Positions 1 through 34,521 of a stretch of 34,521 bases of DNA are shown here, piece by piece. Below the pieces are notes generated by a model. That model did not search any database. It saw nothing but the letters and a program-made list of their open reading frames with translations, and was not told the DNA's origin. The stretch's first letter is position 1, and the number at the start of each line of letters is the position of its first letter. The stretch is from Minisyncoccota bacterium (lineage in GTDB: Bacteria > Patescibacteriota > Minisyncoccia > Minisyncoccales > CSSED10-335). Position numbers and translations under genes: made by a program. The stretch lies in assembly GCA_028701035.1 (NCBI GenBank), contig JAQVRO010000003.1:1-34521 (forward strand), read 5' to 3'.

Positions 1-8
1 AAAAAACT

Positions 9-332
9 ATGACATTTTTTATACTTGGTTTTGTTGGAGGTATTATTAGAGGATCTATGGGGATTATTAAACACAAGCAGTCGTATAGCAATGTTAAAAT
101 TGATCAAAAGTATTTAATAACAACACTAGCAATATCTGGTGCTATCGGTTTTGCTTCGGCTTGGGCATTGAAAGACTTAGGAGTTATGTTTGCGGGAGCA
201 GAAACATTGCCGTTGAGCTTAGCTCTAATTGTTGGTTATGCCGGAGGTGATTTCTTAGAAAACATATTTAAGATAATTACTAAAAACGAAGACATATTCA
301 AAATAGGAAAAATTACAGAAAAGACAGAATAA
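9..332 (+). CDS. Small glycine-rich membrane protein, function unknown
   Basis: A 107-residue protein of no family I recognise. It shows three hydrophobic, Gly/Ala-rich stretches (about residues 1-17, 36-54 and 62-80) and a polar, lysine-rich C-terminus, so it is probably a small inner-membrane protein with two or three helices. Its TAA stop (330-332) is immediately followed by an ATG that begins a 40-nt copy of the glycosyltransferase start (333-372). Before the GIY-YIG insertion the two genes were therefore probably directly abutting and co-transcribed, which suggests an envelope- or glycan-related role. That role is inference from position only. The ATG at 9 is the first possible start in the window; an upstream start cannot be excluded. 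Confidence 0.6.
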   Translation: MTFFILGFVGGIIRGSMGIIKHKQSYSNVKIDQKYLITTLAISGAIGFASAWALKDLGVMFAGAETLPLSLALIVGYAGGDFLENIFKIITKNEDIFKIGKITEKTE

Positions 333-372
333 ATGAGAATTCTCTACACCATTACTAAATCAGAAGCTGGGG
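332..372 (+). repeat. 41-bp direct repeat, left copy (duplicated start of the glycosyltransferase gene)
   Basis: Bases 332-372 are identical to 716-756. The copy contains the ATG and the first 13 codons of the downstream glycosyltransferase. Read on from this ATG, the frame enters the inserted DNA and stops at TAG 399-401, so the left copy is a dead 22-codon stub. The two copies bracket the GIY-YIG cassette. Confidence 0.9.
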
Positions 373-715
373 CCACGCCCGCCTCGCCTAAGCGAATATA
401 GTTTTATGTATTACACTTATGTTTTGTTGAGCAAAAAAGATGAAAATTTTTATATCGGTTATACTTTTGATTTAAAAAGAAGGCTGAGTGAACATAATTC
501 AGGGGCAGTATCTTCTACCAAAAACAGAGGAAAGCTTATATTGATATACTGTGAAATTTGTTTAAACAAAAACGATGCTATCAAAAGAGAGAAGTATTTT
601 AAGACAGGTTTTGGTAGAAGATTTTTAAATAATAGATTAGAAAATTATTTAACCAAGAATTAAGCTCGCGATGGCGGGCCCCCAAGAATTCATATCGATT
701 AACCATAACAACTTC
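373..715 (+). mobile_element. Putative GIY-YIG insertion cassette between 41-bp direct repeats
   Basis: A 343-bp body carries one gene (GIY-YIG, 406-663) and lies between two identical 41-bp repeats. Both ends are G+C-rich, unlike the surrounding A+T-rich DNA. They contain an imperfect inverted repeat: GCCCGCCTCGC at 377-387 and GCGATGGCGGGC at 668-679, complementary apart from one extra base. Together with one repeat copy it adds 384 bp and leaves an intact glycosyltransferase ORF. Reading it as a mobile or homing-like element is inference; a tandem duplication plus later capture is an alternative. Confidence 0.55.
406..663 (+). CDS. GIY-YIG nuclease-domain protein (UPF0213/YhbQ-like)
   Basis: An 85-residue single-domain GIY-YIG protein. 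The GIY half is the N-terminal YYTYVLLS; the YIG half is FYIGYT (Tyr16-Ile17-Gly18), followed by DLKRRLSEHNSG with the conserved Arg25/Arg26. The metal-binding Glu is Glu62 in the segment AIKREKYFKTG. Its length matches the short stand-alone members of the family, which are endonuclease-like but mostly uncharacterised. It has no extra DNA-binding domain of the kind found in classical homing endonucleases. It sits alone inside a cassette flanked by 41-bp direct repeats and G+C-rich imperfect inverted ends, so it may have moved into this place. No Shine-Dalgarno sequence is evident. Family call firm; mobility inferred. Confidence 0.85.
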   Translation: MYYTYVLLSKKDENFYIGYTFDLKRRLSEHNSGAVSSTKNRGKLILIYCEICLNKNDAIKREKYFKTGFGRRFLNNRLENYLTKN

Positions 716-756
716 AATGAGAATTCTCTACACCATTACTAAATCAGAAGCTGGGG
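716..756 (+). repeat. 41-bp direct repeat, right copy (functional glycosyltransferase start)
   Basis: Identical to 332-372. Here the frame stays open into the complete glycosyltransferase gene, so this is the copy in use. The first base that differs after the repeat is C373 on the left and G757 on the right. Confidence 0.9.
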
Positions 757-1775
757 GAGCTCAAACCCATGTTTTTCAATTGTCTAAGTATATGAAAGAA
801 AAAGGCCATAGCGTAGCCATAATGTCTTTTCCCGGAGGAGAATTAGAGAAGCTTGCAAAAGAGAACAATATTACTTTTCATCCAAATATATACTTTAGAA
901 ACACTTTTAATCCAATTCCGGGATTAAAAGCAATGAAAAGAATAATTGAGGTGGCTAGCATATTTAGCCCAGATATTATAGCCTGTCATAGCTCTATTGC
1001 TGGTTTTTGGACCAGATTAGCTATTAAAAACAGAATACCAACCGTATTTACTGCTCATGGCTGGGGATTTACCGATGGAGTACCCAAAACAAAGAAACTA
1101 CTTGTTTCTTTGGCAGAAAGAGTTGCTCAAAAATATTGTAATAGAATAATATGTGTTTCTGAATATGATAGGCAGTTAGCTATTAAAAACAAAGTGGCCA
1201 AAGAAGATAAGCTAATTACAATACATAACGGAGTAGAGTTGTTTCAAAGAGAAAAGACAGATAACAATATTAATATAGTATTTGTTGGCAGATTAAGCAA
1301 TCAAAAAGACCCAGAATTATTAATACAAGCTTTCGGTGAATTAAAAGAGTCAAACACTAATCTTTTTATAATCGGAGGCGGAGAAAAAGAAGAGAAGATT
1401 AAAAGAATGGGCGGTGATAATATTCAGATTACAGGATCCCTTACAAGAGCAGAAACACTAAACAAGCTAAAGAATGCTGACATATTTGTTTTAACATCTA
1501 ACTACGAGGGATTCCCCATTACTATTTTAGAAGCAATGAGTTTTGGCTTGCCAGTTATTGCCTCGGATGTTGGAGGAGTATCAGAAATAGTAGATGATAG
1601 TGTTGGCTATTTAATTAAAAGAGGAGACAAAGAAGAATTAAAAATAGCTCTAAAAGAATTGATAACCAACAAAAGCTTAAGAGAAGAAAAAGGAGCTAGG
1701 GCTAGAAAAAGAATACAAGAGAGTTTTACCATTGAAAAAATGCTTGAAAAAACAGAGCAGGTGTATTTACAATAA
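717..1775 (+). CDS. Glycosyltransferase family 4 (GT-B fold)
   Basis: A 352-residue retaining GT4-type glycosyltransferase that probably adds a sugar from a nucleotide-sugar donor to a lipid-linked or surface glycan at the cytoplasmic face of the membrane. The N-terminal acceptor domain begins RILYTITKSEAGGAQTH, with the Gly-Gly loop typical of the family. A FTAHGWGF segment follows near residue 115. The C-terminal donor domain starts near NIVFVGRLSNQKDP and contains the EX7E motif (Glu264 and Glu272, in YEGFPITILEAMSFGLPVI). Length is normal. The start is fixed by the N-terminal beta strand. It is interrupted from its former upstream neighbour by the GIY-YIG cassette. The exact substrate cannot be read from sequence. 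Confidence 0.88.
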   Translation: MRILYTITKSEAGGAQTHVFQLSKYMKEKGHSVAIMSFPGGELEKLAKENNITFHPNIYFRNTFNPIPGLKAMKRIIEVASIFSPDIIACHSSIAGFWTRLAIKNRIPTVFTAHGWGFTDGVPKTKKLLVSLAERVAQKYCNRIICVSEYDRQLAIKNKVAKEDKLITIHNGVELFQREKTDNNINIVFVGRLSNQKDPELLIQAFGELKESNTNLFIIGGGEKEEKIKRMGGDNIQITGSLTRAETLNKLKNADIFVLTSNYEGFPITILEAMSFGLPVIASDVGGVSEIVDDSVGYLIKRGDKEELKIALKELITNKSLREEKGARARKRIQESFTIEKMLEKTEQVYLQ

Positions 1776-1788
1776 TTCCATGTCATGC

Positions 1789-1814
1789 TATCCTGTACAA
1801 AAGTGTACAGGATA
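1789..1814. promoter_or_regulatory. Palindromic operator in front of the first AbiE pair
   Basis: A perfect inverted repeat with 11-bp arms (TATCCTGTACA and its complement) around a 4-nt centre AAAG, ending 13 nt before the AbiEi start. A possible promoter is TTTACA (1766-1771), 17 nt, then TATCCT (1789-1794), overlapping the left arm. AbiEi antitoxins are known to repress their own promoters by binding inverted repeats, so autoregulation is likely. The dyad is seen; its use is inferred. Confidence 0.65.
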
Positions 1815-1827
1815 ATATAACAAGAAT

Positions 1828-2367
1828 ATGGATAAATCAAAAATTCAAAAGCTTCTCCACGATGGAAAAAGTGTTTATCATACTCAAGACTTAGCTGTTA
1901 TTTGGGGAATCAGTAATTCAAACACCCTTTATACTACTATTAAAAGGTATGTCCAAAAAGGCCTTTTGAATAAAATTCATAAGGGTTTTTATTCTACCAT
2001 TCCAGTAAAAGACATTAATCCTTTTTATCTTGGTCTTTTAGCTATTCATAGATATGGATATATTAGCACCGAGAGTGTGCTAATTGATGAAGGATTGATG
2101 TTTCAAGATGTAAAATATATTACAATAGTATCTAGTGTATCCAGGAGGTTCAATATCGTTGGGTATGATTTTTTGGTTCGTAAAATGAAAGATGATTTCT
2201 TATATAATAACTCGGGTATTATTGTTAAAGATGGAATTTCTATTGCCTCTACTAATAGAGCTATAGCCGATATGCTTTATTTCAACCCAAAATATCATTT
2301 TGATTGTAATAAAAAAATTAATTGGTCGGAGATAGACAAGATAAAGAAGAAAATAAATTATGTATAA
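1828..2367 (+). CDS. AbiEi-family antitoxin / autorepressor (copy 1)
   Basis: A 179-residue protein with an N-terminal winged-helix region (about residues 10-55, SVYHTQDLAVIWGISNSNT...) followed by the C-terminal domain typical of AbiEi-type antitoxins of type IV toxin-antitoxin systems. In characterised AbiE systems this protein counteracts the nucleotidyltransferase toxin and represses the operon. It overlaps the toxin gene by 8 nt (2360-2367), so they are translationally coupled. A perfect palindrome (1789-1814) sits immediately upstream as a probable operator. Some relatives are labelled only as DUF6088-like or AbiEi_4-like regulators; I cannot assign the subfamily. Function is inferred from the domain and the neighbouring toxin. 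Confidence 0.78.
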   Translation: MDKSKIQKLLHDGKSVYHTQDLAVIWGISNSNTLYTTIKRYVQKGLLNKIHKGFYSTIPVKDINPFYLGLLAIHRYGYISTESVLIDEGLMFQDVKYITIVSSVSRRFNIVGYDFLVRKMKDDFLYNNSGIIVKDGISIASTNRAIADMLYFNPKYHFDCNKKINWSEIDKIKKKINYV

Positions 2368-3094
2368 CAAAAAAAGAGAACAGGCTAGGCACGAAGCTCA
2401 AATGCATCGTTTGCTTACAGAAATATTAGATGATAAAAATCTAGCATTAAATATTTTTTTTAAAGGAGGAACATGCGCACGAATGTTAGGCTTTTTAGAT
2501 AGGTTTTCGGTAGATTTAGATTTTGATCTTAAAGAGGGTGCAGATAAAAAAGAACTCAAGAAATCTCTTTATGGTATTTTCAAAAAATTAAACTTAGAAA
2601 TTAAAGACGAAAGCAAAAATGCTTTGCAATTCTTTTTAAAATATTCCGCTCCAAAAGACGAAAGAAATACAATTAAGTTGGAGATATTAGATAAAACCTT
2701 TACTTCTAATAAATATTCTTCTCAGTATTTATTACCGATAAATAGAACTGCAATTTGTCAAACAATTGAAACTATGTTTGCTCATAAATTAATAGCTCTT
2801 ATTGATCGTTTTGAGCAGGGTGGTGGAATTGCTGGAAGGGATGTTTATGATATACATTACTTCTTTTCTCAAGGTTACGATTATTCTAGTGATGTTGTAG
2901 AGGAGAGAAGGGGTATACCAGTTAAGCAGTTCTTTAAAGAATTAAAAGAGTTTATAGATAAAGAGGTTAATAGTAGTGTTATAGATCAAGACCTTAATGT
3001 TTTACTAGATTACGATAAATTTAAAGTTATTCGCAAACATCTTAAACAAGAAACCGTTAATTTTATTAATTCTGAAATTAACTACTTGCACTAA
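2360..3094 (+). CDS. AbiEii-family nucleotidyltransferase toxin (copy 1)
   Basis: A 244-residue nucleotidyltransferase of the AbiEii/AbiGii/MenT group. The hallmark KGGT (Gly36-Gly37-Thr38) is followed by RFSVDLDFDL, giving the catalytic Asp52/Asp54 pair. Further down, HKLIALIDRFEQGGGIAGRDVYDI contains the conserved Lys and the R-D-x-x-D motif of the family. Relatives transfer nucleotides to RNA substrates such as tRNA acceptor ends and stop growth, often as abortive phage defence. The target here is unknown. It overlaps its antitoxin gene by 8 nt. Its stop codon TAA (3092-3094) lies within the left arm of the next operator. All motifs are intact, so it is probably active. Confidence 0.85.
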   Translation: MYNKKREQARHEAQMHRLLTEILDDKNLALNIFFKGGTCARMLGFLDRFSVDLDFDLKEGADKKELKKSLYGIFKKLNLEIKDESKNALQFFLKYSAPKDERNTIKLEILDKTFTSNKYSSQYLLPINRTAICQTIETMFAHKLIALIDRFEQGGGIAGRDVYDIHYFFSQGYDYSSDVVEERRGIPVKQFFKELKEFIDKEVNSSVIDQDLNVLLDYDKFKVIRKHLKQETVNFINSEINYLH

Positions 3095-3137
3095 TCGTAT
3101 CATAATGATACGATTAGAGTAGCTAAATGATACGAAT
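3078..3137 (+). promoter_or_regulatory. Promoter with palindromic operator for the Fic gene
   Basis: TTAACT (3078-3083), 17 nt, CATAAT (3101-3106) form a plausible sigma-70 promoter. The -10 box lies in a perfect dyad (3091-3117) with 13-bp arms around one base; the right arm is ATGATACGATTAG. A third half-site, ATGATACGA, occurs at 3127-3135 just before the ATG. The Fic protein has its own HTH domain, so autoregulation is likely. A close copy recurs at 4449-4470. Confidence 0.65.
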
Positions 3138-4205
3138 ATGTTTGATTTAAACAAGAAACAACAAGAGATATTAAATATAGTTGTTAAAGATGAATCTTTG
3201 CAATCATCAGAAGTTTTTGAAAAGATGAGCGATGTTTCTCTTGTAACAGTCAAAAGAGCTTTATCAGATATGGCTCGTCTTGGGCTTTTGAATAAAAGTG
3301 GTTCGGGGAGATCTGTTAAGTATAGTATTGGCATCATCGGAAGAATATTCCTAGACATTGATGCTCGCAAATATTGTTCTATTGATCCTGACGAAAGGTT
3401 TGGTCTTGCTAGATATAATTTTGAATTCTTGTCATCTATACCAAGCGAATTATTTTCAAAAGATGAAATTAATCTTTTGAACAATTCAACAGCAAATTGG
3501 CAAGGCAAGATAAAGAATATAACACCAGTTATCCAAGAAAAAGAACTAAAAAGATTTGTAATTGAGCTTGCTTGGAAATCTTCTAAAATCGAAGGAAATA
3601 CTTATTCTCTTGTAGATACCGAGCAATTAATATTAAATAACAAAGAAGCAAAAAACAGAACTAAAGAAGAAACCCAGATGATTCTAAACCATAGAGACGC
3701 CTTTCATACTATTTTTAATAATCCAGATAAATATAAGAAGATTAAAAAAGGAGAAATAGAAGAAATACATTTTTTGTTAACTAAAGACTTAAAAATCAAA
3801 AAAGGTTTTAGGCAGAGCCCAGTTGGAATTACTGGATCAATATTTAGGCCATTGGATAATAGTTATCAGATATCAGAAGCTGTTGATTTATTAGAAAAGG
3901 CAATTACACAAGCGAAAAGCCCATTCTCTAAGGCACTTATTGCTTTATTGGGAATATCTTATATCCAACCATTTGAAGATGGAAATAAGAGAACAGCTCG
4001 CTTTACTGCTAATGCGATATTAATCTCTAATAATCTCCCCCCAATATCTTATCGTAGTGTTGACGAAAGAGACTATAGAGATGCCATATTAACCTTATAT
4101 GAAATAAACTCTATTATTCCGATTAAAAAGATATTTATTAATCAGTACGATTTTACAGCAAACAATTATACGATAGCAATTAATGAAAAATCAAGAAATA
4201 TTTAA
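3138..4205 (+). CDS. Fic-domain protein with N-terminal HTH; catalytic His replaced by Gln
   Basis: A 355-residue protein. Residues about 5-65 form a winged helix (KKQQEILNIVVKDESLQSS..., then VTVKRALSDMARLGLLNKSG), so it probably binds DNA. Residues about 130-330 are a Fic fold. An inhibitory-helix motif SSKIEGN (Ser148 to Asn154) fits the (S/T)xxxE(G/N) signature of Fic proteins that carry their inhibitory helix N-terminal to the Fic core. The core motif, normally HPFxxGNxR, reads IQPFEDGNKRTAR: the usual catalytic His is Gln277 (codon CAA at 3966-3968), while the Gly-Asn and Arg are kept. Fic enzymes usually transfer AMP to protein hydroxyls; without His this one may be inactive in catalysis and act mainly as a regulator. 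A dyad operator lies directly upstream. Confidence 0.85.
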   Translation: MFDLNKKQQEILNIVVKDESLQSSEVFEKMSDVSLVTVKRALSDMARLGLLNKSGSGRSVKYSIGIIGRIFLDIDARKYCSIDPDERFGLARYNFEFLSSIPSELFSKDEINLLNNSTANWQGKIKNITPVIQEKELKRFVIELAWKSSKIEGNTYSLVDTEQLILNNKEAKNRTKEETQMILNHRDAFHTIFNNPDKYKKIKKGEIEEIHFLLTKDLKIKKGFRQSPVGITGSIFRPLDNSYQISEAVDLLEKAITQAKSPFSKALIALLGISYIQPFEDGNKRTARFTANAILISNNLPPISYRSVDERDYRDAILTLYEINSIIPIKKIFINQYDFTANNYTIAINEKSRNI

Positions 4206-4240
4206 TATTAGATTTTTCAAGCAATATATTAATAGTTAAA

Positions 4241-4420
4241 ATGAGCAAAAAAGATAGCCCTAAAAAAGAAATTGATTCTTTAATAAAAAACAACAGCTTT
4301 TCTAGTTGTAGATTCTACTCTATAAAAGAAAACAAACTATTAAAGAATTTACTCAAAAGTAAAGAAGAGATGATTTCTGGTAAAGGTAAAAAGCTAGAAT
4401 CGTTGAAGGATTTGGGTTAA
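4241..4420 (+). CDS. 59-aa protein, antitoxin-like C-terminal tail
   Basis: A short reading frame, MSKKDSPKKEIDSLI... ending KGKKLESLKDLG, rich in Lys, Ser and Glu. The C-terminal half (LLKSKEEMISGKGKKLESLK) resembles the short tails of small Phd/RelB-type antitoxins that clamp onto a toxin. No DNA-binding domain can be seen in the first half. It lies 35 nt after the Fic gene, on the same strand and between the two copies of the Fic-type operator, so it may be its partner or the remnant of an antitoxin whose toxin is lost. Codon use matches neighbouring genes. Function not established. Confidence 0.45.
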   Translation: MSKKDSPKKEIDSLIKNNSFSSCRFYSIKENKLLKNLLKSKEEMISGKGKKLESLKDLG

Positions 4421-4434
4421 TGGGAATACATAAA

Positions 4435-4470
4435 TTAACCCTGAAATTTAATCGTATCAAAATGATATGA
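4435..4470 (+). promoter_or_regulatory. Second, imperfect copy of the Fic promoter/operator, at the polX start
   Basis: Bases 4449-4470 match 3092-3113 at 20 of 22 positions (core TAATCGTATCA, two bases, ATGATATGA). A TTAACC (4435-4440), 17 nt, CAAAAT (4458-4463) arrangement has the same geometry as the Fic promoter. The -10-like box ends only 3 nt before the polX ATG, so a transcript from it would start at or just after that ATG. It may be an operator or a relic more than the main polX promoter. Confidence 0.5.
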
Positions 4471-6146
4471 AAAACCAAGAAATAGCTAAAATACTCTACG
4501 ATATGGCAGATAGATTTGCTATGGATGGAGTTGCCTTTAAGCCCTATGCTTACAGGAAAGCTGCCGATGTTTTAATATATGAGGAAGATATTGAGAACAT
4601 ATATGAAAGGGGCGGGCTTAAAGAGCTAGAGAGCATGCCTGGAATTGGCAAGCACATTGCTTTAAAAATTGAAGAATATTTAAAAACAGGCAAGATCAAG
4701 CAATATGAATTGTTGAAAAAAGAAACACCCGTAGATCTTGAAGAATTAACTAAAGTAGAAGGGGTGGGGCCCATGACCGTTAAGACCCTTTACCAAGAAT
4801 TGAAAGTTAAAAACATTAAAGATTTGAAGCGGGCAGCCGAGAGGCACAAGATTGCCCCTCTTTTTGGATTTGGAGAAAAAACAGAGCAGGCAATACTAGA
4901 GGGAATAGGGTTTTTAGACAAAACTCAAGGCAGAGTGTCTGTTGCTATAGCTTTCGTTGAAGCTAATAGAATAATTGATTATTTAAAAACCATGCCTGAA
5001 GTTGAAAATATTAGCATAGCAGGATCACTTAGAAGAATGAAAGAAACAGTGGGTGACATTGATATTTTAGTAAGCTCAAAGAATCCTAAAAAGGTAATGG
5101 AGTATTTCGTTAAAATTCCTGAGGTTCAAAAAGTATGGGGTCAAGGCACCACCAAAACATCGGTAAGAATGAAAGGGGGATACAATGTTGATTTGAGGGT
5201 GGTGCCCAAAACAAGCTTTGGATCAGCTCTACAATACTTTACTGGATCTAAAGAACATAATATTAACCTCAGAAAGATTGCAATAGCAAAAGGATTAAAG
5301 TTAAACGAATATGGTGTTTTTAAAGGCAACAAAAAGATTGCTGGAGAAACAGAAGAATCAATATACTCTGCTCTAGACTTAAACTGGATTCCTCCAGAAT
5401 TGAGAGAAGGGGCAATTAAGCCAAAACCAAAAAACTTAATAGATTACAATGATATTAAAGGAGACCTTCATTGCCACACTACTTGGTCTGGTGGATCTGG
5501 TTCAATAGAAGAAATGGCTCAGAAAGCGATGAGCTTAAATTACTTATATATTGGTATTGCAGACCATACAAAGTATTTAAGAATAGAAAATGGGTTAGAC
5601 GAGAAAAGACTAAAAGAACAAAGAAAAGAAATTGATTTATTAAATAAGAAACTAAAGATACATATTCTTCAGGGTTGCGAAGCTAATATTTTAGCCGATG
5701 GCTCTATTGATATTAAAGATAGCGCCCTAAAAGAACTAGACTTTGTTATTGCTGGGATACATTCTCATTTTAAACTAAGCAAAGACAAAATGACAAGGAG
5801 ATTAGTAAAAGCAATGAAAAACCCAAATGTGGATATCATATCACACCCAACAGGGAGAATTATTGGTAAACGAGCGGAATATGATATTGACTTTGATAAA
5901 ATACTAGTTGTCGCCAAAGAAACAAAAACTGTTTTAGAAATTAATGCTCATCCCGCTAGACTAGATTTAAACGATATTAATATTAATAAGGCAGTTAAAG
6001 CGGGAGTAAAGATGATAATTAATACCGATGCTCACCAAAAGGAAAATATGGATTTAATGAATCTAGGCATAGCTCAAGCACGAAGAGGTTTCGCTACCAA
6101 GAGTGATATTGTTAATACTCTAGACTTAACAACCTATTTCCAATAA
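4467..6146 (+). CDS. polX: DNA polymerase/3'-5' exonuclease PolX (Pol X core plus PHP domain)
   Basis: A 559-residue family X DNA polymerase with a C-terminal PHP phosphoesterase, a bacterial arrangement used in gap filling and base-excision repair. Two helix-hairpin-helix elements are visible (SMPGIGKHIALKIEEYL near residue 55; KVEGVGPMTVKTLYQEL near 97). The polymerase motif GSLRRMKETVGDIDIL gives Gly186-Ser187 and metal ligands Asp197 and Asp199; the third is Asp242 in NVDLRVV. The PHP domain from about residue 330 carries all its metal motifs: DLHCHT (His335, His337), IADHT, QGCEANI, GIHSHF, ISHPTGR, NAHP and NTDAH. Both activities look intact. It is a housekeeping repair gene sitting within toxin-antitoxin-like modules, with a Fic-type operator copy at its start and a promoter in its last codons. 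Confidence 0.93.
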   Translation: MKNQEIAKILYDMADRFAMDGVAFKPYAYRKAADVLIYEEDIENIYERGGLKELESMPGIGKHIALKIEEYLKTGKIKQYELLKKETPVDLEELTKVEGVGPMTVKTLYQELKVKNIKDLKRAAERHKIAPLFGFGEKTEQAILEGIGFLDKTQGRVSVAIAFVEANRIIDYLKTMPEVENISIAGSLRRMKETVGDIDILVSSKNPKKVMEYFVKIPEVQKVWGQGTTKTSVRMKGGYNVDLRVVPKTSFGSALQYFTGSKEHNINLRKIAIAKGLKLNEYGVFKGNKKIAGETEESIYSALDLNWIPPELREGAIKPKPKNLIDYNDIKGDLHCHTTWSGGSGSIEEMAQKAMSLNYLYIGIADHTKYLRIENGLDEKRLKEQRKEIDLLNKKLKIHILQGCEANILADGSIDIKDSALKELDFVIAGIHSHFKLSKDKMTRRLVKAMKNPNVDIISHPTGRIIGKRAEYDIDFDKILVVAKETKTVLEINAHPARLDLNDININKAVKAGVKMIINTDAHQKENMDLMNLGIAQARRGFATKSDIVNTLDLTTYFQ

Positions 6147-6181
6147 TATACAATTGTTGTATATTAACAGAAGCAAGTTAT
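6126..6181 (+). promoter_or_regulatory. Promoter/operator copy 1 (for the HigA-like gene), inside the polX 3' end
   Basis: TTAACA (6126-6131), 17 nt, TACAAT (6149-6154). The -10 box overlaps a perfect dyad at 6144-6166 with 10-bp arms TAATATACAA and TTGTATATTA around TTG. The stretch 6125-6181 matches 6644-6700 at about 52 of 57 positions. The -35 box and the left part lie within the last polX codons. Confidence 0.7.
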
Positions 6182-6199
6182 AGATAAATTAATAAAAAT

Positions 6200-6607
6200 A
6201 TGATTAAAATTAAAGTTATAAAAACAAATGAAGATTATCAAAAAGCTCTTAGGGCAATTGAAGGGCTAATTGATTATGATCCAAATCCTAATACAGTAAA
6301 GGGTGAGCAATTAGAATTGCTTACAATCTTAGTTAAAGATTATGAATCTAAAATGTTTCCCAAATCATTGCCTAATCCAATTGAGGCAATAAAATTTAGA
6401 ATGGAACAAGCTGGTCTTAAACAAGCAGACCTCGTTCCTTATCTAGGTGGTCGTAATCGTGTTTCAGAAATTCTTTCTGGTAAACGCCAACTAACCGTTG
6501 AGATGATAGCTAATTTATCTGAAGGTCTTGGCATTCCAGCAGAGGTCTTAATAGGTAAATCCAAAGATATGCTTGCATATCAAAAAAGGGAGAATGTTTT
6601 GCTTTAG
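6200..6607 (+). CDS. HigA-like XRE-family regulator, orphan antitoxin
   Basis: A 135-residue protein. The N-terminal half (KVIKTNEDYQKALRAIEGLID...) matches the extension found in HigA-type antitoxins. The C-terminal half, from about residue 62, is a cro/C1-type HTH: AIKFRMEQAGLKQADLVPYLGGRNRVSEILSGKRQLT. HigA proteins normally neutralise the HigB mRNA interferase and repress their operon. No HigB-like frame is present on either side: polX is upstream and an AbiE pair downstream. It therefore looks like an orphan repressor. The same promoter/operator precedes both this gene and the next AbiE pair, so it may control both. Start ATG fits the family N-terminus. Confidence 0.85.
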   Translation: MIKIKVIKTNEDYQKALRAIEGLIDYDPNPNTVKGEQLELLTILVKDYESKMFPKSLPNPIEAIKFRMEQAGLKQADLVPYLGGRNRVSEILSGKRQLTVEMIANLSEGLGIPAEVLIGKSKDMLAYQKRENVLL

Positions 6608-6644
6608 ATGTGACTATAGAACATCTTTAATATTACCACAAAGC

Positions 6645-6700
6645 TTGACAACTCATTTCGAATAATATACAATTGTTGTATATTAACAGAAACAAGTTAT
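6645..6700 (+). promoter_or_regulatory. Promoter/operator copy 2 (for the second AbiE pair)
   Basis: A consensus promoter, TTGACA (6645-6650), 17 nt, TACAAT (6668-6673). The same dyad as at 6144-6166 is found at 6663-6685 and overlaps the -10 box. Bases 6655-6700 match 6136-6181 at 44 of 46 positions. The expected transcript starts near 6680, giving a leader of about 19 nt. Confidence 0.78.
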
Positions 6701-7331
6701 GATTAAATCAAGAGAACTTGAAAGCATAATAGCGGGTATGCCATACTTCTTGCCCGAGAATCTCTTGTCTTTGGGTTTTAAAAGGCACCATTTAAACATG
6801 GTGTTATCTCGGCTCAAGAAAAGAGGAGATGTTGTCCTTCTTAAGAGAGGAATGTATGTTTCAGTAGAATACTTAAACAAGGTAAAAAGAAGTGGCGAAT
6901 ACAACAAATACCTAGAAATGATATCTGGAGTGCTATACTCTCCATCGTATTTAAGTTTAGAGTATGTTCTAAATGAGTATAACATCTTAAGCGAAGCCTC
7001 TTTTAGCTTTTCTTTAGTAAGTAATAAGAAAACATTTGAAATGAGAAACGATCTTGGGCTATTCCGTTATCGTAGTATTAAGGAAAGTCTCTTCACTGGA
7101 TTTAAGGTGATTAGAAAAGGTGACTTCTTAATATACAAGGCAACTCCCGCAAAGGCTTTATTTGACTTCTTGTATTTTCGTAAGAATATAATTACGGGAG
7201 ATGATTTTTTAGAATCCTTTAGGATTAATAAAGAGGCAATGAAAGCTAGCGACTTAAAAGAATTTAAAAGATATATTTTAATTTCGAACAACAAGAGAAT
7301 GAAAGAAATTGGAAAATTTTATGCACACTAA
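6699..7331 (+). CDS. AbiEi-family antitoxin / regulator (copy 2)
   Basis: A 210-residue protein with an N-terminal winged helix (about residues 5-60: ESIIAGMPYFLPENLLSLGFKRHHLNMVLSRLKKRGDVVLLKRGMYVS) and the AbiEi-type C-terminal domain. The segment YSPSYLSLEYVLNEYNILSE is characteristic of these antitoxins. It should antagonise the AbiEii-type toxin encoded just downstream and repress transcription. The genes overlap by 11 nt at the toxin ATG (7321). It is little like copy 1 (1828-2367) in sequence, so the pairs are separate acquisitions and not a recent duplication. Its operator is shared with the HigA-like gene. Confidence 0.78.
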   Translation: MIKSRELESIIAGMPYFLPENLLSLGFKRHHLNMVLSRLKKRGDVVLLKRGMYVSVEYLNKVKRSGEYNKYLEMISGVLYSPSYLSLEYVLNEYNILSEASFSFSLVSNKKTFEMRNDLGLFRYRSIKESLFTGFKVIRKGDFLIYKATPAKALFDFLYFRKNIITGDDFLESFRINKEAMKASDLKEFKRYILISNNKRMKEIGKFYAH

Positions 7332-8154
7332 AGAAATATTAAAAAAGATAGTAAGCGACAATTACGACAAGTCTGACTTCTATACCCGCAATCTTTTAAG
7401 AGAATACTTGCAGATTTTTATTTTAAAATACATTTATTCTTCTAAAGATTATAAAGATTTGTTTTTCTATGGTGGAACTTGTCTATCTCAGTGCTATGGT
7501 ATTCCTCGTCTATCGGAAGACTTAGATTTTGTAGATACTAAGAAAGATATCAATTTAGATAATCTTGCCAAGGATGTTAAGAGTTTCTTTGAAAACAACA
7601 CAGACATTTCTCCAGAAATTAAAATCCAGAAGTTTAGAATATATCTTAAGTTTCCAATATTAAAAGAATTAGGTTTTGTAAAAGACTTATCTGAACCTAC
7701 CCATCTTTTTATTAAAATAGAGGTTTTCTCTGATTTTGATTTTTGCAATAAGTTTAAAACAGAATTTAAGCCTATTTTTAAGTTTAATCACTCGGTTTTA
7801 ATAAAAACATTTGATATTGAAACATTAATGGCAACAAAGGTAAGAGCTATAATGTATAGAAAGTGGGAGAAAACTAGCAAGGATGGTAAATCGTTAGCCT
7901 CAGTAAAAGGCAGAGATTTTTTTGATCTAATGTGGTTTTTAGAAAAAGGGATAGAGCCAAACCTTGATTGTATTGAAGGTGTGCAAACCAAAGAAGAACT
8001 TAAATGCATTTTATTAGAGAAGGTAGACAATGCAGACAGTAAGAGTATAGAGTATGATTTGAAGGCATTCATATCCGATCAAGACTTTGTTTTAAACATA
8101 TCATCTAATATCAAAGATATAATAATTAAAAATCTTAACAATTGGAAAAATTAA
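7321..8154 (+). CDS. AbiEii-family nucleotidyltransferase toxin (copy 2)
   Basis: A 277-residue nucleotidyltransferase. The signature is FYGGTCLSQCYGIPRLSEDLDF with Gly51-Gly52-Thr53 and Asp67/Asp69. A distal motif KVRAIMYRKWEKTS...VKGRDFFDLMWFL gives the Lys and R-D-x-x-D residues typical of the AbiEii/MenT group. I chose ATG 7321, which overlaps the antitoxin stop; a TTG at 7309 would add four residues. A GGAA six bases before the ATG could be a weak ribosome-binding site. Like other members it probably modifies an RNA when freed from the antitoxin; the target is unknown. The protein looks intact. Confidence 0.84.
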   Translation: MHTKEILKKIVSDNYDKSDFYTRNLLREYLQIFILKYIYSSKDYKDLFFYGGTCLSQCYGIPRLSEDLDFVDTKKDINLDNLAKDVKSFFENNTDISPEIKIQKFRIYLKFPILKELGFVKDLSEPTHLFIKIEVFSDFDFCNKFKTEFKPIFKFNHSVLIKTFDIETLMATKVRAIMYRKWEKTSKDGKSLASVKGRDFFDLMWFLEKGIEPNLDCIEGVQTKEELKCILLEKVDNADSKSIEYDLKAFISDQDFVLNISSNIKDIIIKNLNNWKN

Positions 8155-8164
8155 TAAAAAAAAT

Positions 8165-8518
8165 ATGAAAGAAAAAATTGGAAATTTTGAACCATCGGCA
8201 GAGTATGAAAAAACAAAAGAATTAATAGGTAAAACAGAAGACAAGATTAAAGAAGTAGCAACTCTAATCAATCAAACAAGAGAGGAGGGTTTTGATATAA
8301 AAAAAATTAATCATCCATATATTAATATTTTATCTAGAAATATTGTTTCTAGAAAGAAAATGATATCTCTTTTTGAGATGAATGGCTCAGAAGAAGTATT
8401 GTGGGAGGGCAATCATAGCAATATTGAAGAGGGAATCAAAGAAATAGAATCGTTAATAGCTCAAATGAAAGAAAGTGGAATTATAATAAGTGATTTGTAT
8501 AAGAGGTATAATAATTAA
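8165..8518 (+). CDS. Small coiled-coil protein, function unknown
   Basis: A 117-residue acidic/lysine-rich protein, predicted largely alpha-helical: residues 10-45 (AEYEKTKELIGKTEDKIKEV...) and 85-112 have a heptad-like pattern. No catalytic motif or membrane segment is visible and I do not recognise the family. It follows the AbiEii toxin by 10 nt on the same strand and is probably the third cistron of that operon. Whether it modulates the toxin or is a passenger cannot be told. Confidence 0.6.
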   Translation: MKEKIGNFEPSAEYEKTKELIGKTEDKIKEVATLINQTREEGFDIKKINHPYINILSRNIVSRKKMISLFEMNGSEEVLWEGNHSNIEEGIKEIESLIAQMKESGIIISDLYKRYNN

Positions 8519-8698
8519 CAATATTAATTTTAATTCGTACTCAATATCGAGTATAATTGTACTCAAGAGCATATTATAGATAAGAAAACGATTATTGTTT
8601 AATAACTAAAAAATAGATAACCAATTATAAGCCGAATAAGATTTCCTAAAAATAATAATTATAAAATTACCATACTTCTATAACATATTTTATGGGTA
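8519..8698. other. A+T-rich intergenic stretch, possible operator-bearing promoter
   Basis: No coding frame of any size. It contains TATAAT (8552-8557) without a good -35 box, surrounded by repeats of TACTC: a dyad TACTC/GAGTA at 8538-8542 and 8549-8553 and another GTACTC at 8559-8564. This could be a promoter with operators left from a lost toxin-antitoxin module. The remainder shows nothing I can name. Confidence 0.35.
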
Positions 8699-8727
8699 TT
8701 GACAAAAAAATTAATTAAAGATATATT
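8699..8727 (+). promoter_or_regulatory. Sigma-70 promoter upstream of the NYN gene
   Basis: TTGACA (8699-8704), 17 nt, TATATT (8722-8727): near-consensus with ideal spacing. Transcription should start around 8734, only about 10 nt before a terminator-like hairpin. Confidence 0.7.
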
Positions 8728-8743
8728 TATATTACTATGATCA

Positions 8744-8780
8744 CCACCCCTGCATATTTGCAAGGGTGGCTTTTTGTTTT
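8744..8780 (+). terminator. Terminator-like hairpin right after a promoter (possible attenuator)
   Basis: An 11-bp stem with one C-A mismatch (CCACCCCTGCA, loop TATT, TGCAAGGGTGG at 8759-8769) is followed by CTTTTTGTTTT. This is a textbook intrinsic terminator, but it begins about 10 nt downstream of the predicted start of the 8699-8727 promoter and before the likely NYN start. It could stop read-through from the AbiE operon, or act as an attenuator. Confidence 0.65.
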
Positions 8781-8817
8781 AGTTTATATTATAATTACAT
8801 ACATAATTATTTATTTT

Positions 8818-9390
8818 ATGGAATCTCAAAAAAACAAAAAAGAAAGGGTCGCTGTTTATATAGACGGTAATAATTTTTATGGATATTTAAAAGATGAAGA
8901 AATATTTTTGAATAAGGGTGATAGGTTTAATTTTCAATTATTTGTTAATTTTTTGATTGGAAATAGAGAGTTGGTTTCGAAAAGATATTATGTCGGAATT
9001 GCAAGAAACATTGATCAGACAGAAAAAAGTAAAGCTATAGTTATGGGTCAACAAAAGTTCTTGTCTCATCTTGAAGACGATGGATTTAAAATAAAAAGGG
9101 GAAGAGTTATGTATGATAAAGGTAAAATTAGAGAAAAAGGAGTAGATGTTAAAATTGCCATAGATTTAATTATCGGAGCAATAGATGATTATTATGATAC
9201 CATGATAATTGTTAGCTCTGATACGGATCTCATTCCAGCCATTAAATATGTCAAACACAAAAATAAGAAAATAGAATATGTCGGATTTGCTCATAATTAT
9301 TCTTTTGGAATTAAAAAACATGCTGATGTTTGTCACTTATTAACACCAAGCGATATAGATAAGTTTAAGAATAAAAAATCAATCCTCTAA
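8818..9390 (+). CDS. NYN-domain protein (LabA-like, PIN-fold ribonuclease family)
   Basis: A 190-residue protein of the NYN/LabA-like group, putative RNases with a PIN-like fold. Acidic positions are visible in VAVYIDGNNFYGYL (Asp16), KGVDVKIAIDLIIGA and VSSDTDLIPAIKY, the three-part acidic signature of the family. I chose ATG 8818 because it puts the first strand about ten residues from the N-terminus, and because the sequence before it is a terminator-like hairpin with a T-run. Starting at ATG 8737 would add 27 residues forming a hydrophobic segment (WLFVLVYIIITYIIIYF), a possible membrane anchor; I cannot exclude it. It is a single gene at the edge of the accessory island, possibly defence- or RNA-decay-related. 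Confidence 0.82.
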   Translation: MESQKNKKERVAVYIDGNNFYGYLKDEEIFLNKGDRFNFQLFVNFLIGNRELVSKRYYVGIARNIDQTEKSKAIVMGQQKFLSHLEDDGFKIKRGRVMYDKGKIREKGVDVKIAIDLIIGAIDDYYDTMIIVSSDTDLIPAIKYVKHKNKKIEYVGFAHNYSFGIKKHADVCHLLTPSDIDKFKNKKSIL

Positions 9391-9392
9391 TT

Positions 9393-9415
9393 ATTTAGAG
9401 AGTTTTCCTCTAAAT
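9393..9415 (+). terminator. Weak A+T-rich hairpin after the NYN gene
   Basis: An 8-bp stem (ATTTAGAG and CTCTAAAT around AGTTTTC) starts two bases after the stop. A competing stem, CTCTAA (9385-9390) with TTAGAG (9395-9400), overlaps it. There is no T-run, so termination is uncertain. Confidence 0.3.
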
Positions 9416-9429
9416 ATAATATAAAACTA

Positions 9430-9466
9430 ATGACATTTGGAGTAAAATTTGCTAAGATTAGCAAAT
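9430..9466 (+). promoter_or_regulatory. Promoter and start-codon dyad of the envelope operon
   Basis: ATGACA (9430-9435), 17 nt, TAAGAT (9453-9458). The -10 box ends 6 nt before the ATG at 9465, so the mRNA is probably leaderless. A dyad with 9-bp arms (ATTTGCTAA at 9447-9455, TTAGCAAAT at 9458-9466) spans the -10 box and the first two bases of the ATG, and could be an operator. Confidence 0.5.
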
Positions 9467-10151
9467 GATATTGTCTCAAATTATATTGCCCAGTGTCTTT
9501 ATTCCTATTATAATTTTAATTGGAACTCTTTTAGTATTTAGCAAGGGATACAAATTTGGAAGAATTGTTTTAATTGTTGGATTAGTGGCATATTATGGTT
9601 TTTCAATAACCCCTACTGCAGACTTATTGCTAAAACCGCTAGAGCAAGAGTATAGTACTGTGAGTGATATTCGCAAAGCCGATAAAATTGCTTTGTTATT
9701 GGGTGGACGAGAGAGTGATGTTTTGCGCTCTAGCGAAGTTTTAAGAATTGCACATTTAACTGATCATGCTACTCAAATTATTATATCCGGAACAGATCCA
9801 CAGAATCCAAATAGTGGAGAAGCTTTAGCAGTAAGAAACTTCTTTATTAATCGAGGAATACCAGAAGAGGATATTATTATTGAGGGAAGTTCTAAAAACA
9901 CTAAACAAAATGTTAAAAACATTTATGACATTGTTGGCGAAGAACCTTTTTTCTTAGTTACATCAGCTTATCATATGAAGAGAGCCATGTTAGAGTTTGA
10001 AAAACTTCATGCGAACCCTATTCCAGCGCCAATAGACTTTAAAAGTATTGGGGAATATGGTATCTTAAGCTATATTCCAAATGCTAAGAATTTACGCAAT
10101 TCAGATTTAGCAATGCACGAATATTTCGGGATAATTTTTTATAATATATAA
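9465..10151 (+). CDS. DUF218/YdcF-ElyC-SanA family membrane protein
   Basis: A 228-residue protein with two N-terminal membrane helices (about residues 5-25 and 31-48) followed by an extracytoplasmic DUF218 domain. The domain begins ADKIALLLGGRESD and includes QIIISGTDPQNPNSGEA, NFFINRGIPEEDIIIEGSSKNTKQNVKN and FFLVTSAYHMKRAMLEFEK, the usual order of motifs. E. coli relatives (ElyC, SanA, YdcF) act in envelope integrity and lipid-carrier metabolism; the reaction is not settled. It is the first gene of an operon with a ligase-like polymerase, a methyltransferase and murB, which agrees with an envelope role. The gap to the next gene is 4 nt. Confidence 0.82.
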   Translation: MILSQIILPSVFIPIIILIGTLLVFSKGYKFGRIVLIVGLVAYYGFSITPTADLLLKPLEQEYSTVSDIRKADKIALLLGGRESDVLRSSEVLRIAHLTDHATQIIISGTDPQNPNSGEALAVRNFFINRGIPEEDIIIEGSSKNTKQNVKNIYDIVGEEPFFLVTSAYHMKRAMLEFEKLHANPIPAPIDFKSIGEYGILSYIPNAKNLRNSDLAMHEYFGIIFYNI

Positions 10152-10155
10152 ATAT

Positions 10156-12258
10156 ATGGGAAAAACATACGGAGATAAAAGTATAATAAACAGTTTATTA
10201 CAATACACTGTTTGGATTGGTATATTCTTATCCTTGTTAACACCACTCGCCGTTAATTTGAAAATGATGTATCCCTTTATGGGACCTCGACTACTTTTTT
10301 TTATGGGGGTTGTCCAGGTAATGTTTTTTGCCTGGCTTGTCCTAGCCATTTTTGATAAAAAGTATCGACCTAATAAAAATGCCATAACCTTATCGGTTCT
10401 GGCTTTTATCGTAATAGCTTTTGTGAGCGCAGTATCTGGATTTGATTTTGAGTTTAGTTTTTGGTCTAACTTTGAGAGAGGAATGGGGTTGTTTATGCAC
10501 CTACATATATTTGCTTTTTTCTTAGTCCTTTCATCATTTATTAAAAAGCGTAGCGATTGGATGATGGTGTTTTCTGCAATATCTATTATTGCGTCAGCTG
10601 TAGCTCTTGTAAGCATAGGAAATGTTTATGGTTTCTTTGAGCTAGCTAGCTATTACAAAAATGGTTCAACCTTGGGCAATACATCTTTTATGGGTAGCTA
10701 TTTGTTAGTAGCAATATTCTTTGCTTTTTATGGGTTGTTAAAGTCACAAAAACCAATTCAATATTTCTATCTAATTAATTTTATTATAATCGCTTTAGGA
10801 ATTTTAACTAATCCGGGTGGAAGAGCTATGAAAGGAGCATTTTTAGCAGGAATGATTTTGTTTTTTTTATTATACTATGCTTTTAAAAATCAAAACAAAT
10901 ACATCAAGATTGGATGTCGGGCTATTTTAATTTTGGGTTTCTTCTTTTCAATTGTAATTGGCGTATCGGCATTTATTGACGGTAATCCTGTAAGAGAGAA
11001 GATATTTGGTTTTCATGGTATGGCTCCTCGTTTTACAGTGTGGGATATTTCTTGGCAATCTTTTAAAGAAAGGCCAATGTTGGGTTGGGGAATTGAGAAT
11101 TATCGAGTTCCCTTCGAAAGGAAATTTGAGCCAAAATTATTACTTCAAGAATATGGTGGTGAAGTTTGGTTTGATCGAGCTCACAATGTTGTTTTTGATT
11201 CTCTGGTTGCTTTTGGGTTAGTCGGCACAATAATATTCTTTATGATGTTTGCCGTAGCGATATATGCTCTGTGGAGATACTATCTAAAAGAGGATAGGGA
11301 TATTATTGCACCAGCAGTATTTACTTCTCTTTTTGTAGCCCATTTTATTCAAAATCTTACAGTGTTTGATATGATTGCCAGCTATATGCTTATTTTCCTA
11401 GCTTTTGCTTTTATATCTTTTAACACATCAAAAGAAGAAGTGGTTGATGATGACAAGAAAGAAATTAATTTGGTTGTCTTATTAATTATCACAATAGTAT
11501 TTACTATATCATTTATTGCTGGTATTTCTAAACCATATAATGCTAATCATTATGGATCAATGTCACTATCTGCCCCAATAGACTTTGAAGATACGCTAGA
11601 TTATTTTGAGACTGCTATTAGTGTTCCAATGGGAAGAGAGAATTTCTTACTTTCAATCACTGATAGAGTAATTGCATTATCCAATAAGGGTGTGGTGGCC
11701 GAGATAGAAGACGAAGAATTAAGAAGCGAGCAAATATCTTTTGAAATTAATAAAATGGAGTATTTAATTGAGAAGCTAGAGGGTTTAATAGAAAAAGACT
11801 CTGTTAGATTTAAAGATTATTGGACGCTGTCTAAGCTATACAACCACTATTTTGACTATTATCATTTAGAGCAATTAATAGCGGATAATAACGAAGAGAA
11901 TAGGGAGTTGGCTATGGAAGCAATCTCTAGAGCGCTAGAGGTCGCTGAATTAGGATTAGCAGAAAGTCCTAAAAATGTTCAAGGTCATTGGGAGGTTGCA
12001 CAAGCCAAGATAAACATTGGTAAAATATATTATCTATCTCTAGACTTTGATACATCAGATAAATACTTTTCCGAAGCCTTTGAGTTATTAGAAAAGGCAG
12101 TTGATTTAGAGCCAAGATTTTTGTCATCTCATGAGAAGTTAATCAGAACCGCCGATCAGGTTTTGGGAGATAAAGAATTAGCTAAGGAAAAAGCACTAGA
12201 AGCAGTAGAGATTAATCCTGACTGGGAAGAGAGTTTTAAAGAATATTATGGCAATTAA
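10156..12258 (+). CDS. O-antigen ligase/polymerase-like (Wzy_C) membrane protein with C-terminal TPRs
   Basis: A 700-residue protein. The first 460 residues hold about a dozen hydrophobic helices. A large periplasmic loop contains WDISWQSFKERPMLGWGIEN, then FDRAHNVVFDSLVAFG, which is the Wzy_C / WaaL-type signature of enzymes that join lipid-linked glycans to acceptors. The last 240 residues are soluble, acidic and helical with TPR-like repeats (EAISRALEVAELGLAESPKN; DKYFSEAFELLEKAVDLEPR; KEKALEAVEINPDWEESF), a common fusion in this family. The protein probably polymerises or attaches surface glycan or glycosylates secreted proteins. Its 3' end overlaps the methyltransferase start by 11 nt. 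The precise substrate is unknown. Confidence 0.85.
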   Translation: MGKTYGDKSIINSLLQYTVWIGIFLSLLTPLAVNLKMMYPFMGPRLLFFMGVVQVMFFAWLVLAIFDKKYRPNKNAITLSVLAFIVIAFVSAVSGFDFEFSFWSNFERGMGLFMHLHIFAFFLVLSSFIKKRSDWMMVFSAISIIASAVALVSIGNVYGFFELASYYKNGSTLGNTSFMGSYLLVAIFFAFYGLLKSQKPIQYFYLINFIIIALGILTNPGGRAMKGAFLAGMILFFLLYYAFKNQNKYIKIGCRAILILGFFFSIVIGVSAFIDGNPVREKIFGFHGMAPRFTVWDISWQSFKERPMLGWGIENYRVPFERKFEPKLLLQEYGGEVWFDRAHNVVFDSLVAFGLVGTIIFFMMFAVAIYALWRYYLKEDRDIIAPAVFTSLFVAHFIQNLTVFDMIASYMLIFLAFAFISFNTSKEEVVDDDKKEINLVVLLIITIVFTISFIAGISKPYNANHYGSMSLSAPIDFEDTLDYFETAISVPMGRENFLLSITDRVIALSNKGVVAEIEDEELRSEQISFEINKMEYLIEKLEGLIEKDSVRFKDYWTLSKLYNHYFDYYHLEQLIADNNEENRELAMEAISRALEVAELGLAESPKNVQGHWEVAQAKINIGKIYYLSLDFDTSDKYFSEAFELLEKAVDLEPRFLSSHEKLIRTADQVLGDKELAKEKALEAVEINPDWEESFKEYYGN

Positions 12259-12964
12259 AATATTAAAAGGATTTTGTAGGAGGGTTCTTTCTTGGAAAAT
12301 TATCAACGATGCGCTGGGCTATGTTATCGTTTCTACTGATTCTGGTTATAGTGTTTATTATAATGACCCCGAGAGGTTAAAAGTATTAGACTTGGTTAAA
12401 AAGATAAAAGGGGAGACCGAGATGCTTTTGGGAGATAACGAAGGGTATCAATTATATATGGCTGTAAAGTCAACTAGTAAGATTGATGGTGATATTGCTG
12501 AGGTGGGAACATATATGGGAGGCTCGGCTAAGATAATATGTGAAGCTAGAGAAAATGATAAGTATGTTTATTTATTTGATACTTTTAATGGTTTACCCGA
12601 ATTATCAAACCATGATAACAATATTCATTTTCAAGCCGGAGAATTTAAATCTTCACTAGATTATGTCGCTAACTATTTAAAAGAATATTCTAATGTTTTT
12701 ATCACTAAAGGATTGTTTCCTCAAACTGCAGATATAATCAAAAACAAGAAATTTTCTTTTGTAAACTTAGATGTTGATTTGCACGAAGGAACAAGGGATT
12801 CTTTAGATTTTTTCTATCCCCGTATGTCTAGGGGTGGTGTTATTATTTCACACGACTACATCTCTACTCCCGGAGTTAAAAAAGCATTTGATGAATTTTT
12901 TAAAGATAAGCCCGAGCCGATAATAGAATTGTCGGGGTCACAATGTTTAATTATTAAATTATAA
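12248..12964 (+). CDS. TylF/MycF-like SAM-dependent O-methyltransferase
   Basis: A 238-residue class I methyltransferase of the macrocin-O-methyltransferase (TylF) type. The SAM-binding motif is DIAEVGTYMGGSAKIICEA, followed by YLFDTFNGLPELS, and then a metal/acid region FVNLDVDLHEGTRDSLDFFY and GGVIISHDYIS, which carry the conserved Asp residues of this family. Such enzymes methylate sugar hydroxyls; in this operon it probably caps or decorates a surface glycan made with the upstream ligase-like protein. It overlaps that gene by 11 nt and is followed by murB after one base. Substrate inferred from context. Confidence 0.82.
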   Translation: MAIKILKGFCRRVLSWKIINDALGYVIVSTDSGYSVYYNDPERLKVLDLVKKIKGETEMLLGDNEGYQLYMAVKSTSKIDGDIAEVGTYMGGSAKIICEARENDKYVYLFDTFNGLPELSNHDNNIHFQAGEFKSSLDYVANYLKEYSNVFITKGLFPQTADIIKNKKFSFVNLDVDLHEGTRDSLDFFYPRMSRGGVIISHDYISTPGVKKAFDEFFKDKPEPIIELSGSQCLIIKL

Positions 12965-12965
12965 A

Positions 12966-13916
12966 ATGATCAAAAGAAACATCTGCCTAAAAAAATATAA
13001 TACTTTTAGGATTGGTGGGCGAGCTAAGTATTTTGTTGAGGCTAGCACTATAGAAGAAATTAAAGAAGCAATTAATTATGCTAAGAAAAATAGCGTTCCA
13101 TTTTTTATCTTAGGTAATGGAAGTAATGTTTTAATTAATAGCAATGGCTATCCCGGATTAGTAATTAGAATTGTTGGTGGAGAAGCTGTGGTTAGTGGAA
13201 CTTCTGTTGTTGCCGATGCTGGAGTATTTCTACCGGCGTTAATAGCCCTTTGCACTAAGAATAATTTGAGTGGAATTGAATGGGCTAGTGGAATACCAGC
13301 AACAGTAGGCGGATCTGTTTATGGCAATGCTGGTTGCTTTGGCAAAGCTATGCAAGATAGTGTTGTTTGGGTAGATGTGATTAATATTAAAACAAAAAAG
13401 ATAGAGAGGTATAAAAACGAAGAATGTAAGTTTGGCTATCGCGAAAGTATTTTTAAAAACAATCCACATCTTATCATCTTGAGAGCAAAGTTAAAATTTA
13501 AAAAAGGTAATTCTGTAAATATAAAAGAAGAAATTAAGAAATGCTTAGACTTAAGAAGAAAAAAACAAGTTGTTGGTTTTTCCGCCGGTAGCGTTTTTAA
13601 AAACTATGAGTTTAAAAATATAAGAGAGAAAAAAGAATTTTTAAAAAAGTTCCCCGACTTAGAAAAAAACATTTCCAATAACACAATTGCTACAGGAATA
13701 TTATTAGATTTAATTAATTTGAAAGGATTAAAAGTAGGAGATGCGACGGTGTCACCTAACCATGCTAATTTTATTACTAACAATGGAAAAGCACACTCAC
13801 AAGATGTTTTAGATATAATTAATATTGCTAAAAAAAAGGTAAAACAAAAATTTGGAATTGTGATAGAAGAAGAGATTCGTCTTTTAGGGTTTGAAACTCT
13901 TGACAAAAAAGAATAA
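12966..13916 (+). CDS. murB: UDP-N-acetylenolpyruvoylglucosamine reductase MurB
   Basis: A 316-residue FAD enzyme that reduces UDP-GlcNAc-enolpyruvate to UDP-MurNAc with NADPH, in the cytoplasmic phase of peptidoglycan synthesis. Visible motifs: NTFRIGGRA; FILGNGSNVLI (FAD phosphate binding); SGIEWASGIPATVGGSVYGNAG; FGYRESIFK with catalytic Arg159; GFSAGSVFKN with proton donor Ser209; and the C-terminal EEEIRLLGFE with the catalytic Glu. Length and the short C-terminal region agree with type II MurB. It closes the envelope operon, following the methyltransferase by one base. Its presence implies at least partial own synthesis of cell wall precursors. Confidence 0.95.
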   Translation: MIKRNICLKKYNTFRIGGRAKYFVEASTIEEIKEAINYAKKNSVPFFILGNGSNVLINSNGYPGLVIRIVGGEAVVSGTSVVADAGVFLPALIALCTKNNLSGIEWASGIPATVGGSVYGNAGCFGKAMQDSVVWVDVINIKTKKIERYKNEECKFGYRESIFKNNPHLIILRAKLKFKKGNSVNIKEEIKKCLDLRRKKQVVGFSAGSVFKNYEFKNIREKKEFLKKFPDLEKNISNNTIATGILLDLINLKGLKVGDATVSPNHANFITNNGKAHSQDVLDIINIAKKKVKQKFGIVIEEEIRLLGFETLDKKE

Positions 13917-13960
13917 AACTAAGATAATGGAATTAGTAAAGCACATTGATATTAATTTTT

Positions 13961-13983
13961 GCAAATAACGGTCGGCTATTTGC
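13961..13983 (+). terminator. Weak hairpin after murB
   Basis: Arms GCAAATA (13961-13967) and TATTTGC (13977-13983), followed by TTCCTGTGTTTTT. The T-run is displaced, so this is at best a weak terminator. Confidence 0.3.
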
Positions 13984-14005
13984 TTCCTGTGTTTTTAAAA
14001 AATAT

Positions 14006-14031
14006 TTAAAAGTTTTTTACGAAACTTTTAA
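14006..14031. promoter_or_regulatory. Dyad just upstream of the H1-like gene
   Basis: A perfect inverted repeat: TTAAAAGTTT (14006-14015), six-base centre, AAACTTTTAA (14022-14031), ending 11 nt before the ATG. It could be an operator or a hairpin in the mRNA leader; nothing decides between them. Confidence 0.4.
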
Positions 14032-14042
14032 GTGATAAAAAA

Positions 14043-14186
14043 ATGCCTGTAAAGAAAAAAACTGCAACAAAAAAACCAGCTAAAAAAGCTGTAAAAAAAG
14101 TTGTTAAGAAAGCGGTTAAGAAGGTTGCCAAGCCTGCTAAGAAAGCCGTTAAGAAAGTAGTTAAGAAGGTTGGCAAGAAGAAATAG
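14043..14186 (+). CDS. Histone H1-like Lys/Ala/Val-rich DNA-binding protein
   Basis: A 47-residue protein composed almost entirely of Lys, Ala, Val and Pro. The repeated unit PAKKAVKKV occurs at residues 12-20 and 31-39, with VVKKAVKKVAK between. This is the composition of bacterial H1-like proteins (Chlamydia Hc1/Hc2-like and others), which bind DNA without sequence specificity and compact the nucleoid. No folded domain is expected. It is a single gene with its own dyad upstream (14006-14031) and a strong terminator downstream (14203-14232), so probably an abundant monocistronic transcript. The frame is open and the composition too regular to be chance, despite the small size. Confidence 0.75.
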   Translation: MPVKKKTATKKPAKKAVKKVVKKAVKKVAKPAKKAVKKVVKKVGKKK

Positions 14187-14202
14187 TTTTCTAAGAGAAA
14201 CC

Positions 14203-14232
14203 CCCTATGCGAGAGCATAGGGCTTTTCTTTT
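14203..14232 (+). terminator. Intrinsic terminator of the H1-like gene
   Basis: A perfect 8-bp stem CCCTATGC / GCATAGGG with GAGA loop, followed by CTTTTCTTTT. It lies 16 nt after the stop codon and is the clearest intrinsic terminator in the window. Confidence 0.9.
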
Positions 14233-14279
14233 CCGATTACATTTGCTAAAATATAATTAGTGAAATTAATATAAAAAAT

Positions 14280-14732
14280 ATGAAAAATATTATCAAGTCT
14301 CCAAACATAGAAGTTACCGAAGCAATTAAGTTATACATAGAAAAAAAGATGCACTCTTTGGAGAGACCAATCACGAGTTTTTTAAATGAAGAAGATGCTC
14401 AAGAGAATCCAATAGAGTCAAGAAGAGATCGAATTGAAATTATTTGGGAAGTTGGAACAGAATCATCGGGATCTAAGAAAGGACTATTCTTTTGTAAGGT
14501 AATTATATCAATTCCCGGTAGGGATAATGATATTATCGCTCAAGCCATTTCGGGAGATTTATACAGTGCAATAGACGAAGTTAAAGATATTGCTATTAAG
14601 CAATTAGTTACTAATAAGGAAAAACCAGATAGTTTGAGAAAGAGGGCAGCTAGAAAGTTTAAGAGGTTTTTTAACTTTGATCCTGCAGCTCATGAAGATG
14701 AAGGGGAAAGGGTTAGAGAAGAGGGGCGCTAG
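14280..14732 (+). CDS. Ribosome hibernation-promoting factor (HPF/RaiA family)
   Basis: A 150-residue protein of the short HPF/RaiA type, which sits in the 30S decoding channel and blocks translation in resting cells. The N-terminus MKNIIKSPNIEVTEAIKLYIEKKM is the typical beta-alpha start; RIEIIWEVG and KVIISIPGRDNDIIAQAISGDLYSAIDEVKDIAIKQL give the remaining strands and the second helix. A charged insertion (FLNEEDAQENPIESRRD) separates the first helix from the second strand. A basic tail (KRAARKFKRFF) follows, then an acidic end; the long-HPF dimerisation domain is absent. A TATAAT at 14252-14257 may be its -10 box, without a convincing -35. Single gene between a terminator and the speD leader. 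Confidence 0.82.
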   Translation: MKNIIKSPNIEVTEAIKLYIEKKMHSLERPITSFLNEEDAQENPIESRRDRIEIIWEVGTESSGSKKGLFFCKVIISIPGRDNDIIAQAISGDLYSAIDEVKDIAIKQLVTNKEKPDSLRKRAARKFKRFFNFDPAAHEDEGERVREEGR

Positions 14733-14819
14733 ACAAAAACAATCTTTCGTGTTAAAAGGAAATTATTGTTATTTACAAATTTAATCGCTGGTTGCTTTTT
14801 TTATCTCTTTGTTTTTTAG

Positions 14820-14841
14820 CTTTACTAAATATTTAGTAAAG
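14820..14841. promoter_or_regulatory. Perfect 22-bp palindrome upstream of speD
   Basis: Two contiguous 11-bp arms, CTTTACTAAAT and ATTTAGTAAAG. With no loop it is more likely a repressor site on DNA than an RNA hairpin. It precedes the structured leader of the spermidine operon by about a dozen bases. Confidence 0.5.
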
Positions 14842-14852
14842 TAGAAGAAATT

Positions 14853-14930
14853 CCGTCACTTTCTTAAGTGGCGAGGATGGCTTTGCATAATGATCTAATT
14901 AGCCCATTATGCAAGGTAAGCAACTAGTTT
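14853..14930 (+). ncRNA. Structured 5' leader of the speD-speE operon (candidate regulatory RNA)
   Basis: Hairpin A has an 8-bp stem (14854-14861 with 14866-14873, loop TCTT). Hairpin B has a 10-bp perfect stem TTGCATAATG / CATTATGCAA (14883-14892, 14905-14914), extendable by a G-T and a C-G pair, with a 12-nt loop. The loop ends AGCC (14901-14904), which could pair with GGCT (14879-14882) just 5' of the stem, giving an H-type pseudoknot. It lies directly before an enzyme that consumes SAM and leads to spermidine, so a ligand-sensing leader is possible. I do not recognise a known riboswitch class. Confidence 0.4.
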
Positions 14931-14936
14931 TTGACC

Positions 14937-15329
14937 ATGGTCAATAAAACAAAGAGGTCCAGTAAATGGATCCCGACCAAAAAAAATTCCCAGAGTGCGG
15001 GAGTTCATATTATCGCAGAGCTTTGGGGTGTGGTAGATATCAAAGACCCTAAAAAGTTTGAAAAGATGCTTCTAGATGCAGCCATACTAGCTAAGGCTCA
15101 ACCTTTAAAAGTATATGTTCATAAATTTTTACCCCAAGGAATGACTGGGGTTGTTGTGCTTGCCGAATCTCATATTACTTTCCATACTTGGCCCGAGATG
15201 AAATATTTCGCTCTAGATATATTTACTTGCGGTGAGCATTCTGAGCCATACAAAGCTTTAGATCATTTTAAGCAAATTCTTAAACCTAAGAGTATACAGG
15301 TGATTGAAATTAAAAGAGGTGTAGAATAA
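14937..15329 (+). CDS. speD: S-adenosylmethionine decarboxylase proenzyme
   Basis: A 130-residue prokaryotic (class 1b type) AdoMetDC, which supplies decarboxylated SAM for spermidine synthesis. The self-cleavage site is VLAESHITFHTWPE: cleavage before Ser78 creates the pyruvoyl group, His83 assists, and Cys98 in DIFTCGE is the catalytic acid. The fold region GVHIIAELWGV precedes these. I chose ATG 14937 over a TTG at 14931 that would add two residues. The start lies in a 14-bp palindrome (TTGACCATGGTCAA). There is no good Shine-Dalgarno sequence. It is followed after one base by speE, its pathway partner. A candidate structured leader precedes it. Confidence 0.95.
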   Translation: MVNKTKRSSKWIPTKKNSQSAGVHIIAELWGVVDIKDPKKFEKMLLDAAILAKAQPLKVYVHKFLPQGMTGVVVLAESHITFHTWPEMKYFALDIFTCGEHSEPYKALDHFKQILKPKSIQVIEIKRGVE

Positions 15330-15330
15330 T

Positions 15331-16167
15331 ATGAAAAAGAATTTCCTTGGCAATAAATGGTTCTTTGAGGATTTTCTTGAAGTAGAGGATAGTGCTTCTA
15401 CTTGGGGTTTTGAAATTAAAAAAGAGGTTCTTTCTCTTAAGAGTAAATTTCAAAAGATAGAAATTTTTGATACCAAAGAGTTTGGTAGAGTTTTGGTTTT
15501 GGATGGAATAGTTCAGCTTTCAACCAAGAACGAATTTGTTTATCATGAGATGTTGGTTCATCCCTCTATGTTCTATCATGCAAAGCCCAAGCGAGTATTA
15601 ATTATTGGGGGAGGAGATGGTATGGCTTTAAGAGAGGTTTTGAAGCATCCAGTTGACGAAGTTTTTTTAGTTGATATTGATTCTAAGGTTATTGAAGTGT
15701 CAAAAAGATATTTCAAAAGTGATTTTAGTGATAAAAGAGTGAAAATATTTAATGAAGATGCGCTAGCTTTTGTTAGACAATACAAAAATTATTTTGATGT
15801 AATTATTACGGATTTAACAGACCCTACACCAGTAGCTAAGTTTTGTTGGAATAGGATATTTTATAGTGATGTTTTGAACGCTTTAACCGATAATGGTGTC
15901 GCCAGTTTTCAGAGCGGTTCTCTTAACGAGCCGTTCGCAATGAAGATAAGGAAAGACTTATCTAATATTTTTAAATACTTCAAAACTCATAGAGCATTTA
16001 TTGAGTCTTTTCCTTTTAGTGAATATACTTTTTCTTTTGGTTCTAAGAGAGTTAATTTAGATAAAGTTAATGTTAAGAATATGTTTAGGGGTTTTGACTT
16101 AAAATATTACTCTCCAGAAATTCATTATGCCTCAGGTGTTATGCCAAAGTTCTTTAGTGCGAAATAG
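15331..16167 (+). CDS. speE: Spermidine synthase (polyamine aminopropyltransferase)
   Basis: A 278-residue enzyme that moves the aminopropyl group from decarboxylated SAM to putrescine. Motifs: LDGIVQLSTKNEFVYHEML (substrate loop), VLIIGGGDGMALREVLKH (nucleotide-binding Gly93-Gly97), VFLVDIDSKVIEVSKRYF, FNEDALAFV and DVIITDLTDPTPVAKF, which holds the catalytic Asp161 and Asp164. Length is normal. It forms an operon with speD. No putrescine-making enzyme is visible in the window, so the amine may be taken up or made elsewhere. Its last 60 nt and 33 nt of downstream sequence recur, slightly diverged, at 16847-16939 behind the DUF433/DUF5615 module. Confidence 0.95.
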   Translation: MKKNFLGNKWFFEDFLEVEDSASTWGFEIKKEVLSLKSKFQKIEIFDTKEFGRVLVLDGIVQLSTKNEFVYHEMLVHPSMFYHAKPKRVLIIGGGDGMALREVLKHPVDEVFLVDIDSKVIEVSKRYFKSDFSDKRVKIFNEDALAFVRQYKNYFDVIITDLTDPTPVAKFCWNRIFYSDVLNALTDNGVASFQSGSLNEPFAMKIRKDLSNIFKYFKTHRAFIESFPFSEYTFSFGSKRVNLDKVNVKNMFRGFDLKYYSPEIHYASGVMPKFFSAK

Positions 16168-16200
16168 CCTCTTGAGGTATTTTTAATTTCGTATAATTAT
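16108..16200 (+). repeat. 93-bp direct repeat, copy A (3' end of speE)
   Basis: Matches 16847-16939 at 90 of 93 positions. It covers the last 20 codons including the stop of speE plus 33 nt, with a weak hairpin (CCTC/GAGG) and T-run that may be the speE terminator. It borders the DUF433/DUF5615 module on the left. Confidence 0.92.
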
Positions 16201-16205
16201 TTTAT

Positions 16206-16234
16206 TTGACAATAATAAAATTAGTAGATATAAT
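16206..16234 (+). promoter_or_regulatory. Consensus sigma-70 promoter of the DUF433/DUF5615 module
   Basis: TTGACA (16206-16211), 17 nt, TATAAT (16229-16234): a perfect consensus promoter. The ATG at 16243 is 8 nt after the -10 box, so the leader would be about two bases or absent. It starts six bases after repeat copy A, so it belongs to the inserted module. Confidence 0.85.
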
Positions 16235-16242
16235 TAAGATAT

Positions 16243-16470
16243 ATGAAAGATAATAAAAGAATTGAAATTAATCCAGATATAATGTTGGGCAAGCCAGTTA
16301 TTAAGGGAACAAGAATAACTGTTGAATTGATATTGAAACAATTATCAGAGGGAATGTCGGTTGAGGAGATACTAGCAAACTATCCTCAATTAAAAAAAGA
16401 AGACATTAGCGCTGCCATTCAATACGCGACTCAGCTTGTTAGGCAAGAAAAAGTTTTTTCATTTAAATAA
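16243..16470 (+). CDS. DUF433 protein, putative antitoxin (VapB-like role)
   Basis: A 75-residue DUF433 protein. The family signature is clear: RIEINPDIMLGKPVIKGTRITVELILKQLSEGMSVEEILANYPQLKKEDISAAIQYA. The fold contains an HTH, and members usually sit directly before a DUF5615 PIN-like gene, as here, forming a predicted toxin-antitoxin pair. The role is known mainly from gene neighbourhood, not biochemistry. It has its own consensus promoter. The next gene starts 7 nt after its stop. The pair lies between two 93-bp copies of the speE end. Confidence 0.88.
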   Translation: MKDNKRIEINPDIMLGKPVIKGTRITVELILKQLSEGMSVEEILANYPQLKKEDISAAIQYATQLVRQEKVFSFK

Positions 16471-16477
16471 TATTACT

Positions 16478-16831
16478 ATGAAATCACCTGGATTGTTGTT
16501 AGACGAAAACATAGGTGTTTCGGTTGCTATTTATTTAAGAAAGATGGGTTGGGATGTTGTTAGTGTTTTGGATGGTTTTTCGGGTATTACAGATAATCAG
16601 GTTTTATCTTGGGCTAAAAGAGAAAATAGGGTAATTGTAACTCTTGATCAGGATTTTGGGGTACTTGTTTTTAAGAATTCGAATCGGCATGTTGGAATCT
16701 TATTATTAAAACTCAAAAAAGAATCTAGTAAAAAAATACTCACCGTAATCGTTAAGGTCTTAGAGTTGCATGGCGACAAATTAAAAAATAATTTTATCGT
16801 TGCATCTGAATATCAAATAAGAATGCATTAA
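16478..16831 (+). CDS. DUF5615 PIN-like protein, putative RNase toxin
   Basis: A 117-residue PIN-like protein (DUF5615). Acidic residues typical of the family are visible: LLLDENIG (Asp9, Glu10), TDNQVLSWA (Asp39) and VIVTLDQDFG (Asp57, Asp59). Such proteins are predicted metal-dependent RNases and partners of DUF433 antitoxins. I chose ATG 16478; a TTG at 16436 would extend it by 14 residues inside the DUF433 gene and away from the family N-terminus. All expected acidic residues are present, so it may be active. Toxicity is inferred from the family. Confidence 0.86.
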   Translation: MKSPGLLLDENIGVSVAIYLRKMGWDVVSVLDGFSGITDNQVLSWAKRENRVIVTLDQDFGVLVFKNSNRHVGILLLKLKKESSKKILTVIVKVLELHGDKLKNNFIVASEYQIRMH

Positions 16832-16846
16832 ATCTATTACATTCAC

Positions 16847-16939
16847 TACTCTCCCGAAATTCATTTTGCCTTAGGTGTTATGCCAAAGTTCTTTAGTGCG
16901 AAATAGCCTCTTGAGGTATTTTTAATTTCGTATAATTAT
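16847..16939 (+). repeat. 93-bp direct repeat, copy B (diverged speE 3' end)
   Basis: Differs from 16108-16200 at three positions; two of them change the encoded residues (Tyr to Phe, Ser to Leu), so this copy may come from another speE allele. It borders the DUF433/DUF5615 module on the right and is not attached to any speE body, so it is a gene-end remnant. Confidence 0.92.
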
Positions 16940-16959
16940 GGGATTGTAGTCCCATAATT
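16934..16959 (+). repeat. Perfect hairpin at the right edge of repeat copy B
   Basis: Arms AATTATGGGA (16934-16943) and TCCCATAATT (16950-16959) around TTGTAG. The left arm begins inside the 93-bp repeat and the rest lies outside it, so the junction coincides with a dyad. No T-run follows, so it is not a standard terminator. Confidence 0.6.
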
Positions 16960-17268
16960 CAACAAATATGATAAAAGTAGGAATAGGGCCAATGTTTATT
17001 TTCGAATAGTATTTATTAAAAAATAAATTATATCGAATATGGGCAAGGGCAAGATCTCTAATCCTGTAGAATTTATTAATGCTTATAGTAATTCACAATT
17101 TGAAGTTGTAAACAAAGAAAACTATCTCAATTTTATTGCTTAGTTTTCTTGGTCGACTAATTAACGGTTGTTTTTTCAAGATGTATTTATTTCTATCTGT
17201 TCTAGGCTCGGTCACAGGAGGCTTGAAGCATTTTTTAATCCAGCAATGAGTATGAAACGAAGGTTGCA
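16960..17268. other. Decayed or non-coding stretch between the DUF5615 module and the secA repeats
   Basis: No convincing gene. A 34-codon frame (17039-17143, MGKGKISNPVEFINAYSNS...) has coding-like composition but no recognisable family and may be a gene remnant. It is preceded by an imperfect inverted repeat (TTCGAATAGTATTTATT at 17001-17017 against AATAAATTATATCGAA at 17022-17037) ending just before its ATG. Nothing else stands out. Confidence 0.35.
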
Positions 17269-17340
17269 CTAAGGAGGTTAGATTAAGGAGCTTAGCTCCT
17301 TAATCATGAATTTTATGTTATCGTTGCGTTGGATAAGACT
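17269..17340. repeat. REP-like element upstream of secA
   Basis: Contains the half-unit TAAGGAGGTTAGA, the palindromic core at 17283-17303 (TTAAGGAGCT, T, AGCTCCTTAA), and the conserved right end GTTGCGTTGGATAAGACT (17323-17340). The -35 box of secA begins 5 nt after the element. The same modules occur before secD and rnpB. Confidence 0.85.
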
Positions 17341-17345
17341 ATTCT

Positions 17346-17374
17346 TTGTGTTTTAGCTTCCCTTATGCTATAAT
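17346..17374 (+). promoter_or_regulatory. secA promoter (leaderless mRNA likely)
   Basis: TTGTGT (17346-17351), 17 nt, TATAAT (17369-17374), with an extended -10 TG at 17366-17367. The ATG is 6 nt after the -10 box, so transcription should begin at or next to the A of ATG. Confidence 0.8.
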
Positions 17375-17380
17375 CTCAGC

Positions 17381-19876
17381 ATGTCTTTTTTAGATAAAAT
17401 ATTTGGTGATCCAAATGAAAAGTATATTAAAAAACTTCAACTAACAGTTGAAGGCATTAATGCTTTAGAGGTTGAATTAAAATCTCTAAAAGATGAGGAC
17501 TTTCCTAAAAAAACAGCTGAGTTCAAAAGTAGATTGGAGTCTGGTGAGGCAATGGATGATATCTTGCCCGAGGCTTTTGCTGTTGCTAGAGAAGCATCAA
17601 GAAGAGTTTTAGGTCAAAGACATTATGATTCTCAGGTTATTGGTGGTATTGTTTTACATCAAGGTAAAATTGCTGAAATGAAAACTGGTGAGGGTAAAAC
17701 TCTTACCGCAACCCTACCTATTTACTTAAACGCTCTTAGTGGAAAGGGAGTCCATGTAGTAACGGTAAACGATTATCTAGCCCGAAGAGATCTAGTTTGG
17801 ATGGGTCAAATTTATAATTTCTTGGGATTATCTTCTGCTTGTATTAATCACATGCAGTCTTTTGTCTATGATGCTAATTTTTCTGCCGAGGGTAGCGATG
17901 AAGACATTAAGAGGGATGAGCTTGGCGGTTTTAAGGTAGTGGAAAATTACTTAAGACCATCTACTAGAAAAGAAGCTTACGATGCTGATATTACCTACGG
18001 AACGAATAATGAGTTTGGATTTGATTATCTTAAAGATAATATGGTTTATGATTTATCGGCCAAATCTCAAAGAGAATTTAATTTTGCCATAATTGATGAA
18101 GTTGATTCTATCTTAATTGATGAAGCTAGAACTCCATTAATTATTTCTGCCCCCGATTCTGATAGCTCGGATATGTATCAAAGTTTCTCTCGAATTGTGC
18201 CAAGACTTCAACCAGGAAAGCACTATGAGGTATTTGAGAAAGAAAAAACTGTAACAGTAACCGAAGAAGGCGTGGCTGAGTTAGAAAATATACTAGGAGT
18301 AGAAAATATATACGAAGAGAAAGGTATTAAGTATCTTCATCATTTAGAGCAAGCTCTTAGAGCTCAGGCTCTAAATCCTACGACTAAAAGGCCTTTGTTT
18401 GAAAAAGATCATCACTATATCGTTAAAGATGATCAGATTATTATTATCGATGAGTCAACTGGAAGACAAATGCCTGGACGAAGATGGTCTGGCGGTCTGC
18501 ATCAAGCAATAGAGGCAAAGGAAGGTGTTTTTGTTCAACCCGAATCAAAGACATTAGCTTCAATAACATTTCAGAACTATTTTAGAATGTATGGCAAGTT
18601 GTCAGGTATGACAGGTACTGCCCTTACATCGGCCGAAGAATTTGATAAAGTTTACAAACTAGAGGTTATCGCTGTTCCTACTAATAAGCCAATGATTCGG
18701 CGTGATTTACCTGATTTAGTTTACCGGACTACTATGGGTAAATACCAAGCTATTGTTAGAGAGATAAAAGAGAGACACGAGAAGGGCCAACCAGTATTGG
18801 TAGGGACAACATCAATTGAGAAGAATGAGTTTTTAGGTAAGCTCTTAGAAAGAGAGGGTGTTTCTCACCGTATACTTAATGCAAAGAATCATGAAAAAGA
18901 AGCAGAGATTATTGCTCAGGCGGGAAGGTTTGGCGCAGTAACTGTTGCTACCAATATGGCTGGAAGAGGAGTTGATATTATTCTAGGAGGTAATCCACCA
19001 GAAGACGCAGAAAAGGTTATTAATTCTGGTGGTCTCCATATTATTGGAACCGAGAGACACGAAGCCAGAAGAATAGATGATCAATTAAGAGGTCGTGCTG
19101 GAAGACAAGGAGATCCGGGCTCCAGTCAGTTCTTTTTATCCCTAGAAGATGATTTGTTAAGAGTCTTTGGTGCAGATAGAATAGAATCCTTAGCAGGGTA
19201 TCTCCATATGCCCGAAGACCAACCAATAGAAACTAAAATGTTATCAGGTATTATTGAATCGGCTCAAGGGAAAATAGAGGGGTTTCACTTCGATGCCAGA
19301 AAGTATTTGCTTGATTATGATGATGTAGCCAACAAGCAAAGAGAAGTTATTTATAAAAAAAGATTAGAAGTTCTTAAAAAATGGAAAGAAGGCACTCTAA
19401 GAGATATAATGCTATCTTTGATTGGTGATTATGGCTATACAGAAGAAGACTATCAAAAGAAAGAGTCAGATATTGGGTTAGAGAATATGAAAAGCCTAGA
19501 AAAGGTTGTTTGTTTAAGGGTATTAGATTCTTTGTGGGTTGATCACTTAGAAAACCTACAATCTTTAAGAGAATCAGTCCGACTTAGAGCTTATGGCCAA
19601 AAAGATCCTTTGATTGAATACAAAAACGAAGCTCGTAGGATGTTTCAAGAACTTATTAATACTTGGGAGAAAGAGGTTGTAGAGATGATGTTTAAAGTTA
19701 AGTCAGTTTCTTTTGCTCCAAGCCCCATAGAAAAAGGTGGTATGGAGATGAGACAACAATCTAGAGTCCCTGTCTCTAAAAAATCTGATAAAGTTGGGCG
19801 AAATGATCCTTGTCCTTGCGGAGCTAAACATAAAGATGGGAGACCTAAAAAATACAAACAGTGTTGTGGTGCATAA
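17381..19876 (+). CDS. secA: Preprotein translocase ATPase SecA
   Basis: An 831-residue SecA, the motor that drives unfolded preproteins through SecYEG. Walker A is MKTGEGKT (residues 100-107); VHVVTVNDYLARRD and the DEVD box (239-242, IDEVDSILIDEARTPLI) follow. The second nucleotide-binding fold has LVGTTSIEKNE, ATNMAGRGVDIILGG and the arginine-finger region LRGRAGRQGDPGSSQFFLSLEDDLLRVFG. The scaffold and wing helices follow. The C-terminal zinc-binding tail is intact (GRNDPCPCG...YKQCCGA), usual for binding SecB-like partners or lipid. Length is near the bacterial norm. The promoter suggests a leaderless mRNA. It overlaps the deaminase gene by 8 nt. Confidence 0.98.
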   Translation: MSFLDKIFGDPNEKYIKKLQLTVEGINALEVELKSLKDEDFPKKTAEFKSRLESGEAMDDILPEAFAVAREASRRVLGQRHYDSQVIGGIVLHQGKIAEMKTGEGKTLTATLPIYLNALSGKGVHVVTVNDYLARRDLVWMGQIYNFLGLSSACINHMQSFVYDANFSAEGSDEDIKRDELGGFKVVENYLRPSTRKEAYDADITYGTNNEFGFDYLKDNMVYDLSAKSQREFNFAIIDEVDSILIDEARTPLIISAPDSDSSDMYQSFSRIVPRLQPGKHYEVFEKEKTVTVTEEGVAELENILGVENIYEEKGIKYLHHLEQALRAQALNPTTKRPLFEKDHHYIVKDDQIIIIDESTGRQMPGRRWSGGLHQAIEAKEGVFVQPESKTLASITFQNYFRMYGKLSGMTGTALTSAEEFDKVYKLEVIAVPTNKPMIRRDLPDLVYRTTMGKYQAIVREIKERHEKGQPVLVGTTSIEKNEFLGKLLEREGVSHRILNAKNHEKEAEIIAQAGRFGAVTVATNMAGRGVDIILGGNPPEDAEKVINSGGLHIIGTERHEARRIDDQLRGRAGRQGDPGSSQFFLSLEDDLLRVFGADRIESLAGYLHMPEDQPIETKMLSGIIESAQGKIEGFHFDARKYLLDYDDVANKQREVIYKKRLEVLKKWKEGTLRDIMLSLIGDYGYTEEDYQKKESDIGLENMKSLEKVVCLRVLDSLWVDHLENLQSLRESVRLRAYGQKDPLIEYKNEARRMFQELINTWEKEVVEMMFKVKSVSFAPSPIEKGGMEMRQQSRVPVSKKSDKVGRNDPCPCGAKHKDGRPKKYKQCCGA

Positions 19877-20333
19877 ACAAGACTCAGTTTATTGGATGAA
19901 TAAAGCGGCAGAAACTGCTAAGGGTTCGTTGTGTCTTAATGCTAAATGTGGTGCAATTATTGTAAAAGATAATGAAATAATTGGAGCAGGGTATAATGCT
20001 CCGGCACTAGACCAAGAGAAAAACAGAATGTGTAATAAAGAGTTTGGTCCTAGAAAGCCAAACTATGACTATACTTGTTGTATGCACGCCGAATGGCGAG
20101 CAATAATTGATGCTTTAAAAAGTAACCCCGATAAAATAAAAGGATCAAAACTCTATTTCACTCGAGTTGATGTTGATGGATTAATAATTAAATCGGGTGA
20201 ACTATACTGCACAGTATGCAGTCGTTTAGCACTAGATGTTGGAATTGAATATTTTGTTTTATGGCACGATCGTGGTATTCGTGAGTATCCAACAGATGAG
20301 TATAATCAGCTATCATATCAGTATACTATTTGA
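19869..20333 (+). CDS. Zinc-dependent cytidine/deoxycytidylate deaminase-family protein
   Basis: About 154 residues, of the CMP/dCMP deaminase zinc-binding superfamily. The core strand is CGAIIVKDNEIIGAGYNAPA; the zinc and catalytic motif is CCMHAEWRAIIDAL (His ligand, Glu proton shuttle), and the two Cys ligands are in LYCTVCSRLAL. The usual Pro before the first Cys is Tyr here. I chose GTG 19869, which overlaps the secA stop by 8 nt and starts just before the first helix (DSVYWMNKAAETAKGS); ATG 19896 would cut that helix. It is co-transcribed with secA. The substrate (dCMP or another amino-pyrimidine or purine) cannot be fixed by eye. Confidence 0.8.
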   Translation: MHKQDSVYWMNKAAETAKGSLCLNAKCGAIIVKDNEIIGAGYNAPALDQEKNRMCNKEFGPRKPNYDYTCCMHAEWRAIIDALKSNPDKIKGSKLYFTRVDVDGLIIKSGELYCTVCSRLALDVGIEYFVLWHDRGIREYPTDEYNQLSYQYTI

Positions 20334-20370
20334 CTTTTATCTTAAAGGGGTATAAATTGATATTATGTGC

Positions 20371-20493
20371 TATAAGGCATACAGGAAACCTTCTTCTTCG
20401 GAAGAGGAAGACACTCACAAGTGTGAGTGCGAGGAGAAGGGCAAGTGCGATGGCGCTTGCCAGCGCGAAAAAGGAACTGATAAATCAGTTCCT
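20371..20493 (+). ncRNA. Densely structured tract of four hairpins, candidate RNA
   Basis: A possible extended -10 (TG at 20368-20369, TATAAG 20371-20376) precedes four consecutive hairpins: 20390-20407 with a C(TTCG)G tetraloop; 20412-20429 (CACTCAC / GTGAGTG); 20440-20461 (8 bp with one G-T); and 20472-20493 (10-bp perfect arms AGGAACTGAT / ATCAGTTCCT). No known RNA family is recognised. It could be a stable leader for the small peptide at 20525, or an independent small RNA. Confidence 0.4.
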
Positions 20494-20524
20494 CTTAAAA
20501 TATTGTTCTTTTGTGGTGCTTGAA

Positions 20525-20608
20525 ATGGAGCGAGAAAAGATTTCGAGACTATCAGAAATAATCTTGGTTATTGTGATTATTATAATCGTAATCCAAGTTA
20601 TCATATAA
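20525..20608 (+). CDS. 27-aa hydrophobic peptide, possible small membrane protein or type I toxin-like
   Basis: MEREKISRLSEIILV... followed by a run of Ile and Val to the end: a charged N-terminus of about nine residues, then one hydrophobic helix of about 16. This is the layout of small single-span peptides, including type I toxins. It follows four strong hairpins and its stop codon lies in a strong hairpin (20605-20631). No ribosome-binding site is clear, and A+T-rich chance frames can encode Ile/Val runs, so it may not be a gene. An in-frame extension upstream to 20330 passes through all the hairpins and is not credible. Confidence 0.3.
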   Translation: MEREKISRLSEIILVIVIIIIVIQVII

Positions 20609-20631
20609 TCACTTTTTAAAAAAGTGATTAT
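20605..20631 (+). terminator. Strong hairpin closing the secA-deaminase region
   Basis: Perfect 13-bp arms ATAATCACTTTTT and AAAAAGTGATTAT around one A, then CTTATATTT. It has U-runs within the stem and could terminate in either direction. It overlaps the stop codon of the 27-aa frame. Confidence 0.6.
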
Positions 20632-20657
20632 CTTATATTTAAATAATGAAAAAATTA

Positions 20658-20824
20658 TTAAGGAGCTAAGCTCCTTAACGGAGTAAAGCGCACGAATTAA
20701 GGAGGTTAGATTAAGGAGCTTAGCTCCTTAAAGAACGCTTTTTGTCGTATGATCATGAAATTCATACTCATCTTGTATTGGAAAGCGGGGAGCATTTCAT
20801 GTTAGCGTTGCGTTGGACAAGACT
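20658..20824. repeat. REP-like composite element upstream of secD
   Basis: Two palindromic cores, 20658-20678 (TTAAGGAGCT, A, AGCTCCTTAA) and 20711-20731 (central T), the second preceded by the half-unit TTAAGGAGGTTAGA. A right-hand module at 20761-20824 matches 30307-30370 at 57 of 64 positions and ends GTTGCGTTGGACAAGACT. The secD promoter begins 5 nt later. Confidence 0.88.
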
Positions 20825-20829
20825 AAGAA

Positions 20830-20858
20830 TTGACAAAAAGCTAGATTTGATATAGAAT
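20830..20858 (+). promoter_or_regulatory. secD operon promoter
   Basis: TTGACA (20830-20835), 17 nt, TAGAAT (20853-20858). The predicted leader is about 10 nt. A TATAAA at 20863-20868, 6 nt from the ATG, could give a leaderless alternative but lacks a -35 box. Confidence 0.8.
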
Positions 20859-20874
20859 ACGGTATAAATTAATC

Positions 20875-22527
20875 ATGAATTACTATCGAATAACAGTTGC
20901 GTTCATATTCATAATTGCTCTTGCTCTGGGGGCTTTTGTTTATCCAATTCCATTTGGCAAGTTTGTTGATATTCCTCAAGTTGATTTTAAATTAGGTCTT
21001 GATTTACAAGGAGGAACCCAGTTGGTTTATCAAGCCGATCTTAGTGATGTTGATGAAATTGAATACGAGGATAGAATGAATGGTTTAAGAGATTTGATTG
21101 AGAGAAGAGTCAACTATTTTGGAGTATCGGAACCTTTAGTCCAAGTAAAAGGAGATCGTTTAGTAGTAGAGTTGGCCGGAGTTGTTGATCCAGTAGAAGC
21201 TATCAAAATGATCGGAGAGACTCCTTTTTTAGAATTTAGGGAGCTTAGTGGCGAAGAAGACATTACTCCAGAGATATTAAGCATTGTTGAAGAAAAAAAC
21301 AAAGTAGCTCTTGAAAAAGCAGAATCAGTATTTCAAACTATTTTAGACGGTGCTGACTTTGCCGAGACTGCTAAAGAATATTCTGATGATCCTGCTAGTG
21401 CTCAAGACGGAGGTTCTTTGGGCTCTTTTAAAAAGGGAGATATGGTTACCGAGTTTGACGAAGCTGTTTTCAGCTTAAGTGCTGGAGAGATTGCTGATTC
21501 AATTGTAGAGACTGATTTTGGTTATCATATTATTAAAAAGGATGAGGATGAAAACGAAGACGGAGAAATAGTCGCTAGTCATATATTAATCAGAAAGACA
21601 TATCCTCAAGAATATTTAAGCGAATGGAAGAGGACAGAGCTTAGTGGGGAGCACTTGAAAACAGCTAGATACTTTTTTGATCAAAATACAAGAGATGTTA
21701 TTATTGAGTTAGAGTTTACCTCTGAAGGTGGTGCAATATTTGAAAGTATCACTGAAAGAAATGTTAATAAGCCATTAGCGGTTTTTCTTGATGGTAAATC
21801 AATCGTTGATACAACTGGAGATGGGGAGATTACTGAGGATGATTTATATGCTCCAATTATTCAAGAGAAAATATCTGGAGGCAAGGCCATTATTACTGGA
21901 GAGTCTGATATAGAGAGTGTTAGGCAGATTGTAACTCGTCTTAGAAGTGGAGCATTGCCTGTTCCTATTGATCTTTTAACATATCAAAATGTTGGTCCAA
22001 CTATGGGCATGGAATCGTTAAATAAATCTCTGAGTGCTGGTTTTTGGGGGTTTTTAGCAATAGTTTTGTTTATGATTGCATTCTATAGGTTACCAGGATT
22101 GTTGGCTGTTATTAGTTTAGTTTGTTATACTATTTTCGTTTTGGTAATATTTAAGTTATTACCAGTTACATTGACATTATCAGGCATAGCTGGGTTTATT
22201 CTTTCAATTGGTATGGCGATAGATGCTAATATCTTAGTATTTTCTAGAATGAAGGAAGAGTTAGATGGAGGTAAGAATCTAAAAGATAGTATTGATAATG
22301 GATTTGAAAGAGCTTGGCCATCTATTAGAGATGGAAACTTTACAACATTAATTGTGGCCTTTATTCTTTTCTTTATTGGAACTAGCTTTGTTCAGGGGTT
22401 TGCCTTTACTTTAATTATTGGAATATTAATGAGTTTATTTGCTGCTTTAGTTATTACTAAATCATTGCTTAAGATTTTTGAAGGAACTAGGTTAGAAAAA
22501 ATTAATTGGCTTTGGAAAAAGAAATAA
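20875..22527 (+). CDS. secD: SecD with an inserted parvulin-type PPIase and an EF-hand-like loop
   Basis: A 550-residue SecD, the RND-like subunit that uses the proton gradient to help preproteins across the membrane. Residues 8-22 are TM1; [14 protein letters not shown] (39-52) is the SecD signature; the last 185 residues hold the remaining helices with [21 protein letters not shown]. Between the SecD segments FLEFREL and EWKRTELSG lies an insertion, about residues 141-240. It reads as a parvulin rotamase: [38 protein letters not shown] and [11 protein letters not shown], then VASHILIRK, a strand that normally starts the domain. A further insertion, [12 protein letters not shown] (312-323), fits an EF-hand calcium loop. 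First gene of a long operon; secF overlaps it by one base. Confidence 0.95.
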
Positions 22528-23405
22528 TGAATTTTATTAAACACAAAAGAATATATTACGCAATATCTTCCATATTGATTTTGGCAAGTTTAGTGTCGCT
22601 TGCTTTCTTGGGGGTTAACTTTGGTATAGAGTTTACTGGAGGAAGTATGATGGAGATAGAGTATAGCGAAAATGTTCCTAGCGTTTCAGAGTTAAGGGGG
22701 GTATTAAATAATGCCGGTCTTAGCGATGCTATAATACAATCGGCCGGAGAAAACGGTTTCGTTTTAAGAATGCCTGACATATCTCAAGAAAAATATATTG
22801 AATTAAGAGGATTACTAGTTGGCTCTACTGAGAATTATTTCGAGTCAATTGGTCCAACAATAGGGGATGAGTTAAAAGATAAGTCTGCTATTAGTATTAT
22901 TATTGCGTCCTTAGCAATTATACTATACATTGCATTAACTTTTAGAGACGCAGGAGATAGAAAAGTAAAATCGTGGCAGTATGGTATGGTAGCGGCTGGT
23001 GTTGGTTTTTTCCACGATGTTTTGATAGTTTTGGGCGCTTTCTCAATTATGGGATATCTGTATGGTATCCAATTTACTGTGCCAATAGCAGTTGCCCTTT
23101 TAACGGTTTTGGGTTATTCAATTAATGACACTGTAGTTGTTTTTGATCGAATTAGAGAAAATATTGCAAAGAATCCTCGTCTTTTGTTTCCAGACATTGT
23201 CAATAAAAGTTTAAACGAAACATTAGAAAGATCAATTAATACTTCTGCGACAACGTTATTCGTTTTGATCGCAATATTTATTTTGGGTGGGGAAACAATC
23301 CGTTGGTTTGTTTTTGCGATGATATTAGGAATATCTGTTGGTACTTATTCTTCAATTTTTATAGCGGGACCACTTCTGGTTACTTGGTTTAATAATAAAA
23401 AATAA
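22527..23405 (+). CDS. secF: Protein translocase subunit SecF
   Basis: A 292-residue SecF. After TM1 comes the signature LGVNFGIEFTGGSMMEIEYSE, then the small periplasmic domain (VSELRGVLNNAGLSDAIIQS), FESIGPTIGDELKDKSAISI at the start of TM2, and the helices with VALLTVLGYSINDTVVVFDRIRENI and SLNETLERSINTSATTLFVL, all hallmark SecF segments. It forms the SecDF complex with the preceding gene. The chosen ATG shares its first base with the secD TAA stop; an upstream in-frame start at 22506 would add seven residues and is unlikely. Length normal. Confidence 0.96.
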   Translation: MNFIKHKRIYYAISSILILASLVSLAFLGVNFGIEFTGGSMMEIEYSENVPSVSELRGVLNNAGLSDAIIQSAGENGFVLRMPDISQEKYIELRGLLVGSTENYFESIGPTIGDELKDKSAISIIIASLAIILYIALTFRDAGDRKVKSWQYGMVAAGVGFFHDVLIVLGAFSIMGYLYGIQFTVPIAVALLTVLGYSINDTVVVFDRIRENIAKNPRLLFPDIVNKSLNETLERSINTSATTLFVLIAIFILGGETIRWFVFAMILGISVGTYSSIFIAGPLLVTWFNNKK

Positions 23406-23407
23406 CT

Positions 23408-24382
23408 ATGTTTGATTATAAGAAAATTTCAACAAACATTGTCGGAAAATTACCCGACAGAACAAAAGATATTATATCTCGTCGTTTTGGGCTTAATCAA
23501 GAAAATAAGAAGAGAGAATCCCTAGAGTCTATTGGGGTAGATTATGGTATTACTAGAGAAAGAGTTCGTCAGATTGAACAAGATGCTATTAAGAAAATGC
23601 AAAGAGGTGTTGAAGAATATCAGCCGTTATTTGATGTTTTTAAAGAAAGAATGATTTCTTTTGGGGGCATTAAGAGAGAGGATGGCTATATTGAATCATT
23701 AGGTAAGCCCGAGGATCATAATCACATATCTTTTCTCTTAACCCTTAACAAGTCTTTCTATCGATCATCGGAGAGCAAAGATATTCATCCTTTTTGGGCT
23801 GTTGATAAGAATAGTTTTGATAATGCTCAAGAGACAATTGGTAGAATCCATCAAACACTAGAAGAAAACAGGCAACCAATAAGAGTGGAGCATTGTATTA
23901 ATATTGCCCCAGTCAAACCAACTAAAAAAATAAATTCCTATCTAGAACTTTCAAAGAAGATTCATTTAAGTCCAGAGGGTGTTATTGGTTTTAAGAGTTG
24001 GCCCGAGATTAATCCACGGGGCACTAAAGATAAAGCATATTTGTTACTAAGAAAAAATGGTAAGCCACTTCATTTCAGAGAAGTTGCAAAATTGTTAGGT
24101 AATCATGGTGAACAAACAGTCCATAACGAATTGATTAAAGATGAAAGGTTTGTCTTGGTTGGTCGGGGACTGTATGCTCTAAGAGAATGGGGCTATGAGC
24201 CAGGAGATGTTAAAGATGTTATTAAAAAAATTCTTTTACTTGAGAATAGACCTCTTTCGGGAGAAGAAATAATAGCTCGAGTATTAGAAAAAAGAATAGT
24301 TAAGAGAAATACCATTATTCAGAATTTATGCAACAAAAAGCATTTTAAGAGGACTCCTGATGGTAAATATTTGGTCAAATAA
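23408..24382 (+). CDS. Sigma-70 region 4-like HTH protein with C-terminal HARE-type winged helices
   Basis: A 324-residue DNA-binding protein. Residues 12-65 match sigma region 4: LPDRTKDIISRRFGLN, then ESLESIGVDYGITRERVRQIEQDAIKKMQ, which is the -35-recognition HTH. No region 2 is present, so it is not a full sigma factor. The C-terminal third has two winged-helix units: about 207-262 (KAYLLLRKNGKPLHFREVAKLL...GRGLYALREWG), a HARE-HTH like that of RNA polymerase delta subunit, and about 266-324. The middle is unknown. It probably binds RNA polymerase or promoter DNA as a regulator. It follows secF by 2 nt and precedes the membrane protein by 11 nt. The role is inferred from the folds. Confidence 0.78.
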   Translation: MFDYKKISTNIVGKLPDRTKDIISRRFGLNQENKKRESLESIGVDYGITRERVRQIEQDAIKKMQRGVEEYQPLFDVFKERMISFGGIKREDGYIESLGKPEDHNHISFLLTLNKSFYRSSESKDIHPFWAVDKNSFDNAQETIGRIHQTLEENRQPIRVEHCINIAPVKPTKKINSYLELSKKIHLSPEGVIGFKSWPEINPRGTKDKAYLLLRKNGKPLHFREVAKLLGNHGEQTVHNELIKDERFVLVGRGLYALREWGYEPGDVKDVIKKILLLENRPLSGEEIIARVLEKRIVKRNTIIQNLCNKKHFKRTPDGKYLVK

Positions 24383-24393
24383 TTTAAAATTTA

Positions 24394-25713
24394 ATGGAAA
24401 TCAACTGGGCAGAGATCTTAATTCAAGTTAACGGTCTTTTGGTTGCCGCAATACCCGGTCTAGTTATTTTTTGGCAGTTAATTTTGGCGTGGTGGTGGTT
24501 ACCACTGCCTTTTCTTTTGTGGAAAAAGTTTTTATACTTTTGGCTTTGGTGGAGAAATGATTTATGGGTTGCTAAACAAAAAACAATTTTATTAGAAATT
24601 AGAATACCAAAAGAAAACCCTAAACCAATAAGAGCGATGGAACTAGTTTTTACTGGTTTGTGGCAAATATGGGCCGAACCAAATTGGATTGAAAAATGGT
24701 GGGATGGTCAATGTTTGCTTAGTTATTCTTTTGAAATTGTCGCTGTCGATGGAGTGCCTCATTTTTACATCCGTTGTTCTAGTTCAGCCCTAGGAATGAT
24801 TGAAACTCATATATATGCTCAATTTCCTGAAGCTGAAGTTTTCGAAGTAGAGGATTATACCAAGAAGGTTCCTCAAGATATGCCTAATAGTAAGTGGGAT
24901 TTATGGGGAACTGATTTTAAGCTCGCTAAAGCAAATTGTTATCCTATTAAAACATTTCATGATTTTGAAACTGAGCGAGAGGCCAAAGAAGAAAAAAGGA
25001 TAGACCCAATCTCTTCTCTCTTGGAAGGTATGAGTTTTCTTAAAAAGGGAGAGCAAATATGGGTTCAAGTGCGCGCTACACCAATATTTTCTGAAGTTCC
25101 TTGGCTTGAGGAGGGTAAGAAAATTAAAAATCAACTTTTATCTAGGAAAACACCATCAAAACCTCAACCACTATACCAAGATATTATTAATGCTCTTATT
25201 GGGGCTGAGAAGAAAGAAGAAAAGAAAGATGATATTTTGCCTCCAGAGATGCGTCTTACAGAGGTAGAAAGGGAAACTGTTGCAGCAATCGAGAGAAAGA
25301 TGGACAAAGTTGGATTTGAAGTTGGTATCCGCTATATCTATCTCTCCAAAAAAGATGTTATGGTGAAATCAAATCTCAGGCTTCCGATGAGTTATTTTAC
25401 CAATTTTAATACTCAACATGCTAACGCGCCTATTCCCGATGGTAAAACAATCCCCAAAGCAAGAAAAGTGTGGTATGACCCTTTTTGGTTTCCCGAGAGA
25501 AGACTTCACTTAAAAAAGAGAATTATTTTTAGGCGATATGTCGATAGATTGCCGTTTTTCTTTCCACTTTCTGGAGGAACATTTGTTTTAAACGCCGAAG
25601 AATTGGCAACGATATATCACTTCCCATCAAAGATTTTGACTCCAGCGTCTATGGTTCCAAGAGTAGAAGCAAAAAAGGGCGAAGCTCCATTAGAATTACC
25701 AATTGAAGAATAA
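24394..25713 (+). CDS. Membrane-anchored protein paired with a VirD4-like ATPase
   Basis: A 439-residue protein with a Trp- and Leu-rich N-terminal membrane region (about residues 12-50, VAAIPGLVIFWQLILAWWWL and LPFLLWKKFLYFWLWW) and a large soluble part that mixes beta-rich segments with Lys/Glu-rich linkers (about residues 265-290). No catalytic motif is seen and I cannot name the family with certainty. It lies one base ahead of a VirD4/TraD-like ATPase; such pairs are found in CPR genomes without the rest of a type IV secretion system. It is probably the membrane partner or receptor of the ATPase. Length 439, apparently complete. Confidence 0.7.
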   Translation: MEINWAEILIQVNGLLVAAIPGLVIFWQLILAWWWLPLPFLLWKKFLYFWLWWRNDLWVAKQKTILLEIRIPKENPKPIRAMELVFTGLWQIWAEPNWIEKWWDGQCLLSYSFEIVAVDGVPHFYIRCSSSALGMIETHIYAQFPEAEVFEVEDYTKKVPQDMPNSKWDLWGTDFKLAKANCYPIKTFHDFETEREAKEEKRIDPISSLLEGMSFLKKGEQIWVQVRATPIFSEVPWLEEGKKIKNQLLSRKTPSKPQPLYQDIINALIGAEKKEEKKDDILPPEMRLTEVERETVAAIERKMDKVGFEVGIRYIYLSKKDVMVKSNLRLPMSYFTNFNTQHANAPIPDGKTIPKARKVWYDPFWFPERRLHLKKRIIFRRYVDRLPFFFPLSGGTFVLNAEELATIYHFPSKILTPASMVPRVEAKKGEAPLELPIEE

Positions 25714-25714
25714 T

Positions 25715-27256
25715 ATGAGCATTATATTTTTTGGAGAAACAACATTTAGAAACAAGCGAAAAAAGTTTGGTATTAAGGCTGATGATCGCAGAAGACATGT
25801 TTATGTAATTGGTAAAACTGGAGTTGGAAAAACTTCGCTGATGGAGAACAAAGCAATACAAGATATTCGTCTTGGTCATGGTATGGGGTTTATTGATCCT
25901 CATGGTGAAGCTGCCGAGAAAATACTTAGCTTTATTCCACCCGAGAGGATTAATGATGTAGTGTATTTTAATCCAGCCGATTTGGCTTATCCAATAGCTT
26001 TTAATGTAATGGAGAGCGTTGATCCAGCTCATCGCCACTTAGTCTCTTCTGGGTTAATGGGTGTTTTCAAAAAAATATGGCCTGATGTTTGGTCGGCTAG
26101 AATGGAATATATTTTGAATAATACTGTTTTGGCGCTATTAGAATATCCTAATGCCACCCTTTTAGGGATTAATCGAATGTTTGCTGACCCCGAGTTTAGG
26201 GAAAAAGTAGTGGATAAAATTAGTGATCCGATAGTTAAGGCTTTTTGGACTAACGAATATGCTCAGTATAGCAAACAATACGAGTCAGAAGCTACGGCAG
26301 CAATACAAAACAAAGTTGGTCAATTTATATCAAATCCATTAATTAGAAATATTGTTGGTCAGGTAAAGTCTACTATAGATATTCAAGACATTATGAATAA
26401 TGAAAAGATATTCATTATGAATCTTTCTAAGGGTAGGATAGGAGAGGATAATTCAAAGTTACTTGGTTCGTTATTAATCACTAAGATTCAATTAGCGGCA
26501 ATGTCTAGGGTTGAGATACCAGAAGAAGAAAGAAAAGACTTCTTTCTTTATGTTGATGAGTTCCAAAACTTTGCTACAAGTTCTTTTGTTACTATATTGT
26601 CCGAGGCTAGAAAATATCGACTAGCTCTCATACTTGGTCATCAATACATTACTCAAATGGAAGAAACTGTTAGAGATGCTGTTTTTGGTAATGTGGGCAC
26701 GCTGGTATCGTTTCGGGTGGGGCCAGAAGATGCAGAGTTTTTAGAGAAAGAGTTTGGGCCTGAGTTTACTGCCAATGATTTAGTTAATTTGCCCAAATAC
26801 AATTACTATGTTAAATTAATGATAGATGGTCTTACTAGTAATCCTTTTTCTGCGGAATCACTTCTTCCAATAACGATTGAAAACGAAGACAATAAAGAGA
26901 AGATTATTCGTGTTTCTAGAGAGAAATACGGTAAATCACGAGAAGATGTGGACCAAAAGATTCGTCAGTGGTTTGAGTCTTTTAAGCACGAAGATCCACC
27001 ACAGAAATTATACGATGCGGTTTGCTCTGTTTGTGGTCGGAAAACAAAAGTTGTTTTTGAGCCTCAACCAGGCAGAGAAATATATTGCAAAGCTTGTCGT
27101 AAGAAGAAACCAGCCGAAGTTGAGAAAAAACCAATACTCTTTTCTTCCTTAAGAAAGCAAGAAGAAAAACCTAAGAAATCAATAGAGGTTAATAAGCTTA
27201 GGGATGTTTTAAAAAACTCTTTAGCGAGAATTAAAAAGAATAATGAAGACAATTAG
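25715..27256 (+). CDS. VirD4/TraD-like (type IV secretion coupling protein-related) ATPase with zinc ribbon
   Basis: A 513-residue P-loop ATPase of the VirD4/HerA superfamily. Walker A is GKTGVGKTS (33-41), preceded by RRHVYVI. GFIDPHGEAAEKIL and IINDVVYFNPAD-type segments follow, and Walker B is FFLYVDEFQNF with Asp281-Glu282 and Gln284. LILGHQYITQME and GTLVSFRVGPEDAEFLEKEF are the distal motifs of TraD-like proteins. There are no N-terminal membrane helices, unlike classical VirD4, so anchoring may come from the upstream membrane protein. The C-terminus holds two CxxC pairs (Cys437/Cys440, Cys458/Cys461), a likely zinc ribbon. I chose ATG 25715; a TTG at 25703 overlaps the previous gene. 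Probably a DNA or protein pump; substrate unknown. Confidence 0.82.
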   Translation: MSIIFFGETTFRNKRKKFGIKADDRRRHVYVIGKTGVGKTSLMENKAIQDIRLGHGMGFIDPHGEAAEKILSFIPPERINDVVYFNPADLAYPIAFNVMESVDPAHRHLVSSGLMGVFKKIWPDVWSARMEYILNNTVLALLEYPNATLLGINRMFADPEFREKVVDKISDPIVKAFWTNEYAQYSKQYESEATAAIQNKVGQFISNPLIRNIVGQVKSTIDIQDIMNNEKIFIMNLSKGRIGEDNSKLLGSLLITKIQLAAMSRVEIPEEERKDFFLYVDEFQNFATSSFVTILSEARKYRLALILGHQYITQMEETVRDAVFGNVGTLVSFRVGPEDAEFLEKEFGPEFTANDLVNLPKYNYYVKLMIDGLTSNPFSAESLLPITIENEDNKEKIIRVSREKYGKSREDVDQKIRQWFESFKHEDPPQKLYDAVCSVCGRKTKVVFEPQPGREIYCKACRKKKPAEVEKKPILFSSLRKQEEKPKKSIEVNKLRDVLKNSLARIKKNNEDN

Positions 27257-28352
27257 AGATATTGATTTTAAAAACAAGACTGCTTTAGTGAGGTGTGATT
27301 TTAATGTTTCTTTTAATGATTCGGGAGAGATAACTGATGATTTTAGAATAAGAGAATCGATCCCTACTATTAAATATATTTTAGACCAAGGGGGCAAGGT
27401 ATTGTTAGCCACACATATGAAAAAGGAAGTTAAGCATATTATTCCTTTAATAGAGGATTTACTTGGAGAGAAAGTTAATTTAGTTAAAGATGGTGTTGTA
27501 GGTGATGTATCTATATTAGAGAATATCAGAAGTTTTAAAGGAGAAATAGAAAACGATGATGCTTTTGCTCAGGAATTAGCTTCTATGGCTGATGTCTATG
27601 TCAATGAAGCTTTTTCTGTTTCTCATAGGGCTCATGCATCAGTTGCCAAGACTCCATTATTAATGCCCAATTGTGTTGGGCTATTGTTTGAAAAAGAAGT
27701 TAAAGTTTTGTCCCGAGCCAAAGATAATCCATGGAAACCTTTAGTTGTAATAATTGGAGGATCAAAAGTGCCTTCTAAGGTAAAAGTTGTTAGAGCTTTT
27801 TTAGAAAAAGCAGACCATATACTACTTGGAGGCAAGGTTGCTAATGATATACTTGTTGTTAAGGGTATTTCGGTAAACAAGCCTTGGCCCAAAGAAGATG
27901 TTGTCTCAGAGATTGAATCAATTGATTTAACTTCCACTAAACTACACTTACCAGTAGATGTTAAGTTATCTAATAGCGATGGTTCTTTTAATAAAATTGA
28001 TGCCCCAGGTGCTGTTAAAAATGAAGAGGAGATTTATGATATTGGACCCGAGACAATAAAGATTTATTCTGATATAATAGCCGAAGCGGGGATGATTGTT
28101 TGGGCTGGGCCATTAGGTTTCTTTGAGAAAAAAGAGTTTGAGCTTGGCACTAAAGAAATAGCTTGTGCTGTTGCTAGAAATAACAAGGCTTTTAGAATAA
28201 TAGGAGGAGGAGATACCGGAGTAGCGATTAGTAAGTTTAATATTAAAAAAGGAGTAGATCATATCTCTACTGGTGGAGGAGCGATGCTTGATTTTTTAGC
28301 TAACAAAGAGCTTCCGGGTCTAAAAGCACTAAACTATTATGACCAAGATTAA
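27243..28352 (+). CDS. pgk: Phosphoglycerate kinase
   Basis: A 369-residue PGK (ADP + 1,3-bisphosphoglycerate to ATP + 3-phosphoglycerate). N-domain: ALVRCDFNVSFNDSGEITDDFRIRES, ENIRSFKGE and NEAFSVSHRAHAS. C-domain: VIIGGSKVPSKVKVV, WAGPLGFFE, RIIGGGDTGVAIS and HISTGGGAMLDFL. It is about 25 residues shorter than usual. The normal SHLGRP loop is THMKKE here, with Lys in place of the substrate-binding Arg, so that loop is diverged. It overlaps the ATPase gene by 14 nt and the recJ-like gene by 14 nt. Other motifs are intact, so it is probably active in lower glycolysis. Confidence 0.93.
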   Translation: MKTIRDIDFKNKTALVRCDFNVSFNDSGEITDDFRIRESIPTIKYILDQGGKVLLATHMKKEVKHIIPLIEDLLGEKVNLVKDGVVGDVSILENIRSFKGEIENDDAFAQELASMADVYVNEAFSVSHRAHASVAKTPLLMPNCVGLLFEKEVKVLSRAKDNPWKPLVVIIGGSKVPSKVKVVRAFLEKADHILLGGKVANDILVVKGISVNKPWPKEDVVSEIESIDLTSTKLHLPVDVKLSNSDGSFNKIDAPGAVKNEEEIYDIGPETIKIYSDIIAEAGMIVWAGPLGFFEKKEFELGTKEIACAVARNNKAFRIIGGGDTGVAISKFNIKKGVDHISTGGGAMLDFLANKELPGLKALNYYDQD

Positions 28353-29493
28353 AAATATTGAAATAGCAGCACAAAGAATTGAAGGTGCAATTAAAAATGA
28401 AGAAAAAATTGTTCTCTATGGCGATGCAGACTTAGATGGAACCGTCTCTGTTGTTTTACTAAAAGATATTATTGAATTATTAGGTGGCAAGGTTTTTATG
28501 GTATATTTCCCCGATCGTGAAACGGAGGGATATGGTATTAATAGTAAAGCACTAAAGCTTATAAAACAAAAAGCAAAGAAATCAAAAACTCTTTTGATTG
28601 TTGTGGATTGTGGTATTGCGAATTTTAAAGAAGCGATTTTAGCTAAGAAATTAGGTATAGATTTAATTATAGCAGATCATCATCAACCTCATAGCGAATT
28701 ACCTTTGGCCGATATTATTGTATGCCCTAAACAAAAAGGCGATAAATATCATTTTAAAGACTTTGCTAATGCTGGAATTATTCTTTATTTATGCCAAGAA
28801 TTACTCGGTTCTAAGTTTGCTAAAAAAGAAAAAGACTTTTTAACTTTGGCTGCTCTAGCTACAATAGCCGATATGATGAAGCAAGAAAGTGACAACAAGG
28901 AGATTATTGATTTAGGACTGAAGTATTTAAAGCAAAACAAAAGACCAGGATTGAAGTATTTTTGGAAGAGCGGTTTGGTTACTAAATGTCCTCAAGAAAG
29001 AGACGCTGTTCAAAAAATTAATTCAATAGTAGGTTCTAGCGGAATTAAATATCATAGGACACAGATATACGATCTTTTGGTTGCGAAAGACATTAAAAAA
29101 GCAGAGAAAATTGTTAATAATTTAGTCAAAAAGTGGAAAGAAAAACAAGCTAGAGTCTTAAAAATGATAGATAAGGTAGAAAAAATAGCCGATTTAAACT
29201 CTCCTATAATATTTTTCGGTAGTCCAGATTGGAAGATTAATTTATTGGGCTCTGCTGCTTCTAAAATAGAAAACAAATATAAGAAACCAGTCTTTCTTTA
29301 TAAAAAAGGTGGGAAGAATAGTCGGGGGGCGGTTAGGGTTCCAGCCAAGATGAATGCTGTCCTAGCTATGGAGAAGAGCGCCGATATACTTTTGACTTAT
29401 GGTGGCCATCCACCAGCTGCTGGGTTTAATGTGGAGAATAAACATATTGAAGAGTTTGAATCAAGATTAATTAAATATTTTAAGAATATATGA
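28339..29493 (+). CDS. Short RecJ-like DHH-DHHA1 phosphoesterase
   Basis: A 384-residue DHH-family phosphoesterase, resembling RecJ but about 200 residues shorter than the E. coli enzyme. DHH motifs: VLYGDADLDGTVSVVLL, LIVVDCGIANFKEA, LIIADHHQPHSELP, and FANAGIILYLCQEL with ALATIADMM. The C-terminal DHHA1 domain ends YGGHPPAAGFNVEN. The oligonucleotide-binding domain of full RecJ is absent. It may degrade single-stranded DNA or short oligonucleotides, including di-nucleotides, in repair. It overlaps pgk by 14 nt and rnhA by 4 nt. Domain call firm; the substrate is uncertain because of the reduced size. Confidence 0.85.
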   Translation: MTKIKNIEIAAQRIEGAIKNEEKIVLYGDADLDGTVSVVLLKDIIELLGGKVFMVYFPDRETEGYGINSKALKLIKQKAKKSKTLLIVVDCGIANFKEAILAKKLGIDLIIADHHQPHSELPLADIIVCPKQKGDKYHFKDFANAGIILYLCQELLGSKFAKKEKDFLTLAALATIADMMKQESDNKEIIDLGLKYLKQNKRPGLKYFWKSGLVTKCPQERDAVQKINSIVGSSGIKYHRTQIYDLLVAKDIKKAEKIVNNLVKKWKEKQARVLKMIDKVEKIADLNSPIIFFGSPDWKINLLGSAASKIENKYKKPVFLYKKGGKNSRGAVRVPAKMNAVLAMEKSADILLTYGGHPPAAGFNVENKHIEEFESRLIKYFKNI

Positions 29494-29930
29494 AAAAAGT
29501 AATAATATATACCGATGGTGCTTCTCGTGGCAATCCGGGAATGGGTTCTATTGGAGTTGTTTTTTGTAACGAAAAAGAAGAGATTATTAAAAGGTATAGC
29601 GAGTATTTGGGAGATAAGGTGACCAACAATGAAGCTGAGTATTCGGCTGTTGTCTTTGCTTTTAAAAAGTTTAGCTCGGTTTTTGGTAAGAAGTTAGCTG
29701 CTAGCACCGAAATAGAGCTTAGAAGTGATTCAGAGTTGTTAGTTAAGCAGATGAAAGGGGAGTATAAGATTACAAATCCCAGAATGCAAGATCTTTTTAT
29801 GCAAGTCTGGAATTTAAAAATAGATTTTGCCAAAGTTACATTTAGGGCTATTCCTAGAGAGAAAAATAAAGAGGCCGATAGACTAGCTAACGAAGCCCTA
29901 GACGCGCTTAATAAAAAGAGCTTGTTTTGA
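29490..29930 (+). CDS. rnhA: Ribonuclease HI family protein
   Basis: A 146-residue RNase HI that cleaves RNA in RNA-DNA hybrids. The four catalytic acids are visible: Asp9 (IIYTDGASRGNPG), Glu48 (TNNEAEY), Asp80 (LRSDSELLVKQ) and Asp130 (NKEADRLANEAL). The basic handle loop of E. coli RNase HI is not obvious, as in several short bacterial homologues. It is the last gene of the secD-led operon, with a 4-nt overlap with the recJ-like gene. The last seven codons and the stop are repeated 127 bp downstream within a tandem repeat. Confidence 0.93.
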   Translation: MKKVIIYTDGASRGNPGMGSIGVVFCNEKEEIIKRYSEYLGDKVTNNEAEYSAVVFAFKKFSSVFGKKLAASTEIELRSDSELLVKQMKGEYKITNPRMQDLFMQVWNLKIDFAKVTFRAIPREKNKEADRLANEALDALNKKSLF

Positions 29931-30180
29931 TAACACAATTAAGGCACCTAGATTAAGGCGCCTGGCGCCTTAATTAAGCGAAGTATAAATTAAGGAGGTC
30001 GGATTAAGGAGCTAAGCTCCTTAACGGAACGAGTTCAATAAAAAGAGTTTGTTTTGATAACACAATTAAGGCGCCTAGATTAAGGCACTAAGCCCCTTAA
30101 TTAAGCGAAGTATGTAGAAAGTTAAGGATCTTAGATTAAGGAGGTCGGATTAAGGAGCTAAGCTCCTTAACGGAAAGGAA
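29910..30180. repeat. Tandem duplication starting in the rnhA 3' end
   Basis: A unit of about 127 bp beginning with the last codons of rnhA (29910) recurs from 30037. Both contain the segment AATAAAAAGAG, GTTTTGATAACACAATTAAGG, a REP-like core pair and CCTTAACGGAA. The second copy has an insertion of about 20 bp (around 30114-30135). The duplicate gene tail has no gene attached. Confidence 0.8.
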
Positions 30181-30285
30181 GACTAAAATATTAAGGCGCC
30201 TAGATTAAGGCGCTTAGCGCCTTAACGAAAAGAGGAATTGATCCCTCTTTTTTTTAGAGAAGCATTAAGGAGCTAAGATCCTTAA
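29953..30285. repeat. Array of six REP-like palindromic cores after rnhA
   Basis: 21-bp palindromic cores at 29953-29973, 30004-30024, 30080-30100, 30150-30170, 30205-30225 and 30265-30285. Arms vary together: TTAAGGAGCT pairs AGCTCCTTAA, TTAAGGCGCT pairs AGCGCCTTAA, TTAAGGCGCC pairs GGCGCCTTAA. Two cores have one or two mismatches. Several cores are preceded by a half-unit of the form TTAAGGNNNNTNGA. Together with the secA and secD copies this makes nine cores in the window. Confidence 0.9.
30228..30255 (+). terminator. Intrinsic terminator of the secD-rnhA transcript
   Basis: An 8-bp stem AAAAGAGG / CCTCTTTT around an eight-base loop AATTGATC, then TTTT. It lies inside the repeat array, after rnhA and before rnpB. 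Confidence 0.75.
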
Positions 30286-30287
30286 GC

Positions 30288-30370
30288 ATACAAGATGAGC
30301 ACGGAATTCATGCTCATCTTGTATTGGAAAGCGGGGGGCATTTCATGCTCATGTTGCGTTGGATAAGACT
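30288..30370. repeat. REP-like right-hand module upstream of rnpB
   Basis: Begins with a perfect 14-bp hairpin (ATACAAGATGAGCA at 30288-30301, TGCTCATCTTGTAT at 30311-30324), continues with GGAAAGCGGGGGGCATTTC, and ends GTTGCGTTGGATAAGACT at 30370. Bases 30307-30370 match the secD module at 57 of 64 positions. The rnpB -35 box begins 5 nt later. Confidence 0.88.
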
Positions 30371-30375
30371 ACATT

Positions 30376-30403
30376 TTGACTTTTACTCTATTTCTGGTAT
30401 TAT
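30376..30403 (+). promoter_or_regulatory. rnpB promoter
   Basis: TTGACT (30376-30381), 16 nt, TATTAT (30398-30403) with an extended -10 TG at 30395-30396. The predicted start (about 30410) agrees with the P1 helix of the RNA beginning at 30411. A TATACT at 30401-30406 is an alternative -10 box. Confidence 0.8.
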
Positions 30404-30410
30404 ACTCTTG

Positions 30411-30774
30411 TCCAAGGAGTTGGGGTAATCGCTCCTTTTAGTTTAAATTAAAAGGGGAGGAAAGTCCGAACACTCACTAGCAATAGTAAAAGGGTAGCGG
30501 GTAATACCCGTCTTTTGCCGAAAGGTAAAAAGAGGTGCGAACAGAGACGTCTTTAATCGAAAGAGAGAAGATATCCTAAATTAGGATAAGCCCTTAAGAG
30601 ATTAAGGGGGTGAAACGGCTAAACCCTTACTCGGGTGCAAGAACAAACTTCACTTTGTGAAGAAAAAGTAGTTCGCTTGATTTTGCAGGGCAACTTGCAA
30701 AACAGATAAATGATTGCCACTCTTTCAATAGAGAGAGAACAGAATTCGGCTTATACAACTCTTTGGACTTTTTT
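30411..30774 (+). ncRNA. rnpB: RNase P RNA (bacterial class A type)
   Basis: The RNA subunit that cleaves tRNA 5' leaders. Helix P1 pairs TCCAAGGAGTTG (30411-30422) with CAACTCTTTGGA (30756-30767). Conserved regions are clear: GGGGAGGAAAGTCCGAACAC near 30454 (P4/CR-I), GTGAAACGGCTAAACC then TACTCGGGTGCAAG (P7-P9 area), ACAGATAAATGATTGCC at 30702-30718, and ACAGAATTCGGCTTAT from 30739 (3' strand of P4 and CR-V). A T-run (30769-30774) directly after P1 should terminate it. Length of about 360 nt is normal. murJ starts 7 nt after the T-run. A REP-like module ends 40 nt upstream. Confidence 0.96.
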
Positions 30775-30781
30775 AATATCT

Positions 30782-32410
30782 ATGGTTGGAAAAATCTTTA
30801 ATTCTAAAGCTAAGACAATAACATTTGCTGCACTATTAATCGGATGCTCTACTTTGATAAGTGGTTTATTGGGAATATTGAAGATGCGTTTGTTGGCTGG
30901 TAAGTTTGATGTAGCCTTCACGCTAGATTGTTATTTCGCTGCTTTTAGAATACCAGATTTAATTTCTGCTGTTATTATTACTGGAGGAATTATTGTGTCT
31001 TTCCTTCCTTTGTTTTCAGAAGAATTTCAGAAAGACGAAAAGAGTGCTTGGCGGTTAACAAACAATATGATTAACATATCGTTTGCTATCTTAGCCGGCC
31101 TTTCTTTTTTTATATGGCTCTTTGCTCCATTTTTAATAGATCTTATTGTTCCAGGATTTTCAGCTGAACAGAAGTTATTAACAGTTGACCTTACTAGAAT
31201 AATGTTTATCGCTCCTTTAATCTTTGCTTTGTCGGCTGTTTTTTCTGGAGTTTTGCAACACTTTGATAGATTTTTAGCATATTCTTTAGCTCCAATATTG
31301 TATAATATTGGTATCATTTTTGGCATTTTGTTTTTTACTGGATTTTTTCCCGAAGATAAAATGATCTTTGGTGTTGCTTATGGTGTTGTCTTTGGGTCTT
31401 TATTACATTTGCTAATTCAAATACCGCCAGCAATTAAATGTGGTTACAAGTATCAATGGCATTTTAATTTAAAAGACAGTCAGTTAATTAAGATATTTTA
31501 TCTAATTATTCCCAGAATGATAAGTCAAGCTTCTTCTCAGATTAACTTAATTGTTATTACCGCCATTGCTTCTATTCTAACTGCTGGTAGTGTTGCTGTT
31601 TTTAACTTTGCTAACAACCTATACCTTTTCCCAGTATCCATAATCGGAGTTTCCTTTGCAGTTGCGGCATTTCCTAGTTTTTCTAAATCTTTGGCTAACG
31701 GAAACCAACACGACTTTATCTCGGCTTTGTCTCTTTCTCTCCGTCAAGTAATTTTGGCAATTGTGCCAATTGGTTTTATGTGTTTTATCCTAAGAGCTCA
31801 GATTGTTAGGGTTGTTTTGGGAACTGGAGAGTTTGGTTGGACCGAGACCAGACTAACTGCAGCATCCCTAGGAGTATTTTCTTTAGGAATCATATTTGCT
31901 GGAATTATACCAATTTTAATTAGAGCATTCTTTGCTTTTAAGGATACCAAAACTCCCGCTTTGTTGAGTATTTTTTCGGTGGGTGTGAATATATTGCTTT
32001 CCTTTGTTTTTGTATGGTTGATAGATAGAAGTGATATATTTAGTTCTTGGCTCTCGTCTTTTTTCAAACTTGATGGTATAGAGGATATTAGGGTTATTGG
32101 TCTAGCTTTAGCTGTGGCGATAACATCAATTGTGCAATTAGTTCTTCTGTTTGCCTTTTTAAGAAGAAAGGTTAGAGATATCCCACTAAAAGAGATTGGA
32201 GTTTCTTTTGCTAAAGTTTGCTTTGGGACATTGATTATGGTTTTTGTTACTTATACCTCGCTACGAATAGCTCTATTCTTTGTTGAATTAACTACATTTG
32301 GAGCAGTGTTATTTCAATTATCATTTTCGTTTGCTCTTGGATTTTTGGCATATGTTGTTACACTTCACTTAATCCGCACCAAAGAATTATATACATTAAT
32401 TAAAAGATGA
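30782..32410 (+). CDS. murJ: Lipid II flippase MurJ
   Basis: A 542-residue MOP-family flippase that moves lipid II to the outer face of the membrane for peptidoglycan synthesis. About 14 hydrophobic helices are visible. The start TFAALLIGCSTLISGLLGILKMRLLAGKFG-like region, with FTLDCYFAAFRIPDLI, is the MurJ N-terminal signature; FFAFKDTKTPALLSIFSV near residue 390 is another family motif. I chose ATG 30782 because any earlier in-frame start (for example 30710) lies within the RNase P RNA. The stop overlaps the lepA start (ATGA, 32407-32410). Cell-wall context: murB is elsewhere in the window and an FtsB-like gene follows lepA. Confidence 0.93.
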   Translation: MVGKIFNSKAKTITFAALLIGCSTLISGLLGILKMRLLAGKFDVAFTLDCYFAAFRIPDLISAVIITGGIIVSFLPLFSEEFQKDEKSAWRLTNNMINISFAILAGLSFFIWLFAPFLIDLIVPGFSAEQKLLTVDLTRIMFIAPLIFALSAVFSGVLQHFDRFLAYSLAPILYNIGIIFGILFFTGFFPEDKMIFGVAYGVVFGSLLHLLIQIPPAIKCGYKYQWHFNLKDSQLIKIFYLIIPRMISQASSQINLIVITAIASILTAGSVAVFNFANNLYLFPVSIIGVSFAVAAFPSFSKSLANGNQHDFISALSLSLRQVILAIVPIGFMCFILRAQIVRVVLGTGEFGWTETRLTAASLGVFSLGIIFAGIIPILIRAFFAFKDTKTPALLSIFSVGVNILLSFVFVWLIDRSDIFSSWLSSFFKLDGIEDIRVIGLALAVAITSIVQLVLLFAFLRRKVRDIPLKEIGVSFAKVCFGTLIMVFVTYTSLRIALFFVELTTFGAVLFQLSFSFALGFLAYVVTLHLIRTKELYTLIKR

Positions 32411-34188
32411 AAAATACAAGAAACTTTTCAATAATATCTCACATTGATCACGGCAAATCTACTCTTGCTGATAGAATGATTGAAATTACCGGAACCATAT
32501 CCGCAGATAAAATAGGGGAACAGATGTTGGACTCTATGGATTTAGAGCGCGAGAGAGGAATTACAATTAAAATGCAACCAGTAAGAATGAAGTATTCTTT
32601 AGACGGAGAAGATTATATTATTAACATGATAGATACTCCCGGACACGTTGATTTTTCTTATGAAGTCTCTAGATCTCTGGCAGCAGTAGAGGGTGTTGTT
32701 CTACTTGTAGATGCCACCAAGGGAATACAAGCTCAAACATTAGCTAATTTGGAATTTGCTAAAAGACAAAACCTTGTTATTGTTCCTGCAGTGAATAAAA
32801 TAGATTTGCCTAACGCAATGGCTGACGAGGTAGCTAATAGTTTAGCCGAGTTTTTGGGCATTGACCCAGAAGAAGTAATACACATTTCAGCTAAAAAAAA
32901 TATTAATGTAGACAAGCTTTTGGCTAGAGTTATAGAGAGGATACCTGCTCCTAAAAAAGAAGTAGGAGAAGATTTTAAAGGATTAATTTTTGATTCTAAG
33001 TATGATTCTTTTAAGGGTGTTATCGCGTATATCCGAGTAGTAAGTGGATCAATTAAAAAAGGTGAAAAGATATATCTATTATCGGTAAATGCTAAGGGCG
33101 AAGCAAAAGAGATTGGCTATTTTATTCCTACTCTATCGCCTCAAGGTATTTTAACTGCTGGAGATATTGGTTACATTGCCACGGGTATTAAAGAAGCGGG
33201 GATTATTAAGATAGGGGATACTATTAGTGACAACAAAGAGGCAAAGCCATTACCGGGCTACAAAGAGCTTAATCCTGTTGTTTTTGTAAGTTTTTATCCC
33301 GAAGACACCGACGATTATAATTTATTAAGAGATTCTCTAGATCGAATACGATTAACTGATCCGGCCCTTACCTTTGAGCCAGAGTTTAAAGAAGTTTTGG
33401 GGCGTGGTTTTCGTTGTGGATTTTTGGGATCTCTTCATGCTGAGATAATATCGGAGAGACTCCATCGTGAATTTGATTTAAATTTAGTTATTACATCGCC
33501 TTCGGTAGTTTACAAAATAATAGATGGCAAGGGTGGCGAGATGACAATTATGTCTCCAGCTGACTGGCCCAACGCTTCGCATATCAACCAAACCTTAGAA
33601 CCGTGGGTTTGCCTAGAGGTTATGACCCCCGCAACATATATCGGAGGAGTTATGGAATTATTAAGCTCTATGGGTGGCAAGATGATTGAGAATAGATACT
33701 TTAAAGGAGATAAGGTTTTAGTTATTTACGAAGCACCACTAAGAGAAATTGTTACTGGATTTCATGATAAAATTAAGAGTGCTACTCAAGGATACGCCTC
33801 ATTTAACTATAACTTTATTGGTTTAAGAGAGGGAGACTTAGTTAAGCTAGAAGTTTTGGTGGGGGGCAATGTGGAAGAAGTTTTTTCTCAAATTGTAGAC
33901 AAGAAAGAGGCATATAGTGAAGGTAAGAAGATAACAGAGAAGCTTAAAGAGTTGTTACCACCCCAGCAATTTGCTCTAGCTATTCAGGCAGCGATATATG
34001 GCAAGATTGTTGCCCGAGAGACTGTTAAAGCTCAAAGAAAAGATGTCACTGCTCCACTATACGGAGGTGATGTCACTAGAAAAAGAAAACTTTTAGACAA
34101 ACAAAAGAAAGGAAAAAAGAAACTTCAAGAAAGAATGGGTAAGATTAGAGTTCCATCAGAAGTATTTTTTAATGTTTTCAAAAAGTGA
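32407..34188 (+). CDS. lepA: Elongation factor 4 (LepA), ribosome back-translocase GTPase
   Basis: A 593-residue LepA, a translational GTPase that binds stalled or misplaced ribosomes. G1 is SHIDHGKSTLADRM, G2 RERGITIK, G3 DTPGHVDFSYEV, G4 NKIDLP and G5 SAKKN. Domains II, III and V follow; the family-specific C-terminal domain includes LYGGDVTRKRKLLDKQKKGK and RMGKIRVPSEVFFNVFKK. Length is standard. It overlaps murJ by 4 nt and the next gene by one base, so the three are one transcript. Confidence 0.98.
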   Translation: MKNTRNFSIISHIDHGKSTLADRMIEITGTISADKIGEQMLDSMDLERERGITIKMQPVRMKYSLDGEDYIINMIDTPGHVDFSYEVSRSLAAVEGVVLLVDATKGIQAQTLANLEFAKRQNLVIVPAVNKIDLPNAMADEVANSLAEFLGIDPEEVIHISAKKNINVDKLLARVIERIPAPKKEVGEDFKGLIFDSKYDSFKGVIAYIRVVSGSIKKGEKIYLLSVNAKGEAKEIGYFIPTLSPQGILTAGDIGYIATGIKEAGIIKIGDTISDNKEAKPLPGYKELNPVVFVSFYPEDTDDYNLLRDSLDRIRLTDPALTFEPEFKEVLGRGFRCGFLGSLHAEIISERLHREFDLNLVITSPSVVYKIIDGKGGEMTIMSPADWPNASHINQTLEPWVCLEVMTPATYIGGVMELLSSMGGKMIENRYFKGDKVLVIYEAPLREIVTGFHDKIKSATQGYASFNYNFIGLREGDLVKLEVLVGGNVEEVFSQIVDKKEAYSEGKKITEKLKELLPPQQFALAIQAAIYGKIVARETVKAQRKDVTAPLYGGDVTRKRKLLDKQKKGKKKLQERMGKIRVPSEVFFNVFKK

Positions 34189-34521
34189 TGAAGATCAAAA
34201 AGAAAATTAATCGTAAACCGGCAGACTATATCACGCCTTTGATTTTTTTCTTTATGTTTTTTATCTTAACACTTCTTATTGTTTCAAATATTCGCCTATA
34301 CCATAAAAGAGTTAGTATTGAAGAATATTTAGGTGGTAAAAAAGAAGAATTAATTTTGCTAGAACAAGAGGCCAAGACCAGTCTTAATGTTGATCCCAGC
34401 GAGGAAGCTTTTAATATTGAAAAGATGGCCAGAGAGCAACTACTTTTGAAAAAGCCTGGTGAGGAGGTAGTTATAATTAAGTATCCTGATACCGAAGAAG
34501 AGAAAGACGCTGAAGAAGAGA
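34188..34521 (+). CDS. FtsB/DivIC-like septum formation initiator (3' end beyond the window)
   Basis: The first 111 residues of a protein cut by the window end. A basic cytoplasmic N-terminus (KIKKKINRKPADYIT) leads into one membrane helix (PLIFFFMFFILTLLIVSNI), then a charged, probably coiled-coil segment (KKEELILLEQEAKT), then IEKMAREQLLLKKPGEEVVIIKYP, which is the typical end of the DivIC/FtsB domain; an acidic Glu-rich tail begins. The family links cell division proteins at the septum. The ATG overlaps the lepA stop by one base. The total length is unknown. Its place after murJ and lepA agrees with a cell envelope operon. Confidence 0.82.
   Translation, partial: MKIKKKINRKPADYITPLIFFFMFFILTLLIVSNIRLYHKRVSIEEYLGGKKEELILLEQEAKTSLNVDPSEEAFNIEKMAREQLLLKKPGEEVVIIKYPDTEEEKDAEEE

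Follow-up and report, generated by a model that had tools for sequence, protein, structure and literature searches.

In the 34,521-nucleotide stretch of DNA analysed here (the window), the promoter-operator of an AbiE operon is present twice, and a piece of a HigA-peptidase gene lies between the two copies. We consider it likely (a probability of roughly 0.8) that the duplicated operator belongs to abiE and that AbiEi represses the captured HigA fragment as well as its own operon. An earlier note on this DNA had placed HigA and the second of two AbiE pairs behind duplicate promoter-operators, and our analyses confirmed it, with the dyads exactly where it had put them.

At the sequence level, a repeat search of the window found a direct repeat of 73 nt at 85% identity (6125-6197 and 6644-6716, 519 bp apart). 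The 23-bp dyads within it (6144-6166 and 6663-6685) match at 23/23 positions, against an expectation of 0.00 from dinucleotide shuffles of the window. Together, the 73-nt repeat and this match ruled out a chance similarity of two promoters. All mismatches between the copies fall outside a 31-nt unbroken run covering the dyad (p = 0.015 under random placement). Around the dyad as its core, the inverted repeat extends to 23-nt arms (6650-6672 and 6676-6698) with a gap of 3 nt; the dyad overlaps the -10 at both copies. The promoter-like hexamers, which are consensus matches only, read TTAACA-17-TACAAT before HigA (6126-6154, +, overlapping the polX 3′ end) and TTGACA-17-TACAAT before abiE (6645-6673, +). 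Since copy 1 has the weaker -35 (TTAACA) and an outer arm ending in GAAG (GAAA otherwise), the promoter or operator there may be weaker.

The first gene at the locus is polX (4467-6146, +), which encodes a PolX-type DNA polymerase with a PHP domain and has its stop codon inside dyad copy 1. It is followed by the HigA-like antitoxin ORF (6200-6607, +, 135 aa), with an HTH_3 domain at residues 64-116 and neither HigB nor a peptidase domain. The second AbiE pair comprises the antitoxin and repressor AbiEi (6699-7331, +; PADLOC AbiEi, 7.6e-39) and the nucleotidyltransferase toxin AbiEii (7321-8154, +; Pfam PF08843, 8.1e-22). As expected for AbiE, the genes overlap in one operon with AbiEi first, and the inverted-repeat operator with its 23-nt arms and 3-nt gap overlaps the promoter. 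In type IV AbiE systems, AbiEi binds and represses the operator, and the toxicity of AbiEii is neutralised without complex formation.

The empty site is present in a genome of the same genus (G001), in the order polX - dyad - abiEi - abiEii and without HigA. Its polX, in the equivalent place, is an 82% homologue, and the spacing from polX to abiEi is 33 bp. Aligned with this site, repeat copy 1 (6125-6197, +) consists of the true polX tail, the promoter-operator, and a decayed abiEi head: it ends in the remnant ATAGATAAATTAATAAAA of the abiEi 5′ end (6180-6197, +), compared with ATGAATAAATTAAAAGAG in G001, and the start ATG is now ATA. Copy 2 (6644-6716, +) holds the promoter-operator and the true abiEi head, and opens with a remnant of the polX 3′ end (6645-6665, +) that reads LTTHFE-stop, against LTTYFQ-stop at the end of polX, and also contains the -35. 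An abiEi remnant in copy 1, a polX remnant in copy 2, and HigA-M78 DNA between them thus show that the polX/abiEi junction is duplicated around a HigA-M78 fragment. The ancestor would have had the order polX - operator - abiEi - abiEii, as G001 has now; the junction would then have been duplicated, and DNA from a PD-lambda-2_B-type HigA-peptidase gene, comprising its 5′ third but no HigB, would have come to lie between the copies. The direction of the event is one that we infer: crossing over between the two copies would bring back the G001 order, and G001 could have lost HigA in this way instead of the window gaining it. The arrangement of HigA between two abiE operator copies was found in one genome only.

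The captured DNA (6187-6640, +, with approximate edges) was identified by DNA alignment with four loci (L008, L107, L009, and L010) as the 5′ third of a HigA-M78 gene of the PD-lambda-2_B type. With PADLOC, the HigA ORF matches residues 1-125 of the 402 of PD-Lambda-2_B (E 4.4e-52), and alignment with HigA-M78 genes shows that its frame is closed by a deletion of 1 nt near 6597. Most of the HigA relatives (49-69% identity) are N-terminal portions of HigA-M78 fusions with HigB immediately upstream. PADLOC calls this HigB PD-Lambda-2_A, and a third gene in L106 and L107 is PD-Lambda-2_C. HigBA systems have a HigB gene adjoining HigA, and PD-lambda-2 has a HigA domain fused to an M78 peptidase as component B, with A and C adjacent. 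At our locus the match stops at 125/402 residues, the peptidase is absent, and the neighbours are polX and abiEi-abiEii; component A is missing from the window and the genome. No HigB relative was found in the window, and a PF09907 search at E<=1 found none in the genome (91% complete), which leaves HigA without a HigB in the window and in this part of the genome. The description of HigA as an orphan therefore stands as far as HigB is concerned, but the gene corresponds to the N-terminal third of one encoding a HigA-M78 fusion (PD-lambda-2_B), not to a canonical HigA minus its HigB. No HigA relative was found in the viral collection.

To assign the operator, we searched 147 relatives for the dyad, accepting matches with <=2 mismatches. 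It was found directly upstream of abiEi in three genomes without a HigA match (G001, G132, and G030). All 13 of the extracted relatives with an AbiEi 40-80% identical to ours carry a 37-bp inverted repeat (consensus TTTCtgaTAgTATACAATaAtTGTATAtTAtcAGAAA), which adjoins the -35 and lies just before the abiEi start, or across it in two cases. Looser versions occupy the equivalent place before several more distant AbiEi genes. In the window, the 37-bp operator lies at 6137-6173 in copy 1 and at 6656-6692 in copy 2 (no strand assigned), around the core dyads given above. With a matrix built from the 13 relatives, window sites left out, the window dyads scored 34.6-36.9 bits (35.9 bits for copy 1; 36.2 and 36.9 bits for copy 2) and the next-best window site 2.6. 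Judged by these comparisons, the repeated dyad is the operator of the abiEi-abiEii operon, not of HigA. A perfect-core dyad of the AbiE type also stands alone before a tsaE-like gene in G095 (L073, 3616-3636), a genome without an AbiEi match, and is possibly a leftover operator.

The HigA family mostly uses a different operator. Most of the 21 loci read upstream of HigB carry TTCCCAnnnTGGGAA or a variant, the Verrucomicrobia-type loci (L020-L023 and L025) being those without an operator of this type. The TTCCCAnnnTGGGAA-type matrix gave <=1.9 bits at the window dyads, and a search for the HigA-type operator elsewhere in the genome returned 0 sites with 0-1 mismatch and 14 with 2 mismatches, which equals the control count. 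One genome (G358) has both AbiE and HigA-type systems, each with its own operator type, and no AbiE match was found near the HigA loci L008-L031, that is, no recurring HigA-AbiE pairing. Moreover, the recognition-helix segment RVSEILSGKRQLT is identical in the window HigA and its two closest relatives (L008 and L009), whose operator is TTCCCAnnnTGGGAA; from this likeness, HigA is unlikely to recognise the AbiE dyad.

These results bear on the first option of the earlier note, in which HigA would now serve as repressor of both its own gene and the abiE operon. Many HigA proteins autorepress, and this HigA is the first gene, has an HTH domain, and shares an identical dyad with the abiE genes. 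However, relatives without a HigA match have the dyad before abiEi, most HigA loci have another operator, and the helix is unchanged from that of relatives reading TTCCCAnnnTGGGAA, which makes this option very improbable. HigA as the owner of the dyad was rejected on the dyads without HigA in relatives, the other HigA operator, and the matrix scores. The note had also proposed to check whether relatives retain both dyads when one gene is missing: the dyad stands before abiEi in three genomes without a HigA match (G001, G132, and G030), and two solitary HigA genes without HigB (L011 and L012) have none. The one in L012 (1405-1860) is frameshifted near residue 95 and adjoins a RhuM/Fic-like gene.

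The second option, repression of HigA by AbiEi, gained support from the ownership and geometry of the operator. Copy 1 would drive transcription of HigA and copy 2 that of abiE, and AbiEi would most likely bind both operators across the -10 and repress both transcripts. As the HigA piece is trapped between the copies of the abiE promoter-operator, it is probably switched off by AbiEi, and we infer that it would be a passenger under AbiEi control, co-induced with AbiE.

Several readings of HigA function are compatible with this explanation of the operator. The ORF could be a non-functional fossil, with only the abiE operator copy of any consequence, a serious possibility that we nevertheless put at less than even odds. 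The fragment lacks HigB and the peptidase core, its frame was closed by the deletion near 6597, and neutral decay simulated at the divergence of the repeat kept 120 codons stop-free in ~20% of runs (indels ignored). On the other hand, the ORF retains undamaged antitoxin and HTH parts, which are 62-69% identical to those of intact relatives and keep the invariant columns, and the operator core of copy 1 is unchanged. The dN/dS of HigA against L008 (0.27/3.3) also resembles that between the intact relatives L008 and L009 (0.11/1.4), although dS is saturated.

Alternatively, HigA might persist as a lone antitoxin that counteracts the HigB-type proteins brought in by PD-lambda-2-like elements, a reading that we regard as unlikely. 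Orphan antitoxins have been proposed as such anti-addiction modules (PMC7354431), PD-lambda-2-like loci are present in the same order and class, and the N-terminal part before the HTH, the presumed HigB contact, is intact. Against this, the toxic component of Escherichia coli PD-lambda-2 is B, with A as the rescuing one (PMC9519451); the polarity may therefore be wrong for such a role, and the antitoxin label of the fragment is provisional. A broader proposal, doubtful to about the same degree, is that a type II antitoxin domain was captured without its toxin and domesticated under a copied type IV operator: AbiEi would release HigA and AbiE under stress or infection, and HigA would neutralise incoming HigB-type proteins or modulate AbiE.

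The note had also supposed that cross-wiring of type II and type IV systems would be new, and this is refuted by a 2024 report on ICESsuHN105 of Streptococcus suis, in which the type IV antitoxin AbiEi binds the promoter of the type II system SezAT, as seen both in vitro and with ChIP, and deletion of AbiEi raises SezAT (PMC11062541). AbiEi control of a type II gene is thus already published; the window adds a variation on it, in which a copied operator stands before a captured antitoxin fragment. In both cases a type IV antitoxin acts on a type II gene via a similar operator, by prediction in ours. In S. suis the target is an entire type II toxin-antitoxin pair, transcribed from a promoter of its own, whereas in the window it is a toxinless fragment under a copied abiE promoter. 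The S. suis oriT likewise has an AbiEi site outside the abiE promoter (PMC11062541), as copy 1 is here, but the window site is a copy from a local duplication with a captured gene.

In Streptococcus agalactiae, AbiEi binds two 23-nt inverted arms 3 nt apart (PMC7319586). That negatively autoregulated system shares with ours the AbiEi/AbiEii families, the 23-nt arms, the 3-nt gap, and the promoter overlap, and differs in that the window has two promoter-operators, which flank a foreign antitoxin fragment. PD-lambda-2, with its HigB-like A, HigA-peptidase B, and component C (PMC9519451), is the source family of the captured gene, but the window lacks A and the peptidase core, has no C in the neighbourhood, and uses another operator.

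Around the locus, a different palindrome, TATCCTGTACA-AAAG-TGTACAGGATA (1789-1814), lies 13 bp before the abiEi of the first AbiE pair (1828-3094), and the two pairs seem to have an operator each. In G001, the homologue of the first-pair AbiEii (L070, 10899-11468) has 189 aa against 244 in the window and is perhaps truncated. Between the first pair and polX there is a Fic-family gene (3138-4205), with none there in G001; in G030, Fic-like pieces lie directly upstream of the AbiE pair. After the second pair, positions 8165-9390 hold an ORF without a family match and a NYN-domain gene. Neither is present there in G001, which gives the region the look of a place where genes have repeatedly been gained or lost.

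Finally, the locus illustrates how an antitoxin gene could pass to a new regulator in a single step, by coming to lie within a duplicated operator, and an empty site in the same genus makes the change traceable. The 37-bp AbiE operator, conserved in this class of bacteria, offers a means of searching for genes under AbiEi control.
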